From: a virus
Reading direction: 5' to 3' (one strand)
Length of the DNA: 59,557 bases
Virus record (IMG/VR): IMGVR_UViG_3300018080_000200
Location: 1 to 59,557 of that record
Every line of letters begins with the position of its first letter. Position 1 is the stretch's first letter. A program made the position numbers and the translations under genes. The notes under the pieces are model-generated. The model was given only the letters and a program-made list of their open reading frames with translations, was not told the DNA's origin and did no database searches. Below, piece by piece: positions 1 to 59,557 of the stretch.

Positions 1-2
1 CT

Positions 3-119
3 ACACGGGATTTTCAAGCCTGTGGACATGGAAGCGCTGATCATATCTTCGGATTTGATGAAACTACTGTGGTTGAAGCAGGAACCGGAAACGCGCATTC
101 GTGCGCACTTTTTGGATAG
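3..119 (+). CDS. partial small ORF in the repeat (C-terminal part)
   Basis: This is an open frame entering from the left edge and ending in TAG. It is the C-terminal 38 codons of the same 53-residue peptide that is complete at 58917-59078. The end (VVEAGTGNAHSCAL) faintly resembles one RCC1-type repeat (AG..H.CAL), but one short match proves nothing. The complete copy has no clear Shine-Dalgarno site and the two copies differ only at two bases, so coding status is uncertain. The segment could instead be an untranslated repeat with a hairpin. Confidence 0.25.
   Translation, partial: TRDFQACGHGSADHIFGFDETTVVEAGTGNAHSCALFG
93..113 (+). terminator. possible intrinsic terminator (UUCG hairpin plus T run)
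   Basis: GCGCA-TTCG-TGCGC forms a five-base-pair GC-rich stem capped by a UUCG tetraloop, followed after AC by TTTTT. This is the arrangement of a short Rho-independent terminator, and it lies just upstream of the first gene of the structural block. The stem is short, so strength is doubtful. The same element occurs in the internal repeat copy. Confidence 0.4.
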
Positions 120-186
120 CAGGCAGGAAAGCCTAAGAAATACGAAGGCCCTGTTCTAACTGTAAAATAGTTTTATGAGGTACAAC

Positions 187-525
187 ATGCCAATTACAAA
201 CCAGGACATTGGAATGCGGGCTTATATGGAGGGGTTCAAAGGTGAACTTCTTACTAAAATAGCCCAAGGAGCTTACTATGGCCCTCCAGGTATGCCAGGC
301 CCACAGGGTCCTGTCCAGTCGGCTGCTGCAAGTGCTGGAGCTGGATTACCAGCCGATATGACTGAAGCTCAATTTGAGAACCCTGCGCTGCAAGAGCAGC
401 TATCTGGCCCAGCTTCGGAGGCCCAACCAGTGGACTTTACTCCGGAAGAGCTACAGTATCTACAGCAATTGCTATCTAGTCAATTGCAAAGTGGGTATGG
501 AGGCATGTATGGCGGATCTTATTGA
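187..525 (+). CDS. small virion-type protein with collagen-like patch
   Basis: This 112-residue protein has no family I can name. I chose the ATG at 187 over the one at 175 because TGAGG at 176-180 sits six bases upstream. Near the N-terminus it has the recurring motif of this phage (Y-M-E-G-F-K-x-E-L-L-x-K-I-A). A short run of Gly-X-Y triplets (GPPGMPGPQGP) follows, then an Ala/Gly/Pro/Gln-rich, low-complexity tail. The 17-base overlap with the next gene suggests translational coupling. It may be a minor virion component; this is inference from context. Confidence 0.65.
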   Translation: MPITNQDIGMRAYMEGFKGELLTKIAQGAYYGPPGMPGPQGPVQSAAASAGAGLPADMTEAQFENPALQEQLSGPASEAQPVDFTPEELQYLQQLLSSQLQSGYGGMYGGSY

Positions 526-1075
526 TAAACAAGGGTATATCGTGGGGTTCGTTAAAACCGCTAGTCGTACCCTAGACATCTCCGAGGATGATGCAACAGG
601 TCTTCTGTGCATATATTGTCTTGAGAAATCTGCTGAAATTCCTTGGTTAAAGGATGTAGGCAATTTTCTTAGTAAAGCTTACGGAAGCGATATCCGGAAC
701 ATGGATTGGAAGCACCATCTAGCCCGATTAGGATTGGGTGCGGTTGGGGGTGGACTCCTTAGTGGAGTAGTCGGAAAGAACCCCTTGTGGGGGGCTATGC
801 TCGGCGGAGGAGCCTCGTTAGCTGCACCAATTGGAAGAGGTATTTATGAAGCCTGGAATGCTCCAGGAGGATACTTTGGGGATTTCTGGAAGAAATACGG
901 TGCTAAGTACAAACAACTAAATCCTTCGCAACAGAGAGGCTTTATGAAAGAGTGGCAGAGGATATCTCAACTTCCTACGATGAAAGGTAAAAAGTGGGGT
1001 GATATTCTTGCGGCTACTAAGAAAACTTTAGGTAGAATACAACCTTACAAACCTCTCTATCAACAGAGGCAGTGA
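509..1075 (+). CDS. glycine-rich motif-bearing protein
   Basis: The protein has 188 residues if translation starts at the ATG at 509, which has GGAGG at 499-503 and makes the most sense after the overlap with the previous gene. An upstream in-frame ATG at 374 lies deep inside that gene and is unlikely. The N-terminus has the family motif (G-Y-I-V-G-F-V-K-T-A). A hydrophobic, glycine-rich stretch in the middle (GVVGKNPLWGAMLGGGAS) looks like a glycine zipper that could enter a membrane. The C-terminal third is basic. No known domain is recognised. Confidence 0.65.
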   Translation: MADLIDKQGYIVGFVKTASRTLDISEDDATGLLCIYCLEKSAEIPWLKDVGNFLSKAYGSDIRNMDWKHHLARLGLGAVGGGLLSGVVGKNPLWGAMLGGGASLAAPIGRGIYEAWNAPGGYFGDFWKKYGAKYKQLNPSQQRGFMKEWQRISQLPTMKGKKWGDILAATKKTLGRIQPYKPLYQQRQ

Positions 1076-1524
1076 TGTCTAAATTACAATTTTATAACGG
1101 TTTTATGACCAAGTGTGCCGCCTTAGGGCTTACAACGCAAGATAGTTTAAACCTATGGAAAGAAGCTATGGTAGATCCGAGTATCTTGGGTATTGCCTCT
1201 ACTAAGCTAGACCCTAAAGAGTACTACAAACGTACTGGACAGCTTTTGGATAAGGGTAAATCTAGTAAGGTTAAGACCCCAGCCCCAGTACAGAAAGCCA
1301 CCAAAAAGGCTAATCTGTTAGAGTTAGCGGAGGAATACCGCATTCCTCAGGTTAATGAATACTTCTGTAAGTGTGCGGAGGAAGGGATCAACACTAAAGA
1401 CAGTGTGATGGCTCTATTAGAGCATTTAGGGCTGTCCAAGAAGGCTGATATTCAATTCAATTACAATTATCAGGACCCATTCGTGGCACTTGCCGATTGT
1501 ATGTTACAAATTGGGAGCAAATAA
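1075..1524 (+). CDS. protein with two copies of the GF..K.A..G motif
   Basis: The 149-residue product starts at the ATG overlapping the upstream TGA by one base, with AGAGG at 1065-1069. It carries the recurring motif twice. The first is at the N-terminus (FYNGFMTKCAALGLTTQDS) and the second near residue 95 (EYFCKCAEEGINTKDSV). Each is followed by a helix rich in Leu and Glu. A basic Lys/Pro linker separates them. The doubled arrangement shows that the motif behaves as a small mobile module of about 30 residues. Function is unknown. Confidence 0.7.
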   Translation: MSKLQFYNGFMTKCAALGLTTQDSLNLWKEAMVDPSILGIASTKLDPKEYYKRTGQLLDKGKSSKVKTPAPVQKATKKANLLELAEEYRIPQVNEYFCKCAEEGINTKDSVMALLEHLGLSKKADIQFNYNYQDPFVALADCMLQIGSK

Positions 1525-1952
1525 TGACTGGTGAAGAACTTTTGAAACAAACGTTTTGGGCTGGTTATCAGGATGAGATGAAGAAGATGGCTGCTGGGCG
1601 AATGATGCCCACCGAGGGGCCGGAAGCTGTTGGATTAGAAGATCCTGACGCAGCCACTAAGGCATTACTAAAGGCTTTGGCTGAACGTGGAGGCTCGGCA
1701 GGTATCGGCGCTGCCGGTGGGGCTGGTCTCGGAGCTGGTCTTGGCGCGTTAGCTGGCGCACCTGGGACTGGAGCTGCCCTTGGCGGGGCCGCTGGATTAG
1801 CCGGAGGTGCTGCGCTTCCGGAGTTGCAGGCAATTGCAGAAAGATACGGCCCTGAAGCTTTAGAAACTATTATGAAGTTTTTTGGGGCAGGTGAAGGAAC
1901 ACCTGCAAGTGGTGGAGTTAATCCTCAGAGTCTTGGTAGAACGGTTAGGTAA
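1524..1952 (+). CDS. glycine-zipper motif-bearing protein
   Basis: Start chosen at the TAATG overlap, which gives 142 residues; GGGAG lies at 1513-1517. The N-terminus contains a variant of the family motif (F-W-A-G-Y-Q-D-E-M-K-K-M-A). Residues of roughly 60-105 form a long Gly/Ala-rich hydrophobic stretch with GxxxG spacing, the pattern of a glycine zipper or membrane-spanning hairpin. The C-terminal part is a short helix plus a polar tail. It is probably a virion or membrane-active protein. No specific family is recognised. Confidence 0.65.
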   Translation: MTGEELLKQTFWAGYQDEMKKMAAGRMMPTEGPEAVGLEDPDAATKALLKALAERGGSAGIGAAGGAGLGAGLGALAGAPGTGAALGGAAGLAGGAALPELQAIAERYGPEALETIMKFFGAGEGTPASGGVNPQSLGRTVR

Positions 1953-1957
1953 TTTAC

Positions 1958-2272
1958 ATGTCATACGGAAAATGCACGATTCAAGCAGTAACTGCTGTTC
2001 CGGCTGAGATCATTTTCGTAAAGTCTATTTCTCCGTCTGCTCCTCATGAAGTGTGCCATGCCGTTTGGTTGCATAACCATGGAACTGCTACAATACACTA
2101 TACGTATAATATAGAAACTAACCCTAATCCTGACCCTGCTACGGGTAACTCATTTGAGCTTTTAGCGGGGGAACAGATTATACTTGGGGGGCATGATGGA
2201 GAACAGATAAAACGAATGCGCTTTTTAGTTAGTGTGGGGACGGGTGTCTTTAAATGGGCTCGTATGTGGTAA
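1958..2272 (+). CDS. small beta-rich structural protein, unknown
   Basis: This 104-residue protein is predicted mainly beta from its alternating hydrophobic pattern. It has no signal peptide and no membrane segment. It begins the block of fiber genes and is followed 18 bases later by a fiber-like gene, so it is probably a tail or fiber accessory protein. The SD site is weak. I do not recognise a family. Confidence 0.55.
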   Translation: MSYGKCTIQAVTAVPAEIIFVKSISPSAPHEVCHAVWLHNHGTATIHYTYNIETNPNPDPATGNSFELLAGEQIILGGHDGEQIKRMRFLVSVGTGVFKWARMW

Positions 2273-2290
2273 TACGCAGTAGAGGATACT

Positions 2291-2671
2291 ATGTCTTTTA
2301 TAATGGTTGTTAGAGGAGGCAGCGGAGGTGGGGGTACAGTTCATAATAGCCTTAGTGGGTTAGAAGGTGTAGGACCAGAGTTTATTCATTTAAGCCAAGT
2401 AGAGTACAATACGCTTCTTAGTAGTGTAGAACAAAGATTCGGCGTAGCTGCTATAGGAACAAGCACTGTTGTACTAACAGTTACGTTTGGTACCCCATTT
2501 ATTGGATCTCCAGATTATAATGTTAGTTTCTCGTTTAGTAATGACGTCGATCCTGCCCCTAATGCCCTTACTGGAATGGTTATTCAGCGCACTTTAACCC
2601 AAATGACAATCGAAATTGCAGGTGAAGTTGATACCGGTAACTATAAAATGTTTTGGAGAGCTTATAGGTAA
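2291..2671 (+). CDS. short tail-fiber-like protein
   Basis: The 126-residue protein has a Gly-rich N-terminal linker and a short H-L-S-x-x-E-Y-N-T-L segment like those that precede receptor-binding ends of phage fibers. The C-terminal domain (about residues 60-126) is beta-rich and ends in an N-Y-K-M-F-W-R-A-Y motif. The next gene ends in a similar domain (N-Y-D-L-H-W-V-A-Y), so the two share a C-terminal fold, possibly an H-type-lectin-like trimer tip. An AGAGGA site precedes the start. Receptor binding is inference. Confidence 0.6.
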   Translation: MSFIMVVRGGSGGGGTVHNSLSGLEGVGPEFIHLSQVEYNTLLSSVEQRFGVAAIGTSTVVLTVTFGTPFIGSPDYNVSFSFSNDVDPAPNALTGMVIQRTLTQMTIEIAGEVDTGNYKMFWRAYR

Positions 2672-2683
2672 GAGGAGATTCAT

Positions 2684-4369
2684 ATGTTACTTACAGCTGA
2701 AGGTTTAATTAACCCCGCTACTAGTGGTAACGTTACTATTGATGCTACCAATGGTGGAAATATCTACTTTGATTTAGGAGATACTGCGGGAGTTAAACAG
2801 GCTATATTCCGCGATTCCGGTGGGGCGCCGGTTTTAACAATTAACTCGGATGGCGATGCTGTTTTAGAAGGTAATCTACAGGTAAAAGGTGACTCGGTTA
2901 TTTTTGAAACTGGTACCAAACTTGTTGAGGATAACCTAATAGGTTTAAACTATGTGGCTTCCGGGGGAGCCCCTACTTTAGTATCAGCAGGTATCTATAT
3001 TCAACGAGAAGATTTAGCTGTGGAGGGGGAACCGACTGCAGGTACTGCGAGTGCTACGCATAGACAATTTATTTGGCATGAGAGCAACGATGCATGGTCT
3101 ATACAAGTAAACGCTACAGATATTGTCTCTATTCCCTATAGTAATGGCACTCCTTCCACAGCTTTTGCTGCCAGTAATCCCAATTTAGCTACACGCGGGG
3201 CTGCGGTAGGTACTTCTGGAGCAGCACAAATTGGAGTATATGATGACTCTTCTTTTGTGTTTATTGCAACTCCTGGGGAAGTCCAAGAGGCGCTTCGACA
3301 ACTCGATGCCGCGATAGATGGGCTTGGGGTTACAGGGTTTGCCACCCCTAATCTAACGCTGGGAACATCCAATGCAGCCGGATCTGCTACTACTGTTATA
3401 CGCTCAGATGCTACCATCTTGGTATTTGATGGTACCACTCCGGCTAATGTCAGTACTTCTGGCGCTACTGGGAGTGCCACAGTTACTGCTAGAAGAGACC
3501 ATGTTCATGGACATGGGCAGATAATCGGTGGGGCCTCTTTAGCAAATTCCTACCACGATGCAAGAGACGTTAATACGACTAACTTTGCATCTCCTAGTAA
3601 CTATACTCCTGTTATAGGATCAGATGGTAATGCTAATTTTGTATCTGTAGAAGACCATTTGAGAGCTATCGATACAGCTATTGGTACGGCTACGGCAAAT
3701 GCCTATGGTACCATTAACGGTAATACAGGAACTGCTGTAGCAGCCTCTGCATCAGATACTATTACCATTACCGGTACAGACGGAATTAGTGCTGTTGCTA
3801 CTAATGGCTCTCCAGACACACTACAATTTTCTCCTACTTTTGCTGCCCCAGGGTTTACTCTCGGGATTGCGGCAGCGGCAGGGTCTGCGTCTTCTTTTGT
3901 TCGTTCGGATGCGACTATTGCTATTTTTGATTCTACTAATCCTACAACGATTCAACCCGATGATGCAGCGGCGGTTGGCACAGCCGCATTCACTGCTAGA
4001 CGAGACCACCAGCATGCTATTGCTACTGATACTCCTGTAGGGATTGGTGGAGTTTTAGCTGAGGGTACCTCTACTAGCTTTGCTAGAGCAGACCACGTGC
4101 ATACTGTGGACTTTTCCGACGGAGCAAATGTAAAAGGAGGTTCAGCAGATATAGGCAGTGGGTCGACATCTGTGGCAGTAACGTTTAGTACAGCGTTTAG
4201 TACAGCCTGTACTAGAGTTGTATGCACAATAGAGAATACTACGGACGGTTCTCCGTTGGCTATTGTTGTTACTATTACAGCACGTACCACTACTGGGTTT
4301 ACAGCCACTCTTTCCGGGGCTACCGATAGTGCTAACTACGATTTACATTGGGTTGCTTATGGAAGTTAA
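2684..4369 (+). CDS. tail fiber protein
   Basis: This 561-residue protein has the hallmarks of a phage tail fiber: Ser/Thr/Ala/Gly-rich beta repeats and three R-x-D-H-x-H histidine motifs of the kind common in trimeric fibers (ARRDHVHGHG, ARRDHQHAIA, ARADHVHTVD). Two internal units of about 120 residues resemble each other (both with LG..AAGSA...RSDATI). The C-terminal 70 residues match the tip domain of the preceding protein. AGAGGAG just upstream sets the start. It is predicted to be trimeric and outside the particle, binding the cell surface. Confidence 0.8.
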   Translation: MLLTAEGLINPATSGNVTIDATNGGNIYFDLGDTAGVKQAIFRDSGGAPVLTINSDGDAVLEGNLQVKGDSVIFETGTKLVEDNLIGLNYVASGGAPTLVSAGIYIQREDLAVEGEPTAGTASATHRQFIWHESNDAWSIQVNATDIVSIPYSNGTPSTAFAASNPNLATRGAAVGTSGAAQIGVYDDSSFVFIATPGEVQEALRQLDAAIDGLGVTGFATPNLTLGTSNAAGSATTVIRSDATILVFDGTTPANVSTSGATGSATVTARRDHVHGHGQIIGGASLANSYHDARDVNTTNFASPSNYTPVIGSDGNANFVSVEDHLRAIDTAIGTATANAYGTINGNTGTAVAASASDTITITGTDGISAVATNGSPDTLQFSPTFAAPGFTLGIAAAAGSASSFVRSDATIAIFDSTNPTTIQPDDAAAVGTAAFTARRDHQHAIATDTPVGIGGVLAEGTSTSFARADHVHTVDFSDGANVKGGSADIGSGSTSVAVTFSTAFSTACTRVVCTIENTTDGSPLAIVVTITARTTTGFTATLSGATDSANYDLHWVAYGS

Positions 4370-4405
4370 TGTGGGGCTTGGATTAAAAGGTATATACAAT
4401 ACGCT

Positions 4406-4762
4406 ATGTCATTTATTTACATCGTGTGTGATCCATCCTCTGGGTCTACCCCTTCAACCCCTACCATTTATGATAATGGTAACAGCGGTACAGCGGCGAC
4501 GATAGATTGGTCTAGAAGTAATTTACAGCAGATAACGCTGGATAATGATTGTACATTTACCTTCACCAATCCAACAGAGGGACAATCTTGTAAATTATAT
4601 ATTATCCAAGACGGCGTTGGTGGGCATGTTATTACATGGCCAAGTCTGACTTGGGACAAAAACGTTGAACCGACTTGGTCTACTCTGTCAGGTATTCTCA
4701 ATATAGCTTTTTTAGATTACTTTGGGTCTGCGTGGGTCGGTGCTGGGTGGACTCCTGTCTAA
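4406..4762 (+). CDS. fiber-associated beta domain protein
   Basis: This 118-residue protein has the pattern of a small phage fiber domain: a stretch N-P-T-E-G-Q-S-C-K-L-Y-I-I-Q-D-G followed by H-V-I-T-W-P and a C-terminal aromatic strand. This arrangement (G-Q-x-x-x-L-x-x-x-Q-D-G...T-W-P) recurs at the ends of many tail fiber or tail appendage proteins. It lies among fiber genes. A structural role on the tail is likely; the exact position is unknown. No strong SD site is seen close to the start. Confidence 0.6.
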   Translation: MSFIYIVCDPSSGSTPSTPTIYDNGNSGTAATIDWSRSNLQQITLDNDCTFTFTNPTEGQSCKLYIIQDGVGGHVITWPSLTWDKNVEPTWSTLSGILNIAFLDYFGSAWVGAGWTPV

Positions 4763-4777
4763 ATGTGTGGGGAACTT

Positions 4778-5041
4778 ATGAAAGTTAAGATAATCGATAT
4801 TAATACTAGTAGTAATGCGAGTATCGTTATAACATACAAGGTGTACACTGATGCTGAGGTTTATCAGTATACTGATACAATTGGGTTACATAATTTGGAA
4901 ACTTCAGACCAAAACGCTGTTTTGCTGTATATTAAAGAGGGTCTAAGTGCTCGTATTTCGCAGAAACAGGCGGAGGAAGCTTCAATATTATCCGCTACAG
5001 CAAACAGTAAAATGGATATTATGTGGGATTTAAGTGGCTGA
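4778..5041 (+). CDS. small fiber-cluster protein, unknown
   Basis: The start at 4778 is preferred over the in-frame ATG at 4763 because GGGGAA lies four bases before it; the product is 87 residues. It has a beta-rich N-terminal half and a helical C-terminal half (LSARISQKQAEEASIL). It overlaps the following GTG start by eight bases, so the two are probably translated together. Position suggests a chaperone or linker for the adhesin that follows. No family is recognised. Confidence 0.55.
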   Translation: MKVKIIDINTSSNASIVITYKVYTDAEVYQYTDTIGLHNLETSDQNAVLLYIKEGLSARISQKQAEEASILSATANSKMDIMWDLSG

Positions 5042-6269
5042 TTTTGTTTCAAAGTGGCATGTTACTCCTGGGTACATGGATATTATATTACCACTACACA
5101 GTGGTGGAGTATATAATTTTACAGTTGACTACGGAGATGGTTCAGGGCCAAAGACCGTTACTGCTTACAATGATCCAAACGCAACCCATACCTATACCGT
5201 GGCAGCTCAGTACACAGTAATAATTTCAGGGACTATAATTGGGTGGACGTTTTCTGGAAATCCAACTAATGCTAGTAAATTTGACGAGATTTTACAATGG
5301 GGAGATCTTAGACTAGGAAATACTGGACGAAATTTCTATTATTGTTCAAATCTACAAGTCACCGCAGTAGACCCATTAGATTTAACTGGCACAACTACTC
5401 TTAGTGAGATGTTTAATTTTTGCTCTGGTATGACCAGCATATATGCTGAAAATTGGGATACTAGTAGTATTACTGATATGTACTCAGTGTTTTACCATTG
5501 TACCTCTCTAACATCGGTATATATTTCTTCTTGGGATGTTAGCAATGTACTCGATATGTCTTGGATGTTTATGTTTGACCTTGCTCTTTCTACTATAGAT
5601 TTATCCTCTTGGGATACGGGCAGCGTAACAAACTTTGGGGCTATGTTTGTATATTGTCTAGGTATAGCAGATTTCAGTATGTTGGAAAACTGGGATACTA
5701 GCAGTGCGACTACTATGTGGGGTATGTTTTACTATACTAGCGTGTCTAGTTTTAGTGTGGAAAATTGGGATACAAGTAATGTTACTGATATGAACAGTAT
5801 GTTTGCATACTGCAGTTATCTAGTCAGAGTTGATTTTTTACGAGATTGGGATGTAAGTAAAGTTACTAACTTTAGTACTATGTTCCAAAGTTGTACTAAT
5901 TTAGTGGAAATAGATTTGAGATATTGGGATACCAGCAGTGCTGCGAATATGAACGCTATGTTTTACTACTGTACTTCTCTGGTTGCTCCTCATTGCTACA
6001 ACTTTAGTATTAGAAATACCACAGAATTAAATCGTATGTTTTATCAGACAAATTTACGAACAAATGTATATAGTGCTATTTTGATATCCTTTGCTAAACA
6101 AGTAACAGGCATCCCTAGCACTATACAATGGATTAATGCTATTAAGTACTATTTGGGTAGAACAGCGGATGCTAGAGATTATTTAATTAATACGGTGGGG
6201 TGGAGTATTGTAGATAGTGGTGATGATGGGGTTATGCAGTCTAGTGGAAAAGTATTATGTACTGTTTAA
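5034..6269 (+). CDS. BspA/DUF285-type repeat adhesin on the tail
   Basis: The GTG-started 411-residue protein opens with a short PKD-like beta segment (V-D-Y-G-D-G-S-G-P and T-H-T-Y). Seven repeats of about 26 residues follow, with core W-D-T/V-S-x-V-T-D-M-x-x-M-F-x-x-C-x-x-L. This is the DUF285 or BspA-like leucine-rich repeat found on surface proteins of mycoplasmas, treponemes and gut bacteria. No signal peptide or anchor is seen, so it is a virion part rather than a cell-surface protein. Its place among fiber genes supports receptor or matrix binding. The base composition here is AT-rich relative to the capsid genes. Confidence 0.75.
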   Translation: MADFVSKWHVTPGYMDIILPLHSGGVYNFTVDYGDGSGPKTVTAYNDPNATHTYTVAAQYTVIISGTIIGWTFSGNPTNASKFDEILQWGDLRLGNTGRNFYYCSNLQVTAVDPLDLTGTTTLSEMFNFCSGMTSIYAENWDTSSITDMYSVFYHCTSLTSVYISSWDVSNVLDMSWMFMFDLALSTIDLSSWDTGSVTNFGAMFVYCLGIADFSMLENWDTSSATTMWGMFYYTSVSSFSVENWDTSNVTDMNSMFAYCSYLVRVDFLRDWDVSKVTNFSTMFQSCTNLVEIDLRYWDTSSAANMNAMFYYCTSLVAPHCYNFSIRNTTELNRMFYQTNLRTNVYSAILISFAKQVTGIPSTIQWINAIKYYLGRTADARDYLINTVGWSIVDSGDDGVMQSSGKVLCTV

Positions 6270-6290
6270 ACTAATGTATAGTATAATATT

Positions 6291-6632
6291 ATGAAGTATA
6301 CAGTGTTATTACTACTGTTGTTTACAGGGTGTGCTTATCCTACAACGGAGTACCAGATCGTTTTGAGTGCTAAGCATGCTTCTGAGGATTGTTTTGAAGC
6401 AGCCAGCAAGTGCGTAGCCAAGCTAAGGAAATTAGAGTATCCTAAGGTTACTCTATGCACTGGATTATTAGATATTGGAGAGCATGCGTGGGTAGAGTAT
6501 AGTATGGAAGGTATCCGTATGGTATTAGACCCATTTGGTAATCCTATGTTGTGTACTAGATCTGAGTTTATTAATAAAGTTATTATAGAAAGAGTACGTG
6601 TAGAGTATACTATTACCAAAAGTGTCCCTTAG
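6291..6632 (+). CDS. lipoprotein with possible papain/transglutaminase-like fold
   Basis: The 113-residue product starts with Met-Lys, a Leu-rich hydrophobic core and the lipobox L-F-T-G-C (Cys14), so it is a predicted lipoprotein. The mature part has a helix with Cys34, then H-A-W-V-E-Y (His65) and V-L-D-P (Asp80). That Cys-His-Asp order and spacing recalls the transglutaminase/NlpC-like papain fold, though the protein is short. It may act at the host envelope, for example in superinfection exclusion; this is inference. No SD site is seen. A TATAAT lies at 6282-6287, but no matching -35 is present. Confidence 0.6.
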   Translation: MKYTVLLLLLFTGCAYPTTEYQIVLSAKHASEDCFEAASKCVAKLRKLEYPKVTLCTGLLDIGEHAWVEYSMEGIRMVLDPFGNPMLCTRSEFINKVIIERVRVEYTITKSVP

Positions 6633-6656
6633 TCTCTGGATATTTAAGAGGAGTAT

Positions 6657-8756
6657 ATGAGTAGGACTTCTACAGAAGGTATTACTAATCCTGACGGAGC
6701 AATTACAATAAAGACTCCAAATACTGTTATTTCTGATGGGGATTTGGAGAATAGTGAAGCTAGTCCCTGGCAGGATGAAACAAACAAACAGCTTAGCTGG
6801 AGATCTAAAGATAGTTCTGGCGTTGCTCTGTCGTATGAAGTGAGCAGGCGCCCAGGGTATGATTGGGTAAGTCGTACAAACCCAGAGGATAGCAACTGGT
6901 CTAATATAGCATATGGAAATAATAAGTTTGTTGCTATAGCAAATTCAGGCACTAATCGTGTAATGAGTTCCGAAGATGGGGTTAATTGGAGCATACATGC
7001 AGCTTTAACTACAGGAAGTTGGGTGGGTCTTTGTTATGGTAACGGGTTATTTGTAGCTATTACGGGATCTGCTATTTCAGAGCAGGTACAAATTTCTGTT
7101 GATGGGGAAACCTGGACTGGCGAAACCGCTTCCCATCAAAGCGCTTGGCAAGATATAACTTATGGTAGTGGTCTTTTTGTGGCAGTATCAGCAACTACTG
7201 CAGAAGCTAATGGGGTAATGACTTCTTCGGATGGGATTCTATGGAAAGCGAGAGCAAGTGCAGCACAGAATACGTGGTCTGCTGTTTGTTATGGCAATGG
7301 TTTATTTGTGGCTGTATCTTACTCTGGATCTGGTAACAGAGTAATGACTTCACCAGATGGAGTCTCTTGGACTAGTAGAACAAGTGCAGCAGATAATAAT
7401 TGGAACTCAGTTTGCTTTGGTAAGGGTTTATTTGTTGCAGTAGCTTCTACTGGTACTGATAGAGTAATGACCTCTCCGGATGGAGTAACATGGACATCGC
7501 GGTCAACTCCGGGAGATACTTTAAGCTGGACTGATGTCCACTACGGTGCTAATTTATTTGTAGCTGTAGGGGGCTCTGGCGTTGGAACTAGGGTAATGAC
7601 TTCTATAGACGGTGTTAACTGGGTATTACGTACTAGCGCTGCAGATAATATTTGGAGGGCTGTTACGTATGGCAAGGGTATGTTTGTAGCGATTTCTGCT
7701 ACCGGTACTGGTAATAGGATTATGACATCCGGTACTATTGAGAATAGTGAAGCTCCGCATAACAATATCCATCAAGGTGAACAAATATTCCAGCAGGCTA
7801 TCGCTGTTTTAAACGATGGTGCGTCCCCTATTGTAACAGAAAGAAGATCTTCTTCTACCTCGAGTTCTTTACGTGGCTTAGAGGTACATAGAACTACTAC
7901 TGGTACCTCGGCACCAGGTATAGGGGTGGAAGTAGGTTTTAGGATTCAAGACAGTGGGGGTTCTCTAGAGACCGCTGGTACAATTAAAGGAATTTTGACT
8001 GATACTCCACCTAGCGGTGAAGAAGGCAGTATAGAGTTTGAAGTGGCCTCTGATTCTGGTTTAATTACCGCTGCTAAATTTGTAGGACTCCCTGGAGGAG
8101 TAGCTGAGATAGACTTCTTAGGGTTTCCCCTAAAAGATTACCAAAGAACAGAATTTAGTAAATTTATAGAAGATTTTGATGCTATTTCTCAGACTAATTT
8201 CGCTGCATCGTACGCTATTACAGGGGCGACTAATGATGTTACTTCTAGTGCCAGTTATAACACTATAACAACAGCCGCTTCTGCAGGATCTTCAGGATAC
8301 ACTAGATCTTTATACGCTCAGGGGCATAGGGCTTTACGCACTCGACTTGAGTGTAAGGTAAAACTCTCGCAGGTAGATGCTGATACAGAGTTTTATTTTG
8401 ATTTTAATACTCAGTCTGGTTTAACACATTCTGCAAACGATACTTTTGTGGCGATAGCCTTTAGGAAGAATACTTCAGATTACTGGCAATTACTAGTAGA
8501 CGATGGCTCAGGTACAGAAACACAAACTAGTTCTACTGCTGCAACAACGAATGATACTATATTAGAAGTATGGGTAGAAACAGACGGGACCGTCCACTGG
8601 GCTATTGATGGTGTAGAGCAATCTACTTCTTCTATTACTAAAGTAATGGCAACGTCAGCTCATTATGTAGGATACGCAGTTGTATCTACTACAGGAGGCG
8701 GAGGAGCTGCTAAAACAGCTCTGGTGGATTTCTTTGAAATGGAAAAAGCCAAGTAA
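6657..8756 (+). CDS. tail spike with seven-bladed beta-propeller
   Basis: This 699-residue protein has an AAGAGGAG site. Roughly residues 75-355 contain seven repeats with core W-x-x-V-x-Y-G-x-G-L-F-V-A-V and, between them, V-M-T-S-x-D-G-V-x-W (an Asp-box-like S-x-D-G-x-x-W). Seven units predict a seven-bladed propeller like that of sialidases and related surface-binding proteins. After it come a beta/coil linker and a C-terminal concanavalin-like (LamG-type) domain with A-I-D-G-V-E-Q near residue 645. No catalytic residues can be assigned, so I call it a binding spike rather than an enzyme. Confidence 0.7.
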   Translation: MSRTSTEGITNPDGAITIKTPNTVISDGDLENSEASPWQDETNKQLSWRSKDSSGVALSYEVSRRPGYDWVSRTNPEDSNWSNIAYGNNKFVAIANSGTNRVMSSEDGVNWSIHAALTTGSWVGLCYGNGLFVAITGSAISEQVQISVDGETWTGETASHQSAWQDITYGSGLFVAVSATTAEANGVMTSSDGILWKARASAAQNTWSAVCYGNGLFVAVSYSGSGNRVMTSPDGVSWTSRTSAADNNWNSVCFGKGLFVAVASTGTDRVMTSPDGVTWTSRSTPGDTLSWTDVHYGANLFVAVGGSGVGTRVMTSIDGVNWVLRTSAADNIWRAVTYGKGMFVAISATGTGNRIMTSGTIENSEAPHNNIHQGEQIFQQAIAVLNDGASPIVTERRSSSTSSSLRGLEVHRTTTGTSAPGIGVEVGFRIQDSGGSLETAGTIKGILTDTPPSGEEGSIEFEVASDSGLITAAKFVGLPGGVAEIDFLGFPLKDYQRTEFSKFIEDFDAISQTNFAASYAITGATNDVTSSASYNTITTAASAGSSGYTRSLYAQGHRALRTRLECKVKLSQVDADTEFYFDFNTQSGLTHSANDTFVAIAFRKNTSDYWQLLVDDGSGTETQTSSTAATTNDTILEVWVETDGTVHWAIDGVEQSTSSITKVMATSAHYVGYAVVSTTGGGGAAKTALVDFFEMEKAK

Positions 8757-8792
8757 TTCAAATAAATATTTATTGTGTGGAGGAGACATGTA

Positions 8793-9131
8793 ATGCCGGT
8801 AAAGCTTTCGATGACATCTAGAAATGGCCACTCTAGCGAACATTTTAAAATAACCTCTCTTACTTTTGATGTCGTAAGCTCTAAAGGCTCTATGACAGTA
8901 CATTTATGGAAAGATAAAGCAGCACGGCTAGCAGGTTGCAAATCTGTTGGTAGGATAGTATTACCTATAGGCCCTGAGGAAGAAACTGACGCAAATGGGT
9001 ATAAACGTGTTATAGGGTATTCTGAGATCCCTTCGCATACTGTAGAGCAAGCGTTAGCCAAATTAAAACAATATAAGCTTCTATTCCAAGGAGTTGAATT
9101 AGATTTTACTCAGGCTGTGGATGACGACTAG
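8793..9131 (+). CDS. small protein ending the fiber block, unknown
   Basis: The start at 8793 is chosen because GGAGGA lies about seven bases upstream; this gives 112 residues. An earlier in-frame ATG at 8775 has no such site. The protein is mixed alpha/beta and soluble, with an acidic end (QAVDDD). It is the last gene before a promoter-bearing gap and closes the fiber cluster. No domain is recognised. Confidence 0.55.
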   Translation: MPVKLSMTSRNGHSSEHFKITSLTFDVVSSKGSMTVHLWKDKAARLAGCKSVGRIVLPIGPEEETDANGYKRVIGYSEIPSHTVEQALAKLKQYKLLFQGVELDFTQAVDDD

Positions 9132-9180
9132 TATGACGTGCAAACTATTAGCAGTATACTTTGTATGTAAGATTTTAAAG

Positions 9181-9208
9181 TTGACATTTTACTGAAAAAA
9201 GTTATTAT
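9181..9208 (+). promoter_or_regulatory. sigma-70-type promoter
   Basis: TTGACA at 9181-9186 and TATTAT at 9203-9208 are separated by 16 bases, so the -35 box is perfect and the -10 box matches five of six. It lies in one of the longest gaps between genes in the window (about 110 bases), just upstream of the next start codon. It would drive the small virion proteins and the RNA polymerase genes by the host polymerase, or by the phage one with its own sigma-like factor. Confidence 0.6.
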
Positions 9209-9242
9209 GAAATCAATTACATAAGTGCATAAAAGGCAAGCA

Positions 9243-9653
9243 ATGGCTAATTCAGCTACACCCTGGTGGTTCAACCCACTTACTACTACAATCCCTTCTG
9301 CAGCCTTACTATATTGGCTAGGGGGTAAGGTAGGGAGTTCTTTAGGTGGCCAAGGCAGCTATAAACAGCAGAAGCAATACTCTAATATTGGAAGACTAGC
9401 CGGCGGAACCTTAGGCGGGCTTTTAGGCCTTTTGGGCCATAATCATGTTACAAACGCCCTCACTCGTGAGTTACGGCAACGGGGTCCTGCCTTTACTAGG
9501 AAACTCGAAAACGCTCGTAATAGCAGCTTAGCTTCTATTAGAGAGTTAGACCTTAATGAATTTGGTCAGTTTGATCGTATTAAAAAAGAGTTGGGCACCA
9601 AGTCCGCTGCTCTAAACACTGTTTACGGTATTTTATTAAAGAGGAATAGGTAA
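9243..9653 (+). CDS. glycine-zipper protein
   Basis: The 136-residue product starts at the ATG at 9243 with AAGG upstream; a GTG at 9225 is possible. Residues of about 15-75 contain glycine-rich hydrophobic stretches (LGGKVGSSLGG, AGGTLGGLLGLLG) with GxxxG spacing that suggest membrane insertion. The C-terminal half is charged and helical. It is the first gene after the promoter. Function is unknown; it fits the group of small membrane-active virion candidates in this window. Confidence 0.6.
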   Translation: MANSATPWWFNPLTTTIPSAALLYWLGGKVGSSLGGQGSYKQQKQYSNIGRLAGGTLGGLLGLLGHNHVTNALTRELRQRGPAFTRKLENARNSSLASIRELDLNEFGQFDRIKKELGTKSAALNTVYGILLKRNR

Positions 9654-10633
9654 TGAAAGTTACTGCTACACAGAGTTACGAGATCCACTTGGGTTTCGTT
9701 TTACCTAATGGGGTGCAGTTACCAGCGGTTGGTGCTTCCCCTAATTACGTTGAGATCGACGATATTTACGCCGATAACGAGCATCTAATCGCTTTGAAAG
9801 ATGCCGGGAAGCTCACCATTAGCGGATTCGATAAGGATAGCGCTCTAGTAGTTGGTGCCACGGAGCTTAATGAGCACCTGTTAGGTCTGTTTTCTTTCGC
9901 TTTTCCGAAAAATACACCGGGCGCTATTTCAGGTGGCACAAGTGCCTCTATTGTTTCTGCAAATGACGAGGCATATGACTTACGTGCTAAGAACTATTTC
10001 CGTTTCCTGGTAGATGGAACTCTCTCCGATCCTGTTTTTGACCTAGAAGTGACTGTTGCAGCCGGTATATATACTGCCGCTACGCTGGTAAATGCGCTTA
10101 ATGGCGATGCTACTTTTACAGAGCATTTGGTGGCCTCTGTCTCTGGTGGGACAAAGGTACAAGTAGAGTGTCGGTCTAAGGGAGGAACTTCGTTTGTGGT
10201 GGCTGCAGTACCGGTACTTGGTCCTCTTGCCGACGCGAATGATAACCTTGGGTTTCCTACGGCGGCACCTAGCGTTGCTGGGACAGGTACGGCCAGTAAT
10301 ATTACTGCGCAAGCTGTTGGACCTACTAATGTAGGAATGCATAGGGCCAAGTTATACGTGGCTGCTTACACTACAGACTCAGGAGGCGGCGATGTGGTAA
10401 GTGCGGGTGCCTTTATTCAAGTCCCTAAGAAAGGAACTATCATCTCTGGTATCTACCAGGCTGGAGTCGAAGCAGTGGTAGAGACAGACCAGGACGGTTA
10501 CATCGATATTGAAATTGCCGATGTTACTCATGCTGACAACCCCGTTTTCCTAGGGTTTCGCGCTTTGACCGGGTATGATTTTGCTATTATTCCTACTGGA
10601 GGTGGCACCAGAGTATCTGTAGCCAACGCCTAA
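9653..10633 (+). CDS. beta-rich virion structural protein
   Basis: A 326-residue protein starting in a TAATG overlap. It is rich in Gly, Ala, Thr and Val and mostly beta. Residues about 130-175 have a segment (Y-T-A-A-T-L-V-N-A-L-N then K-V-Q-V-E-C-R-S) like the small flagellin-hook insert seen in surface proteins. The C-terminal part (about 225-326) looks like a separate beta domain. There is no signal peptide. It may be a head or tail decoration protein; I cannot assign a family. Confidence 0.6.
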   Translation: MKVTATQSYEIHLGFVLPNGVQLPAVGASPNYVEIDDIYADNEHLIALKDAGKLTISGFDKDSALVVGATELNEHLLGLFSFAFPKNTPGAISGGTSASIVSANDEAYDLRAKNYFRFLVDGTLSDPVFDLEVTVAAGIYTAATLVNALNGDATFTEHLVASVSGGTKVQVECRSKGGTSFVVAAVPVLGPLADANDNLGFPTAAPSVAGTGTASNITAQAVGPTNVGMHRAKLYVAAYTTDSGGGDVVSAGAFIQVPKKGTIISGIYQAGVEAVVETDQDGYIDIEIADVTHADNPVFLGFRALTGYDFAIIPTGGGTRVSVANA

Positions 10634-10634
10634 G

Positions 10635-11267
10635 ATGCCGTTTAAGTCTAAAGCACAACAAAAGTTTATGTTCGCTGCGGAAGAGCGAGGTGATTTACCT
10701 AAAGGAACTGCAAAGCGTTGGGCCGATGAGACCCCTAGTATAAAAAAGCTCCCTAAGAAGGTTAAAAAAAAGTCTTCTAAAAATACTAAGAAGGCTCATT
10801 TCCTTGAGAGGCAAGAGATTGCTGATTTAGTGAAGTCTGCAGCCCTTAAGACTTTAGATCAGAGTGATGAACTTAAGTCTTTGGCCAAGCGGCAACTAAA
10901 ACTTTTAGAGCAAATAAATGTACGTCTTTCTCAGTTTCCTAAAAGGAAGGCCCCCCCTGGGGAGCAGGACGTAGTCTCTGGGGCCTCATCCTCTATTGGT
11001 AAACCAATTCCTTTATTACCTCGAGTAAGCGATGAGGCAGTTGGCAGGTCTACTGATTACAGGCGTAACGTTGAGTTGCAGTTTATGGGCAGGCCTTTAA
11101 CTTCTGCTGATAAAGCTAGAATTTTAGGTAACTATAAAGATAGACGAGATTTTGGTGCAGTGAGCAGCCCTTTTGTAGGTATACCTAACCAAGGTATCTG
11201 GCATAAGATAAAAACATTACTAGGTATGGGGAGTCAGATTAGTGTTGCACCAGAGCTTAGAGGGTAA
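10635..11267 (+). CDS. DUF3008-like N-terminus plus helical tail
   Basis: The first 32 residues, M-P-F-K-S-K-A-Q-Q-K-F-M-F-A and then A-K-R-W-A-D-E-T, match the small family DUF3008, common in phages and prophages. Its function is not known. A very lysine-rich linker (KKLPKKVKKKSSKN) and a helical region follow, then a polar C-terminal part. The total of 210 residues is much longer than the usual stand-alone family member. It overlaps the next gene by 26 bases. Confidence 0.65.
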   Translation: MPFKSKAQQKFMFAAEERGDLPKGTAKRWADETPSIKKLPKKVKKKSSKNTKKAHFLERQEIADLVKSAALKTLDQSDELKSLAKRQLKLLEQINVRLSQFPKRKAPPGEQDVVSGASSSIGKPIPLLPRVSDEAVGRSTDYRRNVELQFMGRPLTSADKARILGNYKDRRDFGAVSSPFVGIPNQGIWHKIKTLLGMGSQISVAPELRG

Positions 11268-11682
11268 GGCATACAGAGAAGGCTTCTACGAGGAAGCCGC
11301 TAGAGCCGGGATATCTAAGGAGGCTCTAGCTAATACTGTCTTGCCCGAAGTAGATATTTGTTCTATTAGATCTCCCGAATTTGATGTGAGATTAGCCTCG
11401 TTTGCGGGTGGTATGGCCAACTCCGGAATAGAGAAGGAAGCTTTTATTAGTACTCTTGCCAATTGGTTACCTTATATAGCAATAGGATTACCAGTAGGCG
11501 GTTTAGGCGTAGGGTCTGTTATGTCTCTTTTAAAGCGGCGCTATATACGTAGACATTCTGAACCTGCTAAAGCGCAGAAGCTAGTACGCAAAGCTATAAA
11601 GGAGCTGGAACGCGAGGATACAGAGGCAAAGCAGCTTCCTAAATATCCTCCAGGTTCTATGGAGGAGGTGCTAGGGCGATGA
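11242..11682 (+). CDS. motif-bearing protein with one membrane-like segment
   Basis: The GTG start at 11242 is supported by GGGGAG at 11228-11233. The 146-residue protein has the family motif near its start (Y-R-E-G-F-Y-E-E-A-A-R-A-G-I-S-K-E-A) and a second, weaker copy near residue 55 (FAGGMANSGIEKEAF). Residues about 72-95 form a hydrophobic glycine-rich segment that could cross a membrane. A basic helix-rich tail follows. It ends in an ATGA overlap with the next gene. Its role is unknown. Confidence 0.65.
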   Translation: MLHQSLEGKAYREGFYEEAARAGISKEALANTVLPEVDICSIRSPEFDVRLASFAGGMANSGIEKEAFISTLANWLPYIAIGLPVGGLGVGSVMSLLKRRYIRRHSEPAKAQKLVRKAIKELEREDTEAKQLPKYPPGSMEEVLGR

Positions 11683-11978
11683 TAGGAAACGTTCATAATA
11701 AGTTGTATAGTAATACTGCGTCAGAGCATATGAAGCTGATGTCCGACCCTCTTATTAAAGAGATAATTAAGTTAGGCATTCAAGCTAGTTGCAAAACGGA
11801 GATATTCGATTTTAGTATTCCAGCGCAGTTGCAAGCGTATAATGAGCTTACGACTACTATGGCACAAGGCGAAAAGCTCTTACCACGTTTTGAGGATGGG
11901 CATTGGACGCAAGACGGCCGGCACATCCGCTGTGTCAGTTATATCATATTGGAAAAAAGCCCATGGTCCCAAAAATAA
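11679..11978 (+). CDS. small protein, unknown
   Basis: This 99-residue protein starts in an ATGA overlap and itself overlaps the next start by 16 bases. It is a soluble alpha/beta protein with no motif I recognise. Tight coupling on both sides marks it as part of the same operon of virion-type proteins. Confidence 0.55.
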   Translation: MIGNVHNKLYSNTASEHMKLMSDPLIKEIIKLGIQASCKTEIFDFSIPAQLQAYNELTTTMAQGEKLLPRFEDGHWTQDGRHIRCVSYIILEKSPWSQK

Positions 11979-13399
11979 AAGAAGCTGCCGCCACAACAGA
12001 AGGTCCTAGTACCCTAGAGCAGTTATTATATGTTTTAGGTAGAACTGGTACAGGGGCCTTACAAGGCGGAGCTGTAGCCGGAGGAGTCTTAGGTGCCGGT
12101 TTATTGGGCGATTACATTTACCGCCGATTAGCCGGGGAAGACGTCCCTGTCTCAGAGAGTATTCCTAAAACTATACCTACCAATCTAGCCGAGAACGCAG
12201 AAGAAAATAAACAACTTACCGACGAGTCCAGAGCCCGCAAGATACAGCAGTTTGGAATTAAATCTGCGGCTGAGATGCCTTGGGGATTAGGGAATGTCGG
12301 ATACGGAGTGTCCCTTCCTATCGGAGCTTACCTGGCTTGGCGTATGTACGACGCTCTAAAGACCAGGCAGGAGACCTCTGAGTTACAAGAGGCTGCCAAC
12401 GAATTAGTTAGAAAGGTTAGAGGCCCTATAGGGTATAAGGGTACTTCTGAAGAGCAAACCCCAGAAACTAAAAAGATTCCAGCTACTAACAAAGCTGCTC
12501 AAGCATACAACAAAGTCCCGGTGATGGACTTTGTTATTGACCAGCTGTGTGAGGCTGGAGTGGGGTTGGAGAAGGAGGCTTGGGGTTTAGAGTCAACACT
12601 AATTAAACGGATTTACCCGAAAGGGAAAAAGCCTGTAGTTTCGGCAATAGATGATGTTTTAGCCAGGCTAACAAAGCAGCCAGGAATACTTAAACGGTAT
12701 TTGGGGTTTGCCCCGAGTATCGTTCGGCCTGTTGACGAAAGCGCTATTAAGGCAGTTGTTAAAAATCTAGGTAAATCCTTTGTCAGCCCTACTACGGTCG
12801 ATGAAGCTGCAAAAGCCGGACTCCCTATACTAGCCAACAAGGGAATCCTGCACAGCGCTCTTAGATTAATTTCTCCACTTCGGACCAAGCCACAGTTTCA
12901 TACTAGAGATTTAGCGACAGGGGCATTAAGAGCTTTAAGTACTGAGGGCAAAGACATTAAAGCGTTCTCCCATCTTTTACCTTTGGCGGAAAAAGCCTTT
13001 GGGCAGTCTAAGCTTACCAAGCTAATTCCTTGGGGTGGTACTGCCTTTGGCCTTGTACCTGGCGCTTGGTGGCTTGGGGAGAATGCCAAGTCTTTATGGG
13101 AGAATGCAGCGAATTACGGGATGAGAACAGGTGCTCCCAGTCAGCCATATACTGATTTCCCCATTAAAAGGCTTATGAGCGGTGTGGGGAAAGGCATTCG
13201 TACGGGGGGCAGTACTGTTTTAGATTGGTTTAAAAGCCTAGTTGGTAAAGATGTTCTAGCACCTCTAATCGGCATAGGTGGAGCAGGCCTTGGTATTGGC
13301 GGACTTTTAGGATACCTCGGAACCGAAGAATACCTTCGCGGTAAAGAGGAAGAAGAAGAAAAAGTTAAAGTACCTAAGCTGGTGAGCGCTCATGGATAA
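11963..13399 (+). CDS. large membrane-active-type protein with internal GF-like motif
   Basis: The start at 11963 (MVPKIKEA) is favoured over 11903, which lies far inside the previous gene; this gives 478 residues. Near the N-terminus is a glycine-rich membrane-like segment (about residues 25-45). Around residue 195 is a variant of the recurring motif (MDFVIDQLCEAGVGLEKEA), as if two motif modules were fused. The C-terminal 60 residues contain another Gly-zipper (IGIGGAGLGIGGLLG) and a very acidic end. It may be ejected with the DNA; this is inference. Confidence 0.6.
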   Translation: MVPKIKEAAATTEGPSTLEQLLYVLGRTGTGALQGGAVAGGVLGAGLLGDYIYRRLAGEDVPVSESIPKTIPTNLAENAEENKQLTDESRARKIQQFGIKSAAEMPWGLGNVGYGVSLPIGAYLAWRMYDALKTRQETSELQEAANELVRKVRGPIGYKGTSEEQTPETKKIPATNKAAQAYNKVPVMDFVIDQLCEAGVGLEKEAWGLESTLIKRIYPKGKKPVVSAIDDVLARLTKQPGILKRYLGFAPSIVRPVDESAIKAVVKNLGKSFVSPTTVDEAAKAGLPILANKGILHSALRLISPLRTKPQFHTRDLATGALRALSTEGKDIKAFSHLLPLAEKAFGQSKLTKLIPWGGTAFGLVPGAWWLGENAKSLWENAANYGMRTGAPSQPYTDFPIKRLMSGVGKGIRTGGSTVLDWFKSLVGKDVLAPLIGIGGAGLGIGGLLGYLGTEEYLRGKEEEEEKVKVPKLVSAHG

Positions 13400-13994
13400 G
13401 TTAGGGCAATCTTCTCAAGGAACGCAGGAAGCTGTACCTAAGAATTGGATGGAGTTTCTGTGGCGAGCATCTAAAGGTAACCGCTTAGCAATGTTTAAAA
13501 TGGCACCTCAACTGCTAAAGATGGTGCGCGATTTTAAAGACCCTAAAGTAGCTAAGCAGTACGCCGCTAACCTGCAAGCCATGACTAAGCAGGTAGCGCA
13601 GCCTATTCAGCAAGGAATCCAAGGCACTGTTTCTAATATGGCGAAGCAATATGCTCCCTGGTTAATCGGAGCGTTTGGAGCGCCTATGCTTATGCAGGGT
13701 TTAGGTATGATGCACCGCGGATACCAGCAAAATCAAATGATAAACCAGCTACAGCAAATGAATAAACATATGACAGCCATGTATAGGCGTATGAACCAAG
13801 CCCCTGGGAAGATGCCGGCGCAGATGTCGGCACAGCCTCAGATGAATCTAGCTAATTTGTACCAAGGTAGGCACAGGCTAGCTAGTCCAATGCCGCAGCA
13901 TAGACCGGGCTTAGTCCCTGGGCTGATAACCAATGCTTTAAAGAATCGTAGGGGTAGTACTTCACTAGCTACTATTAAACCGAAAATAGTGTAA
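13392..13994 (+). CDS. Met/Gln-rich protein upstream of RNA polymerase
   Basis: This 200-residue protein overlaps the previous stop by eight bases and ends two bases before the polymerase start. The N-terminal half is helical and basic. A short hydrophobic segment (PWLIGAFGAPMLMQGLGMM) may contact a membrane. The remainder is rich in Met, Gln and Pro with a coiled-coil look. It shares this Met/Pro-rich style with the protein right after the polymerase gene, so both may be partners of the enzyme. No family is recognised. Confidence 0.55.
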   Translation: MDKLGQSSQGTQEAVPKNWMEFLWRASKGNRLAMFKMAPQLLKMVRDFKDPKVAKQYAANLQAMTKQVAQPIQQGIQGTVSNMAKQYAPWLIGAFGAPMLMQGLGMMHRGYQQNQMINQLQQMNKHMTAMYRRMNQAPGKMPAQMSAQPQMNLANLYQGRHRLASPMPQHRPGLVPGLITNALKNRRGSTSLATIKPKIV

Positions 13995-13995
13995 C

Positions 13996-16900
13996 ATGGC
14001 CACACTCCCTAGAACTCTACACGATTTTCATGATACCACTGCTACACGTAAACGCATTTTCGAGAAAGTTACGGCAGCATTTCAAGATGCATTCCCTAAG
14101 AAGGGGCGGCATACTACAGTAGAAGTTTCAAATCTCAGCATTCCCTCCAAAGAATATTCTATTGCAGATCAAAAGAAGCACATTTTAGAAGGGCGCGACC
14201 TTACAGTACCCCTTAAAGGAACCCTTAAATTACGCGATAACGACTCCGGCAAAGTTATCGAAGAGAGGACACAAACTTTAGCGCAGGTTCCGTATTACAC
14301 CGGTCGTGGAACATTTATTTCTAATGGTAACGATTTTGCAACGGTAAACCAATTCCGCCTTAATCCAGGTGTTTATACTCGTTGGAAAGATAACGGTGAT
14401 TTAGAGGCACACTTCAATCTACAACATGGCTCCGGTCTGTCATTCCGTTCTTTTTTGGAGCCTAAGACAGGTGTGTTCCGTCTGAATGTTGGTCAGGCTA
14501 ACCTTAAGTTGTACCCTATTCTACGAGCTATGGGTGTGCGGCATGGGGATATAGAAAGCGCGTGGGGAAAAGATATCGCTGCTATTAACCAGCATGCAGG
14601 TAAAGATATGTCAACTGTTAAAAAACTCTATTCTAAGATAGCAGGGTGGCGGGCTAATCCGAACTTAAGCATCCCGGAGCAAGGACAAGAGATAACCAAA
14701 GAACTCGCTAAGGCGCGTATGGACCCTTCGGTCAATAGGGTTACACTTAAAGGGGACTTCGATAGGGTAACACCTAGAGTATTTCTAAAAGCTACTTCTA
14801 AATTATTGGATATCAACAAAGGGAAGGACCGTGTAGACGATAGAGACTCGGTTGCCTTCCGGCGTGTCTTTGATGTGGCGGATTATATGTCAGAGAAAGT
14901 CCGTAAAGATGCCGGTAATATCCGCAAAAAAGTTCTTTCTAAAGTAGATCGAGAACGGTCTCTAAAAGCAATAACTCCTGGAATCTTTACCAGACAGGTT
15001 AAAGGGGCGGTACTAACAGACTCAAAGATACAGCCTGTGGAAGAAGTTAACCCTGTAGAGTTATTCGATTACCAAGAGAGGATAGTTTCGTTGGGAGAAG
15101 GGGGTATTAGCTCTGTTGAAGCGGTGCCGGAAGAAGCGCGCAATGTGCATCCTTCCCAGCTAAACAGTATAGACCCAGTACGCGGCCCTGAGTCGATGAC
15201 TGTAGGGGTAGATGTTAGAGCAGCTTATAATACATTTAAGGGTGATGACGGTCGTCTTTATAGCAGTGTTTTAAACAAGAGAGGCCAGCGAACTCTTATC
15301 CCAGCTGATAAACTTGCTAGGGCAGTAGTAGCCTTCCCAGGGCAGTATGGGAAGCGGGGTAGTGGAATAAAGGTTATCGATAAAAAAGGAACCTTACGGG
15401 ATGCTTCTGATAAAGAGGTGGAGTATTGGCTACCCCACGGACAGGGAATGTTTAGCCATGTAGCCAACTTAATCCCTGGTATTGGGTCAACAGAAGGACG
15501 TCGTCTTCTGATGGGGTCTAAATTTCAAACTCAAGCGCTACCCTTAGAAACTCCCGAGCATCCTATTGTAATGAATAAGGTTCCAGGTACAGATATACCA
15601 TTTGAGAGACTTATAGGTATGAAAATTGGTGGCCGTCCTGCGAAAGTGGGTGGCAGAGTAACTAAAGTTACGCCAAATGATATATACATAAAGGGGGCTG
15701 ATGGCAAATCAGTTCGCCATGGTGTTTATAATAACTTCTCTTTTAATAGGAAGTCTTACATACACCAAACACCGATAGTGAAACCGGGAGACGTTGTGCG
15801 TAGAGGGCAGCCGTTAGCTAAAAGTACGTTTACAGACAAAGAGGGGAACTTAGCCCTTGGACGTAACTTGGTAACAGCGTACATGCCCTTTAAGGGATAC
15901 TCTGTAGAGGATGGGATTGTTGTTAGCGAGTCCGCCAGTAAGAAGCTTACTACGGATCTTATGTATTCCGTTAACCAGCCGGTTGATAAAGAGGTAGAAC
16001 TAGGTAAAAGTAAGTATGTTACTGGTATGCCGACGACTTTCACTAAACCCCAGCTAGCCAACTTGGATAATGAGGGTGTGATTAAACCTGGCACCACTAT
16101 CAAAAAAGGCGATCCTATTATTTTAGCCCTCCATAAGCGTCCTCTTTCTGCTACTGATATAGTGCTAGGGAAGTTGCACAAGAGTCTGCGAAACTTCTAC
16201 AGTGATAAATCACATGTTTGGGATCACGACACTGATGGAACAGTTACCGACGTGGCTAAGACAAAGAAGGGCTACAAGGTTACCATTAAAACGAAGAGTC
16301 CTCTTGTTGAATCTGATAAGATAGCCAATAGGTTCGGGGGGAAGGGTGTTATTGGAAAGATCCTTCCCGATGATCAAATGCCTGTAATAGAATCAATGGG
16401 TAAGCGTGTAGAGGTACTTCTGAATCCTCTAGGAGTCCCCAGTCGAATTAACCCTATGCAGGTCTTTGAAACCTTATTAGGAAAGGTTTCAGAGAAAACA
16501 GGAAAGCCTTATTTAGTAGAACCGTTTTCTGACGAATCCAGGGTAGATTTTGTGAAACGCGAGCTTAAAAAGCATGGGGTATCAGAACAAGAGTGGTTGG
16601 TAGACCCCTCTACTGGAAAGCGGTACAAGAATCCTATTTTGGTAGGTAAACAATTCTTTACCAAATCTTTTAAAACTAGTGAGTCTGGGTTTTCTGCTAG
16701 AGAGCTTGGGAGCTACACTGCTGAGGAGCGACCGGCCAAGGGTGGAAAAGAGGGGGCTAAGAAGATTGGTGGAATGCTTATTAGCGCACTACTCGCCCAT
16801 GGGGCTACAAACAATTTACGAGAGATGTCTACTATTAAGGGAACTAAAAATAGGGAGTTCTGGAAGGCCATGCGGCTAGGCTTGCCTCTACCCTCTCCTG

Positions 16901-18363
16901 AAGTTCCTTTTATTTATAAGAAGTTTGAAGCTTACCTTAAAGGTGCTGGCGCCAACGTAGAAAAGTTTGGCCACGATACTAGAATACAACCTTTAACTCA
17001 ACAGGGTGTGGATGCCATTGCGGGGTTGCCAGTTAAAAACGATAGGCTGTTAAAGGCCAAAGACCTTTCTCCTGAGAAGGGAGGACTTTTTGATTTCGCT
17101 ATTACTGGCGGACCTTCCGGACAGCGATGGTCCCACATTCCATTAGTTGAGCCAATGCCCAATCCAGCTATGGAAGAGCCCATCCGTAGAATGTTAGGGC
17201 TAACCCAAAAGAAATACGAGTCTATTTTATCCGGAAAAGAGCAGTTTGAGGGGGCCACTGGCCCTAAGGCTATAGCGAATGGTTTGAAAGCGCTAAACAT
17301 AGACACGGAGTTTAATAGGGCTAAGGCTGAAATTAAGAGTGGTAAACGGAGTATCCGTGATGATGCCGTGAAAAGGCTTCAATACCATACTATGTTTAAG
17401 AAGACGGGTATCAAGCCTGCTGACTTAGTACTCGATAAATGGCCTGTGCTGCCGCCTCAGTTTAGGCCTATTGCAGTATCTGGAGCGGGGAATACGGTAG
17501 TTGTCTCTTCTCCCAATCTTCTTTATAAAGATTTAATACAGGCCAACTCTACTTTAGGTGACCTTAAGAAGGATCTTCTAGAAGAGGACACTACAGAGGA
17601 AAGACTGGGGCTTTATAAGGCACTAAAAGCAGTAGCAGGGTTGGGCGATCCTATAAATATTAAAACTAAAAGAAAGCGTGCTAAAGGGTTTATTAAAGAT
17701 ATTATTGGGGATATCCCAAAAAGCGGGCTGTTTCAGTCCAAAGTTCTTGGAAAGACACAGGATTTAGTTGCTAGAGCAGTAGCCATGCCAGATCCGGCCT
17801 TGAATATGGACCAAATAGGGGTACCCAAGGATGCCCTATGGAAGATGTTTAAGCCTTTTGTTATGAGACGCCTAGTGCAAAGAGGCATACCTGCTTTAGC
17901 CGCTGCGGATGCTATTGAAAATAGAACTCCGCAAGCTCAGGAGGCCCTGGAGAGAGAGATTAAGGAACGGCCGGTTATGATGGATCGTGCCCCGGCCCTA
18001 CATAAATTTAATATGATGGCAGGGTACGCAGTTCCTAGGAATGATACCAGTTTAGGGTTCCCTGTTAGTACTGCGCCAGGCTATAATGCTGATTTTGATG
18101 GAGACCAGTTGAATCTGCACGTACCTGTTACAGAGGAGGCTAAAGAAGAGGCGGTAAAGAAATTGCTTCCCAGTACCAACCTGTTCTCTATTAAAACCCA
18201 CGGAGTTCATTTTGTACCTCAGCACGAGGCGGGATTAGGGCTATATTTTGCGAGTAAGACTCCAAATAAGACCGCTGTAAAGAAGTTTAGTACGCAGGAG
18301 GAAGCCATACAGGCTTACCGCGATGGAACTATAAAGTTAAACGATCCTATAGAAGTGGGGTGA
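13996..18363 (+). CDS. RNA polymerase beta subunit fused to beta' N-terminal part
   Basis: This 1455-residue protein is a bacterial-type RNA polymerase catalytic chain. Residues 1-~980 are beta-like: Y-M-P-F-K-G-Y-S-V-E-D-G (Glu638, Asp639 = E. coli E813/D814), D-K-I-A-N-R-F-G-G-K-G-V (Lys775, Lys783 = K1065/K1073) and N-P-L-G-V-P-S-R (810-817). From about residue 1000 it is beta'-like: E-K-G-G-L-F, L-P-P-Q-F-R-P, K-P-F-V, R-A-P-A-L-H-K and the metal-binding N-A-D-F-D-G-D-Q with Asp1366, 1368 and 1370. It ends soon after (L-G-L-Y). The N-terminal beta' zinc cysteines are missing. Its position among virion genes suggests a virion polymerase; no alpha or omega gene is seen. Confidence 0.92.
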   Translation: MATLPRTLHDFHDTTATRKRIFEKVTAAFQDAFPKKGRHTTVEVSNLSIPSKEYSIADQKKHILEGRDLTVPLKGTLKLRDNDSGKVIEERTQTLAQVPYYTGRGTFISNGNDFATVNQFRLNPGVYTRWKDNGDLEAHFNLQHGSGLSFRSFLEPKTGVFRLNVGQANLKLYPILRAMGVRHGDIESAWGKDIAAINQHAGKDMSTVKKLYSKIAGWRANPNLSIPEQGQEITKELAKARMDPSVNRVTLKGDFDRVTPRVFLKATSKLLDINKGKDRVDDRDSVAFRRVFDVADYMSEKVRKDAGNIRKKVLSKVDRERSLKAITPGIFTRQVKGAVLTDSKIQPVEEVNPVELFDYQERIVSLGEGGISSVEAVPEEARNVHPSQLNSIDPVRGPESMTVGVDVRAAYNTFKGDDGRLYSSVLNKRGQRTLIPADKLARAVVAFPGQYGKRGSGIKVIDKKGTLRDASDKEVEYWLPHGQGMFSHVANLIPGIGSTEGRRLLMGSKFQTQALPLETPEHPIVMNKVPGTDIPFERLIGMKIGGRPAKVGGRVTKVTPNDIYIKGADGKSVRHGVYNNFSFNRKSYIHQTPIVKPGDVVRRGQPLAKSTFTDKEGNLALGRNLVTAYMPFKGYSVEDGIVVSESASKKLTTDLMYSVNQPVDKEVELGKSKYVTGMPTTFTKPQLANLDNEGVIKPGTTIKKGDPIILALHKRPLSATDIVLGKLHKSLRNFYSDKSHVWDHDTDGTVTDVAKTKKGYKVTIKTKSPLVESDKIANRFGGKGVIGKILPDDQMPVIESMGKRVEVLLNPLGVPSRINPMQVFETLLGKVSEKTGKPYLVEPFSDESRVDFVKRELKKHGVSEQEWLVDPSTGKRYKNPILVGKQFFTKSFKTSESGFSARELGSYTAEERPAKGGKEGAKKIGGMLISALLAHGATNNLREMSTIKGTKNREFWKAMRLGLPLPSPEVPFIYKKFEAYLKGAGANVEKFGHDTRIQPLTQQGVDAIAGLPVKNDRLLKAKDLSPEKGGLFDFAITGGPSGQRWSHIPLVEPMPNPAMEEPIRRMLGLTQKKYESILSGKEQFEGATGPKAIANGLKALNIDTEFNRAKAEIKSGKRSIRDDAVKRLQYHTMFKKTGIKPADLVLDKWPVLPPQFRPIAVSGAGNTVVVSSPNLLYKDLIQANSTLGDLKKDLLEEDTTEERLGLYKALKAVAGLGDPINIKTKRKRAKGFIKDIIGDIPKSGLFQSKVLGKTQDLVARAVAMPDPALNMDQIGVPKDALWKMFKPFVMRRLVQRGIPALAAADAIENRTPQAQEALEREIKERPVMMDRAPALHKFNMMAGYAVPRNDTSLGFPVSTAPGYNADFDGDQLNLHVPVTEEAKEEAVKKLLPSTNLFSIKTHGVHFVPQHEAGLGLYFASKTPNKTAVKKFSTQEEAIQAYRDGTIKLNDPIEVG

Positions 18364-18366
18364 TCC

Positions 18367-18765
18367 ATGTCCTTTAATTGGGATTTAATGAAGAAAATAG
18401 CTAGTAATTTACAGAAGCAAGGGTTTATACCTGGCAACCAAATACCTAGCCAGCCAATGATGGGTATGGACCCCAGTATGATGGGAGGTGGGATGCCTCC
18501 TATGGACCCCAGTATGATGGGAGGCGAAGTTCCGCCAGAAGGGGCTCCTCCAGCGGAAGAGTCTCCGAAAGAAGAGGAAGGGGCTTCAAAATACGAGGTT
18601 CTAGAGACTCGTATGAGTGCTTTAGAACAACGTTTTAATGATTTAAGTAACTATTTACTAAAAGGGAGTCAGCCAAGTGCTAAGACGGCCGAAGCTAATA
18701 AAGACCCTACATCTGACTTGGTTATTCCCGAATTACAAAAGATATTATTGAGGAGTGAACAATGA
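18367..18765 (+). CDS. Met/Pro repeat and coiled-coil protein within RNAP operon
   Basis: The 132-residue protein has three parts: an N-terminal helix (residues 1-20), a Met/Gly/Pro-rich repeat (two 12-residue units with core M-D-P-S-M-M-G-G) followed by acidic Pro-rich sequence, and a coiled coil (about 78-100, YEVLETRMSALEQRF). It lies three bases after the beta-beta' gene and overlaps the next gene by four bases. It could tether or assemble the split polymerase; this is inference from position. No family is known to me. Confidence 0.65.
   Translation: MSFNWDLMKKIASNLQKQGFIPGNQIPSQPMMGMDPSMMGGGMPPMDPSMMGGEVPPEGAPPAEESPKEEEGASKYEVLETRMSALEQRFNDLSNYLLKGSQPSAKTAEANKDPTSDLVIPELQKILLRSEQ
18465..18524 (+). 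repeat. 36-nt tandem coding repeat
   Basis: A 24-base block (TATGGACCCCAGTATGATGG plus GAGG) at 18465-18488 recurs exactly at 18501-18524, a period of 36 bases or 12 codons. It encodes the Met-Asp-Pro-Ser-Met-Met-Gly-Gly units of the coiled-coil protein. The near-perfect DNA identity points to recent expansion. Confidence 0.85.
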
Positions 18766-19379
18766 GGAGATGTTTAATCGTAGCGGTTATATTTCCGTTA
18801 CTGCTTGGCTGTACAAGCGTGAAACACGCGTTTGTTGACTTTGGTACCAATTACGTGGAGCAAGAAGTTCCACCTATCGTGACGAAGCTTCTTAAAGAAG
18901 AGCTGGCAGAGTGGAAGATCGTCTCATTTATAAAAGACCTTAGGGCTGAAAATCCGGTGTGGGCCGACTATTTAGAGAACCTTTTGAAACAACTAAGCGC
19001 TAAGGCCAAAGAACGGTTGATCGCACAATATGAAACATTTAAGACAGCGGCTACAAAAGATCTTGAAGGTACTGGATCTGCTTTTGAAGATTTTGATATC
19101 GATAAGAACGGGCAGATTTCTTTCAATGAATTAATCCGTCTATGTGATGCCCTTGGGGATAAAGAGAAAACCTGTGTGAGAGACGGCATACAATATTTAC
19201 TCTTGCGGTACGGCATGATGTTCTTCGGCGAACCAATAAAGGATAATTTATTGGATTACCTAGCTGCCCCCACTGAGACCACTAAAGGACTTCCAAAGCA
19301 GAAAACGGATAAAGAAACCGTAGAGTATTTTGTGAAACTTCTTAAAGCAATGGATGAGGATAGTAAACCTAAAAAATGA
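18762..19379 (+). CDS. EF-hand lipoprotein between the RNAP genes
   Basis: The 205-residue product begins with Met-Arg-Arg, a hydrophobic core and the lipobox L-L-G-C (Cys17), so it is a predicted lipoprotein. Residues about 112-123 (D-I-D-K-N-G-Q-I-S-F-N-E) are a textbook EF-hand calcium loop, with all ligand positions kept. The remainder is helical. It is coupled to both neighbours by ATGA overlaps, so it is made together with the two polymerase chains. Why a calcium-binding envelope lipoprotein should sit inside an RNA polymerase operon is unclear. It could aid entry, exclusion or particle assembly. Confidence 0.75.
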   Translation: MRRCLIVAVIFPLLLGCTSVKHAFVDFGTNYVEQEVPPIVTKLLKEELAEWKIVSFIKDLRAENPVWADYLENLLKQLSAKAKERLIAQYETFKTAATKDLEGTGSAFEDFDIDKNGQISFNELIRLCDALGDKEKTCVRDGIQYLLLRYGMMFFGEPIKDNLLDYLAAPTETTKGLPKQKTDKETVEYFVKLLKAMDEDSKPKK

Positions 19380-21232
19380 GTAAGAAAACTACTGTAGGGC
19401 GCTTATTATTAGAGAAAGCTATACCTGGTGAGTTCAAGTCTTCTTTATTGAAAATGGAGAATGCTACCAAGGGGGATCTACGCAGTTTCTTCCAGCATGT
19501 TGCTGACACTAAACCGGAGGCGTATAAGGGTGTCTTACAGCAGTTAAAGGATTTAGGGGATGACATTGCCACTACGGAAGGCTCTAGCTTTTCACTTTTA
19601 GATTTTACCCCTCCATTTAATAAAAAGGAAGTTTTAAAGCCTTTATTGAGTAAAATCAACAAAATAAGGAGTAGTTCTAAGCCGTTAGAGGAGCAGGAAG
19701 CGGAAGTAGGTAACTTACTCCAGGGTGCTTCTGGGAAGATCAGGGGTCTAACGCTAGAGTCGGCTCTAAAAAGGGGAGACGTCATCTCGCAAATGGTTGC
19801 CACCGGCACTAGAGGCAAACCTGCTCAGTTGAATATGATGGTAGGCTCTCCGTTAATGTTTACTGATCACCATAATAGACCTATCACTGTCCCCGTCATT
19901 AGTTCGTACTCGGAAGGATTAAAACCTTACGAGTACTGGACTGCTAGTTACGGTGCTCGTAAGGGTGTTATCTCCGAAAAGCTCTCTCTAAGAGATGCTG
20001 GGTATATGGGGAAACAGTTAGTGAGAGTGGCTAATACTCTTCTTGTTACAGCCGATGATTGCGGAGTCCAGAATGGTATTATGGAGTCAACCTCAGGATC
20101 GGATGCTGTTGGGCGTTACTTAGCTAGGTCTGAGGGAGGATACCCGAGAAATACTTTAGTTACTGCTGAAGTATTGTCTGGTTTAGTGAAGCGTGGAGTT
20201 AAGTCGGTTATGGTGCGGTCCCCTCTAACCTGTGAAGCTACGAACGGTATCTGTAAGTACTGCTCTGGTCAAAATGAAAAGAGTAAACTACCGGAATTAG
20301 GAGAAAATGTAGGAATAAACGCAGCGCATTCGATGAGTGAACCTTTGATGCAAATGACTCTGAATGTAAAACATTCTGGAGGTGTAGCCGGTGGCGGTGG
20401 GGTTGGCGGTTTTAAGCTACTAAAACAGTTGACCACTATACCAAAAAACTTTACGCATGGTTCCATACTTTCTGAGAAAGCGGGTACTGTTGAGAAGGTA
20501 GTAGAGGCCCCGCAGGGAGGGCACTATATAACAGTTGGAGAGCAAAAGCATTACTCCCCTCCCCTATTGACTGTTATTAAAAAAGTTGGAGATTCCGTCG
20601 AACAAGGGGATCAACTTACAGATGGGATAGTCAATCCTTCCGATGTGACTAGATTAAAGGGTGTTGGGGCTGGTCGGCTATACTGGGCCCGGGCAATGGA
20701 AAAGGTTATGCGGGATAATGGGGTAAAACTGTGGAAGCCTAATTACGAGATTATAGCTAAAGGCTTAGTGAATCACGTTAGAGTAGAAGATCCAGAGGGA
20801 CTAGGGGACAGTTTACCCGATGATGTTATAGAGTACTCGGCGAATGCCAATTCATTGATTCCTCAGAGTGCATTAGTTACCAATAATGTTAGACAAACCT
20901 TAGGGCAATACCTTGGGCAGAATGTATTGCATTATACTATTGGGACTAAGATAACTCCTAGCGTTATGAGGGACATCCAACGCGCCAAAATACAAGATGT
21001 AAAAGTAACAAATACTCCCCCTAGTGTTACTCCAGTGATGCTACGTAGTGCAGATGTTCCGCAAGCAAAAAAAGATTGGCAAGCGCAATTAGGGGCAACA
21101 AATTTAAAAAGAAATTTACTAAAGGCTATCTCTCGTGGTATGATAAGTAAGAGGCACGGGCTTCATCCTGAACCAGCTTTAGCGTACGGGTTGGAATTCG
21201 GTAAGCCAGTAGCTGGAAAAATAGGGTACTAG
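19376..21232 (+). CDS. RNA polymerase beta' C-terminal part
   Basis: This 618-residue protein continues beta' where the fusion protein stops. It opens with K-K-T-T-V-G-R-L-L-L (compare T-T-V-G-R-A-L-L). The second zinc site is complete: Cys229, Cys286, Cys293 and Cys296 have the 7- and 3-residue spacing of E. coli C888/C895/C898. The trigger-loop region starts at G309-E310 and includes A-A-H-S-M-S-E-P, Gln326 and the catalytic His333, but the Met and Arg before it are Leu329 and Asn330. The break in beta' lies near the cyanobacterial rpoC1/rpoC2 split. It must pair with the beta-beta' fusion. Confidence 0.92.
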   Translation: MSKKTTVGRLLLEKAIPGEFKSSLLKMENATKGDLRSFFQHVADTKPEAYKGVLQQLKDLGDDIATTEGSSFSLLDFTPPFNKKEVLKPLLSKINKIRSSSKPLEEQEAEVGNLLQGASGKIRGLTLESALKRGDVISQMVATGTRGKPAQLNMMVGSPLMFTDHHNRPITVPVISSYSEGLKPYEYWTASYGARKGVISEKLSLRDAGYMGKQLVRVANTLLVTADDCGVQNGIMESTSGSDAVGRYLARSEGGYPRNTLVTAEVLSGLVKRGVKSVMVRSPLTCEATNGICKYCSGQNEKSKLPELGENVGINAAHSMSEPLMQMTLNVKHSGGVAGGGGVGGFKLLKQLTTIPKNFTHGSILSEKAGTVEKVVEAPQGGHYITVGEQKHYSPPLLTVIKKVGDSVEQGDQLTDGIVNPSDVTRLKGVGAGRLYWARAMEKVMRDNGVKLWKPNYEIIAKGLVNHVRVEDPEGLGDSLPDDVIEYSANANSLIPQSALVTNNVRQTLGQYLGQNVLHYTIGTKITPSVMRDIQRAKIQDVKVTNTPPSVTPVMLRSADVPQAKKDWQAQLGATNLKRNLLKAISRGMISKRHGLHPEPALAYGLEFGKPVAGKIGY

Positions 21233-21233
21233 T

Positions 21234-23441
21234 ATGAATGAAGATTTTCAAGTTGCCTTTAGTGATATGGCTTACAGTAGGTTGCAGGGAGAGGCGCAAC
21301 CACTACTGCCATACTTGCTAGGGTTTGAGGTTGTGGATAAAAACGACAGTAACACGCAAGCTGTGGGCATATTTATATTCCAAATATATGATCTACACTT
21401 ATATGTCCCTGTATTCTTTATTAATGGTGAGGTAAAGCCTGTCATTCTATTGTATTTACCTAAGCAAGATCTTTTCGTTCCTTTGACGCCAGAGTATATT
21501 AGGCATATATTGAAACGGGCGACAATGAAATTCGGGGAGGGTGTCTCTAAGGAGGAGTCTGAAGTATTTGCTCGTCCTTCTCTAGAACGCCTCATACTTC
21601 CACCTAGAACTGGTAAATATGCTTCTATAAAAGGTACCCCTAGTGATATCTTTGTTAGAATGCTCTACTCTGGATGGCAGTTAGAACCTAATGTGCTGCA
21701 CAAGGCCGGTCAGGCGTACCCTCTTCCTATCGTTCGGACCTTCGCTGAAGATACCGACCTTATTAAAGTCGCAGACAAGCTGGGAATAATGGATAGCATT
21801 TTAGCATTAGTTAGTAATGCCCCCATTATTTACAAAGAAGCTACCAAAATAGAGGATTCGAAAGTCCGGGTAGTTGAAGAAGGCGACGATGACTTCATTA
21901 CCGAGGTTAGAAAATCTAAGGTTAATAAGAAGAAGGCCATTCGTAAACGTTTTGTAGTAACCGATGACGGCGACAACACAGTTCAACTTTATGACACTCA
22001 ATACACGGAAAAGATACAGAATCCCAATTCTAACGGAGTGTACCTTTTAATAGCAGCCGATGGTTCGCTCGTACCTGTGATTGTTATAATGTCTCCAAAA
22101 GACTGCAACACTATGCATGGGAGTACTCATACATTAGTTTATAGCTGGGAAGACGATCAGTATGCTATCCGTCCGGCAGAGAGGATTTGGGTAACTTCTA
22201 GTTATAAGGTCGATAACCTTGACAAGGTTATGAAACAAGGCGTAGAAGTAGACAAGGTTAAAGTAGGCAAAATGTATTTTTTAATGTGCCCTTCAGCTAT
22301 GATGTTTACTTCAGGGCATGCCTCTGAACCTTTTTTAGTTAAGAATAAGGTTACAACTACTGATGGTACTGTCTATTTGTCCGTTAAACCTTGCTACTAT
22401 AACGATGATTGGATCTCTAAACCCAGTGAAGGGTTAAACAGAGAGCAGTCTGACGGTATGACCGGATTCTTGGGCGAGGACCGTAGAGGTCAATCTTCGG
22501 AGACTTATTCTGAAGACGATGAGTACAAAGGGGGGCCGCGTCTTCTCGCTAAGATTTATATGACGGATTCCGATAGCAGGGACCTGACTCAAATAGGAAC
22601 TGGGTTAGCGGTCCCTAAACACTATCGCTTCTTTGAACTTACCGGGGAATGTGGTAGTTGCGGTTCATTACAAATTGGAGATCCTGGAACTTTAAATACT
22701 GCTATTCGTTTTAAACGTGGGTACAAGATGCTTAAGGTTCGCTCTGACGGGGCTGAGTATTTTACAAGTTTAGACGAGGCCCCTTGGAAGAAGTTTAATA
22801 AAGAGGCTGCTCTAGCCCAGCATTTGGTAGGACTTGGATTGAATACCCAGTCTATAGAGAGAATACTGGAGGACGTAGGGGCATGCTTACAGCATAAGTA
22901 TATGGTTAAATCTTCACAGTACAATCAAATGGACCCCACGTTGATGACCGATCCTACTTATTCTGCTGCATTCACACAGATACCAGAAGAAAGAATCTTT
23001 CCCGCGACAACGGAGCCTCCTCTTAACCCGCCGAGGCCTATGGGCGAAGGTGAGAATCTTTACCTGGGTCCTAGAGGAGTGCCTGGGGTATTAGGCCAAG
23101 CACCCGCTAACCCAGTAGGAGCGATGAAGGGGCTTGAGGCACTGGGGGATGATCAGCTGTTTGAGCACGGTATGCTTGCAGCGATTGCGTCTACCAGCGA
23201 TACTCTAGGGATGGTCAGTTCTTTTATACCTACTCTTAATGCGGCTGTTGATAAGTTAGCTAGAATTATTTTCTTATTTTGGTATAAGGCAGAAGACTTC
23301 CAAGATCTATTTCAAATAACGGAATATAATACCCAAGAGGATATGCTGGTACAAACGTTTAAGAATCTTGGTACTTTAGTCCTATCTTTTCAGAAAAAAG
23401 CTGCACCAGATAATGTGGAGTTAGAGCTTCATGGAAGTTGA
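21234..23441 (+). CDS. large virion structural protein of jumbo-phage type
   Basis: This 735-residue protein starts at the ATG one base after the polymerase stop. The first 100 residues (LLGFEVVDKNDSNTQAVGIF, V-P-V-F-F-I-N-G-E, Q-D-L-F-V-P-L) match a pattern I associate with a large virion protein seen in many big phages, whose role is unsettled. A middle part is rich in charged residues. The C-terminal part has Pro-rich linkers and a helical end. It is the largest unknown in the head region and could be an internal head or connector component. I do not see portal signatures. Confidence 0.65.
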   Translation: MNEDFQVAFSDMAYSRLQGEAQPLLPYLLGFEVVDKNDSNTQAVGIFIFQIYDLHLYVPVFFINGEVKPVILLYLPKQDLFVPLTPEYIRHILKRATMKFGEGVSKEESEVFARPSLERLILPPRTGKYASIKGTPSDIFVRMLYSGWQLEPNVLHKAGQAYPLPIVRTFAEDTDLIKVADKLGIMDSILALVSNAPIIYKEATKIEDSKVRVVEEGDDDFITEVRKSKVNKKKAIRKRFVVTDDGDNTVQLYDTQYTEKIQNPNSNGVYLLIAADGSLVPVIVIMSPKDCNTMHGSTHTLVYSWEDDQYAIRPAERIWVTSSYKVDNLDKVMKQGVEVDKVKVGKMYFLMCPSAMMFTSGHASEPFLVKNKVTTTDGTVYLSVKPCYYNDDWISKPSEGLNREQSDGMTGFLGEDRRGQSSETYSEDDEYKGGPRLLAKIYMTDSDSRDLTQIGTGLAVPKHYRFFELTGECGSCGSLQIGDPGTLNTAIRFKRGYKMLKVRSDGAEYFTSLDEAPWKKFNKEAALAQHLVGLGLNTQSIERILEDVGACLQHKYMVKSSQYNQMDPTLMTDPTYSAAFTQIPEERIFPATTEPPLNPPRPMGEGENLYLGPRGVPGVLGQAPANPVGAMKGLEALGDDQLFEHGMLAAIASTSDTLGMVSSFIPTLNAAVDKLARIIFLFWYKAEDFQDLFQITEYNTQEDMLVQTFKNLGTLVLSFQKKAAPDNVELELHGS

Positions 23442-24111
23442 TCACCTTAGTAAGCCGTTTGATTGGCGTGCGCAAAACGCAAGATCTTTGGAGCCAACTA
23501 TAGATGCGCTCTGCAAAGACTACCGCGATTACCTACGCGGCGATAATACCGATTACCGGTTTAGAGTAGCCAGGCAATTGCATGATAAGCCTGCTTTTAA
23601 AAGGCAAGTGGAGGCGATGCTTTTAGCCGGATTTTCTAGTGAGGAGTGCGCCGCTAAATTTAAAATAGGACCGGAGATCGTAGACACTTACAAGCAGCTA
23701 TTCTTTGACCTTGATACCAAAAACTCGGAAGCAGAATGCCTAGAGGCTGTAATGAATGACCCTTCTTATAGCGGCGATCAGTTTAAAGTAGTGGCTAGAC
23801 TACTGGGTCGAGAAGCTTTGATGTTTACTCTGGGGTACAAGACGAATATCACAAAGGAGTCTTCCGATAATATACGCCGCCGCCTGGAGTACGCGCTCCT
23901 CTTGCAGTGCGCGAGAATAGAGTTAATTGACCCAGAGGAAGACCAGCAGTTCAAAATTATCTTGAAAGCTATTGAAACATTAGGTAAATTAGAGTCTACG
24001 AAGGCTGATGCCGCACTTTCTAATGTACAGCAGATACTTTCTACAATTTCTGATAAGCTGACAGTTTACCAAGGTAAGCCTAAGAGAAGCAGAGAGGATT
24101 TGGGAATATGA
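23431..24111 (+). CDS. helix-turn-helix protein, possible small terminase-like
   Basis: This 226-residue, mostly helical protein contains near residue 65 a stretch L-L-A-G-F-S-S-E-E-C-A-A-K-F-K-I-G-P-E that fits a helix-turn-helix, followed by D-T-Y-K-Q-L-F-F-D. Similar segments occur in small terminase and other DNA-recognition proteins. It lies before the prohead protease and capsid genes, where packaging genes are often found. No large terminase follows, so the assignment stays open. It overlaps the previous gene by 11 bases. Confidence 0.45.
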   Translation: MEVDHLSKPFDWRAQNARSLEPTIDALCKDYRDYLRGDNTDYRFRVARQLHDKPAFKRQVEAMLLAGFSSEECAAKFKIGPEIVDTYKQLFFDLDTKNSEAECLEAVMNDPSYSGDQFKVVARLLGREALMFTLGYKTNITKESSDNIRRRLEYALLLQCARIELIDPEEDQQFKIILKAIETLGKLESTKADAALSNVQQILSTISDKLTVYQGKPKRSREDLGI

Positions 24112-25304
24112 GTGAGATATACTCTATCATTGCAGATGCCACTCTTGAGGCGGCGACCCTTTTACGCTCGGGGGTTTCTCCTACTGATGCAGTAGAGAAG
24201 GTTGCTATAAGCAATGAGCTAACTCTTGACTCTGTAGATCGAGTTACGGAGGCTCTTAATACTGCGCAGATGCTTTCGGTTCTGAAGAAAGACGCTAGTG
24301 AGCGTCGGACAGAGTTTGAAGTAGCCGATAGCACAGAGGTGAAAAGACGTTTAACAAAAAAGGCGGTCAAAACAGCCGAGTGGCATGGCAATGACCCCTT
24401 TATGGACTACTATGCTCCCACTCTTAGGAAGAAATACATCCCTCCTCCTACTGTGGAAGTTTTACAAAAAACAGCAACAGCTACCCCTAACCAGATTTTA
24501 AAGCAGCTTAACTCTATTAGTAAGGTTGCCGAATTAGCTGTTATGGAATTACACACTACTGGGAGAGAGTTGTTGCGGAAACTTGCAGAGGTTAAACCCT
24601 TACTTCCCTCATTACACAATATTTTAGCGGTATGTTCTGATGAACCTTACTGTGGGAACGCTATGGAGTATTTAACTAAAGTAGCAGGGGTAAGTAGTTT
24701 GTCGCCTCCGGATTCTTTGGTTGATTCTTCAGAGTTTGCACCATTCAGGGATTTCTGTAGGCTATTGCAGAAGTACGATGCTCTAGAAAAAGTGGCTAAG
24801 GATTACGCGGATCTCTATAAAACGGCGCATGAGAAATTTAAAGAGACAGTCTACTCTTCAATGGAGAAGGACGCTGCCGGTATTGCACCTTTTATATCTT
24901 CCGGACTATGGGCAGGGCGGTTGGGGCAGTCTGCAATGGGTATGAGAGAGAGTAATCTGGCAAAACGGCAGACTGGCCTACAAAGTGTAAAAGAGTTAAT
25001 TTCTGCAGTTAAGAAAGCCAGAAAACTACAGCAAATTGTAAAAGGAGATGAGATCTTACGAGAGCAACCGCCGGAGAAAGTTCTTAGTGCTTACAATATG
25101 CTTAACGCTATGTCTGGAATGGCTGCTACTCAAGAGCCAGTCGTTAGGGCGTTCTTACGCCAGGCAGTCTTGCACGGGGACACTCTTACTGGGTTTGATG
25201 TTAAGCAATACTTAGACCTTGAGAAAGGGTTAAGAGAACTCGACTATATTAATAAGGGCAAACTAAGCCCTACACAGCAATTAAAAAATGTGAGGGGTAA
25301 GTAA
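24108..25304 (+). CDS. helical head-region protein, unknown
   Basis: The 398-residue product starts in an ATGA overlap. It is almost entirely helical and charged, with several lysine-rich segments. An N-terminal stretch (A-A-T-L-L-R-S-G-V-S-P-T-D-A-V-E-K-V-A) loosely recalls the recurring motif of this phage. There is no membrane segment. Position suggests a head component or internal protein. I recognise no family. Confidence 0.55.
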   Translation: MSEIYSIIADATLEAATLLRSGVSPTDAVEKVAISNELTLDSVDRVTEALNTAQMLSVLKKDASERRTEFEVADSTEVKRRLTKKAVKTAEWHGNDPFMDYYAPTLRKKYIPPPTVEVLQKTATATPNQILKQLNSISKVAELAVMELHTTGRELLRKLAEVKPLLPSLHNILAVCSDEPYCGNAMEYLTKVAGVSSLSPPDSLVDSSEFAPFRDFCRLLQKYDALEKVAKDYADLYKTAHEKFKETVYSSMEKDAAGIAPFISSGLWAGRLGQSAMGMRESNLAKRQTGLQSVKELISAVKKARKLQQIVKGDEILREQPPEKVLSAYNMLNAMSGMAATQEPVVRAFLRQAVLHGDTLTGFDVKQYLDLEKGLRELDYINKGKLSPTQQLKNVRGK

Positions 25305-25651
25305 TGCAGTTACGATTTATTAAGACGTTAGAGAATAACATCTACCAAATCCAAATTGTCCCAGAAAATTACTCGCAGGGGGAACTTGCCCTAATGGAGA
25401 AATACGGGGAGCCTACTATAGAGACTGGCGGGACAGGTTCGTTGTCTCCGGCGTACGAGTTTCCTACTGACCCGCGGGATATTAACTCCGGTTTTCCGTT
25501 TACTCGGTCTATCTCTGCAGAGGATGACGCCCAAGCAGAAGCTAAAATGAATAATTGGCAGACTGAGATGACCACCGCGTTTACTAATGCTATGGCTACT
25601 CTTAGATCACTTTCTGATACCTTTACAAATATAGTAGTGGAGACCATCTAG
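25304..25651 (+). CDS. small head-region protein, unknown
   Basis: This 115-residue protein has a TAATG start and shares one base with the GTG of the next gene. It is mixed alpha/beta with a central polar loop and a C-terminal amphipathic helix (TTAFTNAMATLRSLSDTF). No domain is recognised. It is part of the tightly coupled head-gene series. Confidence 0.55.
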   Translation: MQLRFIKTLENNIYQIQIVPENYSQGELALMEKYGEPTIETGGTGSLSPAYEFPTDPRDINSGFPFTRSISAEDDAQAEAKMNNWQTEMTTAFTNAMATLRSLSDTFTNIVVETI

Positions 25652-26037
25652 TGGATAGCTATCTGGTGAAAAAGGCTACTGTTTTTGGTATTATACGAGA
25701 CCAACTTATTCGACAAGATGTTGATGAACCAACCGCAATTAAAGCGGCTGCTCTAGTAATCAAACAAGCCGAAGAAGGATGGGTACAGCAACTTCTTTCA
25801 AGAGTCAATGAGAACCCTACTCTACGTAATGCCTTGTACGGAGGACTAGGAGGTACCGCGGCCGGTGCGACGTTAGGTATCCTAGAACCGGAACCAGAGA
25901 TTTCTTATAAAAAGAAGCTGCAGAGAGTACTCCAAAAGGCTTTAACGACTGGCCTGATTACATCGGCTGTATCAGGTGGTTTAACGGCTTTGCCAAAATT
26001 CACACAAGGGCTGGAAAAGAAATATCAAACGACATGA
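25651..26037 (+). CDS. glycine-zipper head-region protein
   Basis: The 128-residue GTG-started protein has a variant of the family motif near its start (V-K-K-A-T-V-F-G-I-I-R-D-Q-L, then D-E-P-T-A-I-K-A-A). A Gly/Ala-rich hydrophobic stretch near residue 65-82 (YGGLGGTAAGATLGI) and another near 105-118 follow. It fits the group of small motif plus glycine-zipper proteins. Function is unknown. Confidence 0.6.
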   Translation: MDSYLVKKATVFGIIRDQLIRQDVDEPTAIKAAALVIKQAEEGWVQQLLSRVNENPTLRNALYGGLGGTAAGATLGILEPEPEISYKKKLQRVLQKALTTGLITSAVSGGLTALPKFTQGLEKKYQTT

Positions 26038-26198
26038 GTATTATCAAAATCATAGACATTTCTGTGCCGATGTTTCGTTTGCCAGCAAATTATGAAAATG
26101 TTCTTGAGATTCTTTCTAAAGATGTGGTACAATCTGAAGATACACAAACAGCAGAAGCAGTAAAACATGATAACAAAGATTATAAGCAACAGCTTTAA
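26034..26198 (+). CDS. 54-residue coupled small protein
   Basis: An ATGA overlap with the previous gene opens a 54-codon frame that fills the otherwise empty space before the prohead protease and overlaps its start by 32 bases. The product begins M-S-I-I-K-I-I-D-I-S-V-P and ends K-D-Y-K-Q-Q-L. It is acidic and has no known motif. The overlap arrangement is the main evidence that it is translated. Confidence 0.45.
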   Translation: MSIIKIIDISVPMFRLPANYENVLEILSKDVVQSEDTQTAEAVKHDNKDYKQQL

Positions 26199-27483
26199 CT
26201 TCGGAGAAGCCACCATACAAACTATACCTATGGTTAAGGCCGCCAGTCCTAACTATGGGGAGTTCGGGGCATTTATAGAGAGTCTAAAGCCTGAGCCAGG
26301 TCATACTAAACTTCTGATGTTGGCTCTTGGGGCTGGGGAGACATATGGGTGTAACAGGAACGGAGATTACTTCCCGGAGTTAGCCTTAGTAGAGCATCAC
26401 AAAACTTTTGAAGAATTCGGCCATAACTATAAACATCATATTAACAAAGACCCTAATCGTAGTTACGGTAAAGTAGTAAAATCATACTGGAACCCCAGAA
26501 TGAAGCGGGTCGAGTTAATAGTTGATGTTGATAATTCGAAGGCACCAGACATACTTGTTAGAGTAGACGCCGGTGAGTTGATACCAGTCTCCATGGCTTG
26601 TAAAGTCCCATATGATATTTGCTCTATTTGTGACAACCGCGCTAAGACTATTGATAATTATTGCGACCATTTAAAGAATCATATGGGGGAGATACTGCCC
26701 GGTGGTAAGCAAGTATACGCCGTTAATACCAAGCCTGTATTTTTCGATATCAGCTATGTTATCAAACCAGCAGACAGGACAGCATATGTTTTGCAAAAAG
26801 TCGCAACAGCTTCTGAGGCTACACAAGCCCTTCCTAATAAGAAGGATATCTTTCTAAAATCCGCCCTACTTAGAAAGCTGTCCGCAATAGAGAAGAACCT
26901 TTTAAACTACGGTACGGATGTTACCGATACAATTTCTAAAACACTTCCTGAAGAATCTATTTCGGATGAAATATTAGATCAGTTAAAGAAATATCCTAAA
27001 GAAGTAGCGCTAGGCAGTCTAGCTAAAAATGGAATAATACTCTCTCTGTCCGATTTCTTGAAACTTCTCCTTCCCCAGACAAGAATTGCGGACGATACCC
27101 TTGATGAAGTCCGGCCGTGCGTGTCATTCAGTAGTTTAAATGAGGACGATTTAGGTTTGCCTGAGTTACTACGGCCGGCTTCTCTTTTTTCGGATATAGA
27201 ATCGCTAATAGGTAAATTAAAGGACCGGTTTTCGCTGTTACCAGAGCAGGCTGGAAGACGGGCCTTACAGATTTCGTTTAGTTCTCCGCCTAAGATTAGA
27301 CTTCGTATATTCCCTGGCGGTATGTCAGTAGGCTCTAGTAGGAGCAGCGGAGGCATGACTATAAAGAAGTCGGCTGCCCAACAGTTGGCTGACGTCTATT
27401 CTCTTTATAAGTTATCTGGTACGGCGCTGTGCCCAGGCCAAAATGATAATTTATTTCTATCACTAGTTGTCTCACAGAGGTAA
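26167..27483 (+). CDS. prohead maturation protease
   Basis: The N-terminal 200 residues of this 438-residue protein have the pattern of phage prohead proteases: N-R-N-G-D-Y-F, then the H-H-I-N-K-D-P region (His90/His91), a G-K-V-V-K-S-Y strand, and I-P-V-S-M-A-C with candidate catalytic Ser142. It is followed by a C-x6-C-x2-C...C-x-H set (Cys145, 152, 155, 166, His168) that may bind zinc. The C-terminal half is of unknown fold, Leu-rich then Ser/Gly-rich. It precedes the scaffold and major capsid genes, as expected. It should cleave scaffold and capsid precursors. The start lacks a strong SD and overlaps a small gene. Confidence 0.7.
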   Translation: MITKIISNSFNFGEATIQTIPMVKAASPNYGEFGAFIESLKPEPGHTKLLMLALGAGETYGCNRNGDYFPELALVEHHKTFEEFGHNYKHHINKDPNRSYGKVVKSYWNPRMKRVELIVDVDNSKAPDILVRVDAGELIPVSMACKVPYDICSICDNRAKTIDNYCDHLKNHMGEILPGGKQVYAVNTKPVFFDISYVIKPADRTAYVLQKVATASEATQALPNKKDIFLKSALLRKLSAIEKNLLNYGTDVTDTISKTLPEESISDEILDQLKKYPKEVALGSLAKNGIILSLSDFLKLLLPQTRIADDTLDEVRPCVSFSSLNEDDLGLPELLRPASLFSDIESLIGKLKDRFSLLPEQAGRRALQISFSSPPKIRLRIFPGGMSVGSSRSSGGMTIKKSAAQQLADVYSLYKLSGTALCPGQNDNLFLSLVVSQR

Positions 27484-27538
27484 CTGTAGGTAGAAGTGGC
27501 CGGTAACTAAGTGCTTGTTTTCAAAATAGGAGATCCTA

Positions 27539-28924
27539 ATGACTCGTGACTTAGGTAACATGCTCGTCGAGCTACGCTCTTGGATAGATAAATCCGCAGA
27601 AGAGCGTTTGTCAGACGGGAATGTTCTTAGTGGAAATCGGCGAGCTACCGACGGAGCAGGTGAAAGCACCCCACCTCCTAAGGCAACTAGCCCAGACCTC
27701 GAACATCCTCAGATTGAACAAACTGGGGATAAAGACAAACAGAATAAGTTCAATATTGCCCAACAAGGCAACGAGAAGAGCACTAAGGCTACGTCCTTAA
27801 GCCAATCTCCGCCGTCTCAGAAAGTTGCTGCATTAGCTAATGAGTTACTTTCTAAACTCGACACTTTTACTTCTAACAAGTCTGCCGCGCATACAGCTGG
27901 TAGTGAGGCTGCTGAGAATATTATTAAAAGCATTCTTTCGAAATCTGCAGCGGAGGACGACTCTGAAGAAGAGTCTAAGAGCGAGAGTATGAAAGAAGAA
28001 GAGCGAGCGGCCGAAGGTGAGGAAAGCCCGGCAGAAGAGTATCCTGCAAACGACGAAGAGGAAATAGAGATCGAAAAGCTCTCCTCGGATCAGCAAGCTA
28101 AGTACTATAGGTACAAGGAAGCCGGCGCACAAGCTTGTCGTGAGTTTATTGCGGCTGTGCAACAGCAGCAGGGTCCTGCGCTTCAAAAACAAGCAGCCGA
28201 AGCTGAAGCTGCTGGCCGCGAGTTTGCGAAAGTAGTCGAGCAAGCTCGGCTGGAAGGGTACAAACAAGCGCAAGCCGAAGTGGCACAGGCTATTGATATG
28301 CAGAAGAGAGCTGCAGAAGCTGCCGAACAACAGAAGATGTTCATTCAAAAGTCCGTAGAGGATGCTTTGAACAACTCTGTTAAGCAGGCGGAGGCCCAGA
28401 TTGCTGCTCAAGACCGCCAAAAAGAGCAAGACAATATAGCAAAAATCGCTGCTTGGCTCAACGACTTACAAGGGAACGGAGGGACCCCCCGCCCTTTCGT
28501 AAGTAAGGCAGCTGCTCATATAGACCAAGTGCACCCTATCCTTAGCGGCCTTCTAGGTGAAGGTACTATTGACGATACAGAAAAGCAGAAGGTGCTCGAC
28601 TATATTGCTGCTGCCGAAGCATTGAATGAAAAAACGATTGCAGAAGCAGTAAAAGAAATCAATAACCCGGAGGTAGTTGCTGAACGGCTCTCTCGAACCA
28701 TTCTACAACACAATGCCCATCCGGCTCCTTCTCCCGATCCCGCTATGCCTGTTAGCCAAGTTAGCCCATCGGCTCAAGAAGCTGTTTACACTGGTACAGT
28801 TTCTCAGCATCCTATTCCGGGGAGCTTGGAAGAACGAGAAGGAGATGAGAGCTCTATAGAAGTACAGGCAGCCGCAAAAAAGGTTTTGCAAGAAGCCCTG
28901 GCTAGTTTAAAAGGAGGCGCATAA
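27539..28924 (+). CDS. capsid scaffold protein
   Basis: The 461-residue product is very acidic, low in hydrophobic residues and dominated by Ala/Glu/Gln/Lys helices, with long coiled-coil stretches (about residues 195-320). That composition, together with its place between the protease and the capsid genes, is typical of an internal scaffold. AGGAGA sits close before the start. The N-terminal 120 residues are disordered in appearance. Cleavage by the upstream protease is expected from the order of genes. Confidence 0.75.
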   Translation: MTRDLGNMLVELRSWIDKSAEERLSDGNVLSGNRRATDGAGESTPPPKATSPDLEHPQIEQTGDKDKQNKFNIAQQGNEKSTKATSLSQSPPSQKVAALANELLSKLDTFTSNKSAAHTAGSEAAENIIKSILSKSAAEDDSEEESKSESMKEEERAAEGEESPAEEYPANDEEEIEIEKLSSDQQAKYYRYKEAGAQACREFIAAVQQQQGPALQKQAAEAEAAGREFAKVVEQARLEGYKQAQAEVAQAIDMQKRAAEAAEQQKMFIQKSVEDALNNSVKQAEAQIAAQDRQKEQDNIAKIAAWLNDLQGNGGTPRPFVSKAAAHIDQVHPILSGLLGEGTIDDTEKQKVLDYIAAAEALNEKTIAEAVKEINNPEVVAERLSRTILQHNAHPAPSPDPAMPVSQVSPSAQEAVYTGTVSQHPIPGSLEEREGDESSIEVQAAAKKVLQEALASLKGGA

Positions 28925-29281
28925 GTGGATACCGTACAGGTGCCTATAAGCTTCTTAGCTAAGGTAGCTCAATATATTAGCGCTTCCCAGGCTCATGTAG
29001 AGACTTTGGAGAAGACCGCTTCTCAGCGAAATGACGAACTTAGGGACAAAGTGGCCCACGCTGTTGGACTTATGGTGGATAAGGGGTATGTTGCTACTGA
29101 CGCGTCTACCCAGCTAGTTGATGATCTAACCCACTACCCTGAGAAGATCGCTGAGGTACTTAGTCAGATTGTTAGATCAGCAGAATTACCTACTTTAGGT
29201 TCACCTTCGGGGCAGCCTGATACGCCGGCACTGGACGAAGTTACCAGGTTTGCGCTTGAAGGCCCCAAGATGTATACATAG
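28925..29281 (+). CDS. small helical head protein
   Basis: The GTG start has GGAGG upstream, giving 118 residues. The protein is helical (S-F-L-A-K-V-A-Q-Y-I at the start, then K-V-A-H-A-V-G-L-M-V-D-K-G) and soluble. It lies between scaffold and decoration-type genes. It could be a small head accessory; no family is recognised. Confidence 0.55.
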   Translation: MDTVQVPISFLAKVAQYISASQAHVETLEKTASQRNDELRDKVAHAVGLMVDKGYVATDASTQLVDDLTHYPEKIAEVLSQIVRSAELPTLGSPSGQPDTPALDEVTRFALEGPKMYT

Positions 29282-29297
29282 GAGGTTTTAATAACCA

Positions 29298-29735
29298 ATG
29301 GCTATTAACATGGCAAGGGGCTGGCCGTTTGAAGGAGCTATTATAGACAACTTCCCTCAAGCTGCCGGCGCAAACATTGTTGAAGGAATGGCTTGCAAGC
29401 TCAACTCCAGCGGTGAGCTGGTTAAAGCAGACGGTACTCAGTACGAAGTTGCCTGGGTTGCCTACGACTGTTATACTGCCACCGACGTTCGAGCAGGAAA
29501 GAAACTGCCCGTTGCTCTAAACGGCGTAGTTCAAACCACGGAGTATGTGGCAGGTAGCTACCCACCAGGAACGCAGGTGCAGATTAGCGCTGTTGCCGGG
29601 CAAGAGGGGTTAATCATCCCCCATGCCGGTGGTACTGCGCCCACTTATGGATGGGTCCTTCGGGGCGAGGTAACGTTCGATGGAACCACGTACCTTGAGA
29701 TTATCAAGGTCGTTCCTAACGGCACAGCCCAGTAA
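29298..29735 (+). CDS. head decoration-type protein
   Basis: This 145-residue protein is beta-rich and compact, with many Gly and Val, and sits directly upstream of the major capsid gene. In many phages that place is taken by the head decoration (stabilising) protein. AGGAGG is present but about a dozen bases upstream. The codon choice is richer in C and G than in the fiber genes, as in the capsid gene, which suggests high expression. Assignment is by size and position. Confidence 0.6.
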   Translation: MAINMARGWPFEGAIIDNFPQAAGANIVEGMACKLNSSGELVKADGTQYEVAWVAYDCYTATDVRAGKKLPVALNGVVQTTEYVAGSYPPGTQVQISAVAGQEGLIIPHAGGTAPTYGWVLRGEVTFDGTTYLEIIKVVPNGTAQ

Positions 29736-29746
29736 AGGAGGACGTA

Positions 29747-30679
29747 ATGAACGAAGCTTGCCAAACACAAACATTATATGGTAGCCGTCGTGACGATGGG
29801 CTCGGACGGACAGTAACCTCTAACTTCTGCAACTTGATCGAGCAAGGCCACGTGAAAGAAGCAGCGGTGTCAGCAACCAGTTTCACTAGAAGTCGGTTGC
29901 GTGAGGAAGGGTTCACCCGCAAGATCTATACTCCACTTCCAATCGCTGATGACCAATTGGACAAGCAGTTGGATTCGGACAAGCCTCGAAAGATCTTGGA
30001 ACTGGAGCCTGACTCTCAGGCAACGTATGTAGCTTTCAGAGGAATGGCGCCTGCACGGTACTTTACTGGGAAGTTTTATGAGGCAGTGTTCGGGAAGATC
30101 CAGTCCGAACGTCAAACCAAGTCGATTTTCGAATTAAAAACATACGACAACGACATCCGTAAGATTCTCAGTGATAACCTGGTTAAGGATATCCATGGGG
30201 AAGAAGACGGCGCTTACATTGCTACCTGTAACGATATCGTTGCCGCCAATCCGGTCCAACAGAACCTGGTGATTGGTGGCGGGGTTACCCGTAAGAATGT
30301 AGCCGAGGCTATGAAGGCACTCCCTAAGATGAAGTTGCCGAACGGCTGTATCCTTATGAATGATGTTACCAGTAAGGATATCCTGAAGTGGGAAGACACC
30401 GATATTGGTGACGCCGCGCTTACCGAACAATACTACAACGGTCTTACAACGGGTAAGATCATGGGTATTCGCACCCTGTTTACCATTAAGAGAGAGATTA
30501 TCCCCGATAATGTCATGTACTTCTTCACCACGGAAGACTTCTTAGGGAAGTTCTTCATTATGCTGGAGCCGACTGTTTATATTAAACACGAAGCTGACCT
30601 GTTGCAGTTCTGGCTGTACGAGTGCATCGCAATCGCTATCGGTAACACCAAGGGTGTTGTCAAGGTAACCTTTACATAA
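29747..30679 (+). CDS. major capsid protein
   Basis: This 310-residue protein follows protease, scaffold and decoration genes and precedes the neck genes, the standard place for the HK97-fold capsid subunit. A strong AAAGGAGG site precedes the ATG. Features fit the fold: an N-terminal arm, a long helix-containing P-domain region and a beta-rich C-terminal part (P-T-V-Y-I-K-H-E-A-D-L). Codon use is the most GC-rich and biased in the window, in line with very high expression. I cannot match it to a named subfamily. Confidence 0.8.
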   Translation: MNEACQTQTLYGSRRDDGLGRTVTSNFCNLIEQGHVKEAAVSATSFTRSRLREEGFTRKIYTPLPIADDQLDKQLDSDKPRKILELEPDSQATYVAFRGMAPARYFTGKFYEAVFGKIQSERQTKSIFELKTYDNDIRKILSDNLVKDIHGEEDGAYIATCNDIVAANPVQQNLVIGGGVTRKNVAEAMKALPKMKLPNGCILMNDVTSKDILKWEDTDIGDAALTEQYYNGLTTGKIMGIRTLFTIKREIIPDNVMYFFTTEDFLGKFFIMLEPTVYIKHEADLLQFWLYECIAIAIGNTKGVVKVTFT

Positions 30680-30687
30680 GATAAACA

Positions 30688-31116
30688 ATGGCAGCAATCA
30701 CAGTCGACGATGTGCGGCTGTTTATAAAGGATTCGCCGCAGAGTAATTATAAAGGGGAAGCGGAGTTTACGACGCCGCAGATCGAGCGGGCCATAGACTT
30801 TACGATATCTGACTTTAATTCCACGCCTCCGCTAATAACAGGCTTTACTAAGAACGATTTCCCCTATTTGTCGCTGTTATTGCTTGGCGTGGTGTCACAT
30901 CTCTATAAGGGTGCTGCGATCCATCAGGAGCGCAACCACCTGCCTGCTTCTTCCGGCGGAGTATCAGTTGACGACTCTGCTCACGCTAATCCATATTTAC
31001 AGCTCGCTAATGATTTACGCGCAGAGTACGAGCAGAAGAAATCTATGATCAAAATCTCCCTAAACATGGCACAAGGGTGGGGAGGCATAGGGTCGGAGTA
31101 TTACGGGTATGTTTGA
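30688..31116 (+). CDS. head-to-tail connector-type protein
   Basis: The 142-residue protein, just after the capsid gene, starts with T-V-D-D-V-R-L-F-I-K-D and contains T-T-P-Q-I-E-R-A-I-D-F-T. The remainder is helical with a conserved-looking hydrophobic core. Size, position and helical style fit adaptor or connector proteins of the neck. The name rests on context. Confidence 0.55.
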   Translation: MAAITVDDVRLFIKDSPQSNYKGEAEFTTPQIERAIDFTISDFNSTPPLITGFTKNDFPYLSLLLLGVVSHLYKGAAIHQERNHLPASSGGVSVDDSAHANPYLQLANDLRAEYEQKKSMIKISLNMAQGWGGIGSEYYGYV

Positions 31117-32530
31117 AAAGATGGCGCTTGGACTAGAAGATATTCAGAAATTCATTACTGCTCATCCCGAGGTTATAGGAGGTGGGGCGGGTGCATTAAC
31201 TGGAGGTCTTTTAACCAGGAGTCTTCTAGGAGCTGGTTTAGGAGGTTTAGCTGGGGCGGGTGCTGGGTACGCGTCTACTGATAGAGGTAGACAAGCTATC
31301 CAGAGACTCCTTGGGCTAGAGACTCCTGAAGTTCCCTCTACTCCGGCAGCGGCTTCTGAACAATCACAGGTAGAGGCGCTGTCAGAGGCGTTTGGTTTAA
31401 GCGATGTAGTACCGGAAAGTGAACAGCTTGCCGCATACTTAGACCAAATAAAAGATACGAACCCTGACGCATATTATAGCACCCTATTGGCGCTAAAAGC
31501 GAAACAACAAGGGGAGTTTGTTAAGCGAAAGGCCTTTTTAGAAGAAGGGCTCAAGAAGCTGGCGCCTAATGCACCAATAGAGCAATTTCAGAAGGCTATT
31601 ATACATCCAACATTAGTACAATCTTACTACTCTGGTTTAACAAAGAGCCCTAGCGGGCAGCTTTTACCTACATTTGAATTCCCAAAAGGGGAAATGGCCG
31701 GCTCTCCAGAGCTGCAAGGACTTTACAGAGGAATCTCAGATGAACTAGCGGCCAGTATGTTAGAGCCAGTATTAGCAGAGCGCGAATGGACTGCTAATGT
31801 TGAGAAGTTTGCCCCTAAATGGCGTTCTGTCTTTGGAGAAAACATCCCTAGATGGGCCAATGTATCATTGTGGGAAGGGCTTCATAAAACAGATCCCGGT
31901 AGAGCCGGTACAAAAAAGACTTTACAGTATATGCCTTGGACCGGAGGAGAGAAGTTGTATTGGAAGAACTTACAGAAGTATTTTCCGATGTCGAGGGGAG
32001 GCCCCCCTGATTTAAACATTGCCCGGCAACAGCAGGCTATCTTACAGGGCCTCTTGAAAGAGAAAGACCCTCAAAAACTTATGGTAGAGCTGGGTAAAAC
32101 TTCGTTTGGAAAACCCGTCTTAGCTCGCATGCGTGAAGTTATACAAGATCCTCAGAACCCCTATCGTATTACAGCAGCCCCTCAACAGCTAATGAAGCAT
32201 CTGCAAAAGACCTATATAAAAGATTACGGGACTGACCCCAGTAGTATGTTAGGAGAAGAATTGGGAATACCCCTTGGCGCCGGGCTTATTAATGCTCTTA
32301 GGAATCAATCTGCGAAAACTGTTGGCTCTAGTCTAGCGGCTAGAGCACGTGCTTTTGGTAGAGGATTTCGTGAATTTACAACAGGCGGTAAAGGGGGTCT
32401 TGGAACAAAAGGATTCGCGCCTTGGGCATTGGCTGCCTTCTTGCTTGGAAGAGGTATAAACAGAGGGGCCGGGGCTAAGGATATAACACAGAAAATATGG
32501 AGCAAAGGTGTCAGCCGTCCATTTAAATAG
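31109..32530 (+). CDS. virion protein with N-terminal glycine zipper
   Basis: The 473-residue product overlaps the previous gene by eight bases. A striking Gly-rich hydrophobic stretch (about residues 24-53, with GGGAGALTGG and GAGLGGLAGAGAG) forms a glycine zipper. The remainder is helical and soluble, with a short hydrophobic Gly-rich end. Such a protein could be carried in the head or neck and insert into a host membrane on infection; this is inference. No known family. Confidence 0.55.
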   Translation: MFEKMALGLEDIQKFITAHPEVIGGGAGALTGGLLTRSLLGAGLGGLAGAGAGYASTDRGRQAIQRLLGLETPEVPSTPAAASEQSQVEALSEAFGLSDVVPESEQLAAYLDQIKDTNPDAYYSTLLALKAKQQGEFVKRKAFLEEGLKKLAPNAPIEQFQKAIIHPTLVQSYYSGLTKSPSGQLLPTFEFPKGEMAGSPELQGLYRGISDELAASMLEPVLAEREWTANVEKFAPKWRSVFGENIPRWANVSLWEGLHKTDPGRAGTKKTLQYMPWTGGEKLYWKNLQKYFPMSRGGPPDLNIARQQQAILQGLLKEKDPQKLMVELGKTSFGKPVLARMREVIQDPQNPYRITAAPQQLMKHLQKTYIKDYGTDPSSMLGEELGIPLGAGLINALRNQSAKTVGSSLAARARAFGRGFREFTTGGKGGLGTKGFAPWALAAFLLGRGINRGAGAKDITQKIWSKGVSRPFK

Positions 32531-33368
32531 TTACCCATACTACCCTGATGCGATTTGCATTACATGGGAAATCGTTGATTCTCCAGCCTACCCAGATGCC
32601 GAGATTTGGGTGGAGCGATCTGGGTCCCCTGAAGGACCGTGGGAGAGGCGGCATACACTACCCCTTGTAAATGTGGGCAGTTGGGTTGACCAAGACCAGC
32701 AATATGCAGCTATCACTAAGCAGATGCTAGTGTATTATCGTGTTGTTGCCAAGCTTAGTGCTGCCAGAACAATCACTTCTGGAGCTATTAGCTTATTCGG
32801 GCCTCTTAACAAAGATGACTGGATGATAGCGCGTAAGCTAAATGAAAAAGAACACTTGCGGTTTAAAAAGATTGGTGTGCCTCTGCTAGTAATTAAAAGA
32901 AAGTACTGGGGAACGCCATGTTCGTGCAGAGACCAGGCTTCATCCCTAAAGACAAAGGACTTCTGTGAAGAGTGTTATGGAACTGGCCTAACAGGGGGTT
33001 TCTATGATCCTATTCCGACTTGTGGTGAGATAGTAGAGAATGCTCGAACTACAGACCTCAATGAGCAGGGGTTGGGAGTTGTAGAGGAGCACAGCGCATC
33101 CCTTAGGCTATCTAGTTATCCTATTATTGTAAGGGATGACTTGGTAATAGAAGAGAATACCAATATACGCTGGAATGTGTGGGAACATCAGTATATAGAA
33201 TGGCGACGGGTCCCTGTGGCCCAAACAGCAGTATTGAAAAAGATTCCTCCGTCCAGCATCAGGTACCGTGTAGAGTACACAAGAAATACAGACGGAACGT
33301 ACCATCTCGATGCCGCGCCCCCTAAAATTACCCAGAATGGGGAGCCTTGGCGGAAACGTACTGGGTAG
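32508..33368 (+). CDS. neck protein with cysteine-rich knuckle
   Basis: This 286-residue GTG-started protein opens with a fibronectin-type-III-like beta domain (about residues 1-95). The middle has C-S-C-x(14)-C-x-x-C followed by Y-G-T-G, a four-cysteine site likely to hold zinc (about residues 138-158). A beta-rich C-terminal part follows. Similar Cys-x-x-Cys-x-Gly-Thr-Gly stretches occur in neck and head-closure proteins of large phages. Its place between capsid and sheath genes fits a neck role. Confidence 0.55.
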   Translation: MSAVHLNSYPYYPDAICITWEIVDSPAYPDAEIWVERSGSPEGPWERRHTLPLVNVGSWVDQDQQYAAITKQMLVYYRVVAKLSAARTITSGAISLFGPLNKDDWMIARKLNEKEHLRFKKIGVPLLVIKRKYWGTPCSCRDQASSLKTKDFCEECYGTGLTGGFYDPIPTCGEIVENARTTDLNEQGLGVVEEHSASLRLSSYPIIVRDDLVIEENTNIRWNVWEHQYIEWRRVPVAQTAVLKKIPPSSIRYRVEYTRNTDGTYHLDAAPPKITQNGEPWRKRTG

Positions 33369-33378
33369 GGAGCTATCA

Positions 33379-33603
33379 ATGCCTACATCAAAACATAGAA
33401 AATCAGAGACCACAGCAGAAACTCGTAAAAAGGGGAAGAAATACAAAAACAAGTCTCTAGCTTTAGGTACCCCATACACGGTGAAATCTTCATCCCTTAA
33501 GGAATTTGCCGAAGGGTTTGTTGAAAAATGTGCGGAACACGGCGTGACTGACTCCGCTATTATTAAAGAATTGTTTACTCAAAATGTCACCATCGAATCC
33601 TAA
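33379..33603 (+). CDS. small basic protein with GF.EKCAE.G motif
   Basis: The start at 33379 is supported by GGGAGC; the in-frame ATG at 33310 lies inside the previous gene. The 74-residue protein has a very basic N-terminal half (K-H-R-K-S, K-K-G-K-K-Y-K-N-K) and, in its C-terminal half, the clearest example of the recurring module: E-F-A-E-G-F-V-E-K-C-A-E-H-G-V-T-D-S-A. So here the module is C-terminal, joined to a possible DNA-binding tail. Confidence 0.65.
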   Translation: MPTSKHRKSETTAETRKKGKKYKNKSLALGTPYTVKSSSLKEFAEGFVEKCAEHGVTDSAIIKELFTQNVTIES

Positions 33604-33644
33604 GATCCTTGAGCAGTATTCTTTGTTATCCGAGCATAGTATAA

Positions 33645-34307
33645 ATGACGTCCCCGCAATACACACGAGAGCTAACCACAGTAAAGATTCGGAAAACGCC
33701 ACTGGTAGTAACAGGGATCTTCGTGGAGCTGTTGAAACAGTATTTTCAGCTAAACGAAGGACAGTTCCGATGGAGTCAAGATTGCAACAGCAGCCAAATC
33801 GTAGTGGCTCCAAGTTATGAGTGGAACCCCACAGAGTTTGCTGCCCAAAAACGACCGGCTTGTTACATTAAACGGGGAGGGCTGACTTATACTAGGGTGG
33901 CTATAAATGATTTACATAGCATTCACCCTGCTGAGGACACTAAGGGCTTCGCAGTAGTAGGTAGTGGAGATGTCTCCTTACTTTGTATTAGCACAGAATC
34001 CGGTGCTGTTGAACTACTAGCGGAAGAAGTCAGTGGATTTCTAACAGCGTATAGCCCGGAAATTAGGAAAGAACTAACGTTTAGCACTTTCAGAGTTGCC
34101 GGTATACAGCCTATAGGAGTACTTAAAGAGTATACTAATGCGTTTGTAGTTCCAGTCAATATTGTTATAGGGTTTAACGAAGTCTGGAGTTTGACGTATA
34201 AAGCCCCCAAGATTGCGCACATTGTAACTTCCTTGGCTGTTCATGAGCAACTGGACTCACAAGGAGTTGCCTACGGCGAAGGGTTATACGGGGAGGGTAC
34301 TTATTAA
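33645..34307 (+). CDS. neck or tail-completion protein
   Basis: This 220-residue protein comes directly before the tail genes. Its pattern (short N-terminal helix, W-S-Q-D, a beta domain, Y-S-P-E-I-R-K and a beta C-terminal end) suits tail-completion or neck proteins. The product ends in a Gly-rich tail (GVAYGEGLYGEGTY). The SD is weak. It shares a TAATG junction with the next gene. Its function is assigned from position only. Confidence 0.5.
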   Translation: MTSPQYTRELTTVKIRKTPLVVTGIFVELLKQYFQLNEGQFRWSQDCNSSQIVVAPSYEWNPTEFAAQKRPACYIKRGGLTYTRVAINDLHSIHPAEDTKGFAVVGSGDVSLLCISTESGAVELLAEEVSGFLTAYSPEIRKELTFSTFRVAGIQPIGVLKEYTNAFVVPVNIVIGFNEVWSLTYKAPKIAHIVTSLAVHEQLDSQGVAYGEGLYGEGTY

Positions 34308-35074
34308 TGGCCACTGAGACGACTACTTTATTAAATTTGGAACTTCCGGTTTCTAATGATGCCGACACGCGAGGGCAGTGGGGAGAAATTTTAAACACTG
34401 CATTAAAGAGTTTAGAATACTACGCCCATGCAGCCTCCTTACATACGCACTATGCACCTATCAGCAGTGCAAATGTTTTAGGACACCAAAATAGAATAAT
34501 CACAGGGGCTTCCGGTTCACCCTTGAATTTCTCAGTAGGTGTTGGTAAAATAGCGGTTAGTGTTAACGCCGGTGCTGATTTAGACGGAATTTTAACGGTA
34601 ATAGGTACTGCCTATGATAAATATACTAATACTACGCGGGCTGTTTCGGAACAAATAGCAATTAGCGGTACCGGGGTGTACGTTAGTCAAAACGTATACG
34701 TAGGGTCGGTCACTATCGAACTAACAAGTGTAGACTTCTCCGACTATGACGTGGATTCGTTTATACTTTGGGATAATAGGAACAGACCTTTTTTAGTCAG
34801 GTATATCGGGGTTGATGCCCTAAACACGGCAGTTTCTACTACGGCATCCGTACAAATAGACTTTGTGGATATTAGCACCGGAAAATTTGATGTATTTGAC
34901 ACACACACGATATCTTTTGTAACTATTGCAGATAGCAGGCACTGGTTTAAGAGTAAAACTTTGCTTTCTACTCTACTGGAGCCGAATAAGCATGGTATTA
35001 TTGTTAAATCAACTGCTGCCGATTACAGTCTTTGGACTAAGTTACAGCTCATACTCGAAGTACAAGAAAGGTAG
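34307..35074 (+). CDS. fiber- or whisker-like protein
   Basis: The 255-residue product begins L-N-L-E-L-P-V-S-N-D-A-D-T-R-G-Q-W-G, followed by L-N, the start typical of phage tail fibers and appendages. A short stretch with H-T-H-Y follows, then beta-rich sequence. The location between neck and sheath genes suggests a neck whisker or collar fiber rather than a distal fiber. Assignment is by the N-terminal pattern. Confidence 0.6.
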   Translation: MATETTTLLNLELPVSNDADTRGQWGEILNTALKSLEYYAHAASLHTHYAPISSANVLGHQNRIITGASGSPLNFSVGVGKIAVSVNAGADLDGILTVIGTAYDKYTNTTRAVSEQIAISGTGVYVSQNVYVGSVTIELTSVDFSDYDVDSFILWDNRNRPFLVRYIGVDALNTAVSTTASVQIDFVDISTGKFDVFDTHTISFVTIADSRHWFKSKTLLSTLLEPNKHGIIVKSTAADYSLWTKLQLILEVQER

Positions 35075-35079
35075 AAGCA

Positions 35080-38000
35080 ATGGCTTACTCACCTCCAGCT
35101 GTACAAGTTAATCAGGAGTTTGCGGCTCCTGCTGTCGCTGCATTCCCGGCTTTAAACCCGGTTATTATAGGCCCACGGTACGATGTATTGACGTACCAGG
35201 CTGATAAGGCCACTATAGCCTTAGGGGCCTATGACCCGTCAACTACAGTTAAACACTCTTACCCAAATCTTTCGGCCACTGGCATTGTAGATTTGGCTAA
35301 TGTGCTACTGTATTTCGATGACGCGTACCTGAAGTATTTTGAGAAGCTTATTGCCGATACAACATACCAGTTCAGAGTCATCACCCCGCATAGGAATAGA
35401 ATACGGGCAGCGGCAGACATTGACAGTTCGGAACCTATATTCTCTACAACTACGGATCGTCTAGGTAACACCTATACGAGATCCTCCAATTTTCTACGGG
35501 ATGTGTTACCGGGGGATGGTATCCTGGTACACGCCGAAATTGGCGGCACAGATTATAGCATTCTAACGAAAGTAGCTGAGTTGCTACATGACATTATACC
35601 GGCTGTGGTGGGTACTCCAACCGCAGATGCCGGCAATGAAGGAGTACATTCTCATTCCGTTGGATCCCCAGCAGCCGATGCCGGTAATACCGGGGATGAG
35701 GTTGTTGCAGCCGGTGGCACTTACACTGGTGACTTGGCCTCTGGTGTAGTAGAAGATACTTACACTGTTGAAGTCACTACTGGCGGAAACTACGCCACGC
35801 AGACTATTACCCAGAACAACGCTATCGGCACGGATACTTTGGTCATTGATGCTACGTCTGAATGGGATCATTCCAGTGACGAAGTTTATACCATTGAGAT
35901 CATCCAAACAGGGGCTACCGGTGTAGCTAAAATGAGGTATACCAGCGCTTCTGGCTTGGATAATGGTCCGGTGGCAGGGGCTACTGTTACATTCGGGGCA
36001 GCAATAGCTATTGGGTCCTACGGCCTAGTAATCACCCTCAATGACACTACTGATAGTACTCTAGAGGCAGGGTCTAATTGGGAGATTACCTGTACAGCGG
36101 GAACGGCAGTGTTAAAGATTACATCGGACTCCGGTGTAGACGACGTTCTCTCATACAAAGCCCGCACCGATGGTTTCGCGTTCCCCCTCGGAGCCTTAGG
36201 AGCTACTTTCACTCTCACTGATGGCGGTGATACCGTACTGACACTGGGGGATAAGTGGACCGTTGATTGTGAAGCCGGGTTTTCATTGCCTGGTCTTACT
36301 ATGGGCGGTACTTACACCAATGATAGGGACCTGGTCTACACCGTTGAAGTAACAAAGGGCGGTGTGTGGGGTACTTGTGAGATTACTGTAACATCTACTA
36401 GTACTGATAGCAGTGGCCCAAGTGTTGTAGCTGTTTCTACAGCAGTTACATTTGGTACAAAAGGACTCACTGTCACTTTTGCAGCTAACACGCAAGGCGG
36501 GTTGCTACTCGGAGACAAATGGACCGTAGCCGCTACGGCGACTCTGAACGGGCCTACTAAGTCTATCCGGTTGCAAGATGATCTTCCGGCAACAATACGG
36601 ACTACGGCTCCAACTATTACCGGACCTACTGATGTGGTTGCCGGTCCCGATGATGTTGTTGTCGATACGTCGGCATACGCCGATAACTTAAACGTCCTGT
36701 CGGAGCGCGATAAAGAGGTCTATATAGTCGAGATTACTAAAGGGGGAGCCGTTGGCGTAGCCGAGTATAGTGTGACCTCACAGTCTGGGCTGGACAGTAC
36801 CCCTACGGATCAAGTGATTGCCGACTTCGGTACCACCGCGTATGCTGTTGGTACTCAGGGCCTCACCGTTAAATTCCAGGATACCGATGTTAGTACCGAT
36901 TTAACAGTCGGACAGCAGTGGGCTTTTGAAATAGAGAAAACCAACCTGGATGTTACACTTTACATCATTAAAGATGATGTTAGTATTCCAGAATACCGAG
37001 TGGATACTCCTGCTGATGACGCGTGGCAAGTAGAGAGCGATGGGATTACCATCGAAAGCAATATCTATCTTACCGATAGCACCTGGGCTTCTGGGTCCAC
37101 ACTCGTTCCTCTCCCTGTAACGCAGGCCAACCAGTATGTTGCTTACAGAGCATTACGGCCTGAAGACTCGGATGAGATAGGTACTATGGATGGAAACGCT
37201 ACTGATACGACTATAGAAGGTCTTTTGGGGCCTATCCAGCCTACAAACCCCATTTCTTATGGTGTTAAGAAAGCTATTCTAAACTCTGGAGGCGCCGATG
37301 TTCGGTACATGAAACTAGCTACGGACGACACTGCCGGGTATAGTTCTGCACTTTCCAGGCTGCAGGAAGATCGGGCTTCGTACGCTATAACTCCTCTTAC
37401 ACAGAGCGCGGCGGTTCATCAATTAGTGATCGCCCATGCGAACAGCCTTTCCACGTCAACAGAAAACAGGTGGCGGATCGGGCTGTTCAATAAAGCCCTT
37501 AACACATCGATCTATTTGTTTGAGGATTATACTGATCCAGTATCCGGAGCTGAATCCGACTACGTAGCAACAGTAGAGGATGATCCTCTAGTGTCCGGTA
37601 CGCAGTACCAACTCCTAATCGGAGACACTGCTCAGGGAGTAAACTTCCTTACTAGCGGGGTAGTAGTCGGCGATGTAGTAGAACTAGGATTCTCAGTGGA
37701 CCTAAACGGAGAGTTGCAGTGGACAGACTATACTATTACGGATGTCCGCAGTGAAACGGCACTTACGTTTACTCCGGCACTGACAAGCGCTATCACTACG
37801 CCTTCTAAATTCAGATTGCGTAGGGTTCTCTCCAAGCAACAGCAAGCCGAAGAGATCCGGGATTACGCAGCTTCTCTATACAACCGTCGGGCAATGTTAG
37901 TATGGCCGAATATCGCAGGAGACGGAGAGTACCAGGTCGAAGGGTACTTCTTAGCTGCCGCTATTGCTGGCTTGACAGCGCAACATTTACCGCACCAGGG

Positions 38001-38487
38001 CTTTACTAACATGCAAGTCCTGGGGTTTGATGATTTAAGTAACAGCTTCTTGTACTTCTCTAGAGCACAGCTAAATACTATAGCCGAAGGCGGGGTGACT
38101 ATAGTAACACAGCAGATAAGAGAGGGGGCTCCATTCATTAGGCATCAGCTGATGACCAAAATGTCTGGCAGTCTATTCGATCAAGAGTATTCTCTTGTTA
38201 GAGTGCCTGATTTTATCTCGTATTACTTCTATGAGAATTTCCAGGATTTCATTGGGCTGTACAATATAAACACCAATATTTTGGAAGAAATCGAAGCAAG
38301 AGCGCTCTCTATCATTGATACTCTATTATCAACCGATTTCCCACGGATCGGTACTATGATCAATGCAGGTAGAGTCCTCTCTGTTGCACAGCATGAAACG
38401 TACAAAGATCGGGTAGAAGTTCTTGTAGAACTCGTTATTCCCGCTCCGATTAACGATCTGGTAATTACGCTGTCTTTCGTGCTGTAA
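35080..38487 (+). CDS. contractile tail sheath protein with inserted repeats
   Basis: At 1135 residues this is about twice the length of many phage sheath proteins. The N-terminus (S-P-P-A-V-Q-V-N-Q-E) and the C-terminal third (R-E-G-A-P-F-I-R-H-Q-L, D-F-P-R-I-G-T-M-I-N-A-G, helix, then V-E-V-L-V-E-L) are sheath-like, and its tail-tube partner follows. Between about residues 180 and 620 lies an insertion of four or five related beta domains with core Y-T-V-E-V-T-K-G-G and G-D-K-W-T-V. They probably project outward from the sheath. This gene makes the phage a myovirus. Confidence 0.8.
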   Translation: MAYSPPAVQVNQEFAAPAVAAFPALNPVIIGPRYDVLTYQADKATIALGAYDPSTTVKHSYPNLSATGIVDLANVLLYFDDAYLKYFEKLIADTTYQFRVITPHRNRIRAAADIDSSEPIFSTTTDRLGNTYTRSSNFLRDVLPGDGILVHAEIGGTDYSILTKVAELLHDIIPAVVGTPTADAGNEGVHSHSVGSPAADAGNTGDEVVAAGGTYTGDLASGVVEDTYTVEVTTGGNYATQTITQNNAIGTDTLVIDATSEWDHSSDEVYTIEIIQTGATGVAKMRYTSASGLDNGPVAGATVTFGAAIAIGSYGLVITLNDTTDSTLEAGSNWEITCTAGTAVLKITSDSGVDDVLSYKARTDGFAFPLGALGATFTLTDGGDTVLTLGDKWTVDCEAGFSLPGLTMGGTYTNDRDLVYTVEVTKGGVWGTCEITVTSTSTDSSGPSVVAVSTAVTFGTKGLTVTFAANTQGGLLLGDKWTVAATATLNGPTKSIRLQDDLPATIRTTAPTITGPTDVVAGPDDVVVDTSAYADNLNVLSERDKEVYIVEITKGGAVGVAEYSVTSQSGLDSTPTDQVIADFGTTAYAVGTQGLTVKFQDTDVSTDLTVGQQWAFEIEKTNLDVTLYIIKDDVSIPEYRVDTPADDAWQVESDGITIESNIYLTDSTWASGSTLVPLPVTQANQYVAYRALRPEDSDEIGTMDGNATDTTIEGLLGPIQPTNPISYGVKKAILNSGGADVRYMKLATDDTAGYSSALSRLQEDRASYAITPLTQSAAVHQLVIAHANSLSTSTENRWRIGLFNKALNTSIYLFEDYTDPVSGAESDYVATVEDDPLVSGTQYQLLIGDTAQGVNFLTSGVVVGDVVELGFSVDLNGELQWTDYTITDVRSETALTFTPALTSAITTPSKFRLRRVLSKQQQAEEIRDYAASLYNRRAMLVWPNIAGDGEYQVEGYFLAAAIAGLTAQHLPHQGFTNMQVLGFDDLSNSFLYFSRAQLNTIAEGGVTIVTQQIREGAPFIRHQLMTKMSGSLFDQEYSLVRVPDFISYYFYENFQDFIGLYNINTNILEEIEARALSIIDTLLSTDFPRIGTMINAGRVLSVAQHETYKDRVEVLVELVIPAPINDLVITLSFVL

Positions 38488-38489
38488 AA

Positions 38490-38678
38490 ATGTTGTACTC
38501 ATACAAACACCCTTACGAATGGCGTTGGAGAAGACGGTTACTTTATTTCGACTACCCCAATGACTTTTTGCGACTACCGGATGATTCTAGGCCATTTGTA
38601 ATGGTGAATGTGGAGACAACTGCTGGAACAGTACAAGAGAAGGTTTTTTTAAATCAGATGCAACGAGTAGGAGAGTAA
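38490..38678 (+). CDS. 62-residue protein between sheath and tube
   Basis: A small basic protein rich in Tyr, Trp and Arg at its start (Y-E-W-R-W-R-R-R-L). It follows the sheath stop by two bases and is followed by a good AGGAGAG site for the tube gene. It may be a tail accessory. No family is recognised. Confidence 0.5.
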   Translation: MLYSYKHPYEWRWRRRLLYFDYPNDFLRLPDDSRPFVMVNVETTAGTVQEKVFLNQMQRVGE

Positions 38679-38683
38679 AACTA

Positions 38684-39283
38684 ATGCCTGATATCTACGG
38701 GAAGAATGTTCAGTACAAGAATACTGGTCTGGTAACAGCCGATGAGATGATACTAACCATCCAAGGCGGGGGTACTACTACCGCTGGTCAGACTTCAAAT
38801 CAGTTCTTGGTACAGAGCGTTATTATCCAATACAACCAGCCGGTTAATAGAGTATTCGAGATCGGGTCGTCTTTTGTCTATTTTGCCCCCGGCAGGCCTA
38901 TTGGCAATTTGCAGATAGGTCGCATTGTAGGGTCTAAACTAATCACAGCCTTGTTAGGGCAGACTGGTACGGGGGTGTGGACTGCCGCTGCTGCCGAAGC
39001 GGCCGGGGATAAAACAGTCACATTCCGGAAAGGCTCTGCTGCTGGAGGCTCTATCAGTGGAGGTAATGATGCTGATGTCCAGTTACACATTACCGGCCTT
39101 ATTATAGAGTCTTATGGTTTTCAAACAGATGCAAATGGTACCCTGTGCCAGGAGAACATTTCCGGTCAATTTGCATCTTTGACTTTTGGCGGTGATGTCA
39201 GTGGTATTGTCTCTGCAGCTGCTGCAGCAGTTACAACTGCCGGGCAAGCTGTAACAGAAGCTATTACAAGTATCTTTGGATAA
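38684..39283 (+). CDS. tail tube protein
   Basis: The 199-residue product, downstream of the sheath, has the layout of a tail tube subunit: Q-S-V-I-I-Q-Y-N-Q-P-V-N-R-V-F-E-I-G-S followed by G-R-P-I-G-N-L-Q-I-G-R-I-V-G, then a beta domain and a short Ala-rich C-terminal helix. Length is in the usual range. A strong AGGAGAG site is present. It forms the inner tube around which the sheath contracts. Confidence 0.75.
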   Translation: MPDIYGKNVQYKNTGLVTADEMILTIQGGGTTTAGQTSNQFLVQSVIIQYNQPVNRVFEIGSSFVYFAPGRPIGNLQIGRIVGSKLITALLGQTGTGVWTAAAAEAAGDKTVTFRKGSAAGGSISGGNDADVQLHITGLIIESYGFQTDANGTLCQENISGQFASLTFGGDVSGIVSAAAAAVTTAGQAVTEAITSIFG

Positions 39284-39294
39284 TACATACTTGC

Positions 39295-41562
39295 ATGGAT
39301 TATCAATCACCTTTAAGCCTAGGTCTGGATGGGTTGCCAGGCAACGCCAGTTCCAAATGGACTGGAGAACTGCCGTTGGATGGTGCTGCGTTCCAATTGT
39401 TACAGCAGCACCTCCAGAATAACACATTTTTGCAGCTAGGCCGCATCCTAGATGTAGTCGCAGGGGCGTATACCGCTCAAGTGAATACTGGATTAGGAAC
39501 GTACGCCGCCCGGTGGTGCTCGGAAAGCGTTGGTGGTTTATTCGGGAATGGTACTATTTGTACTCCTCAGTACGGCGACTATGCCGTTATCTTTAACCCA
39601 CCTTCTGGTATGCCGGTCATCCTAGGATGTATCCCACCAGAAGGGTTTTCTACAAGCGGAGTCCTCTATAGAGCACTACTAGGGGGTTCCGTTTCTGCAT
39701 TTACTGAAGAGGCACACTCCGGCATCTGGAGAGGTCCCGATCAGGGTGCCATCATCCCTTTTAATGCTGGCCGCCCTGTAGATGTGTTCCCAGGAGACAG
39801 TGGCTGGTGTAATGAGGACGGCGGTGTACTCGGACTGTTCAAAGGGACTATAGCTCTTCTTAAAGCATCCGAACTAGCACAGATACAAGCTATTAGCGTA
39901 GACGACTTAGTACGTATAGTAGCTAGAACCTACCAGGTGTACCATGCCTTAGGTGAAACCCACCTCTATGATGATGAAGGGTACGTAAACTCTGAAATCT
40001 CTATCGGAATCCAGAGTTGGGAGCCTTTAGGTAAAGACGAAGAAGGGCAGGAGATTGGAAGTGAAGTCTCCGACCCGGACGATGGGTACTACGAATTAGA
40101 AGAGAGTAATGACCCAAAGGCAAGAGTACAAATACATGCCGGTTGGCTCGGAGACTTGTTGCGAATCTACACACAAACTACAGATAATAAGGGATTAAGT
40201 CGTTTACACTTCGATGATGAAGGCAGGATTAGTCTGCATTCTACCAAGGAGGTCTTACTTAGACGAGTAAACGAAATCCCCATACCTCATAGACTAAAAG
40301 ACCCACAGGACCCGGAGGGAGATACTAACATAACGCCGTCTGACATTACGCCCTATACTTGGAATGAGACTCACATCGATGGTCGCGGTTTGGAAGAGGT
40401 AGACTTCTTAAAATATACAGAAGAAGTAGGGTCTCAGAGACGATTTAATGATTACTCTAAGGATTGGGAACTAGTAAGGGAAGAAGTAGAGACTAAAGCG
40501 GACGGCCTCATCCATATTAGAGATGACGGAAGTATTGTCTTTAGAAGTAACTCAGGTAGCACCATAGAGATGAACTCTGCTGGCGATATCATACTCGCCC
40601 CGGCCAGGGATCTTCTTCTTCAATCTGGGCGAGACCTTATTGCACTAACTTCAGGAAATACTAGTATTCGTACAAATAAGCACTGCACACTTAGTTGCGA
40701 TTTTGGCGACGTCAGAGTAAAAGCGGATAGTAATCTTCACATGTTTTCTAAAACAGGGGGCATTCTTTTAGAAACGGAAGGAGATGCTGCGCCAGTTGAC
40801 GCAACAACTGGGGATGAGATGAAATCGGGCGGTATCATTCTTAGGAGCAAGGGAGACGCTCCTATTGTCTTAGACTCTGTGAGTAATACTATACAGCTAG
40901 AGGCAGAGAGCAATATTACGCAGCGGACTAAAGGCTCTGGTGCACGGATACGTTTAGATACCAGTATCATTTCAGGAACAGCTTCGGACCTAATTTCCTT
41001 TACTTCGACTGAGTATGACCTGGAAACTGCAAGTTGGGATGTACAGTGTACTACAGCGGAGATTAAAACGCAGCAGTGTCGCATGGATGGCCGCACAATG
41101 GCTATAACGGGACATAGCTCTTGTCGCATACATGCCCCTAATGGTGTGGACGTTGCCCACAACCATCCACAGTATGAATGGACGTATGTTGGGGATGCCC
41201 ATGGCAAGAACGGAGTGTTTATTAGTAAAAGGAATAGTCCTAGCCCTGCTGTGCCGACTATACGAGAAACACAGGATATCGACTCTCTAGTTCAGCCCTG
41301 GCAGTATACGGAAACCTCAAAGATAAAATTCCTATATAGAGATAACCAGCGCGTGGGCGGATTGTACTACACTCCGTGGCAACTAAACGAACAAGATGAG
41401 AGATCAGAGTGGGACCTAACATACGATAAGATAGAGAACACATTGCCATACCCTGGTGCAGGTGTTACACTATACTCGTACACTCGTAATACAGAACCTA
41501 AGTCTAGTGGAGGCAAATTTGTTGCCACTACTATCTATGTTGGTACTAAAATTGAGGAGTAG
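39295..41562 (+). CDS. baseplate spike/OB-domain protein
   Basis: This 755-residue protein has an OB-like domain near residue 95 (G-D-Y-A-V-I-F-N-P-P-S-G-M-P-V-I-L-G-C-I-P-P) as in baseplate hub spikes of the gp5/gpV type. A beta-helix-like stretch follows around residues 410-560 with repeating D-x-x-I-x-L. A conserved-looking H-A-P-N-G-V-D-V-A-H-N-H near residue 615 follows, then a C-terminal beta domain. No lysozyme motif is seen. It is likely the central tail spike or a hub-associated protein. Confidence 0.6.
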   Translation: MDYQSPLSLGLDGLPGNASSKWTGELPLDGAAFQLLQQHLQNNTFLQLGRILDVVAGAYTAQVNTGLGTYAARWCSESVGGLFGNGTICTPQYGDYAVIFNPPSGMPVILGCIPPEGFSTSGVLYRALLGGSVSAFTEEAHSGIWRGPDQGAIIPFNAGRPVDVFPGDSGWCNEDGGVLGLFKGTIALLKASELAQIQAISVDDLVRIVARTYQVYHALGETHLYDDEGYVNSEISIGIQSWEPLGKDEEGQEIGSEVSDPDDGYYELEESNDPKARVQIHAGWLGDLLRIYTQTTDNKGLSRLHFDDEGRISLHSTKEVLLRRVNEIPIPHRLKDPQDPEGDTNITPSDITPYTWNETHIDGRGLEEVDFLKYTEEVGSQRRFNDYSKDWELVREEVETKADGLIHIRDDGSIVFRSNSGSTIEMNSAGDIILAPARDLLLQSGRDLIALTSGNTSIRTNKHCTLSCDFGDVRVKADSNLHMFSKTGGILLETEGDAAPVDATTGDEMKSGGIILRSKGDAPIVLDSVSNTIQLEAESNITQRTKGSGARIRLDTSIISGTASDLISFTSTEYDLETASWDVQCTTAEIKTQQCRMDGRTMAITGHSSCRIHAPNGVDVAHNHPQYEWTYVGDAHGKNGVFISKRNSPSPAVPTIRETQDIDSLVQPWQYTETSKIKFLYRDNQRVGGLYYTPWQLNEQDERSEWDLTYDKIENTLPYPGAGVTLYSYTRNTEPKSSGGKFVATTIYVGTKIEE

Positions 41563-41565
41563 CCA

Positions 41566-42153
41566 ATGCCTGATGAATTCACAGTACCCCCGGCAGGGGC
41601 CGCAGTAGCCCCGCAGCAGGAAGAACCAGAGAAACAGGATGAGATTCCCGCTATAGGAATGGAAGTTAAAACTCCGCTTAATGAAGACCTACTCCTGGAA
41701 GAAGCTGCAAATATAACAGACGCAATGCGGGATGCGTACCTGGTACACACCATGACAGATGAGCCTTACGAAGAGACCTACGAGGTAGCAAAGGGCGCTC
41801 TAAAAATAACATTTAAATCCAAGTCATTGCAGGATTATCATGCAAGTGTGGATTGGGTTAACTCAAAATTAACGCCGGAAACTACCAATCAACAGTTTTA
41901 TTCCTACGAAGCTTTAGCCGATCTAGCATGTTTCCTTAAAAAAGTTACAGCTATTCATCCAACAGAAGGTAAAGAAGGCACGATAGATTATACGGCCTAC
42001 CCCTTTGCGTCTCGCGTAGAGCATTTACTAAAATTCTCTGGCTCTAAGTTTATCCTGTTCACAGAACTCCTGAGTAGATTTGCGGCGCGTATGGAAGTTA
42101 TGCGCAGAGAGTTACTCGAATCGGGTTTACTACAAGCCGCCATCGTTACTTAA
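41566..42153 (+). CDS. tail assembly chaperone, short form
   Basis: The 195-residue product lies between baseplate spike and tape measure, the classical place of the tail assembly chaperone (lambda G type). The first 45 residues are acidic and Pro-rich; the remainder is helical. Its 3' end contains the slippery heptamer GGGTTTA in the correct frame, and the overlapping frame continues to 42611, so it also has a longer -1 frameshift form. It binds the tape measure before tail assembly and is not found in the particle in relatives. Confidence 0.75.
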   Translation: MPDEFTVPPAGAAVAPQQEEPEKQDEIPAIGMEVKTPLNEDLLLEEAANITDAMRDAYLVHTMTDEPYEETYEVAKGALKITFKSKSLQDYHASVDWVNSKLTPETTNQQFYSYEALADLACFLKKVTAIHPTEGKEGTIDYTAYPFASRVEHLLKFSGSKFILFTELLSRFAARMEVMRRELLESGLLQAAIVT

Positions 42154-42611
42154 TAGCGTACTCCTATGTCAGACAAGGGGCTACTCTTAACTTTAAACCT
42201 AAAACATTACTAGGGTTTATTAGAAATCAAGTAATCTTGGATGTCCATTCTCGTCTACAGGACACAGATTTTATGAAAACCCAAGTAGTGGTGGCGGCTT
42301 CTTTACTAGCATCCGGAATGGAAAACTCCGGGGCTTTACTAAATGACTCTTTACAAAACTACTATCGGCTTATATACTGTGAAGAGTTACCCACCGTTAA
42401 AAAAGAGGATACTGCGGATTTGGCTATGAAAGCAGCAAAGTGGGAGTTCGAGCATGGATTGAGAGACTCCCCATCCTTCCATATATCCGAGTTGGATATT
42501 CTTGCTGCTCGTGCTAGAGAAACAGGGGATAAATCTGCAGCACAGCGCGAGCGTGAACGTTTAGCGAATAGATATAAAGAACTCTTCCCACAAGGTGGTA
42601 CTAGTGGATAG
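41566..42611 (+). CDS. tail assembly chaperone, -1 frameshift fusion form
   Basis: A -1 slip at G-GGT-TTA (42123-42129) joins the first 188 codons of the short form to the frame that is open from 42078 to 42611. The fusion would have 348 residues, continuing T-T-S-R-H-R-Y-L-I-A after the slip. The frame after the shift has no stop until 42609 and its protein is coherent and helical. The usual start for the second part would be a weak TTG at 42237, so a frameshift explains it better. This is the G/GT arrangement of many long-tailed phages. Confidence 0.75.
42123..42129 (+). promoter_or_regulatory. programmed -1 ribosomal slippery site
   Basis: GGGTTTA fits the X-XXY-YYZ slippery rule in the zero frame (tcG GGT TTA). 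It lies 24 bases before the stop of the short chaperone, inside the region where the second frame is open. I did not find a clear downstream stem-loop by eye. The tape measure follows directly. Confidence 0.75.
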
Positions 42612-45600
42612 ACAACTTATACAAGGCCTCTTATCTCAATTAGCAGGTGCTATAGGTCTAACTGGTGGCGCTCCGACTAGAACCTCGCACTACACCGGTT
42701 CGGGGGGCTACTACGCTGGTAATATAATGAATTATCAGCCTAATATGCTGACTAGTATAGCCCAAATGGTCTTCCCTGCTATAGGTAGGCAAGCTCCGCA
42801 GAACATGTTACATCAGAGGTGGATGGAAGTTCTTGGGAGGTCGGATCAGCGCGCTAGGCTAGAACAACGACTATCCGGGTATAATCCTCTAGCGGTTATA
42901 TCAGCCACTAGGGGTTTAGAGCGGATGGGGTTCAAAGGTGCTCGTGGACTGTTTATAGATAGAGCCACCGGGCAACCCACTATGATGGGTAATATGCTTT
43001 CCCAGGCTTGGAATATGACTGCTGGACCCTTACTAGGGGATGAAACAGCTGATCGCGGACGCCAAGCAGGACTACTGTATGACACTCTTGCAGGAATAAC
43101 TATGACCAGAAGAGGTAGAATGCCTCAAATGGGTCTTCGGAGCAATGAAGTTGAAGACTTAATGGGTAACTTGGCTGGTAGAACTTACCGAGATCCTAAA
43201 ACAGGGCTATTTAGAAAGGGACGCTTCAACCTGCGTGAGATGGTTGACATTGCCCGTATGGGTGCCGACTATGGTATGTTGTCCGGTGTTGATCCTAAGG
43301 ATCTAGGTAAACGGGTGGAACAATTATCTGAAGTAGTGGCTACAGGACTTTCTGTATACGGGACTTTGTATAAGAGTATGAAAAAAGAAGAAGTCATACA
43401 GAAAGTTATGGAACTTACTGCTGGGACACTTCCAATAACAGAAACAGCCAGTGCTGGCCAACTTCTTATGAAAGTGGATGCTTTAGCAAAGCAGGCTCAC
43501 GTTTCTGTGGAAGTCATGCATAGACTTATGTCGGAAGGGGCCAAGGTGTATGGCCAACTGGGATATACTGGTACTACCGGGGCTATGATGGCGGCGGGCA
43601 CCTACCAGAGAGCGCAACTCCTCCGGCAAGGGTTTAAAGCTAGTGACGTCGGGATGGGTAAAACTCCCGAATTAGCCAGGCCTGTTTTAACAGCACGCGA
43701 ATTAGCAGCAGCAGGAGGAATGTCAGGTACTCAAGCCGCTCTGGAAATGGCACAGACAGCCTGGATGGGCAGTAGCCAATTTAAGAATACTGCATCTCTT
43801 CTTCAGATGGCACAAGATGTAGGTGTGAATCCGAAAACAGTGCAGCAGTATTTTACTATGTCTGGTGAGCCAGGAGGTTTAAACGTAGGGGCTAGGAACT
43901 CCTTGCTCAATTTAATCAAGGCCCGTTACAAAGCGACTGCCGGGCCTGGGCTTTCAGATGCAGCCGCCGATAGAGAAGTACGCAGGTTACTTAAACAAAA
44001 CCAGCAGTATAACACAAATAGATTCACAGAAGGCGTGGCATCGGGGAGATTTACCATCGGTACAGGGCCACAGCAGCGTAGCACCGATATCATGGATATA
44101 CAGCGTCGTGGTAGAATCGCACAGGTAACTGAAGCTATAGCTGGGGTGACTCCGGACGACAGCGAAGAGCGTAGGCGCCTAATGCTGCGTGGTGAGGAGT
44201 TTGCAAAATTAACAACAGGGCAGCGTGAGCAACTTCTTGAGCAAAAGAGAGCCGTTGTTCAGCAGTTTTATCAAAAGAATTTTGGTTGGACAGAGGCTCA
44301 AGCTCGCGTGGTTGCAAAAGAATCGATAAGAATCTTCCAGGGTGGGGCCAACGATCCCTATTTTAGGCTTGCGCGTATGCGTATGCGAGACGCTACCGCG
44401 TCTGCACTAGAGGCTAGAGCAACTGAAAGAGAGGCTAGAGGCTTACCTAGACCTATGGAGAGACTTTGGAATGTCATCAAAAGGGAATCCTCTCAGGGAG
44501 TCGGGGAGTATATTAAGGCCCTTCTACCACAAGAGGAGGTTCTCTCACTTATAAATATGAAGGATGTGGCTGCTGGGAAGACAATATTTGACCCAGAGCT
44601 TATAAAGAAAAGAGAGTTAACCCCGAAGGCTTTAGCAGCAGTGGAAAATAAGCTGCTACAAGTACTCCCCTGGATGTACGATCCTACTACCAGAGGAGCC
44701 TACGCAGGCATGAAACTTCTCACTGGCCGTAGCAGTTTTAGCGTGGCAAAAGGGATGTCACAGTTTAAAACACTGCGTGGAATAATGGAGGATGTTGGGA
44801 GCACTACTAGAGCTGATGCTATTGGGAAACTCGGTAAGAATTTAGGAATAGCGGCAGCCGACAGAGAAGGCTTCGCGACACAATTAAGTGAATTTTTTGA
44901 TAAGCGCGATCTTAATATGGCCTCTATGGAAGAATTTATTAAAGGACAGGGTTACTCTGAGCAGTACAAGAAAGCGCCGGAAGAGAATATGAAGAATATG
45001 CTAGCCCTTCTTAGAGGCAGTAATAAGGGTAAGTATGACACCTTTATGAGAGATTTCCAGGATACAAGGCAGGTTATTGAAAATATTAGGCTAAAGTCTG
45101 GAGGTAAAGGCTTCGAGGAAATACTAAAAGAGCGGGGGATACCAGAACTCATCAGAGTTTGGAAGGCCGGTACTGCGGATGATGCCCAAAAAGACAGAAT
45201 AAAAGCATCTTTCAGAGTATCGAAAGTTACAACATTCGCGGATTTTGCGAAAGATATAGCCTTAAAATCTCAAAAAGCAGTAGGATTAGCCGCAGAAGAA
45301 CAAAAAGCATTACGTAAAAAGCAAGTCGATACCTTAGTTGAGGATAAAGGAATATTATTAGCCTATGCTAAGAAGGGTCTAACAGAAATCTCTGACAGGA
45401 AGAAACGAGCTGCGAGGCATCTACTAGGGTTTGAGAAAGAAAGTGACTTCCGTGAGTTTGCTACCCAAGAATTGGAGACATTATCCCAGTTAGCCGGAAA
45501 GCCTGAGGAAAAGAGGGCAAAGGGTTTTAGAAAATTTATTGGCAAAATGCAGCAAAGGCTCGAAGAAAGAGGTACGGCTAAGACTGGAATGCGGATGGAG

Positions 45601-45873
45601 AATATGGTAAACTTGTTACAAGCCATGATGAGCACGGCTGGAACAGGAGTATCTAAGAAATTGTTAGGGACTTTTAGCGCTGGGATACAAAAAGCCGAGA
45701 AAGAGTGGGGTATAAACACTTCTCAAAAGATAGCACAGGCCTCACAGGAGACTGCTAACAACACAAAACAGATGAAAGAAGACCTCACCGCAATAAAGAA
45801 CAATACTAAACAGAAGACAGATAAAGGCATTCCGCAGCATACAGCTAAAAAACCTAGTGTAACAAGGCGATAA
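42604..45873 (+). CDS. tape measure protein
   Basis: The 1089-residue product (GTG start at 42604; AAGGTGG just upstream) follows the tail chaperones and precedes the hub, and it is almost all helical with Met/Arg/Lys-rich stretches. By the common rule of about 0.15 nm per residue it would measure a tail of roughly 160 nm; this is an estimate. The end is basic and disordered (TKQKTDKGIPQHTAKKPS). It sets tail length and is ejected ahead of the DNA. No lytic or peptidase motif is seen. Confidence 0.75.
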   Translation: MDRQLIQGLLSQLAGAIGLTGGAPTRTSHYTGSGGYYAGNIMNYQPNMLTSIAQMVFPAIGRQAPQNMLHQRWMEVLGRSDQRARLEQRLSGYNPLAVISATRGLERMGFKGARGLFIDRATGQPTMMGNMLSQAWNMTAGPLLGDETADRGRQAGLLYDTLAGITMTRRGRMPQMGLRSNEVEDLMGNLAGRTYRDPKTGLFRKGRFNLREMVDIARMGADYGMLSGVDPKDLGKRVEQLSEVVATGLSVYGTLYKSMKKEEVIQKVMELTAGTLPITETASAGQLLMKVDALAKQAHVSVEVMHRLMSEGAKVYGQLGYTGTTGAMMAAGTYQRAQLLRQGFKASDVGMGKTPELARPVLTARELAAAGGMSGTQAALEMAQTAWMGSSQFKNTASLLQMAQDVGVNPKTVQQYFTMSGEPGGLNVGARNSLLNLIKARYKATAGPGLSDAAADREVRRLLKQNQQYNTNRFTEGVASGRFTIGTGPQQRSTDIMDIQRRGRIAQVTEAIAGVTPDDSEERRRLMLRGEEFAKLTTGQREQLLEQKRAVVQQFYQKNFGWTEAQARVVAKESIRIFQGGANDPYFRLARMRMRDATASALEARATEREARGLPRPMERLWNVIKRESSQGVGEYIKALLPQEEVLSLINMKDVAAGKTIFDPELIKKRELTPKALAAVENKLLQVLPWMYDPTTRGAYAGMKLLTGRSSFSVAKGMSQFKTLRGIMEDVGSTTRADAIGKLGKNLGIAAADREGFATQLSEFFDKRDLNMASMEEFIKGQGYSEQYKKAPEENMKNMLALLRGSNKGKYDTFMRDFQDTRQVIENIRLKSGGKGFEEILKERGIPELIRVWKAGTADDAQKDRIKASFRVSKVTTFADFAKDIALKSQKAVGLAAEEQKALRKKQVDTLVEDKGILLAYAKKGLTEISDRKKRAARHLLGFEKESDFREFATQELETLSQLAGKPEEKRAKGFRKFIGKMQQRLEERGTAKTGMRMENMVNLLQAMMSTAGTGVSKKLLGTFSAGIQKAEKEWGINTSQKIAQASQETANNTKQMKEDLTAIKNNTKQKTDKGIPQHTAKKPSVTRR

Positions 45874-45874
45874 G

Positions 45875-46024
45875 ATGAGTAAAAACCAACTGCCGTTAAC
45901 CGCTATGGCTCACTTTGAGCATTGTCTTTACACTATTCAAAATAAAGATAAGACACTTAGTACGCTACCCCCGTATACAGCAGCGAAAGAGAATGGCGTA
46001 ACAGACTTTAATGAGGAAAGCTAA
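45875..46024 (+). CDS. 49-residue coupled small protein
   Basis: A short open frame of 49 codons starts two bases after the tape measure stop and ends in a TAATG junction with the next gene. It begins M-S-K-N-Q-L-P-L-T-A and ends T-D-F-N-E-E-S. Perfect packing on both sides is the evidence that it is real. Function is unknown. Confidence 0.5.
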   Translation: MSKNQLPLTAMAHFEHCLYTIQNKDKTLSTLPPYTAAKENGVTDFNEES

Positions 46025-46518
46025 TGTCAATCTTTGGCAATTCCTGGCATAACTCGTATAGAGCTACAACTAAAACTTCCGACTCTGAATCGCTAATAGT
46101 TTTCGGAGATCGCCAGGAATTAACTTGGCCGGTTATCTTTAACTCATACCGCCTAGAAGAGAGCGAGCGTTTACAGGTCTTAGAGACTTTTAACGACTTA
46201 GTGCACGTATATGCTTACGGTAGGAGTATCGGCAGGTTAACTCTTGGTGGAATGGTGATGCCATCGGGGACGTTCCCAGGGATAACTGATAATCTCCATA
46301 CAGCACTTATGAAGAAGTACCAGGAGGACCTTAGAGCATTTAAGCGCGCCTCTAACGCTGGTAATGAGTATATTAGAATAGCTGGCCCTAGGGGTCTGTA
46401 CTTGGATGGCATACTAGGGGGCCTTCTTCTAGAAGTGACCGCTGAAACCGATAGTATAGCGGCAGTAACTCTAAGCCTTCTTCTACCCCATCCCCTAGAG
46501 GATAGCCAAACGACATGA
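46024..46518 (+). CDS. baseplate/tube-completion protein
   Basis: This 164-residue protein directly follows the tape measure. It contains W-P-V-I-F-N-S-Y-R-L-E-E-S-E-R, a helix and a beta-rich C-terminal half with L-L-L-E-V-T-A-E-T-D-S. That fits the small tube-cap or baseplate-centre proteins between tape measure and hub in myoviruses. The assignment is by position and size. Confidence 0.5.
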   Translation: MSIFGNSWHNSYRATTKTSDSESLIVFGDRQELTWPVIFNSYRLEESERLQVLETFNDLVHVYAYGRSIGRLTLGGMVMPSGTFPGITDNLHTALMKKYQEDLRAFKRASNAGNEYIRIAGPRGLYLDGILGGLLLEVTAETDSIAAVTLSLLLPHPLEDSQTT

Positions 46519-46958
46519 TGTTAAACTATAACTACTCTTTGGCACTAAACCAGATCAATACTTTGGCCCCAGAGTACGTCCCAAGTACTTATCCTGGATA
46601 CTTAGAGCGATTGCGTCAAATATTTAGGCTATCGGACCATTCTTCAGCTGTTAAGTTTATCCAAGCCGCCGAAGCCACTGAGTTATTCCTGTATTTACCA
46701 CGCACACTCCGGGAGCATACGCTCAACTTTAGCTCTGGTGCTTACATAGGCGATGGTACATACCCTCTTCCCACTATCTCTAACATACTAAAAACAACAG
46801 ATCTGCAGAAGTTACAGACAGATGCTTCTAAATTTCTGGATTCCTCTATCCTAAATACTCTTGTTTATATCAAGAACACACACTTTACAAGTATCTACGT
46901 AGTTTCTGCAATGGCGATACTCTGGCTGTTTGTAGCCGATTACTATCATAATCAATAA
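46515..46958 (+). CDS. small baseplate-cluster protein
   Basis: A 147-residue helical protein with two hydrophobic stretches, including a C-terminal segment (S-A-M-A-I-L-W-L-F-V-A-D-Y-Y) that could be buried or membrane-facing. It is coupled to its neighbours by a four-base overlap before and a one-base gap after. No family is recognised. Confidence 0.5.
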   Translation: MMLNYNYSLALNQINTLAPEYVPSTYPGYLERLRQIFRLSDHSSAVKFIQAAEATELFLYLPRTLREHTLNFSSGAYIGDGTYPLPTISNILKTTDLQKLQTDASKFLDSSILNTLVYIKNTHFTSIYVVSAMAILWLFVADYYHNQ

Positions 46959-46959
46959 C

Positions 46960-48570
46960 ATGCGAACAACGTTTACCCCAGTAGTAGTAGATATAGAAAT
47001 AACTCGAGAGGGAACTACCTTATTCGATTCTTCTTCCGGTACAAAAGCTATATACGTAGCAGAAGTACAAATTTCTAATAGACTTAATAATATTCCTGAG
47101 GCAATTATTGGTATAGGGTTTAGGAACAGAGATGCCCATAAGCAAATACTTAGTATCTTTCCCCAAACTGGCAAGGGGGCTATGTTTGCTAAAGTAGATA
47201 TTACTGTTCGTGGGTTTAGGACAAAAAGGTCTGCTATAACTGAGCCTCATAATATCTTCTCGGGCTACGTAACAGGGTATGGGATATCAAAGAGTTCTAA
47301 GGCAGGAACTCAATATACAATAAACGCTAGAGGGGGTTTATACCTACTTAGCCAGACTCCTATCGCTACTATAGGATTCCACCCAGCTAGTCCTTTTGCT
47401 TGGGGAGTATTTAAACTTAGCTCGATGGGCTCGGATAACACGAATATGGCACCCGGTCAATTACTGGGAGTTGTGGATGTTAGGGATACTGCTTGGCAAA
47501 TATTCTCTCGTATGTTCTCTAGATTCACTGAGGTTATGACTAAATCTAACGCGACTGTTAATTCTGCATTAGGCAATGAATGGCATACAAGGGCTTTCCG
47601 TGCTGCGCAAGAAGCTTTTAAATTAACAGAGGGACAACAGCAGTTTCTAAAAGATGAAATAGCACTAGTAACAGAGTTAGATAACCTTGTACTTCCGTGG
47701 GAGGGAGATCGGGCTGCTGTACACGCCTTTCTTTATAGAGCCTTCACAGATTATCAAGCCACGTTCTGGCACCTCATTATAGAGTTATGCCAGCACTTCG
47801 GGGTTGTAATAATTTCAGTAGGAAATAAAGTATATATTTCAGCATTAACCCCTCTCGACACTTCAGGGATTAACTATTTAGCAGCGGAAGAGACTACATC
47901 TATCGAAGTATCCGACTTCCCGTTTAGCGTACCCACTAGAGTTCTACTAACTGCTCCAAAATATAACAGTTCTGTCTCTGCGGGGCAAATAGACGGTGAT
48001 CCTTTCATATTATACCCCCCAGAGAGTAAATTAACTGAACAAGAGAAAAAAACTGGGGTTAAAACCCTGCTATTTCAAGCCCCGGGGGTAGTCGGAAAAT
48101 TAACTAGTGAAATTAAAATAAAGGCGTATAATGATATAAAACTCCACAAAGAGGTAAGTAGAGATAAAAATAAGCAGTCGGTACAGTCTATGAAGGATGC
48201 TATTGCTAATTTAGATAAACCTAAACTTGGTGAAACCTACGCCGCGTATGTGCTGATGGCTAAAAAGTTTGAACAGCGTTTGGGAACTGTGTTAAGCAGA
48301 TATCGCCCTGATATTATTCCAGGATTTGGAGGTGTTGTCGTAATCGGAGATAACCTAAATATGCTTGGGTACGTAACCGAAGTGACACACAGCCTCAGCG
48401 CTACATCACAAACAGCATTGACTCAAACATTATTCTCTCATGTCCACTACGCGAGTGAATTGACTAATCCGGAGATTATCAAGAATCCCCTATACCCTAG
48501 CTTCGACACGCAGGCTTCTGCTACCAAAATACTCACAGATGTAGGATTCTTGGGAGTGGTGCCCTCATGA
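46960..48570 (+). CDS. baseplate hub protein
   Basis: The 536-residue protein has the build of a gp27/gpD-type hub: an N-terminal beta domain, an F-S-G-Y-V-T-G-Y-G strand, an inserted helical part, then a C-terminal domain with R-P-D-I-I-P-G-F-G-G-V-V-V-I-G and a strand that ends near F-S-H-V-H-Y. Such hubs link the tail tube to the central spike. It lies upstream of the sigma-like gene and of the wedge genes. Confidence 0.65.
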   Translation: MRTTFTPVVVDIEITREGTTLFDSSSGTKAIYVAEVQISNRLNNIPEAIIGIGFRNRDAHKQILSIFPQTGKGAMFAKVDITVRGFRTKRSAITEPHNIFSGYVTGYGISKSSKAGTQYTINARGGLYLLSQTPIATIGFHPASPFAWGVFKLSSMGSDNTNMAPGQLLGVVDVRDTAWQIFSRMFSRFTEVMTKSNATVNSALGNEWHTRAFRAAQEAFKLTEGQQQFLKDEIALVTELDNLVLPWEGDRAAVHAFLYRAFTDYQATFWHLIIELCQHFGVVIISVGNKVYISALTPLDTSGINYLAAEETTSIEVSDFPFSVPTRVLLTAPKYNSSVSAGQIDGDPFILYPPESKLTEQEKKTGVKTLLFQAPGVVGKLTSEIKIKAYNDIKLHKEVSRDKNKQSVQSMKDAIANLDKPKLGETYAAYVLMAKKFEQRLGTVLSRYRPDIIPGFGGVVVIGDNLNMLGYVTEVTHSLSATSQTALTQTLFSHVHYASELTNPEIIKNPLYPSFDTQASATKILTDVGFLGVVPS

Positions 48571-49574
48571 TACAAAATGGGATTACTTTTGGTGATAAGT
48601 TTGAGGGTGGGTACGACATTCTCCAGGGATTGGAAAAAGTTGGGATTTGCCTACTGGCTGCAAAAGACTCTTCCGTGGTGATTGTCAAAAAGGCAGCTAT
48701 ACCAGATAGACTACTAGTACCGGGATTAATACAGCAGGTATGCTGTTTGTATGGCCCCGATAGTGTTTATGTAGACGGTGTTCCGTTGCCATCAACCGTT
48801 ATCTCATCAAAAGGATTAGAGAAAACTGCTTCGGGGTTTTGGTTAAATGTACAAGGGACCTTTGAAAAACTGTCTGCTACCTCTAAAGAGCAAATGGTGT
48901 ATGCTTACGGTGACTGGAAATCTTCTCCGACTAAGAAGAACATGGCGTATGTCCTTAGAACTTTAAACCCAGTCATTAATAGAGAGTTACACACCTACAA
49001 GGGTACTATCCCAGAAACGGTACTACGAGGTATGGCGAAAAAGATAGCCATAGCCTCTGTAAAGAACTATAACCCTAACAGGGGAGCCGCACTTAGTACC
49101 CACTTGGTACACCAGCTGCAGCAACTACACCGAAAGAACTACGAATCCTTTAGTACAGCACGTCTTCCAGAGCACTTACAGCGCGGAGTTGGGGGTTTCT
49201 TACGCGCTAAGAGCTATCTTAGAGACACACTTGGTAGAGAACCAACCGTAGCCGAATTGGCAGACGAAATGAACTGGGGTGTTAAAAACGTAGCACAAAT
49301 TCAGAGACGACTGCGAAATGAGGTAGGTGATAAAGTACTAGAGTTCGACCCCATCCACTCCTCTGAAAGCGAGGAGGATGCTCGGGTAGACTACTTCTAT
49401 AATGATTTGAACCCTCAAGATAAGATTATTTTTGAGCACACCACTCGTTACGGAGGAGCGGAGATACTCCCCAAGAAGGCTATCGCCACAAAACTAAGTA
49501 TTTCCCCTGCAAGGGTGACGCAAAGAGCTAATAATATAGCAAAGAAGTTTAAGGCGGTGTTTAGACAAGGATGA
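48567..49574 (+). CDS. sigma-70-like transcription factor in the baseplate operon
   Basis: The 335-residue protein matches sigma factors over its last 215 residues. Region 2-like: about 120-192, with Y-N-P-N-R-G-A-A-L-S-T-H-L (compare F-D-P-x-R-G-x-x-F-S-T). Region 3-like: about 199-255, with R-L-P-E-H-L and L-G-R-E-P-T-V-A-E-L-A-D-E-M. Region 4-like: about 279-330, with L-N-P-Q-D-K-I-I-F-E and L-P-K-K-A-I-A-T-K-L-S-I-S-P-A-R-V-T-Q (a helix-turn-helix). Residues 1-115 have no sigma match. It is coupled by ATGA to hub and next gene, so it is expressed with virion proteins. It is a candidate partner of the phage RNA polymerase. Confidence 0.8.
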   Translation: MIQNGITFGDKFEGGYDILQGLEKVGICLLAAKDSSVVIVKKAAIPDRLLVPGLIQQVCCLYGPDSVYVDGVPLPSTVISSKGLEKTASGFWLNVQGTFEKLSATSKEQMVYAYGDWKSSPTKKNMAYVLRTLNPVINRELHTYKGTIPETVLRGMAKKIAIASVKNYNPNRGAALSTHLVHQLQQLHRKNYESFSTARLPEHLQRGVGGFLRAKSYLRDTLGREPTVAELADEMNWGVKNVAQIQRRLRNEVGDKVLEFDPIHSSESEEDARVDYFYNDLNPQDKIIFEHTTRYGGAEILPKKAIATKLSISPARVTQRANNIAKKFKAVFRQG

Positions 49575-49906
49575 GTACAGAATACACAGATTTTGTTACA
49601 GATGAAGCCCAGCAGTGGACAGACTACGCTGAAGCTGTTAAGAATAAACAAAAGCCTGCATGGTATGCCTACACCGAGCGCAGTACCAAGGCTTTAGGAG
49701 CATCCTCCCTTAAAGCGGCTGACTGCCCTAAATCGGCAGGGTATAAAATAGCCGGGGATGCTATTGCCCTTAGGAAGAGGGCGGTAATGATGCGTAATAG
49801 GAAGAGAAACCACTTCTTTACATTTGCAGTTGTTCACGCGCAAAGTAAAGCGGACCAGTTAAACGCACAACTAGGTATTGTAAGAGAACTAACAGAAGAC
49901 TTCTGA
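49571..49906 (+). CDS. small helical protein after the sigma-like gene
   Basis: The 111-residue protein starts in an ATGA overlap and shares one base with the next start. It is basic and helical, with Y-T-E-R-S-T-K-A-L and A-I-A-L-R-K-R-A-V-M-M-R-N-R-K-R. It has no baseplate signature, so it might act with the sigma-like factor. No family is recognised. Confidence 0.5.
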   Translation: MSTEYTDFVTDEAQQWTDYAEAVKNKQKPAWYAYTERSTKALGASSLKAADCPKSAGYKIAGDAIALRKRAVMMRNRKRNHFFTFAVVHAQSKADQLNAQLGIVRELTEDF

Positions 49907-50370
49907 TGTTGCAACTATCATACACTTACACCGGACGGTCAATAGATGTCTTGATGGTTGACCCACCAGCTTCTATTACTGGTGCAATCAGCCTGACCTA
50001 CCCTCGTCCTTCTAAAATATGCACCGGAGTACAAAAACTAGCTCAGAAGTTTATTATTGTCCTACTGACTGCCCCGGATACGCAACCCTTTGAGGTTGGT
50101 AGAGGAACACTGTTAGGCAGTATGGTGCATACTTCTGTGGCTATACGCAGGAATCTTATAGAGCATGCTTGCCTAAGCTCTGTTAAATCGGCGAGAGACA
50201 CTATTGTTGAAGACCAAACAGATGATACCCCGGGGGATGAATACCTAATCGATGCAGAGCTGAAAGACTTTGCATTCACTGCAAATGGCGGGATTAGCTT
50301 TACGGTAGAGATGACTACCCGCGATAATACTGTTTATATTATCCCTCTTAGTATAGGGTCGCTGACATGA
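49906..50370 (+). CDS. baseplate wedge (gp25/GpW-like) protein
   Basis: This 154-residue protein lies directly upstream of the J-like wedge gene, where the gp25/gpW-type wedge component is expected. It has F-E-V-G-R-G-T-L-L-G and a C-terminal strand pattern F-T-V-E-M-T-T-R-D-N-T. The similarity I can see is loose; position and size carry the assignment. Confidence 0.5.
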   Translation: MLQLSYTYTGRSIDVLMVDPPASITGAISLTYPRPSKICTGVQKLAQKFIIVLLTAPDTQPFEVGRGTLLGSMVHTSVAIRRNLIEHACLSSVKSARDTIVEDQTDDTPGDEYLIDAELKDFAFTANGGISFTVEMTTRDNTVYIIPLSIGSLT

Positions 50371-51884
50371 CAACTATAACAGAAGACCAGTACTTACAAG
50401 CACAAGAGCTTCTTATTGCCTCGATAAAAGAGAACCTTCCTGACATCGATACCGGAGTTGGTACTCCTACTAGAGAAATTTTAGTTAATGTTGGGGGATT
50501 AATATCGGCAGTTATACAGTCTCAAATCGATACTTTTGAGGCTACGTCGTCCTTTAAGAACTTAGAGGCTAACCCCAGTCTAGCCCAAACAGATGTCCTA
50601 GATGGGCTATTAAGCAACTGGTTTGCTACGCGTAACACTGGGGATAAAGCCACAGGGCAACTTCAAGTTATTTATGCTTCGAACATCACACAATATATCC
50701 CTGCTGATACACAATTCACTACTGCCGGCGGACTAGTATTCACAAACTCTGATCCCTATGTCATAGAACCTGCTGATACTGCCGCACCAGGATCCGTTAA
50801 ACTATATCCTTATACTACAGATACCTACAGAGCTTTAATACCGGTAACTGCCGAAGTAGAGGGTACATCGTACCAGTTAAAGGCTGGTACTAGTTTAACA
50901 GCGCCTTCCTTGGGGACTCTTGTTGTAAACATAAGTGCATTTACTGATTTTGACGGCGGCGCTGCTGCAGAGGGAGTGACTGACAGTATTTCGCGTACCC
51001 GCGAAAGCCTAGCTTTGCGCATGCTCTCTAGTTATAAAGCTATCCGGGCGGTACTCCTAGAGCAGTTTACAACTATACAGAAATTGGTTATTGTAGGCTA
51101 TGGCTTCCGAGAGATGCAGCGCGATAGGGCGACTCCGCTAGGAGTGGGCCGGGGGTCCAAAGTTGACATCTATGTGAAGACTCCGTTAGAGAATACGGTA
51201 TTAACGAAAACCGTTTCAGATACTGGAGTAATTGAGCTAACCTCTGTTGATGAAATCCCGATCTACCGTATCCGTAGTATTAGTAAGCAACAGTTCCCCG
51301 GCCTACCGCTTGAGACTACAGCCTACTCTGTAGACTATTCAGCCGATACCGAACAGACCGCAAACTATTTAAGCAACGTAACTCAAGGCCGTTTTACAGT
51401 ATATGAAGAAGTCACCATCACTATAACAGATGAATCGTACTTCGGTGAGACGGTTCTACTCAGTGTGGATCGCCCAACCTGGGTAGATGAAATACAGCAG
51501 TATGTCCTTAGTACTGATACTCGCGCTGTTTGCGCCGACCAATTGGTTAGAGGAGCTATACCCTGTTACGTAACAGTGAGCATGATAATAGAGTTTACAT
51601 ACGAAGAGCCTATAGACACTATTAAAACAGCAATCCAAGAGTATATCCTCGGCGCTGCAGCGATTAATGCTTCCGAAATCGTAGATATAGTACACAATCA
51701 GGATGCCGTCAGTAAGGTGCAACTGCCAATATCTATAACAGGCCTGCTTATTCTACCGGATGGTACTACGCAAACGTTAGAAAGTTCAGACAGCCTTGTT
51801 ATACCAACAGACTACTCTCTCTCACTAAGCAGTAATACCGTGACATACTTCAACGAGTATATTTATATCAACGAGGAGAGCTAA
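50367..51884 (+). CDS. baseplate J-like wedge protein
   Basis: A 505-residue protein with the hallmarks of the baseplate J family (P2 gpJ, T4 gp6): an N-terminal I-D-T-G-V-G-T-P-T-R-E-I-L-V, then A-D-T-Q-F-T-T-A-G-G-L-V-F (compare G-T-x-F-x-T), and V-E-G-T-S-Y-Q-L-K-A-G. A Gly-rich G-G-A-A-A-E-G-V-T-D-S-I-S-R-T-R follows. These are the clearest wedge motifs of the window. It forms the baseplate ring with its neighbours. Confidence 0.8.
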   Translation: MTTITEDQYLQAQELLIASIKENLPDIDTGVGTPTREILVNVGGLISAVIQSQIDTFEATSSFKNLEANPSLAQTDVLDGLLSNWFATRNTGDKATGQLQVIYASNITQYIPADTQFTTAGGLVFTNSDPYVIEPADTAAPGSVKLYPYTTDTYRALIPVTAEVEGTSYQLKAGTSLTAPSLGTLVVNISAFTDFDGGAAAEGVTDSISRTRESLALRMLSSYKAIRAVLLEQFTTIQKLVIVGYGFREMQRDRATPLGVGRGSKVDIYVKTPLENTVLTKTVSDTGVIELTSVDEIPIYRIRSISKQQFPGLPLETTAYSVDYSADTEQTANYLSNVTQGRFTVYEEVTITITDESYFGETVLLSVDRPTWVDEIQQYVLSTDTRAVCADQLVRGAIPCYVTVSMIIEFTYEEPIDTIKTAIQEYILGAAAINASEIVDIVHNQDAVSKVQLPISITGLLILPDGTTQTLESSDSLVIPTDYSLSLSSNTVTYFNEYIYINEES

Positions 51885-53488
51885 TGGCCGAGACTCCGCA
51901 TGGGTTTAACTACGGGCAGCACCTGCTAGAAATGATGGGCAGTTTCTGGACAGCCGCATATCAGGACCAAGATCTGATGGTTTCATTCTCCAAAGGGCTT
52001 GGGGAGGTACTTGGGCAGAAATACCTTAACTTTTTAGAGCAAATGCTAGCATCTTCTCTTAAAGATATTCCAATATTCCATAAAGAGCGGTGGCACTTAC
52101 TAACTTTCAAAGAGAGTGAGACAAACCAGAACGATGCTACAGTACTAAAATTCGGTGGATCGGCAGCTTTTAAGAATCAGCCCGCTGTGTTCGGGCCTCA
52201 GCCTGCCGGCACAGAGTACAAAGAGGGAGCTACATTCCAATTCGGTGGTTTTGCCAGTGGGCAATACTATGCATACGCCATCCCAAGCGACCTGGCAGAC
52301 ATCGATGCCTACATCGTAAATAGAGTATACGACCCTTCCCTGGTTTGGTCTAAAGGCACAGATTTCCAAGTTGATAAGAGTGTTATTATCTTCTACGAGA
52401 ATCCATTCGATAATGTTCTTATTCCCAAGCGTAATATTCTAGATGAAGTTGGCAATATCACTGATAGAGAGATCGCCCTATGGGCCTATAATGCTAAATT
52501 CGACAAAGAGAACTTGTGGACCCACTATGGGTATCTGTTTGATGTTAAATTGGATAGTTCGGAAAATTACCGGGACTTTTTAAGAGCTGCTATGGGAATC
52601 TTTATGGTTGGTCCAAGGTTTAACACTCTAACGGGAGTGCTTACAGCTCTGTTTGGCTTGCCTATAGTTAAAGAGACCTTAGAGGTAGTAGAAGAAATAC
52701 AAGTTGTAGGCAATGAACGTATAGTATTAACCGATAAGAATAAGTACACATTGGGAGCCTCTGTAGAATTAAACCCCGATGTGTCTATAGGCGCCTCTCT
52801 CCCGATCTTTACACCACTTAGTAATACCGTACAAATACTTGACAACGTAGAACAGCCAAATTGGTGGAGAAATAGGACGTTTATCCCTCTCCCAGTACAA
52901 ATACTAAACAATGAGTACTACGGCCCGCTTGTAGTGTATAACGAATACGCAACCTATGAGGTTAAATGGAATAACACATTTGATTTTCAGCACAAAGGGT
53001 CTATGACAGATGCCCAGCAAGAATACTTCCGTAATTTCCCCATGACTTGGAATATGGGCTGGAAGTGGAATGAAAGCACAGCCAGGGTCAATTTTTTAGA
53101 CTACATCTTCTCCAATATCACCAAGGATAGCTTATTTCTATTGACAGTTAATACAAATGATATTATACTGGAAAGACTGATAGGCACTGCTTTTGAGCTA
53201 TTTAATGAAGCTCTGCCAGCTAACGTATTTATGGTAGCTTTATTCGAACATACTTTAGAAACAGACTACGAAACTGCTTCTAGAATAGTAGATACGCTTT
53301 CGGAAGATAGAGGTTTTAGTCTAGAGGAAACCATAGAACTCAACACAAGGGTTCAAGATGGCCATCATGGCATCGCAAGATGGAACTCAGGTTTAGTTTG
53401 GGGCCCTCCCGCTACATGGAAGTGGAACTCTGTAGCGTTTCAGCCTAATATAGCTATTCTAAAGCGTTTCTTTAAGTGCCAGATATGA
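51884..53488 (+). CDS. baseplate wedge protein
   Basis: The 534-residue product starts in a TAATG junction with the J-like gene. It is Trp/Tyr-rich and mixed alpha/beta. The start (M-A-E-T-P-H-G-F-N-Y-G-Q-H-L-L-E) and the overall size fit gpI- or gp7-like wedge partners that are always adjacent to J. Repeats of the W-x-W-N pattern (W-K-W-N) are present near residues 385 and 505. Assigned by position. Confidence 0.6.
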   Translation: MAETPHGFNYGQHLLEMMGSFWTAAYQDQDLMVSFSKGLGEVLGQKYLNFLEQMLASSLKDIPIFHKERWHLLTFKESETNQNDATVLKFGGSAAFKNQPAVFGPQPAGTEYKEGATFQFGGFASGQYYAYAIPSDLADIDAYIVNRVYDPSLVWSKGTDFQVDKSVIIFYENPFDNVLIPKRNILDEVGNITDREIALWAYNAKFDKENLWTHYGYLFDVKLDSSENYRDFLRAAMGIFMVGPRFNTLTGVLTALFGLPIVKETLEVVEEIQVVGNERIVLTDKNKYTLGASVELNPDVSIGASLPIFTPLSNTVQILDNVEQPNWWRNRTFIPLPVQILNNEYYGPLVVYNEYATYEVKWNNTFDFQHKGSMTDAQQEYFRNFPMTWNMGWKWNESTARVNFLDYIFSNITKDSLFLLTVNTNDIILERLIGTAFELFNEALPANVFMVALFEHTLETDYETASRIVDTLSEDRGFSLEETIELNTRVQDGHHGIARWNSGLVWGPPATWKWNSVAFQPNIAILKRFFKCQI

Positions 53489-53495
53489 GGTTGTT

Positions 53496-54035
53496 ATGCT
53501 GCTCCCACAAGGGAATTTACAAGTCTTACTTCGCCATAAAACTACCAAACGAGTTACTGCAAACTACTCCAAATCCAATATAGTTGTCTACCAAGCCGGC
53601 GACATCTTAGCCAAAGTAACCGCAGGAGAGTTCTCTTTCGCACCTACCCATATTTACGGAGAGCATGCCTCTCATCCGGGTAATTACACAGAAGGGGTTC
53701 TGCCCCCTCTGACAGCCGCTTTGACAGATACGATTGCTACTCTTCGTATTAGCCCACGTAGTACCACTGATGCCGAATCTGCTATTCTCACCAAAGGGTA
53801 CAATAAAACTACAGAGTACCCTTCCGGTACACCAGTGTCATATTGGGCTCACAACAATATCACGTTTACTGCTACAATCGGTGATTCCGCAGTAGATAAT
53901 GATATATTCGTCGGAGCGGGATTGGTTACAGTCGTACTAGGGCAGGAGTACTTATTTGCGCATCAATACCATCCTGGTCTTGTTAAACTACCCTCGTTTG
54001 AGATTGTATATTTATGGACTATACGCTATACCTAG
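53496..54035 (+). CDS. baseplate/fiber-attachment protein
   Basis: The 179-residue beta-rich protein has a GAGG site upstream. It lies between wedge and fiber genes, the place of a fiber-attachment or wedge-tip component. It contains a H-P-G-N-Y-T-E-G-V-L-P-P loop. No family is recognised. Confidence 0.5.
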   Translation: MLLPQGNLQVLLRHKTTKRVTANYSKSNIVVYQAGDILAKVTAGEFSFAPTHIYGEHASHPGNYTEGVLPPLTAALTDTIATLRISPRSTTDAESAILTKGYNKTTEYPSGTPVSYWAHNNITFTATIGDSAVDNDIFVGAGLVTVVLGQEYLFAHQYHPGLVKLPSFEIVYLWTIRYT

Positions 54036-54047
54036 AATGAGGCAACT

Positions 54048-55127
54048 ATGCCAGTCAACTACACACCAGTAGCCAGTTGGGGAACAGACCCAGTCGTGTT
54101 TCAAGCCCCCGATGATGCGGCAGACGCTACGCTAGCGTTTGTAGGTGCTCAGACAGCCCTTAATCGGGCGCTAGTGCTAAAGAATGATGCAGATACACTA
54201 TTAGGTAGGTTTGATGCTAGTTTATTAAAACTAGGACTCACCGTAACCGGCCCTAGCGATACGACACCCCCTACATACGGGGGTTCCCCGTATATTCTAA
54301 TAGGGAACATGACGCACCAGGCTGCTCTGGAAGCTGTCGACGCCGAACTAAAAACTAAGAACACATCGATCACTAACATGATCGCCAATATCGGTGGGAA
54401 TACCGATAATCCTACCCTGGACAACTACTCGTCGGTGGTTTTTGTAAGCAATGGAGACTCCCATCACGTAGCGATTGGGAAGTTAGATGCGGCCCTAGAT
54501 ACCGTAGAATCTGCCTCTAGCTCTGCCAGCACGCTAGCAACTACGAACTCCACCCGTATTACTAATATAGTAACAAAATTAGGAATAGACGCCGATCAAG
54601 CCGCGGCCTGGACGTATAGCAATACTAACTATATAGCCAATGGGCAGACTCTAAAGGTGAATACCGAGGGTATAGACCGTTCATTGTTAGGGGCCGATAG
54701 AACTGCCCATAGAGCATTCGGTCTCGCTGCTGTTAATTCAGGCCGTGTTTTAGCTGTAGAAGAAACTATTACTAACTTAGAAACATTTTGGGATGACTTC
54801 TACGATGCAACTAAAGTAGATACTCCGAACACTACGGCTACTGTTGACACGGAGCAACAACAAGTTAGCGGTAACAGCACCGTACTGGTTGAACAATTCA
54901 CTGCTGCAGTTACCATGGATCAGATCCAAGTGGACTGGCAGAGCTATGGGTCTGTCTCAGTTTATGCCAACTTAATCGGTTCAGTAGTCTCTGGGGATTA
55001 CACACTGGTACCCACCAAAGATACTTGGGTAAACCCTGCTTCTGGAAATGGTACTGGTGTAGTAATTAAATTCGAAATCGGAGTAGGCGGAATACTATAC
55101 AACTACCACTTATCGGTGAAACCATAA
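54048..55127 (+). CDS. fiber shaft protein with coiled-coil repeats
   Basis: The 359-residue protein has three related units of about 60 residues: a short strand with a Gly (I-L-I-G-N-M, V-S-N-G-D, I-A-N-G-Q), a helix (V-D-A-E-L, L-D-A-A-L, I-D-R-S-L) and an N-x-x-x-I-x-N-I-x-x-x-L coiled coil. A beta-rich C-terminal domain follows (about 275-359). This is a trimeric fiber shaft and tip. An upstream fiber gene near 3.6 kb uses a similar V-E-D-H-L-R-A-I-D-T-A-I element. Confidence 0.65.
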   Translation: MPVNYTPVASWGTDPVVFQAPDDAADATLAFVGAQTALNRALVLKNDADTLLGRFDASLLKLGLTVTGPSDTTPPTYGGSPYILIGNMTHQAALEAVDAELKTKNTSITNMIANIGGNTDNPTLDNYSSVVFVSNGDSHHVAIGKLDAALDTVESASSSASTLATTNSTRITNIVTKLGIDADQAAAWTYSNTNYIANGQTLKVNTEGIDRSLLGADRTAHRAFGLAAVNSGRVLAVEETITNLETFWDDFYDATKVDTPNTTATVDTEQQQVSGNSTVLVEQFTAAVTMDQIQVDWQSYGSVSVYANLIGSVVSGDYTLVPTKDTWVNPASGNGTGVVIKFEIGVGGILYNYHLSVKP

Positions 55128-56725
55128 TGGTAACCTTTACACCAACAGTCACACAGATAAACGACGGGCAAGATGTCAAAGCTCTGATTGTTAATAAACC
55201 GCTAGGAGATCTCGACCAGAGGACACTTTGGTTACGGGAGCAGGTAAGAAATATACAGTCTGCTTACCGGGTAATTAGTGTTCCCAATGTCCCTGTAACG
55301 GATGACGTCGTCGATTGGAATGCCGTATACTGGAACCCTTCCGGTAGCCATAACGAGTCGCCGTTAGGTGCGTTTTCTCCAGCAGTAGCAGAGGTTATCT
55401 GGGACGGGGCTAACTTTGTCCCTGGAGACAGAAACTATGTTGCCGGAGTGGTAGGCACTGTTACAGGAACAGTAGGCTTACGACGGGCTACCCTTTACCT
55501 ACATGGTCTAATAGAACAAGTAGCCTCCCAAGGTTTACTAAAAAGCGGACAAACACTAGTCTATGGGAAGCCCGTTTATTTAACAACAGACGCTACGGCC
55601 GCCGGAAAAGGTGAGATCACACAACCCACTATCGAGGTACAGCTCGGAAAATACGTCCCTGAGGGACTACTGGTAAACCCGTATATACGTAACCTCGGTG
55701 AAACACACCTTCACTACAAATTCGATCTATCTGATAACACAGAGTGGTCTGGAACCGGACCTTGGCTATACCCAGCAGCTAACTTACAGCCATACCCGCC
55801 TATTCCATTCGAGAGCGCTGTACTATTAGTAAATGGTCTATACTACTCGTACGGCACTAGTGCAGATTTCTACCTGGACGCTACAGGTGTCATTCTTACT
55901 AACTCTACGTATCCTCCGGCAGCTACAAACTGGGACGTCTTCCTGCATTATATTATTCCAAAATCGTTAACGGGAGCCGGTGTTACTACCCTAACTCCTG
56001 GAAACGACATAATACAAATACAGAGCTGTACACCTGGTGGGTTACCAGATGTAGGTGATCTCAAAATATCCGCTGTAAACGTTATTGATGAGGTTACAGC
56101 CGTCTCTAGCCGTACTCTGGTAGTAAAGAAGATAGAGACAAACGCATCTACAGGCCATTTGGAAGTAGATACAGGGCCTTACGTACAGAAACTCGTAGCA
56201 GGGCCTGGTGTAGCATTATCTCCTGTTGGAGGAACTGGCGAAGTAACAGTTTCCGTTGTTAGTGCCGACCAAATTAATAAGCGCATAATTGATATTGCTC
56301 TTAATAATGCGAAAGAACGAATCGAGGGGTTGACGTCCTTTATTGGGTTCCCAAAGACCATTACTACAGAAATACTCTGCAAAGAGAAGCTGCCTGAAGG
56401 AGTTAATCAAGGGGTTGAACTAAAGATTTATTGCGATTATCTGGGAGTGGTGTCAGCAGCTGGCACTGGTACGTTTAATATTTTGTATCGAATTACCGAT
56501 TTAGATGGTAATGTTACAGGCTCTGGGGTTGCAACAACAGGTAATCTAATATTTCCTGACGGCTATTCTGCATACACACGTAAGTATGCACAACTATTCT
56601 CAATTCCAGGGTCAGCTTTATTTAGCAGTGGTATCCTAAGTTTCTCTGTAGAGAGAGACATCACTGATACCTATAGTGATGAAGTTGGTATTTTAGTCTT
56701 AGAAGCGGTGGTTACTGTACAATGA
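55127..56725 (+). CDS. tail fiber/baseplate fiber protein
   Basis: The 532-residue protein starts in a TAATG junction. It opens with a helix (L-R-E-Q-V-R-N-I-Q) typical of fibers attached to a baseplate, contains beta-rich middle domains and a helix (N-K-R-I-I-D-I-A-L-N-N-A-K-E-R-I) before a C-terminal beta domain of about 130 residues. It belongs to the distal tail. I recognise no named family. Confidence 0.6.
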   Translation: MVTFTPTVTQINDGQDVKALIVNKPLGDLDQRTLWLREQVRNIQSAYRVISVPNVPVTDDVVDWNAVYWNPSGSHNESPLGAFSPAVAEVIWDGANFVPGDRNYVAGVVGTVTGTVGLRRATLYLHGLIEQVASQGLLKSGQTLVYGKPVYLTTDATAAGKGEITQPTIEVQLGKYVPEGLLVNPYIRNLGETHLHYKFDLSDNTEWSGTGPWLYPAANLQPYPPIPFESAVLLVNGLYYSYGTSADFYLDATGVILTNSTYPPAATNWDVFLHYIIPKSLTGAGVTTLTPGNDIIQIQSCTPGGLPDVGDLKISAVNVIDEVTAVSSRTLVVKKIETNASTGHLEVDTGPYVQKLVAGPGVALSPVGGTGEVTVSVVSADQINKRIIDIALNNAKERIEGLTSFIGFPKTITTEILCKEKLPEGVNQGVELKIYCDYLGVVSAAGTGTFNILYRITDLDGNVTGSGVATTGNLIFPDGYSAYTRKYAQLFSIPGSALFSSGILSFSVERDITDTYSDEVGILVLEAVVTVQ

Positions 56726-57570
56726 CAGTTAGGCATTTAGAGTGGTTAAATCTTAATAGTCAACGATCATACCCGATTAAAGAAGATACCACACGTACAG
56801 ATGATACTGGTAACTTTGTCATTCCGAATGGGTTATTAGTAGATGCTGTTGTCGCTGTAGATACAGGGGACATAGAAACTTTATACATTAAGCAGCTTAC
56901 TATCCTGCCGGACACTCTTACACTTGTTCTGTATTCACAAGACAACACCTTGGTGGGCTCTAGTATTGTAGATCGCAGCACACACCAGGCAAACGACTAC
57001 TACGTTTTACAGGGGTTTGGTGAATTTACTACCTTACGGGGTAAGTTAGTCATAGGAGAAATCCCCGATGTTGTTGGAGCTTACTCTTTTAGCCAATCGG
57101 CTACTGAACTAGAGAGTAAGGTTCTTATACCTAACCTTAGAGGGGTGTCTAGTCTGGGCATCTATTCCACTTCTCCTGACATTCCAGCCCCTCTAAGGGG
57201 ACATGTAAAACTGTCTGAAGGATTTAATATTAGGCTCACATACGACTATACTAACAACGCTATACGCATAGACGCTATCGAAGGAGCCGGTCTTGGTACT
57301 AGCTGCGTATGCCCGGATGATTCTATTCCACCCGGGAATCCGATAAAGTTTATAAATGGAATACCACCGGACGATTCTCGGAACTTCAATGTACAGGGGG
57401 TAGGGTGTATCACCGTTACTCCGATAGAGAACGGTATTCGTATAGAGAATACCTGCGAGGAGCCTTGTTGCGACTGTGAAGACGTTGCCGCACTACAAGC
57501 CATCGCGGATGCTTTGAGTGCTAGAATAAGTAGTCTTGATACTAGAGTATTGACTCTAGAGAATTGTTAA
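56722..57570 (+). CDS. baseplate fiber protein with Cys cluster and coiled-coil end
   Basis: The 282-residue protein begins with L-N-L-N-S-Q-R-S-Y-P-I, a start typical of a phage structural family with unknown role (N-x-x-R-x-Y-P). Residues about 192-253 contain several cysteines (C-V-C-P-D-D, then C-E-E-P-C-C-D-C-E), which could form disulfides or bind metal. The end is a coiled coil (LQAIADALSARISSLDTRV) that suggests a trimer. It closes the baseplate block; a gap of ten bases with AAGGAG leads to the next gene. Confidence 0.6.
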   Translation: MTVRHLEWLNLNSQRSYPIKEDTTRTDDTGNFVIPNGLLVDAVVAVDTGDIETLYIKQLTILPDTLTLVLYSQDNTLVGSSIVDRSTHQANDYYVLQGFGEFTTLRGKLVIGEIPDVVGAYSFSQSATELESKVLIPNLRGVSSLGIYSTSPDIPAPLRGHVKLSEGFNIRLTYDYTNNAIRIDAIEGAGLGTSCVCPDDSIPPGNPIKFINGIPPDDSRNFNVQGVGCITVTPIENGIRIENTCEEPCCDCEDVAALQAIADALSARISSLDTRVLTLENC

Positions 57571-57580
57571 GGAGTTTAAT

Positions 57581-58045
57581 ATGTTCGATACTCTAGAAAA
57601 GAGAGCCTGGTTGAGGGGTTTTGTCGATGAACTTACAAAATCTGGACAAGAGAAACCCCCTATATTGGAAAACGTGTTCCCTCGTATTAAAGGAGGGGTA
57701 GACCTACTAGGCAATCTGCCATTACTCATTGGGGGAGCTGGGGGCCTATTGGGTGCCCAAAAGGGGCAAGGTTGGAGAGGTCTTGGCCATGGGGCATTGC
57801 GTGGAACCGTAACTGGCCTAGGAGCTGCTGCAGGTGGGTCGATTGGCGAAGGTTTGGGCAATCTTATCTTTGGAGATCCTATGGCTGCAGGACTCGGTCA
57901 AATTATTGGAGCTGGATTAGGTGGTTACGGTGGATACCAAACCGGTGGGGATATTCTTAAAGGTTTGTATGGTAAAGAGCAGGAAGAAGGTATATTTGGC
58001 AAAGACCGCCCTGTTTCTGTTCCCGGAAAGATAAAACCGGTATGA
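57581..58045 (+). CDS. motif plus glycine-zipper protein
   Basis: This 154-residue protein has an AAGGAG site. The N-terminus carries the recurring motif in its M-F-D-T-L-E-K-R-A-W-L-R-G-F-V-D-E-L form. Residues about 42-125 contain at least two Gly-rich hydrophobic stretches with GxxxG spacing (L-L-I-G-G-A-G-G-L-L-G, G-A-G-L-G-G-Y-G-G-Y). The C-terminal tail is charged. The first 15 residues match the start of the later gene at 58418, so these are paralogs. Confidence 0.7.
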   Translation: MFDTLEKRAWLRGFVDELTKSGQEKPPILENVFPRIKGGVDLLGNLPLLIGGAGGLLGAQKGQGWRGLGHGALRGTVTGLGAAAGGSIGEGLGNLIFGDPMAAGLGQIIGAGLGGYGGYQTGGDILKGLYGKEQEEGIFGKDRPVSVPGKIKPV

Positions 58046-58413
58046 CAAACACTACCCCAACAATATCTAAAGCATTTCCTGTTTATTACAAATCGTTCGA
58101 AGATTGGTTTATAGCTGTGCTTACAGCTAAGCAAGATGTAATTACTTATAAGAAGCCTTTCACGCTTAACTACTGTTTACCTATAGTTGCATCTTTTACC
58201 GCTAGAGGGGCGCGGGGTGATGCGATTCTATGTAACACCGCGTCGGAACCCCTGATAAGAACATGAGGGAATGTCCAAAAAGATAAAATTCCCAAAGAAA
58301 TGTTAGGAATCAAAGTTATTCCTTCCACCAGTATTCCGGAAAATATATTATATTTTATACCGGATGAGGAAGAACTAGACACGGCTAAAGTAATAAAGTT
58401 AGTACTGGAGTAG
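58042..58413 (+). pseudogene. reading frame split by an in-frame TGA
   Basis: A frame starting in an ATGA overlap runs 74 codons to TGA (58264-58266), then stays open in the same frame for 48 codons to TAG. Read through, it would be one 123-residue protein. The second part (G-N-V-Q-K-D-K-I-P-K-E-M-L-G-I-K) continues a soluble alpha/beta style. Either the first 74 residues alone are made, or the TGA is a recent mutation, a sequencing error or a read-through codon. Many neighbouring genes end in TGA, so a changed code is unlikely. No family is recognised. Confidence 0.45.
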
Positions 58414-58417
58414 TATG

Positions 58418-58669
58418 ATGTTCGACACACTACAAAAACGAGCCTGGTTAGACGGGTTCGTAGAGAAACTTTCTGAAACGCTATTCCCCTGCCAAGGAAC
58501 CGGGCGCACCGGTATGGGCCTTGGGCGAGCACTACGCGGTCCCTTAGGCATCCCTCCAGGCTCGGAAGAGCGCAAAAAGAGGAATATGCCAAACAAAAAA
58601 GGGCCTGGTAAGAAGCAGTTAGAGCGCCGCAAAAAAGACAAAGAACGTGAGAATGATGAAAAGTCTTGA
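58418..58669 (+). CDS. small motif-bearing basic protein
   Basis: The ATG at 58418 is chosen over 58415 because GGAG ends seven bases before it and the paralog at 57581 starts at the same residue. The 83-residue protein has the motif M-F-D-T-L-Q-K-R-A-W-L-D-G-F-V-E-K-L, then a Gly-rich stretch and a long Lys/Arg/Glu-rich tail (KKGPGKKQLERRKKDKE). It may bind nucleic acid. The overlap with the next gene suggests coupling. Confidence 0.65.
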   Translation: MFDTLQKRAWLDGFVEKLSETLFPCQGTGRTGMGLGRALRGPLGIPPGSEERKKRNMPNKKGPGKKQLERRKKDKERENDEKS

Positions 58670-58904
58670 GAAGAAGGCCTTTTTAGAGGGGTTCCGAGAA
58701 GAGTTTGAGAAGAACGCTGGGAAGCTTTATGAAATAGCAAGCTTTCTAGAGGACCTAAACTCAGTAGTTCCGGCAATACTAGGTGGTGGAGTTGGAGCAG
58801 CAGAACTATTGCGCTCGAAACCGAAAACTCCAGCCGATGTATTAAGAGCCTCAGGTATTGGTCTAGGAACAGGAGAACTACCTAGCAAACTAAATAATGA
58901 ATGA
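58656..58904 (+). CDS. motif plus glycine-zipper protein, shorter copy
   Basis: The 82-residue protein (two adjacent ATGs at 58653 and 58656 are both possible) starts K-S-L-E-K-K-A-F-L-E-G-F-R-E-E-F-E-K-N. A Gly/Ala hydrophobic stretch follows (P-A-I-L-G-G-G-V-G-A-A-E-L-L). The C-terminal 45 residues match the later gene at 59105 except for a gap of 49 codons between G-L-G-T-G and E-L-P-S-K-L-N-N-E, so it looks like a deletion derivative of a tandem duplicate. Confidence 0.65.
   Translation: MKSLEKKAFLEGFREEFEKNAGKLYEIASFLEDLNSVVPAILGGGVGAAELLRSKPKTPADVLRASGIGLGTGELPSKLNNE
58769..58816 (+). repeat. 48-bp exact repeat, copy 1
   Basis: This 48-base block, beginning TCCGGCAATACTAGGTGG, is identical to 59185-59232. 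It codes for P-A-I-L-G-G-G-V-G-A-A-E-L-L-R-S in both glycine-zipper genes. Identity at every third position shows a very recent duplication. Confidence 0.9.
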
Positions 58905-58916
58905 TTATGTATGTTT

Positions 58917-59078
58917 ATGAATAAAGAATTCATTTTTGTAGAATCACTAGTACCGTGGGTTACACGGGATTTTCAAGCCTGTAGACATGGAAGCGCTGAT
59001 CATATCTTCGGATTTGATGAAACTACTGTGGTTGAAGCAGGAACCGGAAACGCGCATTCGTGCGCACTTTTTGGATAG
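58917..59078 (+). CDS. 53-residue ORF in the repeat
   Basis: This open frame starts at an ATG with no clear SD and ends in TAG inside the repeat. The product starts M-N-K-E-F-I-F-V-E-S and ends A-H-S-C-A-L-F-G. The same frame is open in the partial copies at both window ends. Two differences between copies both change an amino acid, which does not argue for selection on a protein. It occupies the gap between two glycine-zipper genes. It could be an untranslated repeat instead. Confidence 0.35.
   Translation: MNKEFIFVESLVPWVTRDFQACRHGSADHIFGFDETTVVEAGTGNAHSCALFG
59052..59072 (+). terminator. possible intrinsic terminator, internal repeat copy
   Basis: Same GCGCA-TTCG-TGCGC hairpin with AC and TTTTT as near the left window edge. 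It lies between the two glycine-zipper genes and inside the 53-codon frame, so a coding role and a terminator role would compete. Stem length of only five pairs makes strength uncertain. Confidence 0.35.
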
Positions 59079-59104
59079 CAGGGTACTCCTTATCTAGCAG
59101 AGTA

Positions 59105-59467
59105 ATGTCCCCACCAGATCAACAAAAAGAGTTGGAAAAAAAGGCCCGTAATACTCAACTTTACCACATGGTACTAGGAGCTGCTCCGGCAATACTAGGT
59201 GGTGGAGTTGGAGCAGCAGAACTATTGCGCTCAAAAAATAAAACTTCGGACGATACTCTGAGAGCAGCAGGCCTTGGCCTTGGAACAGGAGCTGGGGCTA
59301 ATTTCGGAAGAAGAACTGGGTATTGGGCAGGGCATGGACTTTCGAGTATTCTTCCGTACTACTTTGGCATTCCTTTTGACAGAGATATTGCTACAACAGT
59401 TCTAGAAAGCCTAGGAACCCTCGGCGGAGGCCTTGGAGAACTACCTAGCAAACTAAATAATGAATGA
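59105..59467 (+). CDS. glycine-zipper protein, longer copy
   Basis: Start at 59105 is preferred over 59060, which lies in the repeat. The 120-residue product starts M-S-P-P-D-Q-Q-K-E-L-E-K-K-A-R. A Gly/Ala-rich stretch (P-A-I-L-G-G-G-V-G-A-A-E-L-L) follows, then a second hydrophobic Gly-rich half (L-G-L-G-T-G-A-G-A-N-F-G, G-Y-W-A-G-H-G-L). It lacks the GF motif that starts the shorter copy, so the duplicates differ in both N-terminus and middle. SD is weak. Confidence 0.6.
   Translation: MSPPDQQKELEKKARNTQLYHMVLGAAPAILGGGVGAAELLRSKNKTSDDTLRAAGLGLGTGAGANFGRRTGYWAGHGLSSILPYYFGIPFDRDIATTVLESLGTLGGGLGELPSKLNNE
59185..59232 (+). repeat. 48-bp exact repeat, copy 2
   Basis: Identical to 58769-58816. 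See that entry; here it sits in the longer glycine-zipper gene. Confidence 0.9.
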
Positions 59468-59479
59468 TTATGTATGTTT

Positions 59480-59557
59480 ATGAATAAAGAATTCATTTTT
59501 GTAGAATCACTAGTACCGTGGGCTACACGGGATTTTCAAGCCTGTGGACATGGAAGC
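59480..59557 (+). CDS. partial small ORF in the repeat (N-terminal part)
   Basis: The first 26 codons of the 53-codon repeat frame, beginning M-N-K-E-F-I-F-V and running off the window. If the molecule is circular it would join the partial frame at the left edge. Coding status is uncertain for the same reasons as the complete copy. Confidence 0.25.
   Translation, partial: MNKEFIFVESLVPWATRDFQACGHGS
59523..59557. repeat. 35-bp terminal direct repeat (identical to bases 1-35)
   Basis: The last 35 bases of the window equal the first 35 exactly, including the two positions where the internal copy differs. This is the signature used to call a contig circular, but here it lies inside a longer repeat that also has an internal copy. 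Confidence 0.95.

Follow-up and report, generated by a model that had tools for sequence, protein, structure and literature searches.

A sigma-70-family protein encoded among the baseplate genes of a phage lineage with its own multisubunit RNA polymerase

The window, as we call the whole 59,557-nt stretch of viral DNA that was analysed, carries a tail module in which the gene for a sigma-like protein, here named sigma A, lies between baseplate genes, and it also carries the genes of a multisubunit RNA polymerase (Table 1). The sigma A open reading frame (ORF) begins with the ATG at 48567, as given in the first-pass annotation, which had placed the gene between baseplate hub and wedge genes and described it as coupled by ATGA overlaps to tail genes. 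Two such overlaps are present, one with the ORF at 46960-48570 and one with that at 49571-49906. No terminase or replication gene was recognised in the 59,557-nt window, and it is therefore interpreted as one part of a larger myovirus genome, despite a 35-bp terminal repeat at the contig ends; the genomes of its relatives measure 150-220 kb. A circular, complete genome closed through that repeat was considered and doubted, given the lack of such genes and the position of the repeat in degenerate duplicated sequence. The duplicated segments that share the repeat (58700-59557 and 1-175) may be an assembly artefact or an array of gene remnants. Elsewhere in the window, positions 5034-6269 encode a repeat protein near tail-fibre-like genes, whose repeats resemble, by eye, leucine-rich repeats of the BspA/DUF285 type (W-DTS/DVS-N-V-T-D-M motif).

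Table 1. Positions in the window of sigma A, its neighbouring genes and the phage RNA polymerase
Feature	Position	Strand	Basis or remark
RNA polymerase beta fused to N-terminal part of beta', 1455 aa	13996..18363	+	NADFDGDQ at residue 1364
beta' clamp-helix segment, residues about 1171-1215, presumed sigma-2 docking site	17506..17640	+	alignment to B. subtilis beta'
RNA polymerase beta' C-terminal part, 618 aa	19376..21232	+	PF04998 E 4.2e-24; Arash Gp216 E 4e-63
Baseplate hub gene (GpP/gp27-like), 536 aa	46960..48570	+	weak PF21683 match; conserved neighbour
ATGA overlap, hub stop / sigma start	48567..48570	+	
Sigma A, tail-module sigma factor, 335 aa	48567..49574	+	homology, family profile, predicted fold
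Orphan N-terminal extension, residues 1-80, low-confidence model	48567..48806	+	no detectable relatives
Sigma region 2, residues about 112-200, with NPNRGAALSTH segment	48900..49166	+	SigA alignment, RpoD superposition
Sigma region 3, residues about 203-255	49173..49331	+	Pfam Sigma70_r3
Sigma region 4, helix-turn-helix, residues about 277-331	49395..49559	+	PHROG_351, family profile, model
ATGA overlap, sigma stop / next start	49571..49574	+	
Small tail gene, 111 aa	49571..49906	+	positional match to Arash Gp11 (detected in virions)
gp25-like baseplate wedge gene, 154 aa	49906..50370	+	Arash Gp12, D69 0013
Baseplate J / gp6-like wedge gene, 505 aa	50367..51884	+	PF04865 E 1.4e-7, PHROG_6 E 1.2e-17
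gp7-like wedge gene, 534 aa	51884..53488	+	Arash Gp14

When sigma A was searched as a single sequence, matches were obtained to the PHROG_351 'sigma factor' profile (residues 163-331, E 1.7e-11), to Pfam Sigma70_r3 (E 9.6e-7, above the gathering score), to NCBIfam RpoS (E 4.8e-8) and to RpoS in the PDB (E 3.4e-5). Region 3 was the only part to reach a curated cut-off in this way, and region 4 was weak in the Pfam search; an alignment of 39 sigma A relatives was needed to make regions 2 and 4 clear. Bacterial SigA matched the profile of this family without a break through regions 2, 3 and 4 (E 8.8e-20), with the alignment spanning 2.1-2.4, and Sigma70_r3 was matched by 36 of the 39 members. The AlphaFold model of sigma A has pLDDT > 90 across most of residues 100-335, including the helices at residues 269-334, and superposes on solved sigma factors; for RpoD (7xya_F) against residues 112-195 of the model, the rmsd is 2.1 A and the Z score 11.4. 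Invariant positions in the family are P170, G173, L176 and P226, and Y168, T178, R189 and E202 are near-invariant. Judged by profile and model, the ORF at 48567-49574 encodes a genuine member of the sigma-70 family in which regions 2, 3 and 4 succeed one another, as had been proposed from the letters of the DNA; because SigA matches the profile continuously and the fold matches solved sigma factors, we regard it as a sigma factor and not as a generic helix-turn-helix protein.

In housekeeping sigmas, a tryptophan pair in region 2.3 serves in melting of the -10 element; the pair is a feature of housekeeping sigmas and not of the whole family. Tryptophan stands at the first equivalent position in none of the 39 aligned relatives and at the second in five. 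Since alternative and ECF sigmas also vary at these positions, the loss does not exclude membership of the sigma-70 family, and because the pair is lost, -10 recognition by sigma A is probably not of the housekeeping kind.

Single-sequence searches of IMG/VR with sigma A or with the window polymerase confirmed no relatives, and alignments were needed for this purpose. An alignment-based scan found the tail sigma in 48 IMG/VR contigs. Among cultured phages, the nearest relatives are Salmonella phage Arash and the Vibrio phages D69, D148 and D181, which share with the window the same sigma family (28-29% identity over residues 114-331 or 114-289), the same position of the sigma gene in the tail block among baseplate genes, the same fused polymerase (33-34% over 97-100%) and the same second polymerase subunit. 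Capsid, sheath, polymerase, gp25-like, J-like and gp7-like proteins of the window all match proteins of Arash or D69. Cellular genomes were also searched; the matches there, mostly in MAGs labelled as Verrucomicrobia/Lentisphaerae and with E no better than 4e-11, were judged to be ordinary bacterial sigma factors.

The hub gene lies upstream of sigma in nearly all of the 48 contigs, often abutting it, and where enough downstream sequence is available, gp25-, J- and gp7-like genes come next; in some subgroups several kilobases separate hub and sigma. Placement between hub and wedge genes is thus a trait of the lineage. The immediate surroundings of the gene vary, with one additional small gene in Arash-group phages and extensions elsewhere, while the sigma core is constant.

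The N-terminal part of sigma A, about 80-110 residues, yielded no relatives in IMG/VR, among all fetched loci or among the ORFs of 48 loci, which agrees with the earlier remark that it has no sigma match. The same annotation had suggested that this part anchors the protein in the tail or to the polymerase. That role is unsupported: the segment has no relatives, is modelled with low confidence and is missing from the Arash-group orthologues, all of which measure 229-234 aa. Because these orthologues do without it, the extension cannot be a general packaging signal. In the Arash group, a separate small gene (Gp9) precedes sigma, and comparison of its product with the sigma A extension, by eye only, revealed no evident similarity. 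As a separate observation, many family members have a KxA(A/S)-like motif ahead of the sigma core, sigma A among them (EKTAS, residues 84-88). A recurring N-terminal-type motif, G-F/Y...K-x-A(A/S), is also seen in window ORFs 175-525, 374-1075, 1072-1524, 1497-1952 and others; KxA[AS] occurs 41 times in window proteins versus 25 in shuffled proteins (maximum 39 of 300), and the motif could be a targeting or prohead-protease signal.

The phage-encoded multisubunit polymerase named in the first-pass annotation was recovered as a beta-beta'N fusion (13996-18363) and a separate beta' C-terminal protein (beta'C; 19376-21232). Domain matches were strong (PF00562 E 9e-55, PF00623 E 2e-22, PF04998 E 4e-24), and bacterial beta matched the phage polymerase profile with E 1e-126. 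In bacteria, sigma-2 docks on the clamp helices of beta'; the phage beta' retains this segment, by alignment to B. subtilis beta', at residues about 1171-1215 of the fusion protein, where sigma A would be expected to dock. Two genes past beta'C, a 226-aa ORF (23431-24111) has a sub-threshold Sigma70_ECF match (PF07638, E 0.013, residues 52-84) and is perhaps another helix-turn-helix protein.

Sigma A and this polymerase are found together in both directions of search. The same beta-beta'-fused polymerase is present on 34 of the 48 sigma A contigs and on 29 of the 30 that measure at least 120 kb; one scan returned 313 polymerase-bearing IMG/VR contigs, and in a reverse sample of 25 contigs of at least 85 kb, chosen by polymerase only, sigma A was found in 20, including all 14 of at least 150 kb. 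The proposed association of the two thus stood. Arash-group contigs have one polymerase locus per genome. Sigma and polymerase distances correlate closely (r 0.97, n 18, 0/5000 permutations), as would be expected for joint vertical descent, a pattern that does not by itself show physical interaction. Five further phages were drawn for comparison from the polymerase search or as a terminase relative of Arash. The tail sigma is absent from all of them: Vibrio 1.031.O has a single, canonical sigma, and Vibrio Va2, Cobetia Carin-5, Rhizobium RHph_Y65 and Colwellia 9A have no sigma match of any kind.

These distributions bear on whether the sigma, packaged or not, might instead work with the host RNA polymerase core, as T4 gp55 does, while the phage polymerase uses another factor. 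The protein retains a sigma-70 fold and a core-facing region 2, polymerase-less jumbo phages are thought to use sigma in this manner (PMC7824862), and the motif TGkTATAAG of Arash and D69, described below, resembles the host extended -10 element (TGnTATAAT) and could be read by host sigma-70 and polymerase. We nevertheless consider dependence on the host core unlikely, in view of the near-perfect two-way co-occurrence of sigma A with the phage polymerase, the divergence of region 2.2 and of the region 2.3 tryptophans from the pattern that fits bacterial RNAP, and the comparison phages, whose polymerases are not of this type and which have no sigma or, in 1.031.O, a canonical one only. It is also opposed by the number of genomes in which sigma A has no companion: with the PHROG profile, the tail sigma is the only sigma detected in 16 of the 30 contigs of at least 120 kb. 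As only the other 14 have at least two sigmas, the tail sigma is the universal one.

Evidence on packaging comes from Arash. Mass spectrometry of purified Arash virions lists beta (Gp206), beta' (Gp216) and the sigma orthologue Gp10, the last with 24 unique peptides, and a second Arash sigma, Gp196, does not appear in the virion protein table (PMC10585845). Spectrum counts from Table 2 of that study were rejected as a measure of stoichiometry, given that hundreds of spectra are listed even for proteins represented by 2 unique peptides, and unique peptides per length were used in their place. Computed from the published data (PMC10585845), Gp10 has 10.3 per 100 aa, close to the capsid protein with 9.8; beta has 8.4 and beta' 6.6, against 0.2, 0.6 and 0.7 for primase, ligase and uracil glycosylase. 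As 116 Arash proteins were detected, some clearly non-structural, some carry-over exists in the particle preparation; its authors allow either a role for such enzymes as infection begins or their carry-over (PMC10585845). The proposal that the polymerase and sigma may be packaged is supported by these data from a relative. We infer that the window phage packages its sigma as Arash does, although packaging is known for this one relative only and its sigma is 28% identical to sigma A. Because sigma and polymerase are both found in purified particles of a cultured relative, the lineage probably injects a ready-made transcription machine. Directly after beta', Arash also has a DNA helicase gene (Gp217; L002 10442-11860) with a polymerase-like virion peptide density of 8.1 per 100 aa. 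The window has no gene at this position, and beta'C is followed by a Gp218 homologue.

Virion presence could also arise by carry-over or co-packaging with bound polymerase of a late sigma that has no early role and redirects the phage (or host) polymerase to the promoters of structural genes. Location of the gene in the late tail operon suits this, as do the non-structural proteins in the Arash proteome and the carry-over raised by its authors (PMC10585845). The peptide density of Gp10, however, is at the level of the capsid protein and more than ten-fold above those of primase, ligase and uracil glycosylase, and Gp196 is absent from the virion table; the second sigma of D69, moreover, lies in a leftward, early-type gene block, which fits the second sigma as the later-acting one. 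On balance, a purely late function appears improbable. Even harder to credit, in our estimation, is a sigma domain co-opted into a structural part of the baseplate, or into a tether between polymerase and tail, that does not recognise promoters. Fixation of the hub-wedge position across the lineage, detection in Arash virions and loss of the region 2.3 tryptophans would all be compatible with such a part, but regions 3 and 4, including the helix-turn-helix, are kept in the family, the gene surroundings vary while the sigma core does not, and standard baseplates contain no such component.

The remaining evidence concerns a second sigma and promoter-like motifs. Each of the six long Arash-group genomes that were looked at first contains two main sigma genes and no more. 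In Arash, GGTATAAG occurs in 31 copies, 30 of them on the minus strand, which is the strand of the leftward metabolic genes; 25 of the 31 are intergenic (P 1e-22), most lie 20-68 nt ahead of a start codon, and the longer consensus around them is TGGTATAAGtAAaGTGTAA. The D69 counterpart, TGTTATAAG, occurs 13 times on the minus strand and never on the plus strand. TAAAATA, found on the structural strand and often back-to-back with the TGkTATAAG-class motif, is distributed 27 plus to 5 minus in D69 and 11 to 4 in Arash. Arash and D69 thus have two strand-segregated promoter-like motifs, TGkTATAAG on the metabolic strand and TAAAATA on the structural strand. Shared promoter-like motifs, which the first-pass annotation had recommended seeking before early genes, are in outline present in these two complete relatives, but the same search recovered no clear promoter motif in two others (G007 and G012), and the 59,557-nt window contains no TGkTATAAG promoter set, as expected for a late-gene fragment. 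The sole plus-strand GGTATAAG of Arash (L001 11588) lies in a short gap before gp9-gp10(sigma), and this 8-mer is unchanged in L007, L062, L065, L075, L076, L077 and L088 while neighbouring bases vary; it may be a promoter of the early type that serves sigma from within the late operon.

Taken together, we favour, as the probable explanation, that sigma A is the promoter-specificity partner of the lineage's own polymerase and is packaged with it to start early transcription. The protein would be made late, from within the baseplate operon, and packaged in the virion together with the beta-beta'N fusion and beta'C; the injected sigma-polymerase holoenzyme would then transcribe early genes without waiting for host RNA polymerase. 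On this view, sigma A would bind the phage polymerase, recognise promoters of the TGkTATAAG class and be the first to act. Where present, the second, more canonical, non-virion sigma (Arash Gp196 and others) would probably take over another promoter class, for which TAAAATA is the candidate. A fuller scheme, which we offer tentatively and with some doubt, is that a complete holoenzyme is packaged and delivered with its sigma fixed to the baseplate or adjacent to it, so that the enzyme meets its TGkTATAAG promoters as the DNA enters, and that this core is afterwards redirected to late promoters of the TAAAATA class by the second, non-virion sigma. If true, this would constitute a self-contained two-sigma transcription programme, independent of host polymerase.

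Several known systems invite comparison. The mReC phages are metagenomic tailed phages, some > 200 kb, whose beta and beta' are recognisably homologous to the bacterial subunits (PMC7481178), and the lineage of the window phage is very likely theirs; sigma, virion and packaging do not come up in the text of the mReC paper (Weinheimer and Aylward 2020, PMC7481178). In phiKZ and AR9 (Chimalliviridae and relatives), one multisubunit polymerase set is packaged and injected for early genes, and early motifs are AT-rich and -10-like (PMC7598289, PMC13282480). A phage multisubunit polymerase is common to those phages and the present lineage, and TGkTATAAG of Arash and D69 may be a counterpart of their early motifs. 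Two split polymerases are found there, in contrast to the single locus of Arash-group contigs, and their specificity subunits gp68/gp226 lack sigma sequence similarity; reviews describe polymerase-encoding jumbo phages as having no sigma homologue (PMC7824862, PMC13282480). The lineage described here, by contrast, encodes a sigma-70-family protein, packaged in Arash, and many of its genomes have a second sigma. Arash itself differs from the window in the unextended sigma and in the small gene Gp9 ahead of it. The late-strand motif TAAAATA is similar to the late element of T4, TATAAATA. T4 gp55 and SPO1 gp28 are phage-encoded sigma family proteins that redirect transcription, acting on host polymerase and made after infection; neither is known to be a part of the virion. 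Poxvirus virions package a multisubunit RNA polymerase together with an early transcription factor for promoter specificity. The likeness to poxviruses is a functional analogy only, the proteins and hosts being unrelated.

Phage sigmas, virion polymerases and the presence of sigma in Arash virions (PMC10585845) were already known. The Arash study (BMC Microbiol 2023, PMC10585845) lists the sigma as a virion protein and does not treat it as a lineage trait, discuss its placement among baseplate genes or define a promoter for it. A search of the open-licence literature found no paper on a 'virion sigma factor', and earlier descriptions elsewhere are possible. What appears to be new, from the genomes compared here, is the lineage-wide combination of a baseplate-encoded sigma with a multisubunit polymerase. 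Reviews up to 2026 hold that phage multisubunit polymerases work without sigma homologues, and here a large lineage combines a deep-branching polymerase and a sigma-70-family factor of its own. In Arash and D69 it can now be tested how phage multisubunit RNAPs recognise promoters, whether early transcription runs independently of the host and how the pairing of sigma and core evolved, with two concrete candidate promoter sequences at hand, TGGTATAAG and TAAAATA.
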